In this document: positions 1 through 64,000 of the stretch, piece after piece | Layout of the letters: the number at the start of each line of letters is the position of its first letter | Numbering within the stretch: the stretch's first letter is position 1 | Source: Ghiorsea bivora | GTDB lineage: Bacteria; Pseudomonadota; Zetaproteobacteria; Mariprofundales; Mariprofundaceae | Assembly (NCBI RefSeq): GCF_000744415.1 | Contig: NZ_JQLW01000009.1 | Location: 1-64,000 of the forward strand | Reading direction: 5' to 3' | Length of the DNA stretch: 64,000 nucleotides | The notes under the pieces: generated by a model | Told to the model about the DNA's origin: nothing | What the model saw: only the letters and a program-made list of their open reading frames with translations | The model's database searches: none | Position numbers and translations under genes: made by a program

Positions 1-88
1 GCTTCTTTTACCAACTGCAAGATGCAAACGTAACAGGGCATGAGGTCGTTTACGGGTAAAAAAATACAAGTAATCTACGGAGAGAATC

Positions 89-1249
89 ATGGCATTAACA
101 GTACAAACCAACAACGCAGCAATGACTGCACTAAAAAACTTGAACGCAAACAGCAAAGCGATGGACAAATCGCTAGAACGTTTGTCTTCTGGTTTCCGTG
201 TAAACAACGCGGCAGACGATGCATCAGGCTATGCAGTAGCATCTAAATTAGATGGTCAAACACAACGTTTGAAAGCTGCATCACTCAACGCATCACAAGC
301 ACAAGCAATGACAAAAATGGCAGACGCTGGTGTAAATGAAATCCAAAACATGGTTGTTCGTATCCAAACCTTGGCAACCCAAGCTTCTTCTGCAAACAAC
401 GCAGGTGAACTGGGTAAATTGGATGCAGAACGTATCAAATTGGAATCAGCCATCGATAAAATTGCAAACTCTACTAACTACAATGGTGTGAACTTAATGA
501 ATGGTGTTGATGCCGGCGTTACATTTGACAGTGCATTCACTGCAGGTACTAACACAGGCGTAACAACATCATCCATTACAACTGCATCAGGCACAGCTGT
601 CAATGAAACTTACACACTTACAGCCGCTGCAAATGGTGACCTAACCATTACCAATGCAGCTGGTGGAGCACAAGGGACACTGGCTTTTTCTGCAAATGCT
701 ACATCATCACTTACCTTGGCTGATGGTTCAACACTAAGTGTTACCTTTGGAGCTGCTGCTGCGGGTACTGGCGGTGAAACCAATACCGTAGCTGTGACTA
801 ATCAAGATGTAGCAGGTGTGGGTGCTAACACAGGTGCCACATATGCTGCAGCTTTGGCTTTCCAAGTGGGTGCGGACAACAATGCTAACAACCAAGTCAC
901 TGTGGATTTGACCAAATCTTATACCACAGCAGCTTTGGGTCTTGGTACTGGTGACTTAACCACACAAGCCAATGCACAAGCTTACATCGATACTGCAAAG
1001 GCAGCATTAAACACATTGGTAACACAACGTGCCGACCTTGGTGCAACACAAAACCAAGTGGCATTCATTCAGTCTAATATTGCAACAAGTATTGAACAAA
1101 CAACAGCTTCTGTTTCTTCAATTCGTGATGCGGACATGGCTGCTGAAATGGCTGATTTCACCAAAAACAAAATCCTTACCCAAGCAAGTACATCCATGCT
1201 TGCGCAAGCTAATCAAGCAGCGCAAAATGTGATGACTTTGTTCAGGTAA
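89..1249 (+). CDS. fliC: Flagellin
   Basis: Structural subunit of the flagellar filament, exported through the flagellar type III apparatus and polymerised under the FliD cap. The first ~140 residues carry the conserved flagellin D0/D1 helices (SSGFRVNNAADDASG near residues 33-47, then TNYNGVNLMNG), and the last ~90 residues carry the matching C-terminal helices ending in NVMTLFR. The middle (about residues 150-300) is Thr/Ala/Gly-rich and is the variable surface-exposed region. The length of 386 aa is ordinary. An AGGAG-like site (ggagag) sits 8 bases before the ATG. The promoter is not visible in the 88 bases available upstream. It is followed by a hairpin and then flaG-fliD-fliS, so this is a late flagellar cluster. 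Confidence 0.97.
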   Translation: MALTVQTNNAAMTALKNLNANSKAMDKSLERLSSGFRVNNAADDASGYAVASKLDGQTQRLKAASLNASQAQAMTKMADAGVNEIQNMVVRIQTLATQASSANNAGELGKLDAERIKLESAIDKIANSTNYNGVNLMNGVDAGVTFDSAFTAGTNTGVTTSSITTASGTAVNETYTLTAAANGDLTITNAAGGAQGTLAFSANATSSLTLADGSTLSVTFGAAAAGTGGETNTVAVTNQDVAGVGANTGATYAAALAFQVGADNNANNQVTVDLTKSYTTAALGLGTGDLTTQANAQAYIDTAKAALNTLVTQRADLGATQNQVAFIQSNIATSIEQTTASVSSIRDADMAAEMADFTKNKILTQASTSMLAQANQAAQNVMTLFR

Positions 1250-1283
1250 GCTCTGAATCAGTCTAAGCTAACGTAAAGCTAGG

Positions 1284-1326
1284 TCCCCTCTTCGGTAGGT
1301 TCACGGTGAATCTGGTGGAGGGGGGA
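1284..1326 (+). terminator. Hairpin between flagellin and flaG (attenuator or weak terminator)
   Basis: tcccctc at 1284-1290 pairs with gaggggg/a around 1318-1326, with an inner tcac/gtga stem. No T-run follows, so it is not a canonical intrinsic terminator. It may stabilise the abundant flagellin mRNA 3' end or lower transcription into flaG. Inferred from sequence only. Confidence 0.5.
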
Positions 1327-1372
1327 TTAAGCGTTTTAAGCAAGAAGTCCAATCTTACAAAGGAGGTAAGTC

Positions 1373-1777
1373 ATGGAAGCTATCAAATCAATTTCAACTG
1401 CTAGTGCCGTGGCTGTTTCTATTCCTGGTTCTTCTGCACCCTCAGTTCAAGTATTTCAACCCAAAGTAGCACCCCAAGCTGCTGTTTCACAACCAGCACA
1501 GACCCAAGCTGTAACAACACAATTTGTACAAAATCAACCTGAACCCATGGTGAGCGAACAAGAATTAAAACAAGCCGTACAACAAGCCAATCAAAGTTTT
1601 GCCGGCAGTAATGAATCTGTCAGTTTTACCTATGAAGAAAAACTAGGGCAGTTATTTGTACAAATCACTGACAGCACAAGTGGCGAAGTAATTCGCGAAA
1701 TACCATCCAAAGAATTCATTCAGCATCAAGTGGCAATGAAAGAGTTGGTTGGTTTATTATTGGATAAACAAGCGTAA
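1373..1777 (+). CDS. flaG: FlaG family flagellar protein
   Basis: 134-aa FlaG-family protein, encoded between flagellin and fliD as in many polarly flagellated proteobacteria. FlaG is thought to influence filament length. The N-terminal half is Ala/Gln/Pro-rich and probably disordered. The C-terminal ~60 residues carry the family signature: a VSFTYEEKLGQLFVQITD strand region followed by GEVIREIPSKEF. A strong ribosome site (aaaggagg) lies just before the ATG. The stop codon overlaps the fliD start as TAATG, indicating translational coupling. Identity comes from the conserved C-terminal motif plus position. Confidence 0.9.
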   Translation: MEAIKSISTASAVAVSIPGSSAPSVQVFQPKVAPQAAVSQPAQTQAVTTQFVQNQPEPMVSEQELKQAVQQANQSFAGSNESVSFTYEEKLGQLFVQITDSTSGEVIREIPSKEFIQHQVAMKELVGLLLDKQA

Positions 1778-4113
1778 TGGCTACGGTTACAGGTTTATCA
1801 GGCATTGTTGCCGGCTTCGACACCAAAGGTGCAGTCGATGAACTGCTTGGCGCACAAAAGTTTGAAATCGCACAGTTACGCAAAAAACAAGACGCTGAAA
1901 CTGCCAAGCAGGCTGCTTTTAGTGAATTAAGCACATTGGTGAATGCTTTTAAAACACAATCCTCATCCATGAGTGATCAAGATACATTTTTGGCTTATAC
2001 TGCAACACTAAACAGCAGCAACGCGGCTGTACCTGCATCGAGTTTAATTGATGTCGCAGGTGACAATTCCATTACGGCAGGTAATCACAATATTGTTGTG
2101 CAACAACTGGCTGCAGCAGAGCGAATTTCATCAAGCACAGCAGTTTTAGATGGTTTTGGTAATACTGTCACCGATCAAAACATCGCCTTAAATTTTGCCA
2201 CCAGCTCATTTCAAGTCAATGGCACCACCATCAATGTGAATGCAGCTGATTCACTTAATGATATTGCCAATAATATCAACACTGCTTCTACAGGTGTTAC
2301 AGCATCTGTGATTAAAGTTGCTACAGGCGACTTTCGCTTGGTTTTAGCTGCTGACGACACTGGTGCTGCAGGTTTTACCCTTACAGGCACAGCCTTAGAT
2401 GCTGGCGGAGCCTTGGCTGGTTTAAATCTTGGTGCTGCAGGTCAAACCAATGCCGCGCAAACCCTGCAAGCTGCACAAGATGCTATTATCAATATTGATG
2501 GCTTAAATATTACCCGCAGCAGCAACACCATCAGTGATGCCATTGTGGGTTTAACCTTCACCCTAAAACAAGCAGACCCCACCACCACCATCAATATGTC
2601 GATTGGCATTGATACCATCGATTTACAAAACAAAGTTCAAGGCTTTGTCGATAGTTATAATGCATTGGTTAGTTTTTTGGATTCACAATATACTGTAGAT
2701 GCGACAACAGGTGACAATGGTGTATTGGCAGGTGAAGCCCTATTAACCTCACTGAAAGGTGACCTTACCTCTGGTTTATTACGCAGCGTTCCAGGGTTAG
2801 CCTCGGATCGCAACTCGTTGGTACGCATTGGTGTAGAACCTGATCAATATGGCGTGTTACAAATCAATGATAACCTTTTTAGTAACTTCCTGAACAATGA
2901 CCCTGCAACTATTCGCGATTTATTTGTAGCCCACGGCACAACCAGCACATCTGGCATGCAGTTCTTGGTCGCTGGAGACCATACACTTTCAGGCAACTAT
3001 GCCGTCAACATTTCTCAGGTTGCAACACGTGCTAATGTCGTCGGCACAACCGATGTTGTGACCACACCACTGGCTGCTGCACAAAGCATTACTTTTACTG
3101 AAGCAGGCAATGCAAGACAAGGTATTGTCAACTTAGCCGCAGGTGATACCCAAGCCAATATTATCAACAAAATGAATACGGAATTCGCTCGTGTCATTAC
3201 TGAAACCCGCGTATTTGACCAAGCACTTATTGACAGCAGTACAGGTTTGGCAGCCACAGGTGCCACCACATTTGCCAACTTAGGCGCAGCTACGGGTGAT
3301 ACGATTACCATTGCAGGCACCAACCGCACTGGTGTGAGCATCAACCAAACATTTAATATTCTGAATAACAGTCAAGACACAGTCTCTGATTTATTGTTTG
3401 CCATTCAATCAGCATTCAACCAACAAGTGACAGCAAGCATTGATGCTACAGGGCGTATTCAAGTGCAAGATAGCACATCAGGAGACAGTTTATTATCTGT
3501 GAGCCTCACTTCTTCTGGCAGCACCAACTTTGGTGTAGATACAACACCCGCAAGTACCGAAGGCCGTTTTGCTATGAGTTTAGAAGCTATTGCCAGTGGA
3601 AACACAGTCACCGTACAACATACCAATTATGGTGCTAAAAATGGTTTCAGTGTGCTCGGTGCAACCGCACTTGGCATAGCCGATACTGGTGCAAGCCCTA
3701 TCTTAGGCACCGATGTTGCAGGCACCATCAATGGTGAAACCACCACAGGCAGTGGACAAGTTTTGGTTGGTAATGCAGGTAGTGCTGATGGTATTGGTAT
3801 CTTATACCAAGGCACTGCAACAACACCATTTACAGCCAGCCTTACCATTGGCATGGGTGCAGCAGCAGCTTTTCAAGGAACCATGGACTTATATGCAAAT
3901 CCTTTCTCAGGTTTTTTCCAAAGTAGTATTCAATCATCGGAACAAACCTTTCTCAGCATTGATGAACGCATTACATCTTTGGAATTACAAATGGAGAAAA
4001 AACGTACATCTTTAACTCGCTCATTCCTCGCCATGGAACAAGCCATGAACTCACTCAATGCTACGGGTAGTTATTTAACTGAACAAACCCAAGCAATTAA
4101 TGCTAAAAACTAA
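1777..4113 (+). CDS. fliD: Flagellar hook-associated protein 2 (filament cap)
   Basis: Pentameric filament cap that promotes flagellin folding at the growing tip. The N-terminal coiled-coil domain (FliD_N) is clear in the first ~100 residues, beginning GLSGIVAGFDTKGAVDELL. The C-terminal domain ends with the typical heptad-rich segment MEKKRTSLTRSFLAMEQAMN followed by LNATGSYL. At 778 aa it is longer than the usual ~450-670; the extra length is a Thr/Ala/Gly-rich central region (roughly residues 380-680) that should form additional surface-exposed domains. It is coupled to flaG by TAATG and to the next gene by another one-base stop/start overlap. Confidence 0.95.
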   Translation: MATVTGLSGIVAGFDTKGAVDELLGAQKFEIAQLRKKQDAETAKQAAFSELSTLVNAFKTQSSSMSDQDTFLAYTATLNSSNAAVPASSLIDVAGDNSITAGNHNIVVQQLAAAERISSSTAVLDGFGNTVTDQNIALNFATSSFQVNGTTINVNAADSLNDIANNINTASTGVTASVIKVATGDFRLVLAADDTGAAGFTLTGTALDAGGALAGLNLGAAGQTNAAQTLQAAQDAIINIDGLNITRSSNTISDAIVGLTFTLKQADPTTTINMSIGIDTIDLQNKVQGFVDSYNALVSFLDSQYTVDATTGDNGVLAGEALLTSLKGDLTSGLLRSVPGLASDRNSLVRIGVEPDQYGVLQINDNLFSNFLNNDPATIRDLFVAHGTTSTSGMQFLVAGDHTLSGNYAVNISQVATRANVVGTTDVVTTPLAAAQSITFTEAGNARQGIVNLAAGDTQANIINKMNTEFARVITETRVFDQALIDSSTGLAATGATTFANLGAATGDTITIAGTNRTGVSINQTFNILNNSQDTVSDLLFAIQSAFNQQVTASIDATGRIQVQDSTSGDSLLSVSLTSSGSTNFGVDTTPASTEGRFAMSLEAIASGNTVTVQHTNYGAKNGFSVLGATALGIADTGASPILGTDVAGTINGETTTGSGQVLVGNAGSADGIGILYQGTATTPFTASLTIGMGAAAAFQGTMDLYANPFSGFFQSSIQSSEQTFLSIDERITSLELQMEKKRTSLTRSFLAMEQAMNSLNATGSYLTEQTQAINAKN

Positions 4114-4496
4114 TGTATTTACATATTGTGCCTAAGCTCGATGAACAAAACATAACCGTTTTGCATGCGCTTAACGATTGTGAAAAAAAACTTTCTTCAC
4201 TGATGCTCACTGTTCACAAGCAACGCTGGCAACAACTAGCACGAGATATACAAAGCTATGAAAATGCGATCGACCTTCTCAAATCAAGTATGCAAAACAA
4301 AAGCGAATTACCTTCTGCATTGCTACATCAATTTCAACATTTATCCGCACAGCAACGACGCATTATGCGCACTATACATCAACACATGCAACAAACTGCC
4401 GATGACCTTAAAAGTATTGACCAAGGTATCTCAAAACTTCAACAAACAGCACAGCTACAAGCCTCACAAGCTTTATATAACCCCAAACAAAAATAA
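4113..4496 (+). CDS. Putative flagellar chaperone (FliT-like by position)
   Basis: 127-aa protein of low complexity, almost entirely predicted helical and rich in Gln, Leu and His, with no signal peptide or membrane segment. Its start overlaps the fliD stop by one base, so it is translationally coupled to fliD, and fliS follows. Enterobacteria have fliD-fliS-fliT, where FliT is a ~120-aa helical chaperone for FliD. Size, composition and coupling all fit a FliT-type export chaperone. I see no diagnostic motif, so the function is an inference from context. Its stop is followed by 136 bases holding the fliS promoter. Confidence 0.6.
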   Translation: MYLHIVPKLDEQNITVLHALNDCEKKLSSLMLTVHKQRWQQLARDIQSYENAIDLLKSSMQNKSELPSALLHQFQHLSAQQRRIMRTIHQHMQQTADDLKSIDQGISKLQQTAQLQASQALYNPKQK

Positions 4497-4509
4497 TTTC
4501 ATTTTTTAC

Positions 4510-4536
4510 TAAATTATCTTGGCGTTTTGCCGATAT
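4510..4536 (+). promoter_or_regulatory. Sigma-28 (FliA) promoter for fliS
   Basis: TAAA at 4510-4513 and GCCGATAT at 4529-4536 are separated by exactly 15 bases. This matches the FliA consensus TAAA-N15-GCCGATAA at 11 of 12 positions. It lies about 100 bases upstream of fliS, which gives fliS its own class 3 flagellar promoter. The untranslated leader contains a perfect 12-base palindrome (gtggctagccac, 4574-4585). Confidence 0.8.
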
Positions 4537-4632
4537 AAATATACATCAGGATCACAATGAAAAGGTGCAACAAGTGGCTAGCCACAGCTGCGAAGATCGC
4601 GGTAAAAATAAACCATTCAGCACGGAGGCAAT

Positions 4633-5082
4633 ATGTCAGGATACAAAGCTTACCAAGGTAAACAAATTGAAGGAGCAGGTCCTTTGGGCTTGGTATTACT
4701 CAGTTATGATGCCTTATACAAATCATTAGGACGCGCTAAATTATGTATTGAGGCAGGTGAAACGGGACAAGAGGCTGACCACACCGCCAGAGCCATGGAA
4801 GCCATCATCGAGCTTTCAAGTAGCCTTAATTTTGAACAAGGTGAAGATATTGCGGTGAATCTCGCCAATTTATACAAATACATGATGGACAAGCTCGCCG
4901 CTGGTATGTGTTCAGGAAAAGTTGAGCATATTGTTGAAGTCATGGGGCTTGTTGAAACCTTGCATGCAGGTTGGCTGCAACTCAATATGGAACAAAAAGC
5001 ACGCAGTCAGCATAAATTTAATGACGCTGTTGCTGTGGTATCCCCCGCACAAACAACACCTCTGCTAGGGTATGCTGCGTAA
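4633..5082 (+). CDS. fliS: Flagellin-specific export chaperone FliS
   Basis: Cytosolic chaperone that binds the flagellin C-terminus, prevents premature polymerisation and delivers it to the export gate. The 149-aa protein has the FliS fold signature: an N-terminal YKAYQ segment, the helix GPLGLVLLSYDALYKSL, then the conserved SLNFEQGEDIAVNLANLYKY region near residues 72-92. The length is typical (~125-150). An excellent ribosome site (cggagg) precedes the ATG. It is driven by the sigma-28 promoter about 100 bases upstream and ended by the strong terminator at 5093. The last ~25 residues are poorly conserved. Confidence 0.93.
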   Translation: MSGYKAYQGKQIEGAGPLGLVLLSYDALYKSLGRAKLCIEAGETGQEADHTARAMEAIIELSSSLNFEQGEDIAVNLANLYKYMMDKLAAGMCSGKVEHIVEVMGLVETLHAGWLQLNMEQKARSQHKFNDAVAVVSPAQTTPLLGYAA

Positions 5083-5092
5083 CGGAAACATC

Positions 5093-5120
5093 AATGCCGA
5101 CCCCTGTGGTCGGCATTTTT
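5093..5120 (+). terminator. Intrinsic terminator of the flagellar cluster
   Basis: Perfect 9-bp stem aatgccgac (5093-5101) / gtcggcatt (5109-5117) with a 7-base loop and a T-rich tail. The tail reaches the stop codon of the convergent histidine kinase gene at 5119. Confidence 0.85.
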
Positions 5121-6588
5121 ATTTTGGAATAGTTGCCTCTAAAAACTCTAATAATAAATCTGGGCTTAAGGGCTTGCGAATCAAGTTTACATGTAAATGC
5201 TCAGGTACAACTTGTTGCGAGTAACCTGTGGTCAAACAAATCGGAAGCGTTGGATTTTCCTTGCGTAAAGCTGTTGCCATTTCAATACCATTCATATTTG
5301 GCATCACAATATCCATCACTATCGCATCAATATCAGTTTGTTGTGCTCGCCAAATATCCAAACCTTCAACACCATTACTGGCAGTGATAACCTTATACCC
5401 ATGGTAAACCAGAATTTCTTCAATGGAGTCTCTTAAATCAGGTTCATCATCAATCAGTAACACACAGCCTTTCTCTGTTAATATTTGTGCAGGCTCAATC
5501 TGCAAAGGGAGTAATATACGTACTTTTGTATATTCACCCAATACACTCTCCACCTCTAAACTACCTTGTAGTTGCTCAACATATGATAAAGCACTGGATA
5601 AACCCAGCCCTGTACCTTTACCCACAGGCTCTGTAGTAAAAAATGGATCCAGACAATGGTGCAATACGGCATCTTGCATACCTTCCCCATTATCTTGCAC
5701 CAAAATTTCAGCCATATCTGGCGAAGCAAGCCGCAATTCAATGCATATTTTTTCATCATCACCATACTTATTTTTTTGTACACGCTGACGCAAAATTGCA
5801 GACTGTGCATTACTGATAAGCTCAAAAATATGTTGTTTTAATACCACGGCATCGGCTTGCACAACGATAGCTTCATTTGCTGTATGCAATGTTAATGTAA
5901 TGCCTGCATCCACACTTTTTTTACACATTGACACTGTCTCTTGAAGCAACCGTTGCAGGTTTACTTCTGATACAGTGGTCGGTTTTTGTTTAGAAAATGC
6001 CAATAAATTTTGCACCAAAACAGATGCTCGCGTCATCAACGTATCAATACGCAAAAAACGGTCTTTATCTTTATCCGTTATCGCCTGTAACTGGCGTTTA
6101 AATAGGTACAAGTGTCCCTGTATACCACCCAAAATATTATTAAATTCATGGGCAACGCCACCAGCCAATGTAGCCAATGATTGCAGCCGTGAAAACTGTT
6201 CCATTTTTCGCGTTACTTTATCTCGCTCACGTAGGTCCACTTGCGTAATAGCAAAACAATCATCCACTGCAATAATTTGTGTCCATACTGGAATAATTTC
6301 ACCACTTTTCGATGCAATATGCAGCTCACCTGCCCAATGTTTTTCCACCTTCATCGTCTCTAAAAAATTTTGGTAATATGCTTCATCGTGAAAAGAGTCT
6401 TGCCATAATCTAAAGCTATCCATATTGGAAATATCAGCTGCACTGTATTGATACAATTGATGGAACGCTGGATTGGCATGTGTGATATTCCCATCTTCAT
6501 CAGCAATAAACATAGGGTCTCGGCCTTGTTCAAAAAGGCTTTGCAACGCATGTTGCAACTGCTCATTTTTAACATCATGCCTTGCCAC
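5119..6588 (-). CDS. PAS-containing hybrid sensor histidine kinase
   Basis: Cytoplasmic NtrB-like hybrid kinase of 489 aa. Order of domains: PAS sensor (about 10-125), HisKA dimerisation domain with the phosphorylated His at residue 147 in GGVAHEFNN, HATPase domain with QDNGEGM and GKGTGLGLSS boxes, and a C-terminal receiver domain (about 375-489) with acidic pair DDE and phosphoacceptor Asp in MDIVMPNMNG. There are no membrane segments, so it senses an intracellular cue. The start is GTG at 6586-6588 with a good ggagaa ribosome site, overlapping the phosphomutase stop by 14 bases. Output partner unknown: the protein has no DNA-binding domain and no response regulator is adjacent. Confidence 0.9.
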   Translation of the reverse strand: MARHDVKNEQLQHALQSLFEQGRDPMFIADEDGNITHANPAFHQLYQYSAADISNMDSFRLWQDSFHDEAYYQNFLETMKVEKHWAGELHIASKSGEIIPVWTQIIAVDDCFAITQVDLRERDKVTRKMEQFSRLQSLATLAGGVAHEFNNILGGIQGHLYLFKRQLQAITDKDKDRFLRIDTLMTRASVLVQNLLAFSKQKPTTVSEVNLQRLLQETVSMCKKSVDAGITLTLHTANEAIVVQADAVVLKQHIFELISNAQSAILRQRVQKNKYGDDEKICIELRLASPDMAEILVQDNGEGMQDAVLHHCLDPFFTTEPVGKGTGLGLSSALSYVEQLQGSLEVESVLGEYTKVRILLPLQIEPAQILTEKGCVLLIDDEPDLRDSIEEILVYHGYKVITASNGVEGLDIWRAQQTDIDAIVMDIVMPNMNGIEMATALRKENPTLPICLTTGYSQQVVPEHLHVNLIRKPLSPDLLLEFLEATIPK

Positions 6589-7984
6589 AGTTGCTTCTCC
6601 TTTGATTTAACCAATCTTCCAACAAGGCTCTTAATGCTTGTAATGACGCAGCATCATCTGCCTCGTAGCGCAACACAAGCGCAGGTTGCGTATTCGATGC
6701 ACGAAGCAGTGCCCAACCACCGTGATGGTACAATCGCATGCCATCAATGGTATTCATCGCATAACCAGCATTAGAAAAATATTGTATAGCCGCGGCAACA
6801 ATAGCAAACTTTTCAGCATCCGAGCAAATCACACGAATTTCTGGGGTGCTTACTTTGGTCGGCAAATCATGCAATAAAAAAGATAAAGGCAAACTTTGCG
6901 CAGCCAAAAGCTGCATCAATCTTGCACCAGCATATATCGCATCATCAAAGCCAAAATATCTGTCTGCAAAAAAGAAGTGCCCACTCATTTCACCCGCCAA
7001 CAAAGCCCCCGTTTGTTTCATCTTTGCCTTCATCAATGAATGCCCAGTCCGCCACATCAACGCCTCACCACCATGCGCTTGAATGTCATCATATAATAAC
7101 TGTGATGACTTGGCTTCAGAAATCACCGTTGCACCTGGGTGGGAAAGCAAAAGTTCACGCGCAAAGAGCAATAGCAACATATCACCCCAAATGATATGCC
7201 CTTGTTCATCCACAACACCAATACGGTCACCGTCACCATCAAAAGCAATACCCAAATCTGCGCCGACTTCACAGACCTTTGCGGCTATATCTTGCATATT
7301 ATCTTCAACAGTAGGGTCAGGATGATGATTGGGAAACCGCCCATCAGGTTCACAATATAATTCAATAACTTCACAACCCAAACCACGATATACAGGTGCG
7401 GCAACCAAACCTGCAGGGCCATTCCCAGCATCAATAACCACTTTTAAAGGTCTTGCTAATGCACAATCTTTTGTTACAAAATCTGTATATACTTGGCTTA
7501 AGTCTTGGTATTGTAAGCTAGCCTGTTTCCTAGCTTTATTTATGGGTTCTTCTAACATGATTTGTTTTAATTTTTGCAAACATGCACCATGAAAACTTTC
7601 TTGCCCCAACATCAATTTAAAACCATTGTATGCTGAAGGGTTATGACTGGCTGTAACCATAATGCAACCAGCTGTATGCAGATGATATACAGCATAATAT
7701 GCCATCGGTGTAGGCACCATGCCTAAATCAATCACATCAATACCCTGCGCCATTAAACCACGTATCACCGCTTGCTGTAGATCCAAGCCTGACAAACGAA
7801 CATCACGCGCTACAACCACAGGCTGCGATACATCTTTGGGTAACAACTGAGCATATGCAATGGCTAATGTATAAGCAAAATGTTCAGTAATTTCCTCACC
7901 TGCAATGCCGCGAATATCATATTCACGAAATACCTGATGTGGAAAATTCGCTACTGAAGCTTGGGATACGCAAGATTTAGTCAT
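6575..7984 (-). CDS. algC: Phosphomannomutase/phosphoglucomutase
   Basis: Alpha-D-phosphohexomutase that interconverts hexose 6- and 1-phosphates, feeding GDP-mannose and UDP-glucose synthesis for LPS and exopolysaccharide. The three signatures are present: catalytic phosphoserine loop TASHNP (Ser113), Mg-binding DGDGDR (249-254) and sugar-binding GEMSGH (331-336). The C-terminal phosphate-binding domain is present; 469 aa is full length for the AlgC/ManB group. The start overlaps the holA stop and the end overlaps the downstream kinase gene, so it belongs to the leuS-lptE-holA operon. Whether glucose or mannose phosphates are preferred cannot be read from the sequence. Confidence 0.93.
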   Translation of the reverse strand: MTKSCVSQASVANFPHQVFREYDIRGIAGEEITEHFAYTLAIAYAQLLPKDVSQPVVVARDVRLSGLDLQQAVIRGLMAQGIDVIDLGMVPTPMAYYAVYHLHTAGCIMVTASHNPSAYNGFKLMLGQESFHGACLQKLKQIMLEEPINKARKQASLQYQDLSQVYTDFVTKDCALARPLKVVIDAGNGPAGLVAAPVYRGLGCEVIELYCEPDGRFPNHHPDPTVEDNMQDIAAKVCEVGADLGIAFDGDGDRIGVVDEQGHIIWGDMLLLLFARELLLSHPGATVISEAKSSQLLYDDIQAHGGEALMWRTGHSLMKAKMKQTGALLAGEMSGHFFFADRYFGFDDAIYAGARLMQLLAAQSLPLSFLLHDLPTKVSTPEIRVICSDAEKFAIVAAAIQYFSNAGYAMNTIDGMRLYHHGGWALLRASNTQPALVLRYEADDAASLQALRALLEDWLNQRRSNCGKA

Positions 7985-8957
7985 GGTTCGTAATCAAACG
8001 CAGGGTTAAGCGCTCCAATACCATGATTCTTGATTCAATCGAAGCCCCCTTAAGCAATTTCTCGGCTTGGGTCACCGCTTGCAGTACTTGCATCAATTCA
8101 GGCGCTGTCCACTGCCGCACTTCTTGGGCAATATGCTGCCGTGCAGCACCAAATATACGCGCAGCTTGGATAGGGCTACGCTCACCCTTGGCTTGATACC
8201 ACAAATACATCAACATTTGGTTCAAACGCATACTTAACCACGTTAACAACTGCACATCCGATACCTGTTGATTGATTAACAAGTGACGTAACAACTTGAT
8301 AGCGCGCACATCTTTCATGGCTGTAGCATGACAAAAATCATCCAAATCTTCAGGTGCATGCTCACCAAGCAGTTTACCCACAAGTTTGGCATCAAACTTC
8401 ACCCCTTCATCATGGTCATACAACTTCATACGTTTCACCAATTGTTTGACTGCTTCCCGCATTCCATGCAAACGTTCTGTAATCATATCCAAGACATCAT
8501 GTTCAACATACAAATTTTCTTGTTGAATGTATGTCATGCACCAAGTTTTAAAATCAGCCGCTGTTGGCAAACGAAATTCAGCCGATACCACCAATGATTC
8601 TGCCAACATTTTTTTATGCATGGCTTTTTTCCATGTAATATCAGCGGCACAAAGAATCAAACGGTTTTCAGGTGCGACAGTCGCCGCCATCTTGAGTAAA
8701 TGTTCAGACTGTTTGGGTGTTGCCGTTTCTGCATTACGCACCAAGGCATAACAGGCTTGAGGCCCAAATAAGCCTTGTGAGCGACTTTCTACTTCAATTC
8801 GCTCCAGTTCAGAAACATCGACCCGTAAACGTATAGCATCAGCTTCACCTGCAGCCAACAATGCCTCTGCAGACTCCAACAGTGCATCTCTATCTTCCCC
8901 AAAAAGGTAATAACTGCGATGCTCTGCAGGCAAAAGCTTTTGTGGCGAAACTTGCAC
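7977..8957 (-). CDS. holA: DNA polymerase III subunit delta
   Basis: Clamp-loader delta subunit that opens the beta sliding clamp. The 326-aa protein has the delta layout: an N-terminal domain beginning with an LFGED segment (the degenerate AAA+ P-loop region of HolA), a middle helical domain, and a C-terminal collar domain containing the SMRLNQMLMYLWYQAKG stretch. Length matches the family (~330-345). It follows lptE by four bases and precedes the phosphomutase with an 8-base overlap. The pairing leuS-lptE-holA is a conserved proteobacterial gene order, which strongly supports the call. Confidence 0.93.
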   Translation of the reverse strand: MQVSPQKLLPAEHRSYYLFGEDRDALLESAEALLAAGEADAIRLRVDVSELERIEVESRSQGLFGPQACYALVRNAETATPKQSEHLLKMAATVAPENRLILCAADITWKKAMHKKMLAESLVVSAEFRLPTAADFKTWCMTYIQQENLYVEHDVLDMITERLHGMREAVKQLVKRMKLYDHDEGVKFDAKLVGKLLGEHAPEDLDDFCHATAMKDVRAIKLLRHLLINQQVSDVQLLTWLSMRLNQMLMYLWYQAKGERSPIQAARIFGAARQHIAQEVRQWTAPELMQVLQAVTQAEKLLKGASIESRIMVLERLTLRLITNHD

Positions 8958-8961
8958 CCCC

Positions 8962-9462
8962 TTAAAACCCAGACTGCAAACGTGCCAAAGCAGCCCTTGC
9001 CCATGATGTTTGTAATTGTTTCGTCAACCGCGCCCGCTCTGACTCAATCACACTGGGGTCATCCCCTGCAAACACGTCCGCTGAAACTAAAATGCCGCGC
9101 GCTTGCCAAATAAGACTGTTATCTTGATACATGCGTAATGTTGCAGAAATACTTAACCTATACTGCACTGCCAAACCTGCCGCATCAAAACCAATCGGTG
9201 AAAATGTCTCTCGTACTTGCTCTAGGCGCACAGTGATATGCGTTTGGCTTGGTTTCACATCATCCAAAACAGGCAAATGTTCATTCTCTTGCCACAATGC
9301 CGCAAGCTCCAAACGTAGCGCCTGTTCTTGAGCAGTGCTTCCTGTTTCTAACCATGCACTTTGCACACCACTGGGAATCACACTGCCATCACCCTGCCCT
9401 ACCAAATGATAACCACAGCTGCTCAACAGTAGTGCAAAAAATAAGGTGAAAATGCGTCTCAT
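8962..9462 (-). CDS. lptE: LPS-assembly lipoprotein LptE
   Basis: Outer-membrane lipoprotein that plugs the LptD beta-barrel and helps insert LPS into the outer leaflet. The 166-aa product starts with a lipoprotein signal peptide (lipobox LLLSSC, acylated Cys at residue 16) followed immediately by GYHL, the hallmark of mature LptE. The body has the expected small alpha/beta domain. Its ATG overlaps the leuS stop by four bases (ATGA), and it lies between leuS and holA exactly as in Enterobacteria and Pseudomonas. Confidence 0.95.
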   Translation of the reverse strand: MRRIFTLFFALLLSSCGYHLVGQGDGSVIPSGVQSAWLETGSTAQEQALRLELAALWQENEHLPVLDDVKPSQTHITVRLEQVRETFSPIGFDAAGLAVQYRLSISATLRMYQDNSLIWQARGILVSADVFAGDDPSVIESERARLTKQLQTSWARAALARLQSGF

Positions 9463-11924
9463 GCAGGTTTTACCACAATATTAAGCAACCTACCTTTGAC
9501 CAAAATCACTTTAACAATTTGATTGCCTTCCAACCACTTGCTTATAACTTTATCGGCTTGTGCTGCAGCGAGAGCATCATCTTGGCTAACATCTGGGGAA
9601 ACAATAATCTCACCACGTTTTTTGCCTTGAATTTGCACCACCAAGTTGATTTCATCTTGCACCAAAGCCGATTCATCAACTTCTGGCCAAGCTGCCATCA
9701 CAGCAATCGTCTCAAAACCTAATTTTTCACCACATTCACAAGCAAAGTGTGGCACCAGTGGTGCAAGCATGGTCACCAAGGCTCTCGCCCCTTCTTCAAA
9801 CACGGCAACACCTTCATCATCACGAGCTTCAAAGGCATTTAACGCATTGGATAATTCCATCATGGCAGCAATGGCCACATTAAATGCAAAACCTTGCTCA
9901 AAAGCATGGGTCACACGCTGAATATGGGTATGAATGGTTCGGCGCAATGTTTTGGTGGCTTTTGCATCAGCTTGACCTTGGTAAGTGTTCCCCACTTTAT
10001 CCAGCAATACCCACACACGATTTAAAAAGCGACTTGCCCCTTCCACACCTTTATCGCTCCATTCCAAATCACGCTCAGGCGGTGCGGCAAACAAGGTGAA
10101 TAGTCGTGCAGTGTCTGCACCGTATTTTTCAATAATGTCTTTGGGGTCAACCGTATTACCCTTGGACTTGGACATCTTGGTACCGTCAAGCAATACCATG
10201 CCTTGGGTTAAAAGATTCTTGAATGGTTCAGAGCCTACTTTATCCCCATCAAACAATCCCATATCCCGCATCAATTTATGGTAAAAACGGGCATACAACA
10301 AGTGAAGAACCGCATGTTCAACGCCACCAATATATTGATCAACAGGCGACCATTTTTCCATCGCATCAGCATTCACCATGGCTGTATCACAATTTGCCGA
10401 GGTATAACGATTCATATACCAAGAGGATTCCATAAAGGTATCAAACGTATCGGTTTCACGTTTGGCAGCCTCACCACATTGTGGACAATCCACGTTTACA
10501 AACTCTTCACAGTCTGCCAAAGGTGATGCACCACCTGTTGGTTGCAAATGTTCAGGCAACACCACAGGCAAATCTTGTTCAGGTACAGCCACAGTGCCGC
10601 AATCATCGCAGTGAATCACAGGAATCGGTGTACCCCAATAACGCTGGCGCGATACCAACCAATCTCTTAGGCGGAATTGTGTGCGCTCTTCACCTTTACC
10701 ATGTGTATTCAACCAATGCGTAATGGTTTTCTTGGCTTTACCTGATTTTAAACCATCAAACTCACCCGAGTTGATGAGCACACCCGCATCAGTAAATGCA
10801 GCTTCACTCACATCAATATCACCAGCAGCATTCGTAATCACTTGTTTAATATCTAAACCATATTTCTTCGCAAAATCATAATCACGCTCATCATGGGCTG
10901 GTACACTCATCACCGCACCCGTGCCATACGACATCAACACAAAGTTTGCCACCCAAACAGGCACTGTTTCACCCGTAATCGGATGAATCGCGTTAATCCC
11001 CAATGCCATGCCTTTCTTTTCCATGGTTGCCACATCAGCTTCTTTGGTTGAAATCGTGCTGCATTCTTCTAAAAAGGCTGCAAGTTCAGCATTATTTTCA
11101 GCAGCTCGAAGTGCCAAAGGGTGAGCGGCTGCTACTGCCATATAAGTTACACCCATAAGCGTGTCTGGGCGGGTGGTAAAAATATCTAAAGTTTCATCGC
11201 TGCCTTCGACTTGAAAAGAAACTTCCGCACCCGAAGATTTACCAATCCAGTTGCGCTGCATACCCACCACTTTATCAGGCCAACCTTTTAATTCGTCAAG
11301 GTCATTTAACAATTCATCCGCATAATCCGTGATTTTAATAAACCATTGTGCCAAGTTCTTTTTATGCACAGGTGTATCACAACGCCAACAAACTCCATCT
11401 TCCACCTGCTCATTGGCAAGCACTGTATGACATGGGTCGCACCAATTTACTTCAGCTTCTTTGCGGTACGCCAAACCTTTTTCCATCAGTTTGGTGAACA
11501 TCCATTGTTCCCAACGGTAATATTCAGGTTTACAGGTCGCAATTTCGCGACTCCAGTCATAGGAAAGACCCAAACGTTTGAGCTGACCGCGCATTTGTTC
11601 GATATTGGCATACGTCCATTCCGCAGGTGGTCTGCCATGTTTAATCGCCGCATTTTCCGCAGGCAAACCAAACGCATCCCAACCAATCGGATGCAATACA
11701 TTAAACCCCTGCATACGTTTATAACGTGCAACAGCATCACCCAAACAGTAGTTACGCACATGTCCCATGTGTAAATTTCCCGATGGATAAGGAAACATTT
11801 CTAGGCAATAGTAGGTCGGGCGTGTATCAGCTTGATCTTCATGAGCAATATCAATGCCTGCTTCATCCCAAAGCTTTTGCCATTTATCTTCAATCATTTG
11901 GGGAGCGTATAACTTTTCTGACAC
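9459..11924 (-). CDS. leuS: Leucyl-tRNA synthetase
   Basis: Class I aminoacyl-tRNA synthetase charging tRNA-Leu. HMGH (the HIGH motif) is at residues 52-55 and KMSKSKGNTV in the C-terminal half. The CP1 editing insertion (about 220-420) contains the TTRPDTLMGVTY and AHDERDYDFA elements needed for post-transfer editing. The zinc-binding Cys pairs and C-terminal anticodon-binding domain are present; 821 aa is normal. The start codon is GTG (11922-11924) with an AGAGG site upstream. It heads a five-gene operon running leftward to the hybrid kinase at 5119. Confidence 0.98.
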   Translation of the reverse strand: MSEKLYAPQMIEDKWQKLWDEAGIDIAHEDQADTRPTYYCLEMFPYPSGNLHMGHVRNYCLGDAVARYKRMQGFNVLHPIGWDAFGLPAENAAIKHGRPPAEWTYANIEQMRGQLKRLGLSYDWSREIATCKPEYYRWEQWMFTKLMEKGLAYRKEAEVNWCDPCHTVLANEQVEDGVCWRCDTPVHKKNLAQWFIKITDYADELLNDLDELKGWPDKVVGMQRNWIGKSSGAEVSFQVEGSDETLDIFTTRPDTLMGVTYMAVAAAHPLALRAAENNAELAAFLEECSTISTKEADVATMEKKGMALGINAIHPITGETVPVWVANFVLMSYGTGAVMSVPAHDERDYDFAKKYGLDIKQVITNAAGDIDVSEAAFTDAGVLINSGEFDGLKSGKAKKTITHWLNTHGKGEERTQFRLRDWLVSRQRYWGTPIPVIHCDDCGTVAVPEQDLPVVLPEHLQPTGGASPLADCEEFVNVDCPQCGEAAKRETDTFDTFMESSWYMNRYTSANCDTAMVNADAMEKWSPVDQYIGGVEHAVLHLLYARFYHKLMRDMGLFDGDKVGSEPFKNLLTQGMVLLDGTKMSKSKGNTVDPKDIIEKYGADTARLFTLFAAPPERDLEWSDKGVEGASRFLNRVWVLLDKVGNTYQGQADAKATKTLRRTIHTHIQRVTHAFEQGFAFNVAIAAMMELSNALNAFEARDDEGVAVFEEGARALVTMLAPLVPHFACECGEKLGFETIAVMAAWPEVDESALVQDEINLVVQIQGKKRGEIIVSPDVSQDDALAAAQADKVISKWLEGNQIVKVILVKGRLLNIVVKPA

Positions 11925-12153
11925 CTAAAACCTCTTTTTATACACTACTTAAAAGTGTACGCCTAAATTTAGAATGCATATCATAGGCAATAACAACATG
12001 AATAAAAGTATCGATTATATTTTATGCAAAGATAAACATCTTTCTTGCTTACAGACCTATTTATAATAGCTAAAAAGATCTCTGACTTGATAAAACAAGA
12101 AAGTAATAATGCTGTTTAAATGCACACATGACTACAGTTACCCTAAAGCTTAC

Positions 12154-13359
12154 TTAAAGAACCGTTATACGCTCGGCATACAGCAGATAATCATTTTGCT
12201 CTGCCTGTTGCAGTGCCCGCTGAATCAATGCTTTGGCATCTTCTTCAGGATTATCCAATAATAAACTTTGATATACACCTTTATAAAATTGGTCTGGTAT
12301 GACTATCACTTCAAATAATACCTGCACAGCTTGTTCATTAAGTTTAGATACAGTAAATACTCGTGTTTCACTAGGCATCAACCGTGTATCTTTCCTTTCT
12401 TGCCAGCCCTCAGCAAAAAACACTTCGCGCACCATGTCCCACTGCCAAGTTTGCAGTACCTTACCCATCTTATCCAAAACCTTGGCTTGTATGGTTACTT
12501 TGGGCGTAACATAAGTAGGAAAAGCATGACCAATATGTTTGGATGTTATTTGTAGCACTGGTAAATCATATTTGTTAATGAATACACTTATATCCAAAGC
12601 TTTTCGCGTAAATTCTTGATCATGAATACCTTTAAACTGATGTTTTCTGTCTGGCATATGGCAGCTTTGACAGTGTTGTCCCTCTTGAGAAAATCTACTT
12701 TGCTGCCATTCCCTTACAGTGTTTTCCAAAGGTTTACCATTGATGGCATACGTCTGTGGAAACTGATGACATTCGGCACAAAAAGCCGACTGCTCAAACT
12801 TTTGACTCGCAATAAAACCGCCATGCGCTACACCAGCTATAAAACCTTCTTGTTGACTGCCTTTTCGTGGTGGACCAAAGCGTTGCCCTTCTCGCACATG
12901 GCATACTGCACAACTTACTCCTGAATGTCGGAGAGGTAGCTGGGCTTCACTGGCATCTAAATCTGCAGTTGAGCTCACGCCCTGCGGAAATTGACGTAGT
13001 GTTTTTAAAGAAGTTAACATCTGAGTTTCTGAATCAAACAATTGCTGTTCAAGCGGTGCATGGCAGCGTAAACAGTCACTGCCTGCCTCATGCCCCATAC
13101 TTGCAAACTGACCCACCAAACCAGGAGAATATGCCTTGGCATGCAAACTCTTTTTCCAGTCATTAAACTGACTTTCATGACACTGGGCACAAGCTTCAGG
13201 GCGCATGTTTTTTTCTAAAGCTGACCAATCATGGTGTTGCTCTGCTGCTGCACTTGGATGATCCCAAAAGTTCAATAATTTATTTTGCCAACCAGCTGCT
13301 GCGACAAACACACCAAGTAAAATCAGCAATACCATTTGAACGACTTTATAGCGTAACAA
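12154..13359 (-). CDS. Membrane-anchored pentaheme c-type cytochrome
   Basis: 401-aa periplasmic cytochrome tethered by one N-terminal membrane helix (residues 7-23, no obvious cleavage site). Five CXXCH heme sites are visible: CAQCH 57-61, CLRCH 96-100, CAVCH 150-154, CAECH 194-198 and CQSCH 230-234. The first three resemble the packed heme arrangement of cytochrome c-554/multiheme families. Residues 235-401 have no heme motif and look like a beta-rich domain. The start is TTG with a GGAG site 6 bases upstream. It lies 27 bases after the acetolactate-synthase-like gene, so all three genes may be one transcript. Its redox partner and substrate are unknown. Confidence 0.85.
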   Translation of the reverse strand: MLRYKVVQMVLLILLGVFVAAAGWQNKLLNFWDHPSAAAEQHHDWSALEKNMRPEACAQCHESQFNDWKKSLHAKAYSPGLVGQFASMGHEAGSDCLRCHAPLEQQLFDSETQMLTSLKTLRQFPQGVSSTADLDASEAQLPLRHSGVSCAVCHVREGQRFGPPRKGSQQEGFIAGVAHGGFIASQKFEQSAFCAECHQFPQTYAINGKPLENTVREWQQSRFSQEGQHCQSCHMPDRKHQFKGIHDQEFTRKALDISVFINKYDLPVLQITSKHIGHAFPTYVTPKVTIQAKVLDKMGKVLQTWQWDMVREVFFAEGWQERKDTRLMPSETRVFTVSKLNEQAVQVLFEVIVIPDQFYKGVYQSLLLDNPEEDAKALIQRALQQAEQNDYLLYAERITVL

Positions 13360-13386
13360 ATAGGCTCCAATACACCTTCATTCCCA

Positions 13387-15042
13387 TCAAATTGGGCATG
13401 CAATATCACCCAAACGTTCGGTGAGAATCATGTTTTCACGGTAATCAATCGGCACAACCAACAAACAAGGACCCTTAAATTGAAAGGCTTGCTCAAGTGT
13501 TGCTAACAAATCCACGCTATTGGTAACAGATAATCCTTTCCAACCAAAAGACTGTGCCAACAGCATCCAATCAGGGTTATTAAAGTTTAAATCTGTATGT
13601 TTACCAAATTGGTTTTGCTGTTTCCATGCAATGAGACCGTATGCATGATCTTCCCAAATCATCACCACCAGATTGCAATTTAAACGTTTTGCCGTTTCCA
13701 TTTCTTGTACATTCATCAAAAAACCAGCATCACCACAAATGGATAAAATCCGTTTCTCAGGATAAACCAAAGATGCACCTATACCCGCAGGCAAAGCAAA
13801 TCCCATGGAACAAAAACCATTGGGAATCAAGCAGGTATTGGGTTCATGGCATTGATAATGCCGCGCAATCCACATTTTATGTGCGCCCACATCAGACAAT
13901 ACAATATCTTCTGCACCCATCACTTGGCGCACATCCGCAAGCACTTTTTGTGGGCGAATCAGTCCTTGCGTGTCATCATTATCATGGGCATGTAAATCCG
14001 ATAACATGGCTTGACGCACATGATGCTGTTGCGATAAATCGCGCACCACAGTACCTCCACGTGTTTGTATGCACTGATTAAAAGCTTCAAGGGTGTGTGC
14101 AAGGTCGCCCACCAATTCAATTTCAGGGTGATAAAACGCATCAATTTCAGCAGGTTCAAAATCAATATGGATAATGCGTTTATTCAAGCGTGCATTCCAA
14201 AGTTTGGGGTGATATTCCACCATATCGTAACCCAGTGTTATCACCAAATCAGAAGCATCCAAAGCACAAGAAATCACATCTCTTGCCTGTAAACCAACGG
14301 TAAACAGGCAATATTCTGCATCCAAATCCACACAGCCCTTTGCCATAAAGGTATTGATGACACCAATACCCGTTTGCTCGCAAAGTTCACGCAGTTGTTG
14401 GCTTGCATCACGCCGTACACACCCATTACCCACAAGAATCACAGGGCGTTTGGCTTGTTTTAATACCTCAAATGCACATTCAATTTGTTCTTGAGCAACC
14501 ACAGGGCGTACAAATCGACGTGGTGACATGGGTTGTGTAGACACCTCCATTTTCGCCACATCTTCTGGCAATTCGATATGACAAGCACCCGGTTTTTCAC
14601 TGCGCGCAAGACGCACTGCTTTCCTTACAATTTCAGGGATATTATTTGGGTGCAATATGGATACTGCCCACTTGGTGACAGGTTCAAACATTTTCACCAC
14701 ATCCATAATTTGATGGGATTCTTTATGCAGCCGTGTAGATGCGCCTTGCCCCGTTAATACCAACATTGGTACTCTATCCATATTGGCATTGGCAACACCT
14801 GTAATCAAATTCGTTGCCCCTGGACCTAATGTGCCTAAACATGCAGCGGGTGTACCCGTTAATCGCCCATAAGCTTCTGCCATAAAAGCTGCACCTTGTT
14901 CATGACGTGTTAAAATAAATTCAATGCTGTTTGAAGCTTCCAATGCCATCATGAAATCAGCATTTTCTTCACCCGGTACACCAAAAATATAACGAATACC
15001 TTCTTCTTCGAGGCAAGCAACGAGCAATTCAGATGCATTCAT
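13387..15042 (-). CDS. Acetolactate-synthase-like ThDP-dependent enzyme
   Basis: 551-aa thiamine-diphosphate enzyme of the AlsS/IlvB superfamily, which condenses two pyruvates to acetolactate with CO2 release in characterised members. N-terminal PYR domain with catalytic Glu48 in RHEQGAAFMAEAYGR, central transhydrogenase-like domain, and C-terminal PP domain with the ThDP/Mg motif beginning GDAGFLMNVQEMETA. No regulatory subunit gene (ilvN) is adjacent, favouring a catabolic AlsS-type or another 2-oxo-acid chemistry. I start it at the ATG at 15042, which has a GGGGAAAG site. The reading frame extends 41 codons further upstream into the ALDH gene, but that stretch shows no family similarity. 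Confidence 0.82.
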   Translation of the reverse strand: MNASELLVACLEEEGIRYIFGVPGEENADFMMALEASNSIEFILTRHEQGAAFMAEAYGRLTGTPAACLGTLGPGATNLITGVANANMDRVPMLVLTGQGASTRLHKESHQIMDVVKMFEPVTKWAVSILHPNNIPEIVRKAVRLARSEKPGACHIELPEDVAKMEVSTQPMSPRRFVRPVVAQEQIECAFEVLKQAKRPVILVGNGCVRRDASQQLRELCEQTGIGVINTFMAKGCVDLDAEYCLFTVGLQARDVISCALDASDLVITLGYDMVEYHPKLWNARLNKRIIHIDFEPAEIDAFYHPEIELVGDLAHTLEAFNQCIQTRGGTVVRDLSQQHHVRQAMLSDLHAHDNDDTQGLIRPQKVLADVRQVMGAEDIVLSDVGAHKMWIARHYQCHEPNTCLIPNGFCSMGFALPAGIGASLVYPEKRILSICGDAGFLMNVQEMETAKRLNCNLVVMIWEDHAYGLIAWKQQNQFGKHTDLNFNNPDWMLLAQSFGWKGLSVTNSVDLLATLEQAFQFKGPCLLVVPIDYRENMILTERLGDIACPI

Positions 15043-15056
15043 GATTTCTTTCCCCT

Positions 15057-16451
15057 TCAAGCTGTTTTTAAGACAATCATTTTGTTGGTTTGCATATCTT
15101 TCATGGTGTGCGGAATACCACCCACACCCAAACCTGAATGACGTAAACCTGCAAAGGGCATCCAATCCACACGAAATGCAGTGTGGTCATTAACCATCAC
15201 AGCCGATGCATCCAATTGCTGTGCTATATACATCGCGTTATCTATATCTTGGCTGTATACCGCAGCCTGAAATGCCACATCCAAAGCATTGGCTTGGGCA
15301 ATCGCATCATGCACATCCGTATAAGCATAAACACAAACCACAGGTGCAAACACCTCTAATGTAGACACTTTTGTATCCACAGGCGGGTTCAAAAGAACGG
15401 TAGGCGCATAACTTTGGTGTTCCAACACTGTGCCACCACACATTAAGGTTGCACCTGATGCCACAGCTTCATCTACCCACTCTGCTATTCTTGTCACTTC
15501 ACTGGCTCGAATTAAAGGACCCACCTCTGTCTGTTGATCACTGGGGTCGCCAACCACTAATTTCTGTGCCGCTTCAGCCATTCTTTGTGCCAAATCTTGC
15601 GCCAAAGAGGCATGCACAAACACCCTTTGCACAGACACACACACCTGCCCTGCATGGTAAAACCCACCCTTCATCAAGCTAGGTAATATTCGCTCAATAT
15701 CAACCGTTTCATCAACAATCACAGGTGCAACACCGCCATGTTCAAGCGCACAACGTGTCCCTGCTGCTAGTTTTGAACGCAGCGACCATCCCACTTTGGC
15801 ACTGCCAATAAAACTAAAAAATGACACCCGTTCATCCGTCACCATACGCTCTGCAAGTTTCCTATTTTCAGGTAATACAAACTGACACCAGCACTTGGGC
15901 AAACCAGCCTCATACAATAAATTAAGCAAAGCCAAACACGATAAAGGTGTATCTCCTGCGGGTTTAATCAATACTGGGCAACCTGTGGCAACCGCAGGTC
16001 CTACTTGATGTGCAATCAAGTTAAGCGGGTGATTAAAAGCACTCACTGCCACCACCACACCGATAGGCTCAAAGCTTTGTGTCACCATACGATGTTCAGA
16101 TGCAGCATTGATACCCATGACCACACCTTCTGGGCTTTGGGTGCGTAAGGTATCCATACAAATCCGAATGCTATCTATACAACGCACCAGCTCTACTTGG
16201 CTATCCATCCAAGGTTTTCCGCCCTCTTTCGCTGCGGTTAAAATCAGTTCATCACCATGCTGTTCAATCAAATCAGCAAACTTACCCAGTATGCTTAGGC
16301 GTTCTGAAACACTTAACCAATTTTTTCGCTGTTTAAATGTATGCGATGCAAGTTCAAGCGCTTGCTCTACTGCCTTAGCATCGGATAAAGGCACTTCACC
16401 CAATTGTTCACCATTGTAAGGTGCGAATACTTTCAATGTATTTTCTTTCAT
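15057..16451 (-). CDS. Aldehyde dehydrogenase family protein
   Basis: NAD(P)-dependent aldehyde dehydrogenase of 464 aa. Catalytic residues are readable with the start at 16451: nucleophile Cys271 (GQVCVS), general base Glu237 (EHGG), Asn140 (SAFNHPLN) and cofactor Lys (VLIKPAG). The length and the VFAPV/PFGG-equivalent (PFAGLRHSG) segments fit the succinate-semialdehyde/lactaldehyde/phosphonoacetaldehyde dehydrogenase branch. The ATG at 16451 is preferred over the GTG three bases upstream because the GGAGG site is well placed. It is directly followed (14 bases) by the ThDP enzyme, suggesting that an aldehyde and a 2-oxo acid are handled together. The substrate is not identifiable. Confidence 0.88.
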   Translation of the reverse strand: MKENTLKVFAPYNGEQLGEVPLSDAKAVEQALELASHTFKQRKNWLSVSERLSILGKFADLIEQHGDELILTAAKEGGKPWMDSQVELVRCIDSIRICMDTLRTQSPEGVVMGINAASEHRMVTQSFEPIGVVVAVSAFNHPLNLIAHQVGPAVATGCPVLIKPAGDTPLSCLALLNLLYEAGLPKCWCQFVLPENRKLAERMVTDERVSFFSFIGSAKVGWSLRSKLAAGTRCALEHGGVAPVIVDETVDIERILPSLMKGGFYHAGQVCVSVQRVFVHASLAQDLAQRMAEAAQKLVVGDPSDQQTEVGPLIRASEVTRIAEWVDEAVASGATLMCGGTVLEHQSYAPTVLLNPPVDTKVSTLEVFAPVVCVYAYTDVHDAIAQANALDVAFQAAVYSQDIDNAMYIAQQLDASAVMVNDHTAFRVDWMPFAGLRHSGLGVGGIPHTMKDMQTNKMIVLKTA

Positions 16452-16454
16452 CAC

Positions 16455-16789
16455 TTACCTCCACCATGCGCGTGACCATCATGCCTTTGAGGATTCGACT
16501 ACACCAATACCATACAGCATAGCATGCACATCATGTTTCACACATTCTGACTTATTTTGAGGGTTCAAAACACATTTGTAAACGTGAATAATGTGTTATC
16601 ATGCTTATGAGGTAGGTATTTGGTTGCACGACACAAGCTAAATACCCAAAGAAAATAGACATCCGCACACAGGAAATACAACATAAACACCAAGACAAAT
16701 CGCCAAACCTCTTGCGGGTTATATATTCATCACAGAGCTAGTTATGAAACACCTTAGGGGATAACCGCACAGTCATCCCCATATTGATG
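16455..16789 (+). other. Intergenic region with inverted repeats, no gene seen
   Basis: 335 bases between the ALDH start and the NPC-cytochrome stop, both on the minus strand. It should hold the promoter of the ALDH operon, but I could not pick a convincing -35/-10. Two symmetric elements stand out. An inverted repeat aacacatt / aatgtgtt (16569-16576 / 16590-16597) could be an operator. A hairpin ggtattt / aaatacc lies at 16615-16646. A 6-bp ggggat/atcccc stem at 16757-16779 follows the cytochrome stop but lacks a T-run, so it is at most a weak terminator. Confidence 0.4.
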
Positions 16790-17395
16790 TTATTTATTTT
16801 CTCTTAGGTATTTCATGCGATATGCGCGAAAATATGCTGCAATAGCAGTCATTTCTTTGGAATTACGCTCAAGTTGCTCACCTTGCATCGGATTTAACAT
16901 ACAATAGTTAATCATTTGGTCGAGTGTAACCACGTCATCAACCATTTTAACGTAATGGGGATAATTCTGACGTTTTTCTAGGTTTAAATCACTATAACCT
17001 GAATGACAAGATAGACATGCCAATCCTGATTTACCTAGTGTTTCGTCTTCCCATAATTTTTTGCCCGCAGTGGCAGCTTGTTGGAAATTCTTGAAGCTAC
17101 CACTTCTTATCTTTTTTTGTGTGTCATCCATTGAACAAGGATTCATGCTGCATGGGTTCATTTTCTTCATACCACAAGGATTACAAGGATTCATTTTATG
17201 ATGTTTTTTCATACTGCATGGGTTGCATGGGTTCATTTTATGATGTTTTTTCATATCGCATGGATTCATGCTGCATGGGTTATGTTTCATTTTATTCATG
17301 CTGCATGGGTTGCATGGGTTAGAACCAGCAATGGCAGTGCCTGAAACACCAAACATTAGCCCTAAAGCCATGATTAACATTAGTTTTTTCAACAT
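16790..17395 (-). CDS. Monoheme cytochrome c with N-terminal NPC-repeat metal-binding arm
   Basis: 201-aa exported protein. Residues 1-23 are a Sec signal peptide. Residues 25-88 are an unusual arm with ten Asn-Pro-Cys motifs, several as NPCNPC doublets, interspersed with Met, His and Lys (SM, KKHHKM); this Cys/Met/His richness suggests Cu or Fe binding. Residues 95-201 are a cytochrome c domain with a single heme site CLSCH (127-131) and a later segment with Met (about 165-185) that could supply the axial ligand. An extra Cys lies in INYCM. The gene is monocistronic and preceded by a good GAGGAGAG ribosome site. I do not recognise a characterised homologue; the function is inferred to be periplasmic electron transfer coupled to metal binding. 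Confidence 0.8.
   Translation of the reverse strand: MLKKLMLIMALGLMFGVSGTAIAGSNPCNPCSMNKMKHNPCSMNPCDMKKHHKMNPCNPCSMKKHHKMNPCNPCGMKKMNPCSMNPCSMDDTQKKIRSGSFKNFQQAATAGKKLWEDETLGKSGLACLSCHSGYSDLNLEKRQNYPHYVKMVDDVVTLDQMINYCMLNPMQGEQLERNSKEMTAIAAYFRAYRMKYLRENK
17132..17323 (-). repeat. Tandem coding repeats (NPC units)
   Basis: The segment encoding residues 25-88 of the NPC cytochrome consists of imperfect direct repeats around catgctgcatgggtt and catgatgttttttcat (plus-strand reading). The repeats are in frame, so unit number can change by slippage or recombination without destroying the protein. Confidence 0.8.
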
Positions 17396-17529
17396 TGTAC
17401 TCTCCTCATCCTACTTATCATTTTTCAACATACTTGAGATGCTGATTAACCATGTAGTCGGTGTTACTTGCTAAGCCTTACAATGATTCTAAACTTTGTC
17501 TTATAATTTAATGAGAACGAGGAGCGAAC

Positions 17530-18084
17530 ATGAAACGTGTACTTATACCATTTACCACGGGTGTAGAAGAAATCGAATTGGTTGCCATTGTTGATATTTT
17601 GCGGCGTGCTGATGTCGAAGTCTGTATGGCTAGCCTTGATGGAAAACCCGTTGTTGGTCGCTCTGGTATCACGCTTCATGCAGACCAACATATTCAAGAT
17701 TGCGTGAACAAGGCTTGGGATATGATTGTATTACCGGGCGGTTTACCCAACGCGCAATTGCTACAAGACAGCAATATTATCAAAGACATGATGTGCAAAC
17801 AGGCTGCCCAACAAAAAATAATAGCTGCGATTTGTGCTGCTCCCGTTGCATTGGCTCATTTTGGCTTAACAGCCAACAAACAAGTCACATCTTACCCATC
17901 CTTTGAAGCAGAAATGCAGCAACAACAACCTTCATCAAAATATAAGCAACAAGCTGTTGTGAAAGATGAACATATCATCACCAGTCGTGGTGCGGGAACT
18001 GCCATTGAGTTTGCGCTCGCTCTTGTTGCTCAATTATGTGGACAGCAACAAAGCCAAGACATTCGCGTATCCATTGTTGCCTAA
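17530..18084 (+). CDS. DJ-1/PfpI family protein (YajL-like)
   Basis: 184-aa member of the DJ-1/ThiJ/PfpI superfamily, single-domain and cytosolic. Reactive Cys102 sits in the nucleophile elbow AAICAAP, and Glu16 in GVEEIE is the partner that lowers its pKa, as in human DJ-1 (Cys106/Glu18) and E. coli YajL. Characterised relatives protect against oxidative and carbonyl stress; a covalent-chaperone or deglycase role is debated. A GAGGAGCG site lies just upstream of the ATG. It is divergent from the NPC cytochrome and followed by an ElyC-like gene 14 bases later. Confidence 0.9.
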   Translation: MKRVLIPFTTGVEEIELVAIVDILRRADVEVCMASLDGKPVVGRSGITLHADQHIQDCVNKAWDMIVLPGGLPNAQLLQDSNIIKDMMCKQAAQQKIIAAICAAPVALAHFGLTANKQVTSYPSFEAEMQQQQPSSKYKQQAVVKDEHIITSRGAGTAIEFALALVAQLCGQQQSQDIRVSIVA

Positions 18085-18098
18085 GCATAGGCATAAAC

Positions 18099-18860
18099 TT
18101 GTTATTACTCAGCAAATCCATTGCCCAACTACTCATTCCACCAGCAAGCCTCATTCTACTGGGCTTGATTGGTATCTACTTTTGGCAAAAACGATGGGGA
18201 AAAAAGCTTACTTTAGCATGCTTGATATTGCTTTGGTTATTCAGCACTGCCCCTGTTCGCAATATACTCACATCATCTTTAGAATACCAATATCCAGCTT
18301 ATAGTTTTAATCAAATTCTGCCTAATAACACTGCCATTGTTTTGCTAGGCAACGGTGTGCAAGAGCAAGCACCCGATTATCAATATCAGGACACCTTAAG
18401 CAGATTTGGTATGATGCGTACCATTTATGCTGCACAAATTGCTAAACACACTGGGCTAGCTATCTATGCAACGGGTGGAACACCTCTAAATGAACACGCT
18501 GCCAGTGAAAGCAGTGTCATGAAATACTGGTTGATAACATTGGGCATTGATGCCACCCATATTTACGAAGAAAACCAAGCCAACACCACTTGGGAAAATG
18601 CAACTTTTACTACGGCTCTGCTCAAAAAGAAAAACATCAACAGTGTCATTTTAGTCACATCAGCTTGGCATATGCCTAGGGCTGTCTGGTGTTTTGAACA
18701 ACAAGGTTTAACCGTGATTCCCGCACCTACCGATTACCTCACCGACCAAGCTACTTATGATATACGCAGCTTTTTGCCACGTTGGGACAGGTTAGGTGAC
18801 AGCGGTGATGCACTACATGAATACTTAGGTTTGTTTTGGTATAAGCTTAAGTACGATTAA
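18099..18860 (+). CDS. ElyC/YdcF family DUF218 envelope protein
   Basis: Inner-membrane protein with a periplasmic DUF218 domain. In E. coli ElyC is needed for normal peptidoglycan/lipid-carrier metabolism at low temperature. N-terminal ~60 residues contain two membrane helices; the rest carries the DUF218 core (AIVLLGNGVQE, YATGG, ENATFTTALL, LVTSAWHMPRAVW). I place the start at TTG 18099 (253 aa), because the N-terminus then lines up with ElyC and an AGG lies upstream. The longer frame from ATG 18036 would overlap the DJ-1 gene by 49 bases and adds an atypical Cys/His-rich stretch. It ends four bases from the convergent kinase gene. Confidence 0.82.
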   Translation: MLLLSKSIAQLLIPPASLILLGLIGIYFWQKRWGKKLTLACLILLWLFSTAPVRNILTSSLEYQYPAYSFNQILPNNTAIVLLGNGVQEQAPDYQYQDTLSRFGMMRTIYAAQIAKHTGLAIYATGGTPLNEHAASESSVMKYWLITLGIDATHIYEENQANTTWENATFTTALLKKKNINSVILVTSAWHMPRAVWCFEQQGLTVIPAPTDYLTDQATYDIRSFLPRWDRLGDSGDALHEYLGLFWYKLKYD

Positions 18861-18864
18861 GCAA

Positions 18865-20700
18865 CTAACGTAGCTGTTGCTGTATCATCTTGTTTAATTT
18901 ATCCATGGTGTATGGTTTCTCTAAAATGCACTCATCCATGCTAGGTAATTCATCCAATGTATTATCTTTATCATAACCCGTCACAAAAATAACCCGTAAA
19001 TCACCTTGAATCGCACGCATCTTTTGCACCGCGCGAACACCGCCCATCACAGGCATAGTCACATCGGTCACCACCAAACTAATTTGGCTTTGATACTGCT
19101 CAAATAATTGCACCGCTTGTTTGCCATGTTTTGCTTCAAGCACTTCATAACCCAAAGCCGTCAATGCATGTTTCTGTGATTTCAACAAGGTAACATCATC
19201 ATCCACCAACAAAATCATTTCACCCAAACCCACAGATACCGTACCTGAATCATCAAAATGTTTTTCGGCTGTAACCGTATCATCAATAGGAATAAACACT
19301 TTAAAAGCCGTGCCTTTACCCACTTCACTTTGTACTTGAATCTTACCACCATGGCTTTGAATTGCCCCAAAACACATGGCCAAACCTAACCCTGTCCCTT
19401 TTCCCACTTCTTTGGTCGTATAAAATGGTTCAAATATTTTATCCACTTGCTCAGGTGCAATGCCCTGGCCATTATCAATCACCGTAAATGTAGCATAAGA
19501 TGCTGCTGTTAAGTCTGGATTATATTGCTTAAAACGTGTGCTAGGAAAATACTTCTCAACTTTTACAATGATCGAAGGTGTTTCCATACCCTTCATGGCA
19601 TCACGTGCATTATTCACCATATTCATCAACACTTGCTGCAACTGCGTTGCATTGGCACGCACAAGCAGCGGTTGCTCATAGTTTTCAAGCCGCATTTGTA
19701 TCTTGTCGGATATAGAAACTTCTGCAAGTTTAAACGCTTCCTTCATAAACAATACCATATCAAACGACACCAACTCAACATGATCTTTACGAGCAAAAGT
19801 TAACAACTGTTTGACCATATCCGATGCCCGCATCACCAAACGCTCAATATCAACTGTGCGTTTTTGTATATCTTTATCTTCTTTGGTTTTACGTTTAATC
19901 ATAAATAAATTGGCATTAATGCCAGCCAACATATTATTAAAATCATGAGCAATGCCACCCACCAATGTACCCATAGTTTCCATTTTCTGTGCTTGGAAAA
20001 ACCGTTGCTCACTCTCTTTTAAAAATAGGGCTGTTTCCTTATGCTTTTCAACTTCCTCTTTTAGCTGCACATTAGCCTTTTGCAAAGCGCCTGTTCTCTC
20101 TTGCACATGTTGTTCTAAGTTTTCACGTAAACGATTAAGCTCTTCAATCGTCCCTTCATAACGGACATGTAACTTCTCAAACTGAGCTTCTAAACCCGAA
20201 GCAAACAATGAAGAAGCAATATACAAACAAAAGAAGTATAATAAATAATCATTTTCATAAGGTAAAATGTAATAATTATGAAAATGGAGGGTTATAGCCA
20301 CTATCAAAAGGCATGCATAACCTATAATCCAATACCAAGCCCGTGGCAGCCCCATTAACATGGCTGCTAAAAAAGGGAAAAACAAACTCCAGCCCGAACC
20401 GCCCTTAGCGAGGCCACCATCAATAAAGACGGTAAACATAATAAATATAACCAAGGATAACAAAAGGTAACTACGTATCAACAATGTTTTTCCATTGCAT
20501 GGGGCTAATGCACAATAAGCAAACAATCCTGAAACAATAATTTCAATTAAAGCCAACGTTGTATCATCATTGAAGAAGTTAATGCCTGAAAATAAAATCA
20601 CTATAGGTGCAGCAATTCCAGCAATAAATTTTATCACTTGGCATTGAAACGTAACACCTTGAGCTTTACCAGCTGTATACCCCATAAAAATACGTTTCAT
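18865..20700 (-). CDS. Membrane-bound hybrid sensor histidine kinase
   Basis: 611-aa two-component sensor. Residues ~20-165 form five or six membrane helices with short loops, an integral-membrane sensor of unrecognised type. Residues ~170-235 are a coiled coil. The HisKA domain has His252 in GGIAHDFNN. A HATPase domain (about 345-470) contains DNGQGI and GKGTGLGLAM. A receiver domain follows (about 490-605) with phosphoacceptor Asp in VTDVTMPVMGG. The kinase core closely resembles that of the soluble hybrid kinase at 5119-6588, suggesting a shared lineage. There is no DNA-binding output domain; the divergent orphan receiver at 20868 is a plausible but unproven partner. Confidence 0.88.
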   Translation of the reverse strand: MKRIFMGYTAGKAQGVTFQCQVIKFIAGIAAPIVILFSGINFFNDDTTLALIEIIVSGLFAYCALAPCNGKTLLIRSYLLLSLVIFIMFTVFIDGGLAKGGSGWSLFFPFLAAMLMGLPRAWYWIIGYACLLIVAITLHFHNYYILPYENDYLLYFFCLYIASSLFASGLEAQFEKLHVRYEGTIEELNRLRENLEQHVQERTGALQKANVQLKEEVEKHKETALFLKESEQRFFQAQKMETMGTLVGGIAHDFNNMLAGINANLFMIKRKTKEDKDIQKRTVDIERLVMRASDMVKQLLTFARKDHVELVSFDMVLFMKEAFKLAEVSISDKIQMRLENYEQPLLVRANATQLQQVLMNMVNNARDAMKGMETPSIIVKVEKYFPSTRFKQYNPDLTAASYATFTVIDNGQGIAPEQVDKIFEPFYTTKEVGKGTGLGLAMCFGAIQSHGGKIQVQSEVGKGTAFKVFIPIDDTVTAEKHFDDSGTVSVGLGEMILLVDDDVTLLKSQKHALTALGYEVLEAKHGKQAVQLFEQYQSQISLVVTDVTMPVMGGVRAVQKMRAIQGDLRVIFVTGYDKDNTLDELPSMDECILEKPYTMDKLNKMIQQQLR

Positions 20701-20867
20701 TTAATCAACAGATCTCTCGCATGTTCAACACCTTAAAGTAGTATTTCTAGATTATAGCTAACACGCAAGCAAAGTGCCAAAAGTTATTTATTCAAATACA
20801 CATAGCTCTCATATAGACTAATTTCTACTATTGATTTTTTTTTATACTTTTCTATTAATTTAATTTC

Positions 20868-21678
<811 letters not shown>

Positions 21679-21751
21679 CCACTACAGTAATCAGCTGTCC
21701 TGCCGATTACTCGAACCCATCAGGGGGCTCACCCATGACACAACCTCAAAT

Positions 21752-21775
21752 AAAAAAGCCACCCTGTCGGGTGAC
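21752..21775 (-). terminator. ssrA intrinsic terminator
   Basis: On the minus strand the stem tcaccc / gggtgg with loop gaca is followed by a run of six T (plus-strand aaaaaa 21752-21757). It lies 10 bases past the CCA end of ssrA. Confidence 0.8.
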
Positions 21776-21785
21776 TTTGTTTATT

Positions 21786-22137
21786 TGGTGGAGGCGGTGG
21801 GATTCGAACCCACGTCCAAAAACCATCAGCCAGAGGCTCTACATGTTTAGTCCGTTATTATAGCACCTACTGAAAACCTAACGGACAAGGGCTTCAATAG
21901 GTCGTCTCGTTACTATTTAACCTTGGCAAGCACGAGTCTCCACTTCCCAAATAGCGATTCCATCTGTTTGACCCTGGATTCTCAAGCGATGGACAACTCA
22001 AGAGCAGGGTAACTTACGCAGCGTAAGCTAGTTCTACTTCGTCGTTTGCAATTATTGCAAATTGGCCTGGGTAACGGGCGTACCTACCCGACATGCACCT
22101 AAGGGTTCAGAATCTCTGTCGAAACCATGTCGCCCCC
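21786..22137 (-). ncRNA. ssrA: Transfer-messenger RNA (tmRNA)
   Basis: 352-nt tmRNA that rescues stalled ribosomes with SmpB. The 5' end GGGGGCG (from 22137) pairs with the 3' CGCCTCC to give a 7-bp acceptor stem, followed by A and encoded CCA (21786-21788). The tRNA-like T-arm has ggttcgaatccc. The tag reading frame (22014-22049) encodes ANDEVELAYAA then TAA, so the added tag is Ala-ANDEVELAYAA, ending in the usual AA recognised by ClpXP. The coding stretch ends in tacgctgcgtaa. It lies downstream of and parallel to the uracil-DNA glycosylase gene. Confidence 0.97.
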
Positions 22138-22200
22138 TTATGGGTGAGCGCGAAAGCCTACACGCCACCAAGCATGACGCAATCACTTCACGCATATCAA

Positions 22201-22977
22201 CTATATAAGTGTTTGGTAGTAAGCTTTCAAGCGGTTTAAATCAGCCCACGCACGGCGTTTGTGTTGCTGAGAGCGAAGCAAATAGGATGGATGATCAATC
22301 ACCAGTACAGGAATACCCCGAAAATCAAACTGCCCTTCTCTTAGATCGGCAAGGGATGCTTCATTTTTAAGCAAGGTATGTGCAACAACTCTGCCCAACA
22401 TACAAATCAATTTGGGTTGCAACATATCAAGCTGGTGAACCAACCACTGTTCACAAACTGCAAATTCTTCAGGTTTGGGCGTTCGCCCATGCTGTGGACG
22501 ACATTTCACACCATTCATCACATATACACTGTCTCTATCCAAACCAACCGATGCCAACATACGGGTAAATAATTGCCCTGCAGAGCCAATAATGGGTTGC
22601 CCTGCAACATCATCTTCACGGCTTGGTGCATCACCAATAAATACCAAGTCAGCTTGCTGATGACCACTGCCAAACACCACTTTATTCCTTGATTTCGCTA
22701 AATCACAGCTGACACAAGCTTCCACTTGTGTTTGCAATGCACTCAAATCATCAACTTTGGATACATTTGGTGCTATTTTAGGTTTTTGAGCAACAGCCGC
22801 TACTTCGGCAACGGTAATAACAGCTTCTTGCGCAGGTTTGGCATACAGCTCTGATTGTACGACTTCATCAACTACTTTATTTTCTAAGCTTGTTTCCGTT
22901 GAAGAAGGCACAAACAAAGAAATCGGCGTTTGCACACCGATTTCCTTTAAATAAATCTGTTGAAAATTATCTTTCAT
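22201..22977 (-). CDS. Family 4 uracil-DNA glycosylase (Fe-S)
   Basis: Removes uracil from DNA to start base-excision repair. The C-terminal ~175 residues are the family-4 UDG domain: four cluster-binding cysteines (Cys88, 91, 159, 175) for a 4Fe-4S centre, the active-site motif GDAPSRED (115-122; family consensus GEAPG-x-x-ED) with AGQPIIGSAG, and the second motif HPSYLLR near residue 230. The first ~85 residues are a low-complexity Val/Ala/Lys extension common in proteobacterial members annotated as bacteriophage-type DNA polymerase. Gly-to-Ser and Ala-to-Ser changes occur in the two motifs, but the catalytic framework is intact. Confidence 0.9.
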   Translation of the reverse strand: MKDNFQQIYLKEIGVQTPISLFVPSSTETSLENKVVDEVVQSELYAKPAQEAVITVAEVAAVAQKPKIAPNVSKVDDLSALQTQVEACVSCDLAKSRNKVVFGSGHQQADLVFIGDAPSREDDVAGQPIIGSAGQLFTRMLASVGLDRDSVYVMNGVKCRPQHGRTPKPEEFAVCEQWLVHQLDMLQPKLICMLGRVVAHTLLKNEASLADLREGQFDFRGIPVLVIDHPSYLLRSQQHKRRAWADLNRLKAYYQTLI

Positions 22978-23080
22978 CAGTAGTTATGTTTATTGACCGA
23001 TAAAATACTTTAGTCCTAGGCTCGAACTTGAAGCTGTAGCAGCGCTACCGCAAAAGTGAGAAACGACGGAATCAAGCATT

Positions 23081-24031
23081 TTAGCCTTTCAACAAACCAT
23101 CAACGTAGGTTTTTGAGCCTAGATATACTGGCACACGTTGATGCAATGCTTCAGGTTGCACTTCAGACACCAACATATCTTTACTCATCGATTTACCACC
23201 TGCTTGTTCCATCACAAAACCCATTGGAATTGCTTCATACAACAAACGAAGTTTACCCGTAGTGTTTTTACCATCGGCTGGATACAAAAATACACCGCCT
23301 TTAAGCAATGTACGGTGTACGTCGGCAACCATTGCACCCACATAACGCATACCAAGACCTGTATCTTTTTTCAAATTCTCAAGCTTCTCACCCATGCCAT
23401 CTGACCACTGATCAGCATTGGATTCATTTACGGAGTAATAACCACCTGTTTCAGGGATACGAATATTATCATGGCTCAATTCAAAGCGAGCTGATGCTGG
23501 GTTGAAGGTGAAACCATGTGTACCTTCACCTACAGAATAAACAAGCATGGTTGATGGACCATACAAAACATAACCTGCAGCAATCACTTCAGAACCTGCT
23601 TGAAGTGTATCAGACACATGCGGACGCTCAGAGTTGGCTGATTTACGTTTTACGATGGAAAAGATGGTACCTACTGGGCCATCCACATCCAAATTTGATG
23701 AACCATCAAGTGGGTCAACCAATACCAAATAATCAGCATCGGTATACTCTTCAATCACCAATAATTCTTCTTGCTCTTCAGAGCCTACCGCGCAAACAAA
23801 ACCAGTGGAGCGCATTTCTTCCAAGAAAATTTCATCAGACAACACATCCAAAACTTGTTGTTCTTCACCTTGCACATTCTCAGCACCAGCAGCACCCAAA
23901 GCACCACGGAATACTGCGCCACGCAATAAAGCAGAGATTTCAATCGCCGCGCGACCCACGCCCTGAATGATTGGCATCATATCATGCCCATGTTTTCCTT
24001 CGCTTGCGATTCGACTAAGTGTTGTTGGCAT
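23081..24031 (-). CDS. fbp: Fructose-1,6-bisphosphatase class I
   Basis: Hydrolyses fructose-1,6-bisphosphate to fructose-6-phosphate in gluconeogenesis and the Calvin cycle. The class I metal-binding signature VDPLDGSSNLD is at residues 105-115, preceded by an acidic GSEEQEE segment that matches the metal-site Glu region. The 316-aa length is typical. The ATG has a strong GGGGAGAA site. The gene is divergent from the MidA-like methyltransferase with a 62-base shared promoter region. A second, unrelated FBPase (glpX) lies at 55467, so this genome carries both classes. Confidence 0.95.
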   Translation of the reverse strand: MPTTLSRIASEGKHGHDMMPIIQGVGRAAIEISALLRGAVFRGALGAAGAENVQGEEQQVLDVLSDEIFLEEMRSTGFVCAVGSEEQEELLVIEEYTDADYLVLVDPLDGSSNLDVDGPVGTIFSIVKRKSANSERPHVSDTLQAGSEVIAAGYVLYGPSTMLVYSVGEGTHGFTFNPASARFELSHDNIRIPETGGYYSVNESNADQWSDGMGEKLENLKKDTGLGMRYVGAMVADVHRTLLKGGVFLYPADGKNTTGKLRLLYEAIPMGFVMEQAGGKSMSKDMLVSEVQPEALHQRVPVYLGSKTYVDGLLKG

Positions 24032-24093
24032 ATTACAGTTCTCCCCGAGAAATTAAGTGTGCCGCATTTTAGCCCAAAAAAGAGAATATTACC

Positions 24094-25242
24094 ATGAATA
24101 ATGAACATCAACGCCTTTACGCACTTACTGAGCATATCCTTGCGCTTATGCAAACAAAAGGCGGTGCAATATCTTTTCACGATTGGATGCAAGCTGCCCT
24201 TTATCAACCTAAGCTAGGCTATTATGAAAGCGAACGCATCTTTGGCAAAGAAGGTGACTTTACCACGGCGACCGCCATGGGGGATTGGTTATCCTTGGGC
24301 TTTGCTGAAAGTATAAACAAAGCATGGCATACTATGGGTGAGCCAAGCGACTGGACCTTGCTGGAGCAAGGCGGTGGTAATGGTGATTTATTGTGCAATA
24401 CTTTAACACAACTTAAGCAACAAGGGTTGTTTCCCTCACAAATTATTGCCGTTGAGACCAGCGAACAACTGCGCCAGCGACAAGCAAACAACTTCAGCAA
24501 ACATGAATTTAACATCCAACAACACGCAAATCTAGAAGACATCAATCCCATAGAAAACCTTATCATGTTTAGCAATGAACTGCCTGATGCTTTTCCTGTT
24601 CAAACTTTTTCATTCAAACAACAGCAAACCATAGAACGTGGTGTAGATTGGGATGGTGGAAAGTTTATTTGGACAGATTTGCAAACCATCAACACAGCTA
24701 TCCCTCAACATATACAAACATCTTGGACAGAAGAATATATCAGCGAATTCAACCCCAATTTACAACCTTGGCAACAAGCCATTAGCCATATAGCGCAACG
24801 AGCCGTGGTACTCACGGTTGATTATGGTTATACGCAAAAAGAATACTATCGCCCTGCCCGAATCGGCGGCACATTGATGGGGCATTATCAGCATCAAGTA
24901 GTGGACGATGTGCTCAAACTATCACCTGGCGTTTGTGACATCACTACCCATGTGGACTTCACGGCATTAAAAAAATCTGGTGAATCCGTGGGGCTAAAAA
25001 GCATCGCATATACCACCCAAGGCGCATGGCTGGCGGAGTCCAAAGCCGTGCAAGATAACATTCAAAAACTTGCACAACATCCAAGTGTAGAAAACATAGC
25101 ACAAATCACCCATGCCAAACGCTTAATGCTACCTACAGGCATGGGCGAATCATTTAAGCTGTTGATTCAAGGCAAAGGTTTGGATGAAACAAGCAGTCAA
25201 AGTCTGATCTCACCAAGCTTTGACCGCTTACATACTTTATAG
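24094..25242 (+). CDS. MidA/NDUFAF7-like SAM-dependent methyltransferase
   Basis: 382-aa protein of the COG1565/DUF185 family. The mitochondrial member NDUFAF7 methylates an Arg of the complex I 49-kDa subunit (NuoD/NuoCD in bacteria) during assembly. Visible features: N-terminal GGAISFHDWMQAALYQPKLG (the family's conserved start region), GDFTTA, the SAM-binding loop GGGNGD (93-98), SNELPDAFPV, and VDYGY. Bacterial substrates are not established; a complex I role is inference from the mitochondrial homologue. Confidence 0.88.
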   Translation: MNNEHQRLYALTEHILALMQTKGGAISFHDWMQAALYQPKLGYYESERIFGKEGDFTTATAMGDWLSLGFAESINKAWHTMGEPSDWTLLEQGGGNGDLLCNTLTQLKQQGLFPSQIIAVETSEQLRQRQANNFSKHEFNIQQHANLEDINPIENLIMFSNELPDAFPVQTFSFKQQQTIERGVDWDGGKFIWTDLQTINTAIPQHIQTSWTEEYISEFNPNLQPWQQAISHIAQRAVVLTVDYGYTQKEYYRPARIGGTLMGHYQHQVVDDVLKLSPGVCDITTHVDFTALKKSGESVGLKSIAYTTQGAWLAESKAVQDNIQKLAQHPSVENIAQITHAKRLMLPTGMGESFKLLIQGKGLDETSSQSLISPSFDRLHTL

Positions 25243-25261
25243 GTTGTCAATTTATAGATTA

Positions 25262-26035
25262 TCAATCGGGCATATTCTCCGCAAAACCCTCATAAATACG
25301 CATTAAAATGGGGTCTACGGGTGGTACAGGGGGCATATCAGGTTCCGCTAAGCCCAAAACGCCACCTGTAAGATTGCCCACAAAACCACTCACTAGCCCT
25401 GCTGTAACCGACTCACTAAAGCTATTATCCTTGCGAAAAGTATCCGACGACTCATTGGCGACACTGTCCCCATCATCAACCCGACCATACCATGCTCTCA
25501 CTTTGGTTTTCATATCATACACTAACAATGAAACCGACATCATGCGTTCTGCAACTTGGGCAATAATTTTACGGTAACGGTTGGTCGGATTACCCATCTC
25601 ATCCACCACATCTTCTTCGCTTGTTTCACGATATTGACGAGGCTGATTGCGAATCACTTTGGCTATCATGAGATAACGCGCTTGAGGGAATTGTTGATGA
25701 ATCTTCTGCATCACAGGTTCAGGAAACACACCTTGCTTTTGGTAACCTTGCCACAGTTGAAGCATATCCTGCTGACCAATCTTTTCCACCAAGCTGCGTG
25801 TTGAAATCAGCTTCACACCTTTCTGCATTTTCACCAGCGATTGTTGCAACAACTCACCTTGATGTATCACCTGATTCGCATCAACTGCTTGGCTTACATC
25901 CACCGCACCTGCAATCACAATCGGGTGAGCACGAAAACTATCCTCGGTAAACGATGGGTCTTGTTGTAAACCTGCAACTTGCGTTTTACAACTTGCCAAT
26001 AATAAAAGTAACAACCATAAAAGATGTTTGCGCAT
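25262..26035 (-). CDS. Uncharacterised lipoprotein
   Basis: 257-aa lipoprotein of unknown function. The signal peptide has a Leu-rich core and lipobox LLASC; the acylated Cys is followed by Lys-Thr, so outer-membrane sorting is likely. The body is a mixed alpha/beta domain containing a segment ARYLMIAKVIRNQPRQY then ERMMSVSLLVYDMKT that looks like strands of a CsgG/TolB-N-type lipoprotein domain, but I cannot confirm this. A Gly-rich hydrophobic stretch (VTAGLVSGFVGNLTGGVLG) lies near the C-terminus. I start at the ATG at 26035 because a GGAGG site is well placed; a GTG lies two codons upstream. It follows leuD by 46 bases. Confidence 0.72.
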   Translation of the reverse strand: MRKHLLWLLLLLLASCKTQVAGLQQDPSFTEDSFRAHPIVIAGAVDVSQAVDANQVIHQGELLQQSLVKMQKGVKLISTRSLVEKIGQQDMLQLWQGYQKQGVFPEPVMQKIHQQFPQARYLMIAKVIRNQPRQYRETSEEDVVDEMGNPTNRYRKIIAQVAERMMSVSLLVYDMKTKVRAWYGRVDDGDSVANESSDTFRKDNSFSESVTAGLVSGFVGNLTGGVLGLAEPDMPPVPPVDPILMRIYEGFAENMPD

Positions 26036-26081
26036 AACCACCTCCTACATACGTCACCATATTTTAGCCAAGCTCAACACA

Positions 26082-26720
26082 TCATGCAAATAGCCAAGGT
26101 GCATCAGCTTTGCGCTTTTCTTCGTAGGCTTTGATTTTATCGGCTTGCTGCAAGGTTAAACCAATATCATCCAAACCATTCAACAAACAATGTTTACGGA
26201 AATCATCCACTTCAAAATGAAATACTTGTCCACTTGGTGTGGTCACCGTTTGTGTTTCTAAGTCTACGTTTAATGTATAACCTTCATTGCTTTCGGTTTC
26301 TGCAAACAACACATCCATTTCAGTATCACTTAACACCACAGGTAAAATACCATTCTTAAAACAGTTATTATAAAAAATATCTGCAAAGCTTGGTGCAATC
26401 ACACATGAAATACCATAATCGGCAATCGCCCAAGGCGCATGTTCCCTTGATGAACCACAGCCAAAGTTTTCGCGCGCCAACATGATTTGCGCACCCTTAT
26501 AACGCGGCTGATTCAATACAAAATCTGGGCGAATTGGACGGTTACTGCAATCCATTTCAGGCTGCCCCACATCTTCATAACGCCATTCATCAAATAAAAA
26601 TGGGCCATAACCCGTACGTTTAATCGATTTTAAAAATTGTTTGGGGATAATCGCATCGGTGTCCACATTTGCCCTATCCAATGGCACGACCAAACCTTCT
26701 AATGTTGTAAATGCTTGCAT
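26082..26720 (-). CDS. leuD: 3-isopropylmalate dehydratase small subunit
   Basis: Small subunit of isopropylmalate isomerase (leucine biosynthesis); with LeuC it converts 2- to 3-isopropylmalate. The 212-aa protein has the swivelling-domain signatures [26 protein letters not shown] and an acidic C-terminus typical of proteobacterial LeuD. I start at the ATG at 26720 with an AAGGAG site. A longer frame adds 15 residues encoded by the dispersed repeat between leuC and leuD, which have no family similarity. It is co-directional with leuC, separated by about 94 bases. Confidence 0.95.
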
Positions 26721-26735
26721 ATTTAACTCCTTCTT

Positions 26736-26808
26736 AGACCCTTCAACTTCGCTCAGGGTGACCAAAAAACCAATACTCTGTCATGCCGAGTATGGTCGAG
26801 GCATCTCT
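26736..26808. repeat. Pair of small palindromic repeat units between leuD and leuC
   Basis: Two imperfect stem-loops lie head to tail. accctgagcgaagttgaagggt (minus strand, about 26740-26761) has ACCCT/AGGGT arms. A second unit (26780-26808) has atgcc/ggcat arms around a TCGA core (gtcatgccgag ... ggcatctc). Similar sequences are widespread intergenic palindromes in many bacterial genomes. They interrupt an operon that is normally tightly packed. Confidence 0.65.
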
Positions 26809-26814
26809 ACTTAC

Positions 26815-28227
26815 TTACGCGTTTTCTTTCCAATCCCGAATATCCACAAAATGACCTTTAATCGCTGCCGCAGCTGCCATCGCAGGGCTCACCAAGTGTG
26901 TACGCCCTCCAGCACCCTGCCTGCCTTCAAAGTTGCGATTTGAAGTTGATGCACAACGCTCACCAGCATCCAAACGGTCTGCATTCATGGCTAAACACAT
27001 GGAACAACCTGGCGCACGCCATTCAAAACCTGCATCCATAAATATCTTATCCAAACCTTCACTTTCAGCTTGCGCTTTCACCAAACCAGAGCCCGGCACC
27101 ACCATGGCAAGCTTCACATTGTCCGCCACTTTATAACCCTTGGCAATAGCTGCCGCCGCACGAAAATCTTCGATACGTGCATTGGTGCAAGAGCCGATGA
27201 ATACTTTATCCACGGCAATATCTTGCATGGGTGTATTTTCTTTTAAACCCATGTATTCAAATGCGCGCGTCCAACCTTCGCGTTGCACTTCATCTTTGGC
27301 ATCATCCAAAGATGGTGTGCTTGCAGTAATTGGCACTACCATTTCTGGACTGGTTCCCCATGTTACTTGCGGCACGATATTCGCAGCATCCAAGTTTACT
27401 TCTTTATCAAACACCGCATTAGCATCAGAATGCAGGTCTCGCCATGCAACTTCTGCTTTATCCCACATCTCACCCGTAGGAGCTGATGGTCTACCTTTGA
27501 CATAATCAATGGTAATATCATCTACGGCCACCATGCCGCAGCGTGCACCTGCTTCAATAGTCATATTGCACAAGCTCATGCGCCCTTCCATGGATAATTG
27601 GCGAATCGCATCCCCTGCAAATTCAATGGCATAACCTGTGCCACCTGCTGTGCCGATTTCACCAATGATATACAAGGCAACATCTTTGCCTGTAATGCCT
27701 TCAGGCAAATCGCCATCCACATTGATACGCATCACTTTGGGTTTTTTTTGAATCAAGGTTTGTGTGGCTAAAACATGCTCCACTTCGGATGTACCTATAC
27801 CCATGGCAATAGCTGCCAATGCGCCATGTGTTGAAGTATGTGAATCGCCGCATACCACCGTCATGCCGGGCAACACCAAGCCTTGCTCAGGGCCAACCAC
27901 ATGCACAATGCCTTGTCGAATATCACCCATCTTAAATTCTGTAATACCAAATTCTTCGCAATTGCTATCCAAAGCTTCAACTTGGGTACGGGCAACAGGG
28001 TCGGTAATACCATGCTCCAAACCTGTAGTCGGCACATTGTGGTCAGGTGTTGCCACCGATGCACTGGTGCGCCAAGGTTTGCGGCCTGCAATTCTCAAAC
28101 CTTCAAAAGCTTGCGGGCTGGTCACTTCATGCACCAATTGCCTGTCGATATACAATAATACCGAACCATCATCGTTTTCACTCACGACATGCTGTTGCCA
28201 AACTTTTTCAAATAATGTTTTTGCCAT
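26815..28227 (-). CDS. leuC: 3-isopropylmalate dehydratase large subunit
   Basis: Catalytic 4Fe-4S subunit of isopropylmalate isomerase (aconitase superfamily). The three cluster ligands are recognisable in [10 protein letters not shown] and [18 protein letters not shown] and the N-terminal [13 protein letters not shown] start are family hallmarks. The product is 470 aa. The ATG at 28227 with an AGGTG site is preferred over the in-frame GTG three codons upstream. It is transcribed divergently from a LysR-type regulator 98 bases away, which may control it, although regulators beside leu genes are not always specific. Confidence 0.96.
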
Positions 28228-28325
28228 GTTATTCACCTCAACCCAATTTCTGAGTTGGGCAAGCTTAGCAATACTTGCCTTTAAAGAAAAATGAAATAAT
28301 CTAGGCTCATGGTTGAGAAAAACTC

Positions 28326-29204
28326 ATGAATAAACCCATGCCATCACTCAATGCTTTAAGAGCATTTGTTGCAGTGGGGAAACACGGTACACTTAAAGGT
28401 GCAGCTGCTGAACTCTTTGTCACAGCCTCTGCATTGAGCCATCAAATAAAAAATATGGAAGACATATTAGAAGTTCGGTTATTTCAACGCAGCAAGGCTG
28501 GGTTATCTTTAACAGATGCAGGGCATTTAATTTACAAAGATCTTGAACAGTCTTTTAGTTTAATTCAACAAACCTTGCAGAAGTTAGATACAAGTTCTGG
28601 AAGTCATATCTTAAACATCAGCATGTTATCCACCTTTGCCATGCGCTGGTTTATTCCACGTTTATCCAGCTTTCAAAAGCAATACCCTGACATTGAAGTA
28701 CGCATTTCTACCTCGGTACACGAAGTTGCGTTTGAAAAAGAAGGCATTGATTGCGCCATTCGTTCGGGGCATGGTAATTGGAAAGGCTTACATGCTGAAT
28801 ATTTATTTACCGAAACTTTTACCCCAGTCTGCAATCCCAAGCTGGCTAAAGCACTGAAAACACCACAAGATTTAGCCAATCATACTTTATTGCATGCAAG
28901 GCTTAGACCCGATGACTGGCAAATGTGGCTAAAAGCTTTGAACTTAAATATCCAATCAGAACATGAACAAACCTTTGAAACACGAAATTTTGCTATTCAA
29001 GCGGCTGTTGACGGCTTGGGTATCGCAATTGTTGACCCATCTTTGGTGGCTGAAGATATTAAAGCAGGGCGTTTGACCACCCCCTTCTCACAAACCTTAG
29101 CCGATAAAAGCGCTTATTATTTGGTCTACCCACAAAAGAAAAACTCAAACTCACATATCCAGCATTTGCAGGCTTGGCTCGTCAAACAAAGCCATAACGC
29201 TTGA
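28326..29204 (+). CDS. LysR-family transcriptional regulator (GcvA-like)
   Basis: 292-aa LysR regulator. Residues 6-65 are the winged helix-turn-helix (ALRAFVAVGKHGTLKGAAAE followed by LFVTASALSHQIKNME). Residues ~90-290 are the periplasmic-binding-protein-like effector domain. Overall resemblance is to the GcvA/AmpR branch (MRWFIPRLSSFQKQYPDIEV, IDCAIRSGHGNW). LysR genes usually control the divergent neighbour, here leuC-leuD. The gene ends one base before the convergent triheme cytochrome stop. The effector is unknown. Confidence 0.88.
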   Translation: MNKPMPSLNALRAFVAVGKHGTLKGAAAELFVTASALSHQIKNMEDILEVRLFQRSKAGLSLTDAGHLIYKDLEQSFSLIQQTLQKLDTSSGSHILNISMLSTFAMRWFIPRLSSFQKQYPDIEVRISTSVHEVAFEKEGIDCAIRSGHGNWKGLHAEYLFTETFTPVCNPKLAKALKTPQDLANHTLLHARLRPDDWQMWLKALNLNIQSEHEQTFETRNFAIQAAVDGLGIAIVDPSLVAEDIKAGRLTTPFSQTLADKSAYYLVYPQKKNSNSHIQHLQAWLVKQSHNA

Positions 29205-29205
29205 T

Positions 29206-30423
29206 TTACTTTTCTTCAAGTGCCTGCTGTATCATATAGTCAACGGCCGCTTTTAATCGCCCATTCGAACACTCATCACAACCACCCTTGGCTGGCATAT
29301 CACCATTTCCCCGAATCGTTACCTCATGTAATTTCTTCCGTCCTTGATCCAACAACACCAACCATATGTGCTTTTCCAAACGCGGTGCACCCATCAGTCC
29401 ATCATCATGACACATTGCACAGCTCGATTCATATAATTTTTTACCATCTTGCAATGTGAAATCTTTACCCATATCCACTTCAACGCTAGGTACCTTGCTT
29501 TGTATTGTTTTAAGATAAGTCGCTATTGCAAGCAGGTCTGTATCTGTAAGGAAACGTAAACTATTGTGTTCCACACCACGCATAGGCCCTGAAAGTTCAC
29601 CATGGGTTGGCATTTCATTCTTTTTGAATATATCAACCACTTGATACTTACTTAGATTTTTAAGCCCTTGGGCTGCAATATTTGGCGCATAATAACCCTC
29701 AACAAACGTACCTGCTAAATAGTAATCTTTTTTAGGCACACCAAAATAATTCAACTGCGTATGGCACAAGGCACAATGCCCAGGACCTTCAACAATAAAC
29801 TTACCCCGATTCCAAGCTTTTGAGTGCGTTGCATCTGGTTCAAAACCATCGTCTTCAAACGTGAAATACAACAAACGCCAACCCAACTGCAAAAACCTAT
29901 AATTAAATGGCCAGTCCATTTCTTGTGCATGATTTTCTTGATGCACAGCTGGCACAACGTCCAAATAGGCTTTAATATCTAACACATCTTGTTCGCTCAT
30001 TTTATGAAAATAATTATAGGGGAATACGGGGTAATAATATGAACCATCGGGCGCAATGCCTTCTCTCACAGCTTGCACAAATTGTTTATCTGACCACTTA
30101 CCAATACCTGTTTCTTTATCTGGCGTAATATTCGGCGCATACAAATCACCAAATGGCGTTGCGATTTTTAAGCCACCAGCAAAAGGTTTACCATCATTTG
30201 CTTCATCGGTATGACATGTAAAACAATCGCCCATTTTTAACAAATATTCACCATGCTGAATTTGTTTTAAGCTGTGTTTGGCTTGTTCCATATTCAGCTT
30301 TGGGTATGCCGAATCAGTGGATGCGATGCTTCGCACAACTTGCTCAGAAGCAGCCCATGACATGTTTGGTAAAAGTAGCAGCACCATCACCCTTAAATAA
30401 AATCGCCATGAATGAAGTCGCAT
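29206..30423 (-). CDS. Periplasmic triheme cytochrome c
   Basis: 405-aa exported cytochrome. Signal peptide residues 1-24 (cleavage after SWA). There are three cytochrome c domains with heme sites CFTCH (67-71), CALCH (217-221) and CAMCH (335-339). The first two domains resemble the cytochrome subunit of membrane-bound gluconate/alcohol dehydrogenases (APNITPD, SDKQFVQAVREG). The third is a class I type with a CDEC pair (GGCDEC) near the end. No dehydrogenase partner is adjacent, so it may serve as a free electron shuttle. The start at ATG 30423 is supported by an AAAGGAGAG site; the frame extends 24 codons further without a signal peptide. Confidence 0.87.
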   Translation of the reverse strand: MRLHSWRFYLRVMVLLLLPNMSWAASEQVVRSIASTDSAYPKLNMEQAKHSLKQIQHGEYLLKMGDCFTCHTDEANDGKPFAGGLKIATPFGDLYAPNITPDKETGIGKWSDKQFVQAVREGIAPDGSYYYPVFPYNYFHKMSEQDVLDIKAYLDVVPAVHQENHAQEMDWPFNYRFLQLGWRLLYFTFEDDGFEPDATHSKAWNRGKFIVEGPGHCALCHTQLNYFGVPKKDYYLAGTFVEGYYAPNIAAQGLKNLSKYQVVDIFKKNEMPTHGELSGPMRGVEHNSLRFLTDTDLLAIATYLKTIQSKVPSVEVDMGKDFTLQDGKKLYESSCAMCHDDGLMGAPRLEKHIWLVLLDQGRKKLHEVTIRGNGDMPAKGGCDECSNGRLKAAVDYMIQQALEEK

Positions 30424-30605
30424 ACTACTCTCCTTTAGTATCACCATCTTGAATATGTTCGGGTTCATTTTCACCCCTATCCCACGTTTATACATTGTAA
30501 ATACTTCAATAGCATTGTTTTTTCCAAATACCTTTTAATATAAGCAAAGCCGTTTACAAATTGAATCCACAAAGCAGTTTCAACCCCTACCAATGATTTA
30601 GCTGC

Positions 30606-30637
30606 AAAAAAATACCCCCAAGTTGACTTGGAGGTAT
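30606..30637 (-). terminator. Intrinsic terminator after the 38-residue membrane peptide gene
   Basis: Stem atacctccaag / cttgggggtat (minus strand) with a TCAA loop, including one G-U pair, followed by a T-run (plus-strand aaaaaaa 30606-30612). It lies about 20 bases after the small gene's stop, supporting a discrete short transcript. Confidence 0.85.
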
Positions 30638-30659
30638 AAAAACATAGGGTTAAAGTATC

Positions 30660-30776
30660 TTAGCTTGTTTGGTCAGTTACTTCTGTTACAAACAATACCG
30701 CAAAAAGAGCCGTTGCCACAATCGCTGGTCCATCACGGTATAAAACTTTACCCAACTTCTTAGTTACTGTACGCAT
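30660..30776 (-). CDS. Small single-helix membrane protein (38 aa)
   Basis: Short reading frame from ATG (30774-30776) to TAA with an ideal AAAGGAG ribosome site 7 bases upstream and a strong terminator downstream, so it has all the marks of a real monocistronic small gene. The product has a basic N-terminus (RTVTKKLGKVLYRDG) followed by a hydrophobic helix (PAIVATALFAVLFV) and a short polar tail, predicting one membrane pass with the N-terminus inside. It sits between the triheme cytochrome and nnrS. It could be a small accessory subunit of a respiratory complex, but that is speculation; I recognise no family. Confidence 0.7.
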   Translation of the reverse strand: MRTVTKKLGKVLYRDGPAIVATALFAVLFVTEVTDQTS

Positions 30777-31015
30777 AATCATCTCCTTTCACGTCAAGAT
30801 AGGGCAAGTATAACCATACAACATGACAATAATGTGATAGAAATCATAAAATTTAAATTAAATTATCTTAATATTTTTAATAACTTACAATAGTCATATG
30901 CAACATCATCAATGCCCATACAATAACCCAATCTAATCTAAGTTGGTCTTCGTATGCATACATATCAAAAATACTCGCTGTTTCATTTCCTAACCAAGCT
31001 GTTTAAAGTTGTCAT
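30777..31015 (+). other. AT-rich intergenic region upstream of nnrS
   Basis: This region must hold the promoter of the 38-residue gene (minus) and of nnrS (plus). I looked for an FNR/NNR-type box (TTGAT-N4-ATCAA), which often precedes nnrS, and did not find one. No further gene or RNA is evident. Confidence 0.4.
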
Positions 31016-32185
31016 ATGTTATCCGATAAACCCACCACTGCCTTGTTAGAAGTCGGGTTCCGCCCTTTTTTCTTGGGCGCAGGTTTTTTTGCCATGCTCA
31101 CTATGGCTTTATGGTCAGCCATTTATATTTTCCAAATGGATATTACACTGGATGCTATTTCTCAATATGAATGGCATGCCCATGAAATGTTATTTGGGTA
31201 TGCCATGGCGGTCATTGCAGGTTTTTTACTCACTTCCGTACGCACTTGGACACGCACTGTTACTGCAGAAGGCAAGTCTCTGCTACTGTTGTTTAGCTTT
31301 TGGTTGATTGCAAGGTTTTGCTTTTTGTTTGGTACACAATGGATTGAAATCGCAGCCATTTTTGATTCATTATTCACCCTATGGCTCACCTACATCTTAT
31401 TTCATCGTATTATCAAAACCAAACAATGGCATCAAATCGGCATTATCGCCAAAGTGCTACTGATTACACTGTGCAATATCATGTTTTACGCGGGTGCATT
31501 GGGTTATATGGAAAATGGTGTGGTTTGGGGTATTTTTTCAGCCATGTATATCATCCTTGCCCTGATTCTGACCATGGGTCGGCGTGTCATTCCCTTCTTT
31601 ATTGAACGCGCCACTAACGATGCCGTCAAATTATTCAACACCCGCTGGGTGGATATCCCTAACCTGTTTGTTTTTCTCGCTTTTGCTATCAATGAAGTGT
31701 TTATTGAACATGAAGCAGCATCGGCTTATCTCTCCCTTATCTTATTCACACTCAATGCCTACCGCCTAATTCGCTGGCATCAGCCTATCATTTGGCAGCA
31801 AGGTTTATTGTGGAGTATTTATCTGTCTTCTTGGATGATTACATTGGGTTTTGCACTTTTTGCACTCACCTACTTTGCCAACTTAGATATTCCTAAGCTA
31901 CTGGCAATTCACGCCTTTACAGTTGGTGGCATTGGTATGCTAACCATTGGCATGATGTCTCGCGTTTCTTTGGCGCACACAGGGCGTAATGTGTATGAAC
32001 CTCCTAAAGCTTTAATCTATGCCTTTGCCGCTATTTTATGCAGCGCCATTATCCGTGTTGTATTGCCTCTATTCAATATTTGGAATTATGAAACCTTGAT
32101 AGGGCTCTCCCAAATATTTTGGGTAGCTGCGTTTGCTATTTTCACCATCACCTATGCCCCTATTCTGCTCAAACCCAAACAATGA
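31016..32185 (+). CDS. nnrS: NnrS family membrane protein
   Basis: 389-aa polytopic inner-membrane protein with about 12 predicted helices. NnrS is a heme- and copper-containing protein first found in the nitric oxide regulon of Rhodobacter and linked in Vibrio to resistance to nitrosative stress. Family features include the N-terminal GFRPFFLGAGFFA, the WHAHEMLFGYAMAVIAGF segment with conserved His residues, GRRVIPFF, and HAFTVGGIGMLTIGMMSRVSLAHTGR. No nitric oxide reductase gene is in the window, so its regulation here is unknown. It converges with the PepSY-like gene, six bases apart. Confidence 0.92.
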   Translation: MLSDKPTTALLEVGFRPFFLGAGFFAMLTMALWSAIYIFQMDITLDAISQYEWHAHEMLFGYAMAVIAGFLLTSVRTWTRTVTAEGKSLLLLFSFWLIARFCFLFGTQWIEIAAIFDSLFTLWLTYILFHRIIKTKQWHQIGIIAKVLLITLCNIMFYAGALGYMENGVVWGIFSAMYIILALILTMGRRVIPFFIERATNDAVKLFNTRWVDIPNLFVFLAFAINEVFIEHEAASAYLSLILFTLNAYRLIRWHQPIIWQQGLLWSIYLSSWMITLGFALFALTYFANLDIPKLLAIHAFTVGGIGMLTIGMMSRVSLAHTGRNVYEPPKALIYAFAAILCSAIIRVVLPLFNIWNYETLIGLSQIFWVAAFAIFTITYAPILLKPKQ

Positions 32186-32191
32186 CACTCT

Positions 32192-32929
32192 TTAAATAGC
32201 ACGACGTTTCTTGCGCATCAAAAGCCCAGAAATACTTAGAAACAATAATGAAAAAGCTGTGAAGTCAGGAATAAGCCAGTGTGGCAGACCAAAAAGGCGA
32301 CCTCCGTGCAAATCTTGCATCAAACGTAAATAACGAATATCACTGACTCGACGTGGTAAGATTGCCATATGCTCAGGTGGCGTTGGCACGCGCATAGAGA
32401 CTTTCCCATGCTGTTTTTTGCTTTCTTTTTCAAAAGAAATCAAACCTTCATCTGCTTGATAAGTCGCGGAGGCTGTAGTGACCACAAGCTTATTACCCTC
32501 AGCCCCAATAGCTGTGATCACACCATCCAATTCAGGGCTTATCTGTTCCACCAGTTCGAATGTATTCGAATACAAGTACAATCGATTTTCATTGGCTAAA
32601 ACCCAAAAGGGTTGAAGGTAAACAGCCCCTTTCAATTGCCCTTCTGACACTGCAAGCATCTGGGTATTTATATACCATTGATGTGCCAGTTGCGTAGCAT
32701 ACGCATTGGGTTTATTCACCACTTGATAAGTGGTGGGTACTGCTGGTTGCACATCATACAAATCCAACAACCAACTTTGCTCAATGCTCTTTTGATGCCA
32801 ATTAAAATCTTCTGCATGTTGCAATAAAAAACCTGTGATTGCCGTAAACATAATAATGAATACTGAAACAATAGCGATGCTTCTATGTACGCGCACCATT
32901 GTGCTTCTACTCCAACCGGTGAATCTCAT
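32192..32929 (-). CDS. PepSY-associated transmembrane protein
   Basis: 245-aa inner-membrane protein with one helix near each end (about 15-40 and 218-238) and a ~170-residue periplasmic domain between them. The layout, the N-terminal VRVHRSIAIVS...TGFLLQH and the C-terminal DLHGGRLFGLPHW...SGLLMRKKRR segments fit the PepSY-associated TM family. Some members are ferric-siderophore or ferric reductase components, and the conserved His residues in both helices are candidate heme ligands. The start overlaps the FMN-binding protein stop by four bases. It is the third gene of the Fur-box operon, so an electron-delivery role in iron assimilation is plausible. Confidence 0.75.
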   Translation of the reverse strand: MRFTGWSRSTMVRVHRSIAIVSVFIIMFTAITGFLLQHAEDFNWHQKSIEQSWLLDLYDVQPAVPTTYQVVNKPNAYATQLAHQWYINTQMLAVSEGQLKGAVYLQPFWVLANENRLYLYSNTFELVEQISPELDGVITAIGAEGNKLVVTTASATYQADEGLISFEKESKKQHGKVSMRVPTPPEHMAILPRRVSDIRYLRLMQDLHGGRLFGLPHWLIPDFTAFSLLFLSISGLLMRKKRRAI

Positions 32930-33456
32930 GGCTGCACCAAGCTATCCAACAACAAAGCCATAGTTGTCATCTTTTTTACCGCACGCACTGAAAGTGTTGC
33001 CCCAGTAATGCCATCAATAGTATGGCTTAAACTTTTATCATCTTTTAAAAATACATCTTTAAACTGCTGGGTAAAAAAATCATGTTTAATTTCCCAGCCA
33101 CGCGATTCTCTAAATGCTAACACTTTTACAATCTTTATTTTTTTGTTTATCACGGTTACACCCAACGTAATATTTTTTTCTTTGCCGATTTCATTCAGTA
33201 CCCACACAGTCTTGTGAACACCTTGATTATCTTGCCAATAACGGATACGTAAACCCGTATACTCGTGTTGCAATATCGCTGCGAGCTTGGCTTTTAGTGT
33301 TTTGTCCAACCAAATCACTTTCGCCTTGGGAGGATGACCTGAAAACTGTGTTTTCACAAAAGACATGGGATCCAAATATATGTTATCGGCATGAGCAGGG
33401 CTAAATGCACCAGCTAAGCTCCATGCCGACAACATAAATACAAAAAAGGTACGCAT
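32926..33456 (-). CDS. Periplasmic FMN-binding domain protein
   Basis: 176-aa exported flavoprotein. Signal peptide 1-23 (AHA). The C-terminal part is an FMN_bind domain with DGITGATLS (148-156), matching the ApbE flavinylation motif D-x-x-TGA-T/S; Thr154 is the expected phosphoester FMN attachment site. Similar domains occur in RnfG, NqrC and periplasmic reductases. Coupled to the porin gene by TAATG upstream and to the PepSY-like gene by ATGA downstream. It probably passes electrons from the inner-membrane partner to a periplasmic acceptor. An ApbE transferase is not encoded nearby. Confidence 0.85.
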   Translation of the reverse strand: MRTFFVFMLSAWSLAGAFSPAHADNIYLDPMSFVKTQFSGHPPKAKVIWLDKTLKAKLAAILQHEYTGLRIRYWQDNQGVHKTVWVLNEIGKEKNITLGVTVINKKIKIVKVLAFRESRGWEIKHDFFTQQFKDVFLKDDKSLSHTIDGITGATLSVRAVKKMTTMALLLDSLVQP

Positions 33457-34511
33457 TAAAACTGATAACCCAGGCCCATGTTAAAACCATCTTGGTTGCC
33501 AGCTAACGTATTCTGCTGCTGCACATCAAATTTAAATACGACATCTTCATGCGGCCAATAGTTGGCACCAACATCATATTGGACTTTATCCCCAGCACCT
33601 GTGTCATCCCATATATTTTGCCTAACAAATACACCCCAAGAAGAAGATGGTCTATAACTGGCCTCCAATACAGAACCTTGTGTATCCACACCGTTTTCAA
33701 TGCGCCAATTGGAAAATAAAGCTGTAAGCTTGATGTCAGCCAACTGATAAATAACATGCCCTTCAACCAAGGTTGCAGCACCCAAACCACCTGTCTGCTG
33801 ATCCATATCTTCTTGCTGATTGATGCTTGCACTTACTGTTAACCCTGCCAAACCTGTATATTGCAAACGCCCCGTATATGCTACTGTATCAGCCACAGCA
33901 TTGGCTACACCTTGCCGACCTGCTCGCACTGATGTTGTTGTATTAAGCCCAGAATGTACAGCCACATCCCACGACAATCCATGAAGCGAATTCGCTGAAT
34001 ACATCACCCCACCTTCTCGCCAAGTGGTTGGAATAATATATTTCTCAATGGGATTGCGCTCTGTACCATAAAAGGTTGACGGCTCATGGGTTTCATTAAC
34101 AATACCTACAGGCATCAAAAACATACCTACTTTAATCGACCCAAAGTTTTGATCCAGCTGTAAAAAAGCTTGCTCCAGCTCTATCGCACCAACTTGACCT
34201 GAACCCGCAATCGCATGCTCTAATTCCAGTTCAGAATAAAACTTTATCCGGTCTGAAAACGTATGCTCGACAAATAAAACAAACCTATGAAAATCCAGTT
34301 CATTACTGCCGTTTTGTCGGTTGTTGTAATGCATCTCACCGTATCCACCAAGTGAAGTCTTCGATGGTGCAACACTTTGCGATTCCACATAATCGGCCAA
34401 AGCATTCAACTGCGATTCAAGTTCCGCAATTTTACTTTCATTCGCCATCGCTATCGATGCTCCTATGGGCAGTGTCATAAATAACAATGCTGTTTTTATC
34501 ATTTTTTCCAT
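33456..34511 (-). CDS. Outer-membrane porin-like protein, Fur-controlled
   Basis: 351-aa outer-membrane beta-barrel. Signal peptide 1-23, then a short coiled coil (ESKIAELESQLNALADYVES) typical of trimeric porins, then a Gly/aromatic-rich barrel ending in GLGYQF with the C-terminal Phe needed for Bam-dependent assembly. The overall look is that of OprP/OprO-type porins (GGYGEMHYNNRQ, FHRFVLFVEHTFSD). The ATG at 34511 has an AAGGAG site. A perfect Fur box lies 40 bases upstream, so the gene should be induced by iron limitation. It is the first gene of an operon with the FMN-binding and PepSY-like proteins. Confidence 0.85.
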   Translation of the reverse strand: MEKMIKTALLFMTLPIGASIAMANESKIAELESQLNALADYVESQSVAPSKTSLGGYGEMHYNNRQNGSNELDFHRFVLFVEHTFSDRIKFYSELELEHAIAGSGQVGAIELEQAFLQLDQNFGSIKVGMFLMPVGIVNETHEPSTFYGTERNPIEKYIIPTTWREGGVMYSANSLHGLSWDVAVHSGLNTTTSVRAGRQGVANAVADTVAYTGRLQYTGLAGLTVSASINQQEDMDQQTGGLGAATLVEGHVIYQLADIKLTALFSNWRIENGVDTQGSVLEASYRPSSSWGVFVRQNIWDDTGAGDKVQYDVGANYWPHEDVVFKFDVQQQNTLAGNQDGFNMGLGYQF

Positions 34512-34550
34512 TTTATTTTCTCCTTATATTTTAACAAGGCGGAACGATAG

Positions 34551-34565
34551 TGATAATGATTATCA
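34551..34565. promoter_or_regulatory. Fur box
   Basis: tgataatgattatca is a perfect 7-1-7 inverted repeat identical to the core Fur consensus. The flanks gatag and tttgc extend it. It lies 40 bases upstream of the porin gene and 123 bases upstream of the divergent small heat-shock gene. The minus-strand operon is the likely target. Confidence 0.9.
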
Positions 34566-34603
34566 TTTGCAATAGTTTTTTTATTTTTGCTCAAAGACTC
34601 CCC

Positions 34604-34630
34604 CTTGAATCCTCAAAAAGCTGACCATAT
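34604..34630 (+). promoter_or_regulatory. Possible sigma-32 heat-shock promoter for hsp20
   Basis: CTTGAA (34604-34609) preceded by CCC, then 15 bases, then CCATATAT (from 34625). This is a fair match to the RpoH consensus CTTGAAA / CCCCATnT and is placed about 55 bases before the hsp20 start. Confidence 0.45.
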
Positions 34631-34687
34631 ATTTTAAACAAGAAGGTCGCATAATAGTTTTTACATTGAAAAGAAGGAGGTACTAAA

Positions 34688-35116
34688 ATGACACTTATGC
34701 GTAAAACACCTTGGCAAGACTTAGAAGTATTACAACATCGTTTGGGTGATATATTCGGTGATGTCACACCTTCAACCACACAAAACACTGAGCAATGGAT
34801 ACCTGCGGTTGATATTCGTGAAACTGATGATGCACTCAACATGCATGTAGAACTTCCTGGCATCGATAAAAAAGATATTACGATTGAAGTAAAAGATGGT
34901 GTATTGAGTATATCTGGTGAACGGCGTTACGAAAAAGACGTGAAAGAAGAAAACGCGCACCGCATTGAACGTGCTTACGGTCGCTTTACACGCAGCTTTA
35001 GCTTACCCCGTAATGTCAATGCTGATGCCGTGGAAGCCAGCATGCAAGATGGCGTATTACATGTTCGCTTACCAAAATTAGAAAGCGCAAAACCAAAAGC
35101 CATTGCCATCAAATAA
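34688..35116 (+). CDS. Small heat-shock protein (Hsp20/alpha-crystallin)
   Basis: 142-aa ATP-independent holdase chaperone that binds unfolding proteins during heat or other stress. The alpha-crystallin domain spans residues ~35-142 with ELPGIDKKDITIEVKDGVLS, the SGER motif, RSFSLPRNV and DGVLHVRLPK. The C-terminal I-x-I is replaced by KAIAIK, an acceptable variant. A strong GAAGGAGG site precedes the ATG. It has its own possible heat-shock promoter and a strong terminator downstream, so it is monocistronic. Confidence 0.95.
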   Translation: MTLMRKTPWQDLEVLQHRLGDIFGDVTPSTTQNTEQWIPAVDIRETDDALNMHVELPGIDKKDITIEVKDGVLSISGERRYEKDVKEENAHRIERAYGRFTRSFSLPRNVNADAVEASMQDGVLHVRLPKLESAKPKAIAIK

Positions 35117-35150
35117 CTGCTACGGAAGCATTGTATAAACTTCCGCTTAT

Positions 35151-35176
35151 AGCCCCGTTCGTACGGGGCTTTTTTA
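35151..35176 (+). terminator. hsp20 terminator
   Basis: Perfect stem agccccg (35151-35157) / cggggct (35164-35170), loop ttcgta, followed by TTTTTA. A weaker cggaag/cttccg hairpin precedes it at 35123-35145. Confidence 0.9.
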
Positions 35177-35179
35177 TGG

Positions 35180-35324
35180 GAAGCGCTTATTTATTCAGTG
35201 CTTCCGTGCAGCCCATGAACGGGCTGCCAAATCAATAGCCTAAGCGTTTGATTTGTAAGATAAAGGAAAACCGCGCTTTTCCTTTCTCGCCCTGATTTTT
35301 GGCTGGATGCCAATAAATCAGCAT
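35180..35324 (-). repeat. Structured repeat, copy 1 (multi-hairpin)
   Basis: About 133 bases (35192-35324) are roughly 90% identical, in the same orientation, to 35995-36126. Successive stems are visible: ggaagc..gcttcc at the left end, cagccc/gggctg, aaatcaa/ttgattt, aaaggaaaa/ttttccttt, and ctgattt/aaatcag with ttgg/ccaa inside. It begins 12 bases after the stop of the minus-strand gene at 35337. No reading frame is conserved between copies, which argues for a non-coding structured element. Confidence 0.85.
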
Positions 35325-35336
35325 CTCATTATGATT

Positions 35337-35963
35337 TCACCAAGGTTTCGAAGGTAAACCTGAAGCCACCCAAGCCTCTTGCCACCATGCATAATAGAGC
35401 TCAAAATCACCACGCTCTGCCAAAGATGTGGCTGAAAACACCGTGCCTGACCATAACCAAGCTGTAATCAAAGCAAAAAATACAGTCACAGGCCCCATAT
35501 CGCGCCTTGCTGCCCAAAATGTAAGAATAAGAAGTGGCCATACCAACATCGCTGCCACACCCGCATCACGCCACCGTCCAAGCCAAACATGACCAGCCCC
35601 AGGTATAATGGCTGCCAATAAACCAGGCATGATAGAATCTTCAACTGCAGGTATAGGATGCTGCTGCAACCAGTCTTGCATCAATATATCATACTGGTTA
35701 CGACTGTTGGGGATTAAAGTATTGTACGTGCTATTGACCTTTGCATCACGTCTTAATTTTAAAAGGCGCTTGGCAATATCAAAACGCTGCGTCCACACCG
35801 TAGACTGCTCTGATTGCAATATCGCACCCTCCAATAGCGCAATGGCTTGCCTATCCTGACCTTTTTGTGCCAGCTGCATGCTTTGTTGCCATACCTGCTC
35901 AGGTGCAGCCTGAACCAATATAGGCATGCATAAAAACAATAAACCAACAATATATTTAATCAT
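35337..35963 (-). CDS. Uncharacterised membrane protein downstream of gspF
   Basis: 208-aa protein not recognised by me. Signal peptide 1-19 (VQA), then a ~90-residue helical TPR-like region (QKGQDRQAIALLEGAILQSE), then a Gly/Ala-rich hydrophobic region from residue ~112 with two or three membrane segments (LLAAIIPGAGHVWLGRW, AAMLVWPLLILTFWAARR, VFFALITAWLWSGTVFS). The PGAGHxWLGRWRDA motif resembles small TM2/P5-type membrane families in bacterial genomes. It is co-directional with the type II secretion operon but separated from gspF by the structured repeat, and another copy follows it. Confidence 0.65.
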   Translation of the reverse strand: MIKYIVGLLFLCMPILVQAAPEQVWQQSMQLAQKGQDRQAIALLEGAILQSEQSTVWTQRFDIAKRLLKLRRDAKVNSTYNTLIPNSRNQYDILMQDWLQQHPIPAVEDSIMPGLLAAIIPGAGHVWLGRWRDAGVAAMLVWPLLILTFWAARRDMGPVTVFFALITAWLWSGTVFSATSLAERGDFELYYAWWQEAWVASGLPSKPW

Positions 35964-35980
35964 CTTATACCTCTTAGCTA

Positions 35981-36126
35981 AGCACTGATGATGTATTCAG
36001 TGCTTCTGTGCAGCCCATGAACGGGCTACCAAATCAATAGCCTAAGCGATTGATTTGTAAGAGAAAGGAAAACCACGCTTTTCCTTTCTCGTCCTGATGT
36101 TGACAGGATGCCAATAAATCAGCATT
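35981..36126 (-). repeat. Structured repeat, copy 2 (multi-hairpin)
   Basis: Second copy of the ~133-base element (core 35995-36126), starting three bases after the gspF stop on the minus strand. It carries the same series of stems. Several base changes against copy 1 fall in loops; others turn one stem pair into a mismatch. Its outer end has an inverted pair aagcactga / tcagtgctt (35981-35989 / 35998-36006), like a small terminal hairpin. Confidence 0.85.
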
Positions 36127-36129
36127 TCC

Positions 36130-37335
36130 TTAGTGAACAAGTTGATTCATTTCTACAATCGGCAATAGGATTGCCATGGCCAATGTACCCACGCCAACTG
36201 CCATACCCATGACCAACATAGGCTCCATAATCGTAAGTAAACGTTTGATATTGCGCGACGATTCTTTATCGTAATTGTCTGCAACCCGAATCAACATTCT
36301 GTCCAGCGTACCTGATTGTTCACCCACAGCAATCATGCGCAACGCAAGCAAAGGCACAAAACCACCCGTTTTCAAACCATCGGCCAAAGATGAACCCTCG
36401 CGCAGCATATCCCTTGCCTGACTAACAGCTTCCCGCATGGGTAACAATGTAATCGATTGTTGGGCTATCTTCATTGCAGCTAAGGCAGGCACCCCACCCT
36501 CAAGTAACATACCTAAAGTTCGGGTATAACGCGATGTGTTCGTTTTGAGTAACAACGATGATAAAGCAGGTATTTTAAGCAGAAGTTTATCGCGTTTGTA
36601 ACGCATAACCTCTTTCTTCATTGCCATGATATAAGTAAATACCGAAGCACTAAACAATAAAATTAATACCAAACCATTGTTCCGAATAAACTCCGAAGTG
36701 GCAATAACAAACACCGTTAAAGCAGGCAAATCTCCACCTGCTCTTTCAAATACTGTCACAATTTGCGGTACCACCACTGCCAAAAGAAATAACATCACAA
36801 CAACACCAAAAGCCAAAATAATAACAGGGTATAAAGTGGCAGATAAAAGCTCTTGGCTTAATGCTTGCCTACGTTCTAAAAGCTCTGCCAAACGTGTTGC
36901 AACAGCATCCAACTGACCCGTTTCTTCGCCAGCTTCCACCATATTACAAATCACATCATCAAAATTATGTATACGCAATGCATCCGCCAGCGAGCTACCC
37001 TCTACCACTTGCTGACGCACCGATGAAACCACCTGCATAGAGCGCGCATTCTCCATGCCCTCGGCAATCGATGATAATGCTTCCACCAACGGCATACCTG
37101 AATCAATAAGGGTGGATAGTTGCTGTAAAAAGTTCACTGTTTCAGCAGGTTTTAGTTTGGCTGCTGTTTTACCATTTGCCGTTTGCTTTTGTACTTGCTC
37201 AACTGAAACAAGCTTGCGCACCATCAAACCTTGTGTACGTAAAAGTTTACGAGCTGCCCGCTCTGATTCAGCGTCTATTTGACCTTTTTTACGCTTACCT
37301 TGCGCATCCAAAGCATCATAAGCAAAGATCGCCAC
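36130..37335 (-). CDS. gspF: Type II secretion inner-membrane protein GspF
   Basis: Polytopic platform protein of the type II secretion system. The 401-aa protein has two repeated T2SF domains (about 70-190 and 270-395) and three main membrane helices (VIILAFGVVVMLFLLAVVVP, the ILLFSASVFTYIMAM region, and the C-terminal VLVMGMAVGVGTLAMAILLP). The N-terminal AIFAYDALDAQGKRKKGQID is the family signature. It follows gspE by two bases. Normally gspG-H-I-J-K-L-M follow gspF, but here the order ends with a repeat and an unrelated gene, so the pseudopilin genes must lie elsewhere. Confidence 0.95.
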   Translation of the reverse strand: MAIFAYDALDAQGKRKKGQIDAESERAARKLLRTQGLMVRKLVSVEQVQKQTANGKTAAKLKPAETVNFLQQLSTLIDSGMPLVEALSSIAEGMENARSMQVVSSVRQQVVEGSSLADALRIHNFDDVICNMVEAGEETGQLDAVATRLAELLERRQALSQELLSATLYPVIILAFGVVVMLFLLAVVVPQIVTVFERAGGDLPALTVFVIATSEFIRNNGLVLILLFSASVFTYIMAMKKEVMRYKRDKLLLKIPALSSLLLKTNTSRYTRTLGMLLEGGVPALAAMKIAQQSITLLPMREAVSQARDMLREGSSLADGLKTGGFVPLLALRMIAVGEQSGTLDRMLIRVADNYDKESSRNIKRLLTIMEPMLVMGMAVGVGTLAMAILLPIVEMNQLVH

Positions 37336-37337
37336 CT

Positions 37338-38891
37338 TTAATCAACCACCACATCAGCGCGTGTTGCCATCAATACTTCATCAAAAGTGGTAATACCCGC
37401 TGCAATATGTCGCGCCCCATCTTGGCGCAATGAAACCGCCCCTTCTTTGGCAGCAATTCGGCGTAAAGCAGGTAGACCTTTACCATCATGGATTGCATTG
37501 CGAAGACTTTGCGTGATAGGAATCAATTCATAAATAGCCACACGCCCCACATAACCCGTATCTAAACACTGTTCACAGCCTTTGGCATCATAAACCACCG
37601 TGGTATCAACCATATCACTGGGCTGAATATCCAAGGCTTTCCACTCATCATCGGCAATGTCTCTAGGTGTTTTACAATGCTCACACAACCTACGCACCAA
37701 ACGCTGCGCTTGCGCCATCACCAATGAAGAAGCAACCAGATACGACTCCAAACCCATATCTTGCAAACGGACAACAGCCGAAAGCGCATCATTGGTATGC
37801 AAAGTCGCAAACACCATATGCCCAGTTAAAGACGCTTGAATGGCAATTTCTGCTGTTTCCAAATCTCGAATCTCACCAATCATCACAATATCAGGGTCTT
37901 GACGTAAAATAGAACGTAAACCTGCTGAAAAAGTTACCCCGATTTTGGGTTGCACCTGCATTTGACCCACGCCTTCCAACTGATATTCAATCGGATCTTC
38001 AATGGTCATCACATTGCGATTCTTTCTATCCACTTCCATCAAGGAGGCATAAAGTGTGGTCGATTTACCTGAGCCTGTTGGTCCTGTAACCAAAATAATA
38101 CCGTGCGGTTCTTTAATCACTTTGCTCATCATCGCATGCTGCGTTTTGCTCATGCCTAAATCATTTAAGGTTAATAATGTTTGGCTTCTATCCAACAAAC
38201 GCATCACCACACGTTCGCCATGTGCTGTGGGTAATACCGATACCCGAACATCCACTTCACGCCCTGCAACTTTAACACGAAACCTACCATCTTGAGGATG
38301 ACGTTTCTCAGCAATATCCAAACCAGCCATCACTTTAATGCGACTCACCATCGCCGATTGCACCCGCTTCGGTGGAGATACAATGCTATGCAATACCCCA
38401 TCAATACGAAAACGCACCAAAACCTGCGCTTCAAAAGGTTCGATATGAATATCCGATGCTCTATCCTTAAGCGCTTGGGATAACAATGTATTCACCAAAC
38501 GAATCACAGGCGCATCATCTTCAGATTCTAAAAGGTCACCAATTTCTTCAATCTCTTTGGCAAGCCCCACCTCTTCATCTTCAAGGTTTTCAAGCATTTG
38601 TTCCGCGGAAGCACTTGCCATATCAAACGCCTGGTTAAGTGCCACAAGAATCACATCTTTAGGCACCAATACGGGCTGTACTTCTTCAGAAAACTCACGT
38701 CTGCAATCATCCAACAATGCCCAAGGCCAAGATGCTGTATGCACAGACTCTTCCGCAACTGCCACAGGATTACGCATCTCAGATGTTGGTTTAAGAGGAA
38801 GAACCATGGCTGCTCGCAGCACAGGCAATGAAAAATGCATCAAACGCGTTTCATCCACCTGATCACTGCTGATTCTATTCAAATGTTGCAT
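37338..38891 (-). CDS. gspE: Type II secretion ATPase GspE
   Basis: Cytoplasmic hexameric ATPase that powers pseudopilus assembly. Walker A GPTGSGKSTT, Asp box, Walker B GEIRDLETAEIA and His box (TGHMVFATLHTNDA) are all present, together with the C-terminal tetracysteine zinc element (CEHC ... CEQC) near residues 410-460. The 517-aa length is normal. An N-terminal GspE-N domain contacts GspL. It is preceded by gspD and followed by gspF with almost no spacing, so it lies within one operon. Confidence 0.96.
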   Translation of the reverse strand: MQHLNRISSDQVDETRLMHFSLPVLRAAMVLPLKPTSEMRNPVAVAEESVHTASWPWALLDDCRREFSEEVQPVLVPKDVILVALNQAFDMASASAEQMLENLEDEEVGLAKEIEEIGDLLESEDDAPVIRLVNTLLSQALKDRASDIHIEPFEAQVLVRFRIDGVLHSIVSPPKRVQSAMVSRIKVMAGLDIAEKRHPQDGRFRVKVAGREVDVRVSVLPTAHGERVVMRLLDRSQTLLTLNDLGMSKTQHAMMSKVIKEPHGIILVTGPTGSGKSTTLYASLMEVDRKNRNVMTIEDPIEYQLEGVGQMQVQPKIGVTFSAGLRSILRQDPDIVMIGEIRDLETAEIAIQASLTGHMVFATLHTNDALSAVVRLQDMGLESYLVASSLVMAQAQRLVRRLCEHCKTPRDIADDEWKALDIQPSDMVDTTVVYDAKGCEQCLDTGYVGRVAIYELIPITQSLRNAIHDGKGLPALRRIAAKEGAVSLRQDGARHIAAGITTFDEVLMATRADVVVD

Positions 38892-38894
38892 CGT

Positions 38895-40883
38895 TTACTC
38901 TTGAGTTTCTTTTTTTCGACCCGAAGTATGTGCGGGTAAACCTTCTTCCAAATGCAAACCTGGTATGGGTTTCAAATAATCTGGCATTTGATTCGGTTCA
39001 AGCGGAAAGAGAATAGAACCACCTTGAAGCGGTTTTTCATATAAATCTTTAATATCATTGTACTTGCCATTGGTGATTGCCTGAATATCACTGGCATCTT
39101 TAATAATATGCGGACGCAAGAAAATCATCAAATTGGTTTTTTTACGACTATTTTCAGTAAACTTAAATGCTTCACCCAATACAGGCATAGAACCCAAACA
39201 TGGTACTTTTTGAATCGACACATTCACATCATCACGCATCAACCCACCCAATACAATCATGCCACCATCATTGGCCAACACCACAGTTTTCACAGAGCGT
39301 TTATTGGTAATTAAATCAGCACCTTGCACACCAGGGTTCAAATCAATGCTGGAAATTTCTTGAAACAATTCCAAGCGCACCGTATCTCCCGCTGATATCT
39401 GAGGTTTTACACGTAAGGTTAAACCAATATCCTTACGTTCAATGGTTTGAAATGGGTTGGCTGTGCCGCCTTGGGTTGAGTTTTGACCTGTTAAAAAAGG
39501 AACATTCTGACCCACAATAATTTCAGCCTCTTCATTATCCATGGTCAGAAGATTCGGCGTAGATAATACATTGGTATCAGACTTGGTTGAAAGCGCACGA
39601 GCTAAGGCACCCAAGTTTAAAAAATTCACACCACCAAAACTCACCGTTCCTTTTGTCACCCCAACTGCCAAACCTGAACCCGTTGAAAATGGGTTGGCTG
39701 CAACCGAATTAATATTGGTGCCTGCCGCATTGGAAAACGTGGTGCCACCAAATGTAGATGTACCCGTGCCTGTAAAGTCACTCGCACTACGCCATTCTAC
39801 ACCAAATTGTTCACCCACATTTGCAGAAACCTCAACAATCAAAGCTTCAACCAACACCTGTAAACGATGAATATCCAATTTATCAATAATACCATTCATC
39901 GCATTCATATCGCTGGGGTCGGCTGTAATCAAAAGTGCATTGGTGGCTGGATCTGCCACAATCTTCACATCACCTGTAAACAAAACCTTTTGTGTAGGTA
40001 CAGCTTTTGCACTGGCTGCACCGCCACCGACAAGTTCAGTTAAAACTTTGGCGACATCTACAGCGTTAGCATGTTGCAAATAACGTACTTGTAAACGCCC
40101 TGAATCAGGCTTGGGTTTAATGTCCAACTTACGAATCACTTCCGCCACTTCATTAATCATTTGCGGTGCTGCAACGACAATCAAGATATTTCCAGGCTGA
40201 TGCGATAATGCTTTAATTGAATTAGGGCTATTCGGCCCTGCTTTGGCATACAAACCCGACAATGTTTTGGCTAATTTATCCGCTGACGCATGTTTTAGAG
40301 GGAAAATTTGTACCCCAACCGCATCTTGCCTGTCCACCAACTTCAAAATATTCTGAATGCGACGAATATTACTCGCAGAATCCGTTAGCAATAACATATT
40401 TCCCCGTGGGTAAGCCACCAAATGACTGTTGGGAGAAATTAAAGGACGAAGCAAGGCGACCAACTGCTGTGCATCGGCATATTTAAGTCGCAACACTTGG
40501 GTCATCACTTCATCATTGCGTGGTGCTCTGCCTGACTCACGGACTTTCACAGCCTTTTGTTTGCTTTCTGCGCGTGGCACAATTTTAATCACCGAGCCAC
40601 TGTCCACCGCTGCAAAACCATTTACTTCTAAAACCGATAAAAACACATCATAAGCTTCATCTTCTGAAATCGGCGTGGGTGATACAATGGTCACATTACC
40701 TTTAACCCGATTATCAATGAGAAAATTCTTATTTGAAAAACCTGATACAAATTCAATAAATGCTCGGATATCAGCATTTTTAAAGTTCATGGTTACGCCT
40801 TCGGCATGGGCAAAGGTTACCCCCATCACCAAACTCATCACCAAAACAATCCACTTCATTTTTTGCAAAATTTGCATCTTCAA
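38895..40883 (-). CDS. gspD: Type II secretion secretin GspD
   Basis: Outer-membrane secretin forming the exit channel. Signal peptide 1-27 (AHA). N0 domain, then N1-N3 modules (repeated VLRLKYADAQQLVALL..., FPLKHASADKLAKTLS, RYLQHANAVDVAKVL). The secretin C-domain holds LLTMDNEEAEIIVGQNVPFL and VPCLGSMPVLGEAF. Residues ~375-430 form a Gly/Thr/Ser-rich loop between strands. The 662-aa length is typical, with no pilotin-binding S-domain obvious. It sits between gspC and gspE. Confidence 0.96.
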   Translation of the reverse strand: MKMQILQKMKWIVLVMSLVMGVTFAHAEGVTMNFKNADIRAFIEFVSGFSNKNFLIDNRVKGNVTIVSPTPISEDEAYDVFLSVLEVNGFAAVDSGSVIKIVPRAESKQKAVKVRESGRAPRNDEVMTQVLRLKYADAQQLVALLRPLISPNSHLVAYPRGNMLLLTDSASNIRRIQNILKLVDRQDAVGVQIFPLKHASADKLAKTLSGLYAKAGPNSPNSIKALSHQPGNILIVVAAPQMINEVAEVIRKLDIKPKPDSGRLQVRYLQHANAVDVAKVLTELVGGGAASAKAVPTQKVLFTGDVKIVADPATNALLITADPSDMNAMNGIIDKLDIHRLQVLVEALIVEVSANVGEQFGVEWRSASDFTGTGTSTFGGTTFSNAAGTNINSVAANPFSTGSGLAVGVTKGTVSFGGVNFLNLGALARALSTKSDTNVLSTPNLLTMDNEEAEIIVGQNVPFLTGQNSTQGGTANPFQTIERKDIGLTLRVKPQISAGDTVRLELFQEISSIDLNPGVQGADLITNKRSVKTVVLANDGGMIVLGGLMRDDVNVSIQKVPCLGSMPVLGEAFKFTENSRKKTNLMIFLRPHIIKDASDIQAITNGKYNDIKDLYEKPLQGGSILFPLEPNQMPDYLKPIPGLHLEEGLPAHTSGRKKETQE

Positions 40884-40887
40884 CCTC

Positions 40888-41709
40888 TTACTGGATGGTA
40901 TAGCTTAATTGTTGCAAGCTACCATTTCGCTCTATTTCAACGTCAATAAATGTTGCATTCTGTAACTCACGATACATTCGCATCGCTTGTTCTGCACCCG
41001 TGACCGATTCACCATTCACTTTTTTAATAATATCACCATTCAGCAAACCAATTTCTTCATACAGCGAACCTTTTACAATCTCACTAATCATAAAACCATC
41101 GGGTTTTTTATTGGTAAAATGGGGTGAGACACGCGCTTGGCTTAATAGTGTCGAAAAATTACGCATTTGTTTTTGTAACTTTTGTTTACTGAGTCGGCGG
41201 TTGGTTAGGGGAAGTTTAGGGCCTGCCAATCGCGGTGCAGCTTGCACTGGGGCATTAGGAATATTCACCAAGGGTTTTCCCGCTTCAAGAGTAATGCGTT
41301 CCATCTTACCTCGGTTATCAACAACAATAGCTGCTGCCTCAACTTGTGTGAGTCGCACACCAGGTTGCACTTCTTCATTCAAAAAGAATACCTGCTGCTT
41401 TTTACCGCCAACTATGCTCACCATGGCTGCAGACTTTTTGCCTGCGACAACCGTACCCACCAATTTGATATTGAGTTTACTGACAACCACTGTCACAGGT
41501 TTATCTACAGGTTTATCTTTGATGTCAGCCTGACCAAACAGGGAAACATCCTGAAAAAGAACATCCATTGCCGATGTTTCATGGGGTTGTTCTTGCAATA
41601 TGGGCGATTGATGATTCATAGGTTGCGGATGACTCACCCATAAACCTGAAACAAACCAAGCCATAAGTATAACCAGTACATATTCAGTCCAACGTGGTAA
41701 CCATGACAT
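40888..41709 (-). CDS. gspC: Type II secretion protein GspC
   Basis: Inner-membrane bitopic protein linking the platform to the secretin. N-terminal membrane helix (YVLVILMAWFVSGLWVS), a periplasmic HR domain (about 60-130, with KLNIKLVGTVVAGKKSAAMV), and a C-terminal PDZ domain (about 195-270: GLLNGDIIKKVNGESVTGAEQ). I place the start at ATG 41709, whose A overlaps the preceding stop as TAATG. ATG 41715 is almost equally good, and the frame extends further upstream into the previous gene without family similarity. About 273 aa, normal for GspC. Confidence 0.9.
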   Translation of the reverse strand: MSWLPRWTEYVLVILMAWFVSGLWVSHPQPMNHQSPILQEQPHETSAMDVLFQDVSLFGQADIKDKPVDKPVTVVVSKLNIKLVGTVVAGKKSAAMVSIVGGKKQQVFFLNEEVQPGVRLTQVEAAAIVVDNRGKMERITLEAGKPLVNIPNAPVQAAPRLAGPKLPLTNRRLSKQKLQKQMRNFSTLLSQARVSPHFTNKKPDGFMISEIVKGSLYEEIGLLNGDIIKKVNGESVTGAEQAMRMYRELQNATFIDVEIERNGSLQQLSYTIQ

Positions 41710-42491
41710 TACCATGCGTACATCAGCCCCATGGATACCATTTGCCAACGGTTGTATGGCCAAAAGCCATTATTCACGGTGTTTTCTCCACCAATGTCTT
41801 GGTATTCATAACGCAACGTGATGTTTAATCCTGAAACACCAACTTCTGATTTGGGTAATGTCCAACGAAAGTGAATACCTGTTCGATAACCATTTTTCTT
41901 GCTGAATGGCGCTGTAAACAATGGATTGGTGACATTCATATCCAAGGCTAAAGCTGCATCAATACGCGTCTCAAATTGACCCACATTACCCCCGACTGAG
42001 GTGAGGGATAAACCAGCCCATTGGCTTTTAACCACTTCATCAATCGGCGCCCCCGCAACGACCGTAGCAACCCCGTTTACCACAAAATTATCACGTGTTT
42101 GTTTTTGCTCACGTTGCGCCAACCAAATGCCAAACCTAGCGCCCAACATTCGATATTGCATATCCAAGCGCACATCTTGTTGCCGCATACTTAAATCATT
42201 CACCTGCCCATTGTTCCAAGTTTCCGCAGCAGGAGAACCACTACCCATCAGTGCCGCACTCACAGCAAAAAACCAATCTTGATTACGCTCTGAGCTTAGC
42301 CGAAGTTTAAACAATGCACCACTTCCATCCGCTTTACTGGGCAGCTGATTAAATGTGGTCACTTCCTTTCCTTCTTCTTGATAGCGCCATAGGACACGTT
42401 CTACTTGTGCATCAAATTCTATAGCTTGCGCAACCGACAACGGCAATAAATAAGCCAATAATAAATATATGATTTTGTGTACCCATGACAT
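41709..42491 (-). CDS. Predicted outer-membrane beta-barrel protein heading the gsp operon
   Basis: 260-aa protein of unknown function. Signal peptide 1-23 (AQA). The rest is rich in alternating hydrophobic/polar strands ending in an aromatic residue (SMGLMYAW), typical of an 8- to 12-stranded outer-membrane barrel. I see no match to GspN or GspS. Translationally coupled to gspC by TAATG, so it is probably made with the type II secretion machine and might be a cell-surface accessory or a secreted-substrate anchor. It is preceded by a 166-base intergenic region with no clear promoter. Confidence 0.65.
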   Translation of the reverse strand: MSWVHKIIYLLLAYLLPLSVAQAIEFDAQVERVLWRYQEEGKEVTTFNQLPSKADGSGALFKLRLSSERNQDWFFAVSAALMGSGSPAAETWNNGQVNDLSMRQQDVRLDMQYRMLGARFGIWLAQREQKQTRDNFVVNGVATVVAGAPIDEVVKSQWAGLSLTSVGGNVGQFETRIDAALALDMNVTNPLFTAPFSKKNGYRTGIHFRWTLPKSEVGVSGLNITLRYEYQDIGGENTVNNGFWPYNRWQMVSMGLMYAW

Positions 42492-42657
42492 AAGGCGTAT
42501 TCAAGCACCCTTCACATCATTTTACCACATTTTACAGTTAAATAGACTCAGAATAAGTCATAAATTCATATCTTGCATCCAGAACATCTAAACTCACGCC
42601 TTTATTTTGAATACCCTAAAACCACAAGCTGCTTCATCCAAACTTACTCGAACTTAG

Positions 42658-43539
42658 CTAAACTTGAATCGTCAATCCTTCCTTTGCCAGTTGTACACCA
42701 AAATCCATATCCAGCGAACACCGCGCCACGGCTTCTTCAAATACTTTTTCTAACATATCATCCGACCGCATAGGCTCGTGGTGTGTGCAATACAATTGTT
42801 TGGCACCAACACGTTTAGCCATAGCTATACATGTGTCATATGTACCATGACCCCACCCTTGTTTTTGTCCATATTCATCCGTTGTATATGAAGCATCTGC
42901 AATCAACACATCAACATTTTGCATGATTGTATCCATGTCCTGTGTTTTTTGTTGAATCAAATCTTCATAAACGTCCCAATCTTCTTCGCCTGGTTTGCAC
43001 AAATTGTAGGGTGGCTCATGGTCCCCTGTAAAAAACATCGACTTACCTTGATATTCAACCCTGTAACCCAAGTTTGTCACTGGGTGGTTCATCAGTACAC
43101 AGGTAATCGTGACATCACCCACTTGCACCACCTCACCAGGAAACAAAGACTGGTAATGCATATTGGCATTCAACTCTGCTTCACGAATGGGGAAATAACT
43201 GTATTGCAACTGCACATCGTATAAATGTTCAACCCCTTGCTGAGTTACAGGGTCAGAAGCCCCATACAAATGAATATCATTACCGGGGATGAAGATAGGC
43301 ACAAAAAATGGCAACCCTTGAATATGGTCCCAATGTGAATGGGTAATAAAAATATGTATATGCCTTGGTAACTCAGGAAACAGCGTTTGAGAAAGCGGAA
43401 ATATACCCGTGCCACCATCCAAAATAATCAACTCATCACCCGCACGAATTTCAATACATGTTGTATTACCACCATAACGAACTGTATTTGGACCTGGAGA
43501 TGGTATAGAGCCACGTACACCCCAAAATTTTATCTGCAT
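42658..43539 (-). CDS. MBL-fold metal-dependent hydrolase
   Basis: 293-aa metallo-beta-lactamase fold protein. Metal site motif THSHWDH has His67, His69, Asp71 and His72. Further ligands are NHPV (His near 151), FTGDHE (Asp near 170) and CTHHEP. The N-terminus MQIKFWGVRGSIPSPGP is typical of a group of bacterial MBL proteins (COG1235-like) related to phosphodiesterases. It is often linked to signalling genes; here it follows an HDOD gene by 24 bases on the same strand. The substrate is unknown; a cyclic-nucleotide or phosphodiester substrate is possible. Confidence 0.85.
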   Translation of the reverse strand: MQIKFWGVRGSIPSPGPNTVRYGGNTTCIEIRAGDELIILDGGTGIFPLSQTLFPELPRHIHIFITHSHWDHIQGLPFFVPIFIPGNDIHLYGASDPVTQQGVEHLYDVQLQYSYFPIREAELNANMHYQSLFPGEVVQVGDVTITCVLMNHPVTNLGYRVEYQGKSMFFTGDHEPPYNLCKPGEEDWDVYEDLIQQKTQDMDTIMQNVDVLIADASYTTDEYGQKQGWGHGTYDTCIAMAKRVGAKQLYCTHHEPMRSDDMLEKVFEEAVARCSLDMDFGVQLAKEGLTIQV

Positions 43540-43563
43540 ACCCCATCCCTTTTGTATACTAGC

Positions 43564-44421
43564 TTACAAACTGGCAAAAGATTCTGCCTCATCAATCATA
43601 GGCTGCAAATCACCCAGTTTATCCAACAGACTTTCGATATCACAATCAAAACGTTGTATCATGGATGTTGAAAATGGTTCAACCTGCGTATTACCTGCAT
43701 GACCAATGTGTTTTGACTTGCATATTTGATTGGCAGCAAACACACAATCACGCAATACATTCGATGCCATATCTGGCTGATGATGTTCGGCAATGGCTTG
43801 CACCAATGCCTCAGGAAATTTCCATTGTTGACCTAAAATAGCACCCGCTTGACTATGGTTAGCACCAAACAAACGCTGTTCTGCTTCAATCAAAGACACA
43901 CCTTGCTCTTCCACCATTTGTTTGGCTCGTAGAAAGGTTTCAGGCATGGCTTGCACAAAAACAACTTTACCAAAGTCATGCAATAAACCTGCAACAAAAA
44001 AATCAGTCACATCAAAACCTTCTCTGTTGACAAATGTTGATAACTTGCGCGCAATCGCGCCTGTCACCAAAGAGTGTAGTAGAAAATCAGACATATCAAA
44101 GTCTGCTTTATTATGTGCAGGTAACATACCCACAGTCGCAATACTCAGCGCAAGGTTTTTTACAGTATTAATGCCAATATAAATCACAGCATGTTTCATC
44201 GATGTGATTTTTCGCGGTAAGCTATAAAAGGCAGAGTTGACCAACTTTAACATTTTAGCCGTCATCACGGGGTCATGTTCTATGGTTTCCACAATATCTT
44301 TGGGCGCGCAGTTCATATCCGAAGTAAGCTCTAACACTTTATGTACACTACGCGGAAATGCAGGCATGGCCTCAACCATGCGTTGTATATTCTCTTGTAC
44401 ATTGTTATCCACTGGGTTCAT
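43564..44421 (-). CDS. HDOD domain signalling protein
   Basis: 285-aa protein made of a single HDOD domain (about 15-215). HDOD lacks the catalytic HD dyad of true phosphohydrolases and is linked to regulation of motility, chemotaxis and stress responses in proteobacteria. Visible family features: PAFPRSVHKVLELTSD, IEHDPVMTAKMLKLVNSAFY, SMKHAVIYIGINTVKNLALS, and GLLHDFGKV. I start at ATG 44421 (three candidate starts within 9 bases) with AGGTGAGG upstream. It forms a likely two-gene operon with the MBL-fold protein downstream. Confidence 0.85.
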   Translation of the reverse strand: MNPVDNNVQENIQRMVEAMPAFPRSVHKVLELTSDMNCAPKDIVETIEHDPVMTAKMLKLVNSAFYSLPRKITSMKHAVIYIGINTVKNLALSIATVGMLPAHNKADFDMSDFLLHSLVTGAIARKLSTFVNREGFDVTDFFVAGLLHDFGKVVFVQAMPETFLRAKQMVEEQGVSLIEAEQRLFGANHSQAGAILGQQWKFPEALVQAIAEHHQPDMASNVLRDCVFAANQICKSKHIGHAGNTQVEPFSTSMIQRFDCDIESLLDKLGDLQPMIDEAESFASL

Positions 44422-44514
44422 CATCCTCACCTTTCACGTTTTGCAGCTCACATACACGCCAATCATGATAAGCAAGAACATCGCCACTTCTCAGATGTAC
44501 AAATGAGTAATCAT

Positions 44515-46659
44515 TTACATCAGGTCTTGCGGATCCACATCAATTTTTCGACGTACACCTGAAGGAATACGTAACTTTTTGATAAGGGGTAATAGCTGCC
44601 ATGGCAAATGTTTCCTTACTTCATCACGAATAATCAATTCAAAACGAAAACGCCCCGATAAACGTTCCAAAGCACACGGCATAGGACCACTCACCTTCAC
44701 TTCATCCCAGCTTTGTAATGCTTTGGCAAATTGATGTGCTGCCACAATCGCTTTTTCATGGTAACCCGCAGAAAACACAACCCGCACCCATCGGGCATAG
44801 GGTGGGAAATGTGTCAGCTGGCGAAGACTTAATTCTTCGTCTAAAACTTCTTCTGCCCTGCTTTCATCTAACCTATCAAACCACGATGCATCAGGGCTCC
44901 ATGTTTGCACCACCACTTTACCTGCTTGTGCGCCACGGCCAGTACGCCCAAACACCTGCGTCATTTGTTGCCACCAACGCTCTGATGCACGAAAATCGGG
45001 CAAATTCATGCCCAAATCAGCATTGATCACACCAACCAAGGTCACATTAGGAAAGTGGTGCCCTTTGACCAACATTTGCGTACCCAATAAACAATCGATA
45101 TCACCTGCTTCGAATTGTGTTAATACCCGCGTCAAATCTTTTGCATGGCGAATGACATCACGGTCGAAACGTGCAAGTTTTGCATCAGGAAGTGCTTGTT
45201 GCAACACATCTTCTAACCGCTCTGTACCTGAGCCAAGTGGTAAATAAGCCTTTTCACCGCACTGCTCACACGTTTGTTTGACTCGCTCTTTGTAGTCACA
45301 AGTATGACAGCGCAATACCCCTTCTTTGCGATGTAAGGTTAAACGTAAACTACACAAACAACATTGTGGCACATAACCACAGGCCGTACATTGTAAGGCT
45401 GGCGCATAGCCTCTTCGATTGAGATACAACATCGCTTGTTCGCCACGCGCAAAGGTTTCCTCAAGGCGCTGTATAAGCAGTGGTGATAATACCGATGTTG
45501 AGCCACGCATATCAATAATTTCAGGCTGAATTTGTGTATGCTGGTGCACACGCTCAGTCAAACGAAAACATGACATCTTGCCTTCTTTCACTTGTCGCCA
45601 GCTTTCCAAACTGGGTGTTGCCGAACCTAACACCATTGGAATTTTCAAGGCTTGTGCCAATAATAATGCCATGTCTCTTGCCGAATACATCACACCATCT
45701 TGCTGTTTAAATGAGGTGTCATGTTCCTCATCAATCACAATCATACCAAGATGCTGCAAGGGTAAGAATAAAGCCGAACGTGTACCCAAAAGAACTTGTG
45801 TCTTCTCTAAACCATGGCGCACAGCAATTTTCTCACGCGAAGTTAATCCTGAATGCCAAATTGAAACATGTTTAAATCGTTCGGACAGACGCTGTTTCCA
45901 CATTGGTGTCAAACCAATCTCAGGCACCAATATCAACACCTGTTTACCTTGTGCCACTAATTTTTCGGCAGCTTGCAAATAAACTTCAGTTTTCCCTGAG
46001 CCTGTTCGTCCAAACAATAACGCGGGGTAAAACTGTTGATGTTCACATAATTCATCCACTGCTTGCTGTTGCGATGCACGTAACTGCAAGCGTGTTTTTA
46101 CACACGCTGCATCATCCTGCGGTTGTTCCCACACTTCCTCAAGCACGCCTGCTTGCACAGCTTGTAGCACCCGCCACTGCACAGCATGAACTTCACAATG
46201 TTTGCTAATCGTCGCCAATGAAATAACCCGTTTACTGGTAAATGCCAACGCCAAATCATGATCAAAATCCAATAGCAACGCGCGATCCAAACATTTAAAA
46301 CGCCGTTGTTTGTCTAACGCCGCCCATGCCAAGGCTAATTCATACATTTCCCCAGTGGTACGCAAATAATAACTACTCGCCCGCTGCAACCAGTTCCAAT
46401 AAACATCAGCATATAAACTTTTATCATCTAAACGATCTAAAACTTGTTTTAAATCTGCCGTTGCTTCTTGTTTATTAGCATCCTGTTCAAACACTTGCTC
46501 AACAACAGCGACCCGTTTGCTATGCCCAAAAGGCACAACAACCCGAATGCCAACTTGGGGTTCACCTAAAGCATCAGACCAAACATAATCAAAGCTTTGC
46601 CATAACGGTGCAAACACAGTGGCGCGAATATAAATGCGAGGATTCTCATGCGCTAGCAT
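44515..46659 (-). CDS. priA: Primosomal replication-restart helicase PriA
   Basis: 714-aa 3'-to-5' DNA helicase that reloads the replisome at stalled forks. Features: N-terminal DNA-binding domain; Walker A GRTGSGKTE; DEEH box (VIDEEHDTSF); the zinc-binding module with eight cysteines (CTACGYVPQC, CSLR, CHTCDY, CEQCG); helicase motifs IV-VI including QMLVKGHHFPNVTLV and VFGRTGRG. Normal length. It follows the nucleotide-sugar dehydratase gene by two bases on the same strand, probably in one transcript. Confidence 0.97.
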   Translation of the reverse strand: MLAHENPRIYIRATVFAPLWQSFDYVWSDALGEPQVGIRVVVPFGHSKRVAVVEQVFEQDANKQEATADLKQVLDRLDDKSLYADVYWNWLQRASSYYLRTTGEMYELALAWAALDKQRRFKCLDRALLLDFDHDLALAFTSKRVISLATISKHCEVHAVQWRVLQAVQAGVLEEVWEQPQDDAACVKTRLQLRASQQQAVDELCEHQQFYPALLFGRTGSGKTEVYLQAAEKLVAQGKQVLILVPEIGLTPMWKQRLSERFKHVSIWHSGLTSREKIAVRHGLEKTQVLLGTRSALFLPLQHLGMIVIDEEHDTSFKQQDGVMYSARDMALLLAQALKIPMVLGSATPSLESWRQVKEGKMSCFRLTERVHQHTQIQPEIIDMRGSTSVLSPLLIQRLEETFARGEQAMLYLNRRGYAPALQCTACGYVPQCCLCSLRLTLHRKEGVLRCHTCDYKERVKQTCEQCGEKAYLPLGSGTERLEDVLQQALPDAKLARFDRDVIRHAKDLTRVLTQFEAGDIDCLLGTQMLVKGHHFPNVTLVGVINADLGMNLPDFRASERWWQQMTQVFGRTGRGAQAGKVVVQTWSPDASWFDRLDESRAEEVLDEELSLRQLTHFPPYARWVRVVFSAGYHEKAIVAAHQFAKALQSWDEVKVSGPMPCALERLSGRFRFELIIRDEVRKHLPWQLLPLIKKLRIPSGVRRKIDVDPQDLM

Positions 46660-46661
46660 GG

Positions 46662-48509
46662 TTACAGCAAACGTTTGTCAGGGGTAAACTCTGGCACAAG
46701 CTGCTGCAATAATTGAATCAAGGCTGGCACATCCCGATTTGCACATGCCTCACGAATAGCAGCGAGTCGTTGCTGTACTTCATCCCAATCTACTTCACGA
46801 ACATCAGACAGCATAATTTTAGCATGGGTTGTCCCCTGCAGCGATTCAGCCTCATGAAACAACTCTTCAAACAATTTTTCACCCGGGCGTAAACCCGTAT
46901 AGACAATATCAATATCCTTGTTGGGCACCAAACCTGCCAAACGAATCATTTGCTCTGCCATATCTTTGATTTTTACAGGTTCACCCATATCCAAAACAAA
47001 GATTTCACCGCCTGAACCCATAGTTGCCGCTTGTAAAATCAATGAGACTGCCTCAGGAATAGTCATAAAATAACGGGTAATTTCCTTGTGCGTCACAGTC
47101 ACAGGCCCACCCTTCTCAATTTGTTTTTTAAACAACGGTACAACACTGCCTGCTGAGCCCAACACATTACCAAAACGGGTCGTAATAAAGGCAGTATCGC
47201 ACCGTTTATTCAAGTTTTGGCAATATATTTCTGCCATACGTTTGGTTGCTCCCATCACATTGGCGGGATTAACTGCTTTATCTGTGGATACTTGGATAAA
47301 GTGTTCACAAGCATGCATTGCTGCAAGGTCAGCAAGCATGCAAGTCCCCAACACATTGGTTTTAATGCCCTCTGCTGGATTTGCCTCTACAAGCGGCACA
47401 TGTTTATACGCTGCAGCGTTAAAAACGATATCAGGTTTAAAGTTCGAAAATATCCATTCCATGCGTTCATGATCACGAATATCACCCAAAACTGTGCTAC
47501 AAGACTTATAATTAAGCGTCCCCTGTAGCTCATTATCAATTTGATATAAATTAAACTCTGCATGATCCAGCAAAATAAGCTGACCAGGATTAAATGAAAG
47601 TAACTGGCGACATAACTCTGAACCAATGGAGCCACCTGCACCCGTGACCATCACTTGTTTACCTTGAATAAAACGCGCAACCACATCATTTTTCAATGCT
47701 ATCTCATCTCTACCCAATAAATCTTCCAAATGGATATTCCGTAAACTTCCTATATCTGGTTTTTGATGGTCTAATTCTTCTAAAGTAGGAACAGTTCTAC
47801 ACCTAACATGTAAGTCAGCGCATATTTTCACCATATTTTGTAATAATTTAGGTTCGGCAGATGGCATAGCAATCAACACTTCATCAATACTTAATTCTGG
47901 AATTAACGTTGCCAAGCTAGCAAAGTCACCCAAGACAGGAACACCACGAATATCGCAGCCTTTTTTCTTTTTTTCATCATCAAGGAAACCAACAGGTATA
48001 TATTTATCAGAATTTAAAATATCTCGAACCAATAACTCGCCTGCTTTTCCTGCGCCTAATATAAGCACACGTTTTCCAGCTACCGATGATAAACTTAATC
48101 GTCTATCTTTTATCCAACGATACAATAACCGCATGCCTGCTAAACCACCCATCAATAAGATAGGATACAGGACAAGCGTTGAACGTGGAACCCCTTCCAG
48201 TCTGATCCAAGTGAACAATATAAAATATGTAAACAAAGAACCAAAAAGAACAGACTGCATGATTCGCGTTAAGTCAGGTAATGATGCAAAACGCCAAATG
48301 CCTCGGTATAAACCAAAGTACCAGTAGTTGAATGCCTGAACCAATAGTGCAACCCACAACATATGCCATGCAGCTTCGATATGACGTTCTGGAATAGCAC
48401 CAAAATCAAAGCGGAAAGAAAAAGCTAAATAAATAGCTAATGAAACCCATAACATGTCATGGACAAAAGCAAACCAACGGCTTTTCCAGATATAAAGTAA
48501 GTCTTTCAT
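46662..48509 (-). CDS. Membrane-bound nucleotide-sugar dehydratase (WbpM/CapD type)
   Basis: 615-aa enzyme with four N-terminal membrane helices (residues ~10-125), a first Rossmann domain (VLILGAGKAGELL) and a second, catalytic SDR domain (VTGAGGSIGSELCRQL). The active-site segment STDKAVNPANVMGATKR has the Met-Lys arrangement of WbpM/PglF/CapD-type UDP-GlcNAc 4,6-dehydratases, which make QuiNAc-, FucNAc- or bacillosamine-type sugars for O-antigen or glycoprotein. No other glycan genes are adjacent, so the sugar end-product is unknown. Confidence 0.9.
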   Translation of the reverse strand: MKDLLYIWKSRWFAFVHDMLWVSLAIYLAFSFRFDFGAIPERHIEAAWHMLWVALLVQAFNYWYFGLYRGIWRFASLPDLTRIMQSVLFGSLFTYFILFTWIRLEGVPRSTLVLYPILLMGGLAGMRLLYRWIKDRRLSLSSVAGKRVLILGAGKAGELLVRDILNSDKYIPVGFLDDEKKKKGCDIRGVPVLGDFASLATLIPELSIDEVLIAMPSAEPKLLQNMVKICADLHVRCRTVPTLEELDHQKPDIGSLRNIHLEDLLGRDEIALKNDVVARFIQGKQVMVTGAGGSIGSELCRQLLSFNPGQLILLDHAEFNLYQIDNELQGTLNYKSCSTVLGDIRDHERMEWIFSNFKPDIVFNAAAYKHVPLVEANPAEGIKTNVLGTCMLADLAAMHACEHFIQVSTDKAVNPANVMGATKRMAEIYCQNLNKRCDTAFITTRFGNVLGSAGSVVPLFKKQIEKGGPVTVTHKEITRYFMTIPEAVSLILQAATMGSGGEIFVLDMGEPVKIKDMAEQMIRLAGLVPNKDIDIVYTGLRPGEKLFEELFHEAESLQGTTHAKIMLSDVREVDWDEVQQRLAAIREACANRDVPALIQLLQQLVPEFTPDKRLL

Positions 48510-48535
48510 TTACGCACCAACCTTATCCTTCAATT

Positions 48536-48560
48536 AAAAAGGCGAGCTAGATAGCTCGCC
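48536..48560 (-). terminator. Terminator of the central carbon operon
   Basis: Perfect 9-bp stem ggcgagcta / tagctcgcc (48541-48560), 2-base loop, with a T-run on the minus strand (plus-strand aaaaa 48536-48540). It lies 34 bases after the fba stop. Confidence 0.9.
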
Positions 48561-48594
48561 TTTAACATTATGTAACCCTTAATAAAAAAGAAAG

Positions 48595-49632
48595 TTATTT
48601 ATAGAAACCAATCATTTCTTCTAAAGATTTCACTTTAATTTTTGAAGCTTGACCCGCAGAACCAAATGCTTCAAAACGTGCTTTACAGATGTCTTTCATG
48701 GCATCTTTAGCAGCTTTGTAGAATTTACGTGGATCAAAGTTTGATGGATTTTCTTTCAAGTGTTTACGAATTGCACCTGTAGAAGCCATACGTAAATCTG
48801 TATCAATGTTTACTTTACGTACACCAGATTTAATACCTTTAACGATTTCTTCAACAGGTACACCATAAGTTTCACCCATTTCGCCACCATGCGCATTGAT
48901 GATTTCCAACCAGTCTTGTGGCACAGAAGATGAACCATGCATGACAAGATGCGTATTTGGCAATGCTGCGTGAATTTCTTCAATACGGTCGATACGTAAT
49001 ACTTCACCAGTAGGTGGTTTGGTGAATTTATACGCACCGTGAGAAGTACCAATAGCGATAGCCAAAGCATCAACATTTGTTTGATCTACAAAATCTACAG
49101 CTTCATCAACACCTGTTAACAGTTGATCCATGTCCAAAGCGCCTTCAGCACCATGACCATCTTCTTCACCCATCATGCCTGTTTCCAAAGAACCCAGACA
49201 ACCAAGCTCACCCTCAACAGATACACCACCTGCATGTGCCATATCAACAACTGTTTTGGTGACATTTACATTGTATTCAAATGATGATGGAGTTTTCATA
49301 TCAGCCATCAATGAACCATCCATCATGACTGATGTGAAACCAGACTGAATTGAACGCAAACATACTGCTGGCTCAGAGCCATGGTCTTGATGCATCACTA
49401 CAGGAATATGTGGATACATTTCCACAGCTGCATCAATCATATGACGCAAAAAGGGTTCACCTGCATAGTTACGTGCGCCTGCAGAACCCTGCATAATGAC
49501 AGGTGAATTCACCTCATTTGCAGCTTCCATAATTGCATGAACTTGCTCCATATTATTGACATTGAATGCTGGCATGCCGTAATCGTTTTCAGCAGCGTGA
49601 TCCAATAGTTGACGTAATGAAATTAATGCCAT
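48595..49632 (-). CDS. fba: Fructose-bisphosphate aldolase class II
   Basis: Zn-dependent aldolase converting dihydroxyacetone phosphate plus glyceraldehyde-3-phosphate (or erythrose-4-phosphate) to fructose- or sedoheptulose-bisphosphate. Metal and catalytic residues are visible: MHQDHGSE, the GELG loop, SHGAYKF, HGSS, and [11 protein letters not shown]. The 345 aa and the sequence style match the CbbA-type found in autotrophs. A strong AAAGGAG site precedes the ATG. It is the last gene of the glpX-tkt-gap-pgk-pyk-fba run and is followed by a strong terminator. Confidence 0.96.
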
Positions 49633-49666
49633 GTTGTACTCCTTTCCTTATTTAAAGTTTTCTTAC

Positions 49667-51115
49667 TTATTTTAAACTAATGATTTTCATTGCATTGGTA
49701 CCACCTGATTCACCCATAGGTGTACCAAATGTCATGATAATTAAGTCATCTTTACCTGCAATTTTTTCCTCAAGCATTTTCGCTTGAATATCCAGTGTTG
49801 CCTTGGGCGCATCGGTTGGACCATAGTCTATATCCATACGAAGTGGCGTAACATTTCTGAATAGAGTCACACGCCCCAAAGTACTATCTTCAGAGGTCAC
49901 TGCATAAATGGGCACATCACCCAAATGTCTAGACATGTACAAAGCAGTATTTCCTGAACGCGTGAATGATGCGATCGCTTTAACTGGCATTTCTCTGGCT
50001 ACTTCCATCGCTTGACGCGCAATACATTCATCCACTGAATGCGGAGGGAACCTAGGGTCACGTGTTTGCGAAGAAGGCATCACACGTTGCTTCTCTGTTT
50101 CAATGCAAGTTCTATGCATGGCTTCTACAGCTTCAACAGGATAACGACCTGCTGCAGACTCACCCGATAACATCACAGCATCCGTACCATCAAGTACAGC
50201 ATTGGCGCAATCATTCACTTCTGCCCGTGTTGGAATCGGGTTTTCACACATCGATTCCATCATTTGCGTGGCTACAATCACGGGGCAGTTATATTTAGGT
50301 GCCATACGCAACATTTTCTTTTGCACAGGTGGCACAGCTGCATCACCAATTTCTACGCCCAAATCACCACGCGCAACCATAACCGCATCCGATGCTTCCA
50401 TAATTGCTTTAAGGTTCGCATCAAGTACAGCTTCTGCACGCTCAACTTTAGCAACCATGCCCGCATTTGAACCTTCAGCTTCCACCAAAGAACGTGCATA
50501 TTCCATGTCTTTACCATCACGAGGAAAAGAAATCGCAATATAATCCACACCAATCGCACATGCTGTTTTGATATCTTCTTTGTCTTTCTCAGTTAATGCA
50601 TCAGCAGATAAACCGCCGCCAGCACGATTGATACCTTTATTGTTGGACAACACACCACCAACAACAACCGTACAATGAATCTCTTGACCCACAACCTTAT
50701 CTACATCCATCACCAAAAGACCATCATTGAGCAACAAACGCGCACCAGGTTCAACATCAGTAACAAGCTCTTTATAAGTTAAACCAACACGCTCATCAGT
50801 CCCTTCATCCAAACTCATTGCACCATCAAGAATGAACTTTTGACCAACCTTTAATATGGTTTTACCCGTTTTGAATTTACCACAACGAATCTTAGGGCCT
50901 TGCATATCAGCAAGTACACCAACCACAACGCCAAGTTTTTTAGCTGCTGCACGTACATTATCAGCGCGCAACTGGTGATCTTCTGGTGTACCATGAGAGA
51001 AGTTTAGGCGAACAACATTCACACCCGCTGCAATCATTTTTTCTAGCATTTCTGGTGATTCAGAAGAAGGGCCTAAGGTTGCTACAATTTTGGTTCTACG
51101 AATATGTTCTGTCAT
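49667..51115 (-). CDS. pyk: Pyruvate kinase
   Basis: 482-aa glycolytic enzyme transferring phosphate from phosphoenolpyruvate to ADP. Signatures: RRTKIVATLGPSS at the N-terminus, NFSHG, the active-site region MVARGDLGVEIG and the K-effector segment MLSGESAAGRYP. The C-terminal regulatory domain has FTRSGNTALYMS. Its ATG overlaps the pgk stop by one base (TAATG). In an autotrophic operon pyruvate kinase diverts fixed carbon to pyruvate and biosynthesis. The last residues (GTPMGESGGTNAMKI) match the nucleotide-binding tail of the family. Confidence 0.97.
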   Translation of the reverse strand: MTEHIRRTKIVATLGPSSESPEMLEKMIAAGVNVVRLNFSHGTPEDHQLRADNVRAAAKKLGVVVGVLADMQGPKIRCGKFKTGKTILKVGQKFILDGAMSLDEGTDERVGLTYKELVTDVEPGARLLLNDGLLVMDVDKVVGQEIHCTVVVGGVLSNNKGINRAGGGLSADALTEKDKEDIKTACAIGVDYIAISFPRDGKDMEYARSLVEAEGSNAGMVAKVERAEAVLDANLKAIMEASDAVMVARGDLGVEIGDAAVPPVQKKMLRMAPKYNCPVIVATQMMESMCENPIPTRAEVNDCANAVLDGTDAVMLSGESAAGRYPVEAVEAMHRTCIETEKQRVMPSSQTRDPRFPPHSVDECIARQAMEVAREMPVKAIASFTRSGNTALYMSRHLGDVPIYAVTSEDSTLGRVTLFRNVTPLRMDIDYGPTDAPKATLDIQAKMLEEKIAGKDDLIIMTFGTPMGESGGTNAMKIISLK

Positions 51116-52293
51116 TATTTTGCACGACCTTCTAACATTTCTACTGCGGGTAGTTTTTTGCCTTCTAAGAACTCAAGAAATGCACCACCACCTGTTGAGA
51201 TATAAGATACCTTGTCAGAAATATTATACTTATCAACTGCTGCTAGTGTATCACCACCGCCTGCAATAGAGAATGCTTGAGACTCAGCAATTGCCATTGC
51301 AATCGCTTTGGTGCCTTCGCCAAACTGATCAAATTCAAATACGCCTACAGGACCATTCCATACCACTGTACCAGCATTTTTGATGATTTCAGCAAGCTCA
51401 GCCGCTGAATCAGGCCCAATATCAAAAATCATGTCATCTTCAAGGGTTTCATCCACACCTTTCAATGTGGCCTCAGCCGTAGGTGAAAACTCTTTGGCAC
51501 ACACAACATCTGTTGGTACAGGAATAGAACCACCATTGGCTTGTGCATCAGCTGTTAATTTTTTACATGTATCCACCAAGTCGGCTTCATACAAAGATTT
51601 ACCTACAGGTTTACCTGCTGCGGCAATAAATGTATTGGCGATACCGCCACCCACAACCAATTGATCCACAATCTTAGATAATGATTCAAGAACGGTTAGT
51701 TTTGTAGAAACTTTAGAGCCACCGACAATCGCAACCATAGGGCGCGCTGGGTTATCCAAAGCCTTACCTAAAGCTTCAAGTTCGCCTGCAAGCAAAGGTC
51801 CTGCACATGCTGTCGGTGCAAATTGACCTGCACCGTGGGTTGATGCCTGTGCGCGATGCGCTGTACCAAAAGCATCCATCACATACACATCACACAAAGC
51901 TGCGTATTGTTTAGATAAAGTTTCATCATTTTTCTTTTCGCCAACGTTGAATCTTACGTTTTCAAGCAAAACAACTTCACCGTTTGCCACTTCAACATCA
52001 GCACCAACATAATCTGTAACCAATCGAACGTCTTGCCCTAAAAGACCTGACATATGTGCAGCAACGGGTGCCAATGAAAACTCAGCTGCAGCTTCGCCTT
52101 CCGTTGGACGACCCAAATGAGACATCACCATCACTTTTGCACCCGCTTTAATGCAGTGCTCTAATGTTGGCAATGATGCGCGAATTCGTTTGTCCGATGT
52201 AACTTTACCATCAGCAATCGGCACATTTAAGTCCTGACGAATCAGAACACGTTTCCCTGCCAAATCTAGGTCGGTCATTTTGATAACAGACAT
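51115..52293 (-). CDS. pgk: Phosphoglycerate kinase
   Basis: 392-aa enzyme interconverting 3-phosphoglycerate and 1,3-bisphosphoglycerate; it acts in the reductive direction in CO2 fixation. Signatures: RQDLNVP near residue 19, the substrate loop HLGRP, the hinge [11 protein letters not shown] and the ATP-binding region [10 protein letters not shown] with GGGDT. Coupled to pyk by TAATG. Upstream lies the two-hairpin element at 52328-52399 that separates it from gap. Confidence 0.98.
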
Positions 52294-52327
52294 GTTTACT
52301 CCTCTTTCACCTACTTTATATTATTAA

Positions 52328-52399
52328 ACGTTTGTTTTTGGTTACTCTAGTGAACAAACAAAAACAAACGTAGGGCTAAGACCGAAGTCAAAGCCCTAC
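52328..52399 (-). promoter_or_regulatory. Two-stem hairpin element between gap and pgk
   Basis: Reading along the minus strand, stem gtagggct / agccctac (52392-52399 with 52370-52377) is followed by a T-rich stretch. A 13-bp stem acgtttgtttttg / caaaaacaaacgt (52328-52340 with 52359-52371) enclosing gttac/gtgaac can form alternatively with part of the first. This could act as a partial terminator or RNA processing site setting gap versus pgk-pyk-fba levels. Confidence 0.6.
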
Positions 52400-52406
52400 T
52401 TATGAT

Positions 52407-53438
<1,032 letters not shown>

Positions 53439-55424
53439 TTAAGCGACTTCGTCGATTGCAGAAACAACTGCTTCTACAGTGAAGCCAAACATTTTGAACA
53501 ACTCACCTGCTGGTGCAGACTCACCAAAGGTATCAATACCGATGACTTTACCATTCAAACCAACATATTTTGCCCAGAAACCTGTGACACCAGCTTCAAC
53601 AGCAACACGTGAAGTAACCGATGCAGGTAATACAGATTCTTTATAAGCTGCATCTTGCTCATCAAACACATTGGTTGAAGGCATAGAAACAACACGAACT
53701 TTCTTATCCGATGCAGCAGCAGCTTCAACAGCAAGGTTAAGCTCAGAGCCTGTACCAATAACAATCACATCTGGCGTACCTTCACAATCTTTTAAGATAT
53801 AACCACCACGTTCAATCAATTTAATTTGATCTGCACTGCGCTCTTGGTGTACCAAGTTTTGGCGTGAAAGAATCAATGAGGTTGGACGCGTGGTGTTTTT
53901 CACAGCCACTTTCCAAGCCACTGCTGTTTCTACGGCATCACATGGACGCCATACGTCCATATTTGGAATCATGCGCAAGGTTGCTGTTTGTTCTACAGGT
54001 TGATGGGTAGGACCATCTTCACCCAAACCAATGGAGTCATGGGTAAATACTTCAATATGACCTTGTTTCATCAAGGCAGCCATACGCAATGCATTACGTG
54101 CATATTCAGAGAACATCAAGAATGTTGCGCCATATGGTACAAATCCACCATGCAAAGAAATACCATTAATCATCGCAGCCATACCGAACTCACGCACACC
54201 GTAGTTCACATAGTTACCATCAGCATGGTCAATCACGGGTTTAGCACCAGACCAAAGTGTTAAGTTAGAACCAGCAAGGTCAGCCGAACCACCCAAAAAT
54301 TCAGGTGTTACTTTTGCCAAAGCTTCAATCGCATTTTGTGATGCTTTACGTGAAGCAATAAATTCACCTTTGGCAGCAACTTCAGCAATATATGCATCAA
54401 CTGTTGTTTCCCAATCTGCAGTCAAATCGCCATTGATACGACGTGTAAACTCAGCAGCTTCATCTGGATACTCTGCAGCATACGCAGCAAAAGCCTTATC
54501 CCATTCTGATTCAGCAGCTTTACCCGCTTCTTTATTATCCCAACCTTCATAAACATCAGCAGGGATTTCAAATGGTGCAGCATCCCAGTTAAGCTCTTTC
54601 CTAACCAATGCAATTTCTTCATCACCCAAAGCCGCACCATGACAATCATGAGAACCTGCTTTATTTGGCGAACCAAAACCGATGATTGTTTTACAGCAAA
54701 TCATGGTTGGTTTACCTGTTTCTGCTTTTGCAGTTTCAATGGCTTGTTTAATTTCATCTGCATCGTGACCATCAACATCACGAATCACTTGCCAGCCATA
54801 AGCTTCAAAACGTTTTGCTGTATCATCGGTGAACCAACCTTCTACTTCACCATCAATAGAAATGCCATTGTCATCCCAGAACGCAATCAGTTTACCAAGA
54901 CCAAGTGTACCCGCCAAAGAACATGCTTCGTGAGAAATACCTTCCATCAAACAGCCATCACCCAAAAATACATAAGTATTATGGTCAACGATTGTATGAC
55001 CTGGTTTATTAAATTGCGCTGCCAATGTTTTTTCAGCCAGCGCCATACCAACACCATTGGTAATACCTTGACCCAATGGGCCAGTCGTTGTCTCAATACC
55101 TGGTGCATAACCATACTCAGGATGACCTGGTGTACGCGAATGCAATTGGCGGAATTGTTTAATATCCTCAATACCAAGGTCATAACCTGTAAGATGTAAT
55201 AATGAATAAATCAACATTGAACCATGACCATTAGAAAGAATAAAACGGTCACGGTCAGCCCATTTAGGGTTGGTTGGATTGTGTTTCATATAGTCATTCC
55301 AAAGAACTTCGGCAATATCTGCCATGCCCATAGGTGCGCCAGGATGACCTGAATTTGCTTTTTGTACTGCATCCATTGCCAACGCACGAACAGCATTAGC
55401 CAAGTGTCTACGATTATTACTCAT
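53439..55424 (-). CDS. tkt: Transketolase
   Basis: 661-aa ThDP-dependent enzyme moving two-carbon units between sugar phosphates in the Calvin and pentose phosphate pathways. Signatures: [16 protein letters not shown] with HNPTNP, the ThDP-binding GDGCLMEG motif, DDNGISIDG, and the central region [15 protein letters not shown] with VWRPCD. Second gene of the operon, between glpX and gap; it regenerates ribulose-5-phosphate precursors. Spacing to its neighbours is 30-42 bases, consistent with a single transcript. Confidence 0.97.
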
Positions 55425-55466
55425 ATTTACCTCTTACTTTTTATATTAAAACGATTAAAACAGAAC

Positions 55467-56420
55467 TCAGACGTGCAAAGTCGTTTGTACACGACGGATG
55501 TTACCCACAGAACCCGAAAGTACGACAGTATCTGTTGTCATATACTTACCATCAACATCGGCACCTACTTTTACATGGTCAACATACTCACCACTGGTCA
55601 AACCTGTAGCAATAAACATGCAATCATCAGAGGTTACCAATTCATCACGTGTTAAATAACGCTCAGTATCAATACCTTCTTTTTTACACAATTCAATTTC
55701 AAAATCTTTTTGCGGTGCCATACGACCAAACATTTCAGCGCCCATAGCCCTTGCTGCACATGCCGTCACAATACCTTCTGGTGTACCACCAATACCAAAC
55801 AATGCATCAGAACCCATATTCAACACAGCTTGAATTGCACCATTCACATCACCATCTGTTGCCAAACGAACCTTAGCGCCACATGCGTAGATTTCTTTAA
55901 GCAGCTGTGCATGACGTGGTTTATCCAATACAAACACCGTAATTTCTTTAATATCTTTATTCAAAGCTTTCGCCAACTGCGTCAAACGCACTTCAACAGA
56001 TGCTGTGGGATCGATTTTACCGCGCGCAGCTTTGGGATATACTTGTTTTTCCATATAGAAACATGATCCAGGACGGTACATCGTACCAGCAGGTGCTGCA
56101 GCCAAAGTTACAATCGAACCTGCCGCATCACGTGCAAAAAGATTGGTACCTTCAATCGGGTCAACGGCAATATCCACGCCAATACCAGAACCAGTACCGA
56201 CTTCTTCATCGTCATAAAGTGCAGGGGCTTCATCTTTGGCACCTTCACCAATCACAATCAAACCTTTCATGTTCACTTGATTGATACGTTTACGCATCGC
56301 ATCAACGGCTAGACCATCACCTTCGTCTTTTTGACCAGAGCCAACATACGGTGCACAAGCACGCGCTGCGGCCTCACAAACTTCTACCAAATCAATCTTT
56401 AGATCTGCAACAGTGGACAT
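55467..56420 (-). CDS. glpX: Fructose-1,6-bisphosphatase class II (GlpX)
   Basis: 317-aa Li-sensitive class II FBPase that may also act on sedoheptulose-1,7-bisphosphate in autotrophs. The metal site VDPIEGTNLFARDAAGSIVTLA, the GEGAKDEAP segment and the GIGGTPEGIVTACA motif are diagnostic. First gene of the minus-strand carbon operon, with a GGGGAAG ribosome site; 139 bases upstream separate it from darP and must contain the operon promoter, which I could not define. Together with the class I enzyme at 23081 it gives functional redundancy. Confidence 0.96.
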   Translation of the reverse strand: MSTVADLKIDLVEVCEAAARACAPYVGSGQKDEGDGLAVDAMRKRINQVNMKGLIVIGEGAKDEAPALYDDEEVGTGSGIGVDIAVDPIEGTNLFARDAAGSIVTLAAAPAGTMYRPGSCFYMEKQVYPKAARGKIDPTASVEVRLTQLAKALNKDIKEITVFVLDKPRHAQLLKEIYACGAKVRLATDGDVNGAIQAVLNMGSDALFGIGGTPEGIVTACAARAMGAEMFGRMAPQKDFEIELCKKEGIDTERYLTRDELVTSDDCMFIATGLTSGEYVDHVKVGADVDGKYMTTDTVVLSGSVGNIRRVQTTLHV

Positions 56421-56559
56421 TCATCTTCCCCTAATAATTGTGTGTTTTACAATGAACTTCCCTCATGAAGAAGTGCCAAGGTGGCGCACTATAACCAGAA
56501 GTCAGGTAAAAATCGACCCTTGAAAGGTTATTCCTTAGCGATTTTATACCACGTAAAAC

Positions 56560-57066
56560 TCACTTCACCCACTCTCTTAATAACTTAAACAATAATTTCG
56601 CAGACTTAGGCGGCTTGTTTTTATTGGCTTCTTGGTTTGCATTTCTGATCAATTGCCGCAACTGCTGCACATTCACATCTGAATACTCAGCCAAAAATGC
56701 TGTCAAAGCAGGCGCACCTTCAGATAACAACCTATCTCTCCAGCGCTCAACACGATGAAACTCTAAGTTTACCTTCGTTTTTACTTGCTCAACATTCTCA
56801 ATTTCAAGCAAAGCAGCATGCACATCAATATCACGTAAATATTTTGCGATTAGTTTAAACTGACGTTTCTTGGCACCTTTTTGTGGCATTTCTTTTAATG
56901 TTTGCAAGGCATCAATCACTTGCTCTGGCAGTGCAATATCATACCACTGTTGCTCAGACAACGTTTCCAGCTTCTTTGCCAAGTCTAGAAAAACTTGCAC
57001 CTCACGTTTCTGCTCTGACTTGTTTGGGCGTTCATATTCAGGTTCATCTTCAAAAGTATCTATCAT
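56560..57066 (-). CDS. darP: Ribosome biogenesis factor DarP (DUF615/YjgA)
   Basis: 168-aa DUF615 protein. E. coli DarP (YjgA) associates with the 50S precursor and promotes late large-subunit assembly. Family landmarks: NKSEQKRE (for SKSEIKR), a helical middle with FKLIAKYLRDID, VERWRDRLL and the C-terminal QQLRQLIRNANQEANKNKPP followed by KSAKLLFKLLREW. I start at ATG 57066 because the 32 residues upstream in frame have no homology and run into the terminator of the tRNA genes at 57136-57169. No good ribosome site is visible there. Confidence 0.85.
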   Translation of the reverse strand: MIDTFEDEPEYERPNKSEQKREVQVFLDLAKKLETLSEQQWYDIALPEQVIDALQTLKEMPQKGAKKRQFKLIAKYLRDIDVHAALLEIENVEQVKTKVNLEFHRVERWRDRLLSEGAPALTAFLAEYSDVNVQQLRQLIRNANQEANKNKPPKSAKLLFKLLREWVK

Positions 57067-57135
57067 ATGGAAAGAAATTGTAGCGCGAGAAAAGAAGAAG
57101 TCTTGTTTTTCGACATTAAACATACAAAAAGACAT

Positions 57136-57169
57136 AAAAAAAGCCTCTTGAGGATTACCCAAGAGGCTT
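57136..57169 (-). terminator. Terminator after tRNA-Val/tRNA-Asp
   Basis: Stem aagcctctt / aagaggctt (57141-57149 with 57161-57169) followed on the minus strand by a T-run (plus-strand aaaaaaa 57136-57142). Confidence 0.88.
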
Positions 57170-57175
57170 TAATAA

Positions 57176-57252
57176 TGGCGGAGCGGACGGGACTCGAACC
57201 CGCGACCTCCGGCGTGACAGGCCGGCATTCTAACCAACTGAACTACCGCTCC
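57176..57252 (-). tRNA. tRNA-Asp (GTC)
   Basis: Minus-strand cloverleaf: acceptor GGAGCGG / CCGCTCC with discriminator G and encoded CCA, D-arm with AGTTGGTTAGA, anticodon loop CTGTCAC (GTC), T-arm GGTTCGAGTCC. 77 nt. Confidence 0.97.
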
Positions 57253-57253
57253 A

Positions 57254-57329
57254 TGGTGGGCGCTGCAGGACTCGAACCTGCGGCCACCGCCTTGTAAGGG
57301 CGGTGCTCTACCAACTGAGCTAAGCGCCC
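57254..57329 (-). tRNA. tRNA-Val (TAC)
   Basis: Minus-strand cloverleaf: acceptor GGGCGCT / AGCGCCC, discriminator A and encoded CCA, anticodon loop CTTACAA (TAC), T-arm GGTTCGAGTCC. 76 nt, one base from tRNA-Asp. Probably co-transcribed from the hupB side. Confidence 0.97.
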
Positions 57330-57407
57330 GCTTTTTAAGGGTCTTCCCACAAAAAGTGGGCGAACATTAACGCCACAATTTCACATTGCAAGCGTTTATT
57401 TTTACCC

Positions 57408-57680
57408 TTACTTCACAGCGTCTTTAAGACCTTTACCAGCTTTAAACTTAGGCGCTTTAGAAGCTGCAACTTGGATTGGCTCACCAGTACGAGGGTTACG
57501 CGCTGTACGTGCCGCACGTTCTGTTACAGAAAATGTACCAAAACCTACCAAGCTTACACTATCACCTGCAGACAATGCGCCAGTAATGCCGCTTAACACT
57601 GCGTCTACTGCCGCACCAGCATCAGCTTTACTCAAGCTTGCTGATTCAGCTACATGATTAATCAATTCTACTTTTTTCAT
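57408..57680 (-). CDS. hupB: DNA-binding protein HU
   Basis: 90-aa HU histone-like nucleoid protein that bends DNA non-specifically. [11 protein letters not shown] at the start, GFGTFSV and the DNA-binding arm [20 protein letters not shown] with the intercalating Pro. Start at ATG 57680 with GGAGGG upstream; the frame extends 21 codons further through the promoter. Downstream of lon, as hupB is in E. coli and Pseudomonas. Confidence 0.95.
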
Positions 57681-57714
57681 TCTTACCCTCCAAGATTTAA
57701 AAAATACGCTGCGA

Positions 57715-57743
57715 ACTAAAACAGTATGCTTATATATCGTCAA
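57715..57743 (-). promoter_or_regulatory. Sigma-70 promoter of hupB
   Basis: Minus strand: TTGACG (57743-57738), 17-base spacer, TTTAGT (57720-57715). This is a 5/6 match for -35 and 4/6 for -10, located 35 bases before the hupB start. Confidence 0.5.
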
Positions 57744-57764
57744 CGGTTTTTTGTTTTTATGTGA

Positions 57765-60146
57765 CTAATGCGCCGTAGGCCCATCTTCATTTAAGTATAT
57801 ACCAGCAACCATACCGGGCGCAAATTCTGCAGATAATTTCATAGCCTCGGGCAATCTCACCAAAGCGTGCTCCAATACATCATCCATATTCTCTGCAAAA
57901 TGCATTTCTATAGAATCTTTAACATTATCAGGCACTTCCTTCATATCTTTCCTGTTTTCTTCAGGAATTATAGCCGTTGTTAATCCTCCCCTATGCGCTG
58001 CAAGTAGCTTTTCTTTAAGCCCACCAATAGGCAAACTTTTACCTCGCAGGGTAATTTCACCCGTCATGCAAACCTCTCTACGCACAGGTATGCCAGTCAG
58101 CGCTGAGACCAAAGATGTTGCCATGGCCAAACCAGCAGATGGTCCATCTTTGGGAATAGCACCCTCGGGTACATGCACATGAATATCCACTTTTTGATGA
58201 AAATCAGGTTTTAAACCCAACAAGGCGGCGCGAGATCGCACATACGTTAGTGCGGCTTGCACAGATTCTTGCATCACATCACCAAGCTGCCCTGTAACCG
58301 TCAACTTACCTTTGCCAGGTGTTAATGCAGTCTCAATTTGTAATAATTCACCACCAACTTCTGTCCACGCTAGACCAGTGACCACACCAATTTCATCTTT
58401 GGCTTCAGCCAAACCAAAACGGTATGGTTTAACACCCAAGCTATCCTCTAAGTTATCCACAGAAATCGTTTGGGTTTGATTATTTTTTGACACCACAATT
58501 TGGCGAGCAATTTTACGGCATACCTTAGCCAAAACGCGTTCCAACCCACGCACACCTGCTTCTCGGGTATAATATCGAATCATCTCACGAATCACATCAT
58601 CGCTTAACAAAACCTGCTCAGTTTTTAAACCGTGGTTTTTCACCTGTTTGGGCAACAAATATTTCTTAGCAATGGCTAACTTCTCATCTTCTGTATACCC
58701 TGAAATGCGAATAATTTCCATTCTATCCAACAAAGGCGCGGGGATATTCATGCTATTGGATGTTGTAATAAACATCACATCTGACAAGTCGTAGTCCACT
58801 TCCAAATAATGATCATTAAACGTATTATTTTGTTCAGGATCCAAGACTTCAAGCAAGGCAGCCGATGGGTCTCCTCGGAAATCCGCACCCATTTTGTCAA
58901 TTTCATCCAACAAAATCAGCGGGTTTTTGGTACCTGCCTTTTTCATAGACTTGATGACTTTGCCTGGCATCGAACCAATATATGTACGACGGTGCCCACG
59001 TATTTCAGCTTCGTCACGTACACCACCCAAACTCATGCGTACAAATTCGCGTCGTGTTGCTCTGGCAATCGACTTCGCTAATGATGTTTTACCAACGCCA
59101 GGAGGTCCCACAAAACAAAGGATAGGACCCTTCATTTTTTTCACCAGCTGTAACACTGCCAAATGTTCCAAAATGCGTTCTTTCACTTTTTCTAAACCAA
59201 AATGATCCGCATCCAACACAGCTTCTGCAGCTTCCAAATCTTTTCGTACCCGTGAACGTTTCTTCCAAGGCAAATCAACCAACCAATCCAAGTAACCCCG
59301 TAATACTGTTGCTTCAGAGCTGGTTTGCGGCATCATTTTCAAACGTTTTAATTCCGTTTCAGCTTTTTCTTTTGCCTCTTTGCTTAAACCAATGGTTTCA
59401 ATTTTATGCGCAATTTCATCCAAATCCGATTGAGCATCATCTTCACCCAATTCCTTTTGAATTGCTTTCATTTGCTCAGACAAATAATATTCGCGCTGGC
59501 TTTTCTCCATTTGCCGCTTCACACGTGACCGTACACGTTTATCCACCTGAAGCATGTCCATCTCTTCTTCCATGATGGCAAATAGTTTTTCCAGACGTTC
59601 AATCACCGAAGTCATTTCAAGCAATGCTTGTTTTTCGGCAACTTTTAAATTCAAATGAGAAGCAATGGTATCGGCTAATCTATCGACATCATCCACAGCC
59701 GTAATCGAAACCAAAACTTCAGGTGCAACTTTTTTATTCAGTTTTGCATACAATTCAAATTGATTGATAACAGTACGCGCCACCTGCTCCTGCTCGCGTT
59801 CATCTTCATCCGCTTCAGGTAATACTTCATAACGCGCACGCAAACAAACATCTTCTGTTAAATCATGGACACGTACGCGCGACTGACCTTCAACCAAAAC
59901 CTTCACCGTACCATCAGGCAACTTAAGCATTTGCAAAATATTACCTAAGGTACCAATCTGAAATAACGCATCCAAATCCGGCGCATCATCCTCAGGGTTT
60001 TTCTGGGCTAATAATACAATACTTTTACCTGCATTCATGACTTCTTCAAGTGCTGCTACCGATTTTTCGCGACCCACAAATAAAGGAACAATCATGTGGG
60101 GAAACATCACAATATCACGCAACGGCAACACAGGAAGTGTTGTCAT
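57765..60146 (-). CDS. lon: ATP-dependent protease Lon
   Basis: 793-aa hexameric AAA+ serine protease degrading misfolded and regulatory proteins. N-terminal substrate-binding domain starting TTLPVLPLRDIVMFPHMIVP, coiled coil, AAA+ module with Walker A GPPGVGKTSLAKS and Walker B (ILLDEIDKM), and protease domain with catalytic Ser in PKDGPSAGLAMA and a downstream Lys. I start at ATG 60146, which has a GGAGATAAT site and matches the family N-terminus. The frame extends 31 codons upstream but those residues are not Lon-like. Confidence 0.97.
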   Translation of the reverse strand: MTTLPVLPLRDIVMFPHMIVPLFVGREKSVAALEEVMNAGKSIVLLAQKNPEDDAPDLDALFQIGTLGNILQMLKLPDGTVKVLVEGQSRVRVHDLTEDVCLRARYEVLPEADEDEREQEQVARTVINQFELYAKLNKKVAPEVLVSITAVDDVDRLADTIASHLNLKVAEKQALLEMTSVIERLEKLFAIMEEEMDMLQVDKRVRSRVKRQMEKSQREYYLSEQMKAIQKELGEDDAQSDLDEIAHKIETIGLSKEAKEKAETELKRLKMMPQTSSEATVLRGYLDWLVDLPWKKRSRVRKDLEAAEAVLDADHFGLEKVKERILEHLAVLQLVKKMKGPILCFVGPPGVGKTSLAKSIARATRREFVRMSLGGVRDEAEIRGHRRTYIGSMPGKVIKSMKKAGTKNPLILLDEIDKMGADFRGDPSAALLEVLDPEQNNTFNDHYLEVDYDLSDVMFITTSNSMNIPAPLLDRMEIIRISGYTEDEKLAIAKKYLLPKQVKNHGLKTEQVLLSDDVIREMIRYYTREAGVRGLERVLAKVCRKIARQIVVSKNNQTQTISVDNLEDSLGVKPYRFGLAEAKDEIGVVTGLAWTEVGGELLQIETALTPGKGKLTVTGQLGDVMQESVQAALTYVRSRAALLGLKPDFHQKVDIHVHVPEGAIPKDGPSAGLAMATSLVSALTGIPVRREVCMTGEITLRGKSLPIGGLKEKLLAAHRGGLTTAIIPEENRKDMKEVPDNVKDSIEMHFAENMDDVLEHALVRLPEAMKLSAEFAPGMVAGIYLNEDGPTAH

Positions 60147-60251
60147 ATTATCTCCAGATTCATTCGATTGAGAAACATCTACTTCAGCCAATGGGCACCT
60201 CTTTTTCATTACATTAAGACGCAAACGATATTGCGCCACAGAATATTATTG

Positions 60252-60278
60252 ATAATGTTTTATAGGGACAATTTCAAG
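60252..60278 (-). promoter_or_regulatory. Possible sigma-32 promoter of lon
   Basis: Minus strand: a perfect CTTGAAA (60278-60272) followed after 14 bases by CATTAT (60257-60252). The -35 is ideal for RpoH and lon is a classic heat-shock gene, but the -10 is only a partial match. Confidence 0.4.
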
Positions 60279-60287
60279 CCCTAAAAC

Positions 60288-60314
60288 GAAAAAAGCCTCG
60301 ATTGACGAGGCTTT
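60288..60314 (-). terminator. Terminator after clpX
   Basis: Stem aaagcctcg / cgaggcttt (60292-60300 with 60306-60314), loop attga, followed on the minus strand by a T-run (plus-strand a-run 60289-60294). Confidence 0.88.
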
Positions 60315-60335
60315 AAAAATCAAAGTTGTGAATAA

Positions 60336-61601
60336 CTAAGCAACTTCTATATTTTTTTGTTTTTTCTTATAAACCAGTTCTGGCTCAGCTTTGCCTTCAA
60401 CAACATCCGCTGTAATCTTACATGCTTCAACATTATCCATGGTTGGCACGTCATACATCACATCCAACATCACCGATTCCATAATTGCACGCAAACCACG
60501 TGCTCCTGTTTTACGCAAAATTGCTTTATCGGCAATCGCATCCAAAGCATCTTTGGTAAACGCCAAATCCACATTGTCATACTTCAACAAAGCTTGGTAT
60601 TGTTTAACCAATGCATTTTTGGGTTCTGTAAGGATTTCCAACAAAGCAGCTTTATCCAACTCGGTCAGTGTTGCCACAGCTGGCAAACGTCCAACCAACT
60701 CAGGAATCAAACCAAACTTAATCAAGTCTTCGGGTTCAACACCTTTTAAACGTTCACCAATACCAATATCATCTTCCATATCCACAGCTGCACCAAAACC
60801 AATCGAACGTGTTTTACCACGGGCTTCAATGATTTTTTCTAGGCCTGCAAATGCACCACCTAAAATAAACAGGATATTACTGGTATCGACTTGGGTAAAC
60901 TCTTGCTGTGGATTTTTACGCCCACCTTGGGGTGAAACCGAAGCAATCGTGCCTTCAATCAATTTCAACAATGCCTGCTGCACACCTTCACCCGATACAT
61001 CACGTGTAATGGAAGGCGAATCAGACTTTCTGGCTAATTTATCAACTTCATCAATATAGATAATACCACGCTGTGCTTTTTCTACATCACCATCAGCTGC
61101 TTGTAGCAGTTTAACAATAATATTATCAACATCTTCACCCACATAACCCGCTTCGGTTAATGTTGTCGCATCAGCAATAATAAAAGGAACATCAAAAATA
61201 CGCGCCAAGGTTTGCGCAAGTAGTGTTTTACCACAACCTGTAGGTCCTAAAAGCAAAACATTACTTTTAGAAATTTCCACATCACTACTTTCGTTATGTT
61301 TCATACGTTTATAGTGGTTATACACTGCCACCGATAACAAACGTTTAGGGTTTTCTTGCCCAATCACATAACCATCTAAAAATTCTTTGATTTCTTTGGG
61401 TTTGGGTAAACCTTTGTTGGCGGATGAAGTTTCACTGTCTTTTTCATCGGACATTTCTTCAATCATGATATCATTGCACAGCTCTATGCATTCATCACAG
61501 ATAAATACCGTTGGCCCTGCAATTAATTTTTTCACATCATGCTGACTTTTTCCGCAAAAAGAACAGAATAATGTTGAATCACCATTGGAAGAAGCTGTCA
61601 T
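60336..61601 (-). CDS. clpX: ATP-dependent Clp protease ATPase subunit ClpX
   Basis: 421-aa AAA+ unfoldase that feeds substrates, including ssrA-tagged proteins made by the tmRNA at 21786, into ClpP. N-terminal zinc-binding domain with CSFCGKSQ and CDECIELC, Walker [13 protein letters not shown], Walker B (IIYIDEVDK), the pore-loop region and the ClpP-contacting IGF loop as RSIGFG. Two bases separate it from clpP; a terminator follows. Confidence 0.98.
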
Positions 61602-61603
61602 CT

Positions 61604-62218
61604 TTAGCCCTCGCTTGCCCCTGAAGTAGGCACATCGTCCCTAGAGGTTAACACTTTATCGACGATACCATACTCACAAGCAGCCTCTGCTGACAAGAAA
61701 TAATCGCGTTCCACATCTTCAGACAATTTTTTCAATGGCTGACCCGTGTGTTTCGCCATCATACGGTTCAAGTCATCTTTAAGCTTCAAAATCTCTTTGG
61801 CATGAATCTCAATATCCGTTGCCTGACCTTGAAAACCACCCAAAGGTTGGTGAATCATAATACGCGCATTGGGTAATGCGTAACGTTTACCCGGCGCACC
61901 AGCTGCCAATAAATGTGCACCCATGGATGCTGCTTGCCCTACGCATAATGTAGATACATCACAACGAATATATTGCATGGTATCATAAATCGCCATACCC
62001 GCTGTCACCACACCACCAGGGCTATTGATATATAAATAAATATCTTTATCAGGTCCTTCGGATTCCAAAAAAAGCAACTGCGCTGTAATCAAGTTCGCCA
62101 TATTATCTTCAACTTGACCATTTAAGAAAATAATACGTTCTTTTAATAATCTTGAAAAAATATCATACGAACGTTCGCCGCGAGCAGTTTGCTCTATGAC
62201 CATAGGTACGAGATTCAT
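61604..62218 (-). CDS. clpP: ATP-dependent Clp protease proteolytic subunit ClpP
   Basis: 204-aa serine peptidase forming the tetradecameric degradation chamber. N-terminal [20 protein letters not shown] is the family signature. Catalytic Ser is in [11 protein letters not shown], His in MIHQPLGG, and Asp in the [19 protein letters not shown] region. The start overlaps the tig stop by four bases (ATGA). Confidence 0.98.
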
Positions 62219-63549
62219 GATTGCGCCTTATCCTGCTCTGCTTGCCATGTTGCCAAAGTCTTTTTCACTTTTTTTGTTTTGGCTTGTGATACAACATAAT
62301 CAATACATTTTTGTTCCAACAAACGGTCTTTCAACGCACCCATTTGCTCTTGGTTATCACGAATGTATTTCGCATAATCATCACGCATATTTTCTGGGTA
62401 TGCCATGACCATTTCATCAACACCAGCATCAATTTCTTCATCTGTCAGCGTAATATCAAAATCTTTACGCACGTTTTGCAACAAAACAGACAATTTCAAA
62501 CCACGCTCTGAACGCTCACGAACCTCTTGGCGGAACGCTTCATCCGCCAACATTTCTTCGCTGGCATCCATACCTTGTTGTTTCATATTTTGCACCACAC
62601 GCGCTGTGGTTGCTTTCATATCTTCAACAATCAAACCTTCTGGCAAGGTCATGGGGTGGGCTTCCAACAATGCTTTGAGTGCCGAATCATGCGTAGCACC
62701 TTTGGCCGCATTGGCTGCTTCTTTATCCAAACCTTCACGAATATCTTTTAACATGGCTTCGGCATCTGCAAAGTTCAAAAGTTCAGCCAATTCTGCATCA
62801 TCTTTGGCTGTAACTGCCGCACCAACACTTTTCACTGTTGTTTCAAAGCGAGCTTCTTTTCCTGCCAAGTTCGGTGCTTGGTAATCTTCAGGGAAAGTTA
62901 CTTCAACAGTACATGTATCCCCTGCTTTTTTACCAACCAACTGCTCTTCAAAGCCTGGGATAAAGCGACCTTCGCCCAATACAAGCGCAACATCTTCACC
63001 TTTACCACCATCAAAAGCTTCATCACCAATGAAACCTTCAAAATCAATATGCAACTGATCACCAGTCTCAGCGGCACGGTCTTCTGTGATTTCATATTTT
63101 ACTTGTGATTTATATAAACGCTCAAGCACACCTTTAACATCTTCATCATCAACAGTCACTTCTGTTGCTTCAATGCTTAACTTCGACAAGTCCGTCAAGG
63201 TTACTTCAGGCCAAGTATCAACTTTTAGTGTGAATACAAATTGGTCATCAGGCTGAACCTTAGGCAAGGACAACTCAGGTTGAAGTGCAGGTGTTAGCCC
63301 TGACGACTCAATGGCTGCCACATAATGTTGTTGTAAAAGTTGAGAAACGGTGTCTTCATGAATCTTAGGGCCAAACTGTTTATCAATCACATGACCTGGT
63401 GTTTTACCTTGGCGAAAGCCTGGCAACTTCACTTGACCCATCAATTTATTTCTTTCTGCGGCATACACCTTATCGTATTCTGACTTGGGTAAACTAACCT
63501 CTACTTCATGCTCATTTTCACCAAGTTTTTTGACTTCAGTTTGAATCAT
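62215..63549 (-). CDS. tig: Trigger factor
   Basis: 444-aa ribosome-associated chaperone with peptidyl-prolyl isomerase activity. N-terminal ribosome-docking domain with the signature loop GFRQGKTPG, central FKBP-type PPIase domain (about 150-240; [36 protein letters not shown]) and a long C-terminal helical chaperone domain. An excellent GGAGG site is present. It heads the conserved tig-clpP-clpX-lon-hupB run. Confidence 0.97.
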
Positions 63550-63623
63550 TTAAGCCTCCGAAAGGAATATTAAGTATGTACAAAAAATCAATGCGCCCCA
63601 GTAATGGAGCGCATTGACGTGTA

Positions 63624-63708
63624 TGGTACGAGAGGAGGGAGTCGAACCCTCACGCCGTAAGACACTGGAACCTAAATCCAGCGCGTCTACCAGTTCCGCC
63701 ACCCTCGC
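63624..63708 (-). tRNA. tRNA-Leu (TAG)
   Basis: Class II tRNA on the minus strand. Acceptor GCGAGGG pairs with CTCTCGT (two G-U pairs), discriminator A, encoded CCA. Anticodon arm ctgga-tttaggt-tccag has anticodon TAG. Long variable arm tgtcttacggcg; T-arm GGTTCGACTCC. 85 nt, directly upstream of tig. Confidence 0.95.
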
Positions 63709-63899
63709 ATATGTAACCTGCCAACCATGATTGCATCGACAAGGTGGCGCATTATGCCATGTCATTTTTCCAAATCAACATTTTATCATCGCTACCTTAT
63801 AAGCTTCTCATAAAGCTTGCCTACCAAGCACATGGTTAATCCAACCATACCCTATGATACTGGCACCACTTCACTCCTTCAAGACCAATAACGCAGCGT

Positions 63900-64000
63900 T
63901 TATACTTCTATTGGCAGAGTATAAAAAGCAACATAAAAGCGCACTGAACCATCTGCTGCAACATCATGCTGCATTTCAGGAGGGATATTGGCAGTTTGGC
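63900..64000 (-). CDS. Possible C-terminal fragment of a CDS running off the window
   Basis: On the minus strand a frame enters from the window edge and ends at TAA 63900-63902, reading ...IPPEMQHDVAADGSVRFYV then AFYTLPIEV. The composition looks protein-like (mixed hydrophobic and charged, ends in a strand-like segment) and the direction agrees with its neighbours, but 33 residues are too few to identify. A competing plus-strand frame opens at ATG 63854 and also runs off the edge. Between 63709 and 63899 I see no other gene; this stretch should carry the tRNA-Leu promoter. Confidence 0.35.
   Translation of the reverse strand, partial: QTANIPPEMQHDVAADGSVRFYVAFYTLPIEV

Follow-up and report, generated by a model that had tools for sequence, protein, structure and literature searches.

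A Fur-boxed porin–FMN_bind–PepSY_TM operon in Ghiorsea bivora as a candidate reductive iron-assimilation module

The operon and its products

Within the window—the whole 64,000-nucleotide stretch of the Ghiorsea bivora genome analyzed here (contig NZ_JQLW01000009.1, positions 1 to 64,000)—a Fur box precedes three tightly packed genes on the minus strand, coding for a porin, a secreted FMN_bind protein and a PepSY_TM membrane protein. The features are the following:

34551–34565, no strand assigned: perfect 7-1-7 Fur box TGATAATGATTATCA, 39 bases upstream of the porin start
33456–34511, minus strand: porin gene; the product has a signal peptide, a short N-terminal coiled coil and a predicted 16-strand barrel with a Glu/His-rich conserved wall
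32926–33456, minus strand: gene for the secreted FMN_bind protein, in which covalent FMN is expected
32989–33015, minus strand: codons for DGITGATLS, the ApbE flavinylation motif (residues 148–156, expected acceptor Thr154)
32192–32929, minus strand: PepSY_TM protein gene; two predicted transmembrane helices, conserved His15, His38 and His208, and a periplasmic beta-rich domain
31016–32185, plus strand: nnrS, the convergent neighbor, not counted within the module

The start of the FMN gene at 33456 overlaps the end of the porin gene via TAATG, and the PepSY_TM gene starts at 32929 inside an ATGA overlap with the FMN gene, so that the three-gene operon with these overlaps described in the first-pass annotation holds in all its coordinates. 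The nnrS gene was considered as a functional partner and excluded, its adjacency having been seen only in Zetaproteobacterial loci. On the other side, a Hsp20 gene (window 34688–35116) is divergent from the operon and also adjoins the module in two further loci of the same genus (L063 and L064).

The middle protein matches FMN_bind in Pfam (5.7e-10, 40.1 bits against a cut-off of 22) and carries the DGITGATLS motif, in agreement with its earlier description as a flavinylation-motif protein; a search against the sequences of solved structures gave nothing significant. Residues G152-A153-T154 and S156 of the motif are invariant in 83/83 FMN proteins. With a signal for secretion, the D-x-x-[ST]-G-A-T motif and a single ApbE in the genome, encoded on a contig other than that of the operon, it has the hallmarks of the FMN_bind proteins flavinylated by ApbE, and covalent FMN is predicted. 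Co-occurrence with ApbE, which the first-pass annotation had proposed to look for, is also seen across genomes: the enzyme is encoded by 81 of 85 gammaproteobacterial porin carriers versus 182 of 284 non-carriers (p 6e-10, uncorrected for phylogeny), and its gene directly adjoins the module in L070, L071, L072, L187, L193, L196 and L197.

The third protein had been described as a PepSY-associated membrane protein with conserved histidines, and both points hold. It matches two Pfam families above their cut-offs, namely PepSY_TM (PF03929, 35.2 bits; cut-off 28.8) and PepSY_TM_like_2 (PF16357, 34.9 bits; cut-off 27), and is modeled with helices at 8–37 and 219–244 around a beta-rich middle (pLDDT 89.5). 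His15, which with an inside N terminus would lie at the cytoplasmic end of helix 1, is conserved in 77/77 sequences, His38 at the periplasmic end of the same helix in 68/77, and His208 just before helix 2 in 76/77. Over both TM motifs, the PepSY profile aligns with FoxB, a ferrisiderophore reductase (7ABW, E 2.5e-9); 7ABW is absent among the top structure-search matches of the model. The periplasmic part of the protein encoded at window 32192–32929 is modeled as propeller-like, and the structures retrieved for it are WD40-type propellers, not PepSY domains.

No Pfam family is matched by the window porin, for which the sequences of solved structures gave nothing significant and PHROGs nothing useful. 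Among 17 of its relatives, eight match Porin_O_P (PF07396, best 1.1e-12), and others match Porin_4 or Porin_7. The model (pLDDT 75) is a barrel of 16 strands whose best fold matches are OmpU and OmpC-type porins, with OprP (2o4v) appearing at rank 25. Thus, of the earlier label "OprP-like porin," the porin part is upheld by the barrel, but the likeness to OprP is weak, given the lack of a Pfam match and the better fit of general porins to the fold. The predicted alternation in strands 1–4 puts E59, H61, D73, H75, E94, E96, E98, E111 and E113 on faces read as lumenal, and E94, E96, E98 and E113 are conserved in 90/90 porins, the median net charge of which is -25. Elsewhere in the protein, seven Arg and one Lys are conserved, and these arginines count against the iron-assimilation reading; the pore of OprP/OprO phosphate porins is characterized by an arginine ladder together with a lysine cluster. 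The alignment has no conserved Cys. As modeled, the acidic, His-rich wall argues for cations and against phosphate, and the porin is not clearly a phosphate-specific channel, clear homology to which had been named as a finding that would speak against an iron role.

The Fur box and the iron genes of the genome

The sequence TGATAATGATTATCA is the only perfect 7-1-7 match in the window and, indeed, in the whole 2,154,483-base genome, which confirms the Fur box claimed upstream of the operon. Just two further sites in the genome lie within one mismatch, and a reversed control pattern gives none. Since one of the two is directly upstream of the genome's single fur gene, the Fur consensus can be regarded as valid in this organism; the other (C5:37843) lies within a pilin-like gene and was set aside as probably not regulatory. 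A promoter-like site at 34556–34528 on the minus strand, matching 9/12 consensus positions, shares bases with the box of the operon through its -35-like hexamer; such matches are barely commoner than expected by chance, so that the scan alone proves nothing, and the overlap fits repression. By this predicted promoter-region box, the operon would be a member of the Fur regulon.

Upstream regions across genomes were compared by taking the best 15-mer against TGAKAATNATTMTCA within 250 bases upstream (maximum score 14). Fur-like boxes, the co-occurrence of which with the gene set had also been put forward as a check, are enriched: a score of at least 12/14 is reached upstream of 41/91 porins versus 11/999 other genes of the same loci, and, if each family is represented by a single median score, in 24/55 families. 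The score is 10 or less for 34/91 porin upstream regions, which is no better than many controls. These patterns suggest that Fur control of the porin modules is common though not universal, or that the box has drifted in about a third of them.

The fur operon of the genome runs on into the gene for its one FTR1 permease. In this region (L092:6003-9252, G000:C6), genes for fur, FTR1, a RibD_C-like protein and an iron-type alcohol dehydrogenase-like protein lie consecutively behind the second Fur box; that a riboflavin-type gene should belong to the fur operon here is suggestive, given the candidate flavin-based iron module of the organism. The search with FeoB_C found no FeoB in the genome; FeoB_N does yield matches, but these look like ordinary GTPases, and the absence of FeoB_C settles the matter. 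The single TonB receptor is BtuB-like by eye. A link between the absence of FeoB and the presence of the operon within Zetaproteobacteria (0/6 carriers with FeoB versus 37/78 genomes overall) was rejected as confounded by descent, with five of the six carriers belonging to one genus in which FeoB occurs in just 1/16.

Conservation, exchange of parts and neighboring genes

An initial search with the FMN protein recovered porin-FMN-PepSY sets in Zetaproteobacteria and in gammaproteobacterial MAGs. Among Zetaproteobacteria, the FMN gene is rare (5/78 genomes, with one more genome having the porin at a contig end), and a profile search with the porin only found it in 85/369 Gammaproteobacteria genomes (74/314 of the good ones) under 51 family labels. 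Loci L123–L202 were selected by the porin alone, and the adjacency of FMN and PepSY genes there is therefore not built in. Where the full porin and 2.5 kb downstream of it were available (82 loci), the FMN gene is directly next in 77, and the third gene codes for a PepSY protein in 71 and for a DUF4405/b561-like cytochrome in five. The FMN gene accompanies the porin gene in 51/53 families; apart from such one-value-per-family counts, the statistics are uncorrected for phylogeny. Co-conservation of the three genes beyond this genome, the first of the proposed checks, is thus borne out. Draft MAGs are the source of several loci, where certain breaks in genes, such as that at the PepSY C terminus in L071, are possibly assembly errors. 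Two loci of one family (L158 and L163) retain the porin with neither an FMN nor a PepSY gene adjacent. A contig labeled Flavobacteriales (L007) carries a porin-FMN-PepSY set 57–68% identical to that of the window, behind a perfect Fur box, and is probably a mis-binned Zetaproteobacterial contig.

The DUF4405/b561-like cytochrome substitutes for the PepSY protein in L066, L069, L072, L196 and L197; in L069, a 176-aa ORF after the FMN gene was discarded as being in the wrong frame, the true gene in another frame coding for the DUF4405-like cytochrome. A second version occurs in L073–L080 (e.g., L073:3802-6478), combining an unrelated DUF6662-like outer-membrane barrel, the FMN protein, ApbE and a four-helix DUF4405/b561-like cytochrome. 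In each of L073–L075 there is a pair of Fur boxes with scores from 12 to 14 of 14, and some other loci of this group have a single weaker box or none. The version with the DUF6662 barrel is the porin-FMN-PepSY architecture with both outer parts exchanged. This exchangeability, wherein the FMN protein stays constant while the cytochrome and the barrel are swapped and Fur boxes or iron-related neighbors are often kept, is the strongest argument for the mechanism proposed below.

Iron genes are frequent neighbors of the module. In L008 and L010, the order is fur-feoA-feoB-porin-FMN-PepSY, and feoB lies near the module in eight loci, in some of them divergently. L069 has the order OprB-ferritin-cupredoxin-FTR1-Fer4_5-porin-FMN-cytochrome, its neighbors resembling FtrBCD; FtrABCD takes Fe(II) only (PMC11966278). 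The module of L071 is divergent from ApbE-DHOR-imelysin-DUF1513, and bacterioferritin-like genes lie beside the module in seven loci, the neighbor names here being partly read from the sequences rather than family-tested. In many Gammaproteobacteria (L127, L135, L139, L160 and others), an erpA/iscA-like gene adjoins the module in 12 loci and a hemJ-like gene in 14, again with names read from the sequence, hinting at a broader iron-cofactor neighborhood.

Known relatives and the proposed function

With a PF03929/PF16357 protein encoded beside an FMN_bind gene, the operon falls under the PepSY-like flavinylation systems as defined by Meheust et al. 2021 (PMC8238504), who also note Fur repression and propose iron reduction. 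These systems include S. oneidensis SO_1188-1190, a Fur-linked operon (PMC2535785, PMC12442407), and C. crescentus CCNA_03155-03159, which supports fitness under EDTA (PMC12004947). The operon has in common with them the PepSY_TM protein, the flavinylated periplasmic protein and Fur control (both predicted here), and the proposed ferric reduction. According to the same paper, the usual substrate of the published systems is DUF2271 (2,833/3,220 clusters), accompanied by DUF4198 and often ApbE, with TonB and VIT1 also occurring as partners (PMC8238504). Unlike these, the module considered here has an FMN_bind substrate, a porin gene, an ApbE usually encoded elsewhere, and a PepSY protein exchangeable for a DUF4405/b561-like cytochrome. 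DUF2271, DUF4198 and ApbE, typical though not obligatory partners, did not come up when the operon and its flanking window genes were matched to Pfam; a porin partner for PepSY-like flavinylation systems is not named in the excerpted part of PMC8238504, and no description of the three-gene porin-FMN_bind-PepSY set was found in the open-access literature searched. What appears to be new relative to the published PepSY-flavinylation iron systems is the partnership with a porin, the use of FMN_bind and the exchange of the cytochrome.

A parallel might also be struck with FoxB (7ABW) and HiuB (PMC13001220), which share with the window PepSY_TM protein the motifs LHR..G...TG and LHxGRxxG (the former present twice in FoxB), the conserved histidines and, by our proposal, iron reduction on the periplasmic side, HiuB being Fur-controlled as well (PMC13001220). 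Both are encoded with a TonB receptor. The FoxB arrangement of four helices per chain, two PepSY domains and two bis-His hemes is not matched by the window protein, which corresponds to half of it, with two helices around a beta-rich, propeller-like domain, and has a porin and a flavoprotein as partners.

We know of no flavoprotein or cytochrome partner for FupA/FupB of Francisella. By analogy, these larger proteins (558 and 482 aa) may nevertheless be compared to the porin of the module, in that TonB-independent passage of iron through a 16-strand porin has likewise been proposed for them (PMC7432831). The DUF4405/MsrQ-type systems (PMC11334425) also pair a flavinylated protein with a membrane b-cytochrome of small size, much as L069, L072 and L073–L080 do; the sets described in the excerpted part of that paper are without an outer-membrane barrel, whereas the present unit comprises all three of barrel, FMN protein and cytochrome, and often a Fur box as well.

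In light of these observations, the first-pass reading of flavin-based iron assimilation is supported, and the operon is probably a Fur-controlled reductive iron-assimilation module composed of a porin, a flavin reductase and a membrane b-cytochrome. When iron is scarce, Fur would leave the box and the operon would be transcribed. The porin, with its acidic, His-rich wall, would admit Fe(III) complexes or Fe(II) to the periplasm in a TonB-independent manner. The PepSY_TM protein, probably as a homodimer equivalent to FoxB, would bind b-hemes between its conserved histidines and move electrons outward from the inner-membrane side to the FMN attached by ApbE to Thr154 of the secreted protein, and the reduced FMN would then turn Fe(III) into Fe(II). 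The latter would be imported by the available inner-membrane transporter, i.e., FeoB in many relatives and FTR1 in this organism. FTR1 is thought to transport iron after Fe(II) has been oxidized, and so the hand-over to it would be less direct than to FeoB. The dimer has to be assumed because the protein has two helices as against at least four in the characterized reductases (PMC13038864). Ferric reduction has likewise been proposed for related flavinylated PepSY operons, themselves targets of Fur (PMC8238504, PMC12004947).

Fur control and the pairing of FMN with a b-cytochrome would look identical in an iron-sparing periplasmic electron chain, wherein a flavin carrier stands in for c-type cytochromes, serving respiration or redox repair in the envelope, and the substrate is something other than iron; moreover, flavinylated domains serve many reductases (PMC8238504). 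We regard this as unlikely, for it leaves unexplained both the porin, the most constant partner, and the linkage to feoAB, FTR1-cupredoxin and bacterioferritin, while the set encodes no other reductase and the membrane protein would still require heme iron. PepSY_TM proteins are also not only ferric reductases—CrpH supports copper supply to oxidases (PMC13038864)—and a Glu/His-lined pore would equally suit Cu or Zn, so that another metal or chelate, copper above all, might be handled with a CrpH-like membrane protein. The Fur boxes, the iron-gene neighbors, the fact that CrpH clusters apart by sequence and has four helices or more (PMC13038864) and the lack of conserved Cys in the porin make this very unlikely. 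The Porin_O_P matches of the eight relatives and the presence of OprP among the fold matches might point to an OprP/OprO-family channel for phosphate or for anions in general, incidentally co-operonic with redox genes; this seems highly improbable for a porin that itself lacks such a match, is closer in fold to general porins, has a conserved, predicted Glu/Asp/His inner wall in a strongly acidic protein, and keeps company with the FMN gene in nearly every family. Finally, an inward relay, in which the FMN protein oxidizes periplasmic Fe(II) and passes electrons to quinone, would suit an organism of an iron-oxidizing class with FTR1 and no FeoB, but is scarcely credible when most carriers are Gammaproteobacteria, the Fe(II) importer FeoB neighbors eight loci, iron-dependent shut-off by Fur is not expected for an energy pathway, and the characterized PepSY_TM iron enzymes reduce.

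The reductive iron-assimilation reading can be extended, tentatively and with somewhat more reserve than confidence, to a widespread TonB-independent, porin-coupled route of iron uptake combining a Glu/His-lined metal porin, a flavinylated periplasmic ferric reductase and an exchangeable b-type cytochrome of the half-FoxB PepSY or DUF4405 type. Such a route would be present in about a quarter of the sampled Gammaproteobacteria genomes and would be the main Fur-controlled entry route in such iron- and hydrogen-oxidizing Ghiorsea as carry the set and have no FeoB. Most Gram-negative iron uptake is attributed to TonB receptors or to unexplained diffusion of Fe(II); if true, the proposal would explain how ferric iron becomes a substrate for Feo without a siderophore receptor. 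It would also give a function to a group of porins for which the libraries used contain no separate family, and of which some members would be called phosphate porins. The question lends itself to direct testing, since the set comprises three small genes, is conserved and occurs commonly. In the window organism, the proposal further raises the question of why an iron oxidizer should need iron scavenging, to which growth on hydrogen, which Ghiorsea bivora can use as its sole electron donor (PMC10734525), may be one answer.
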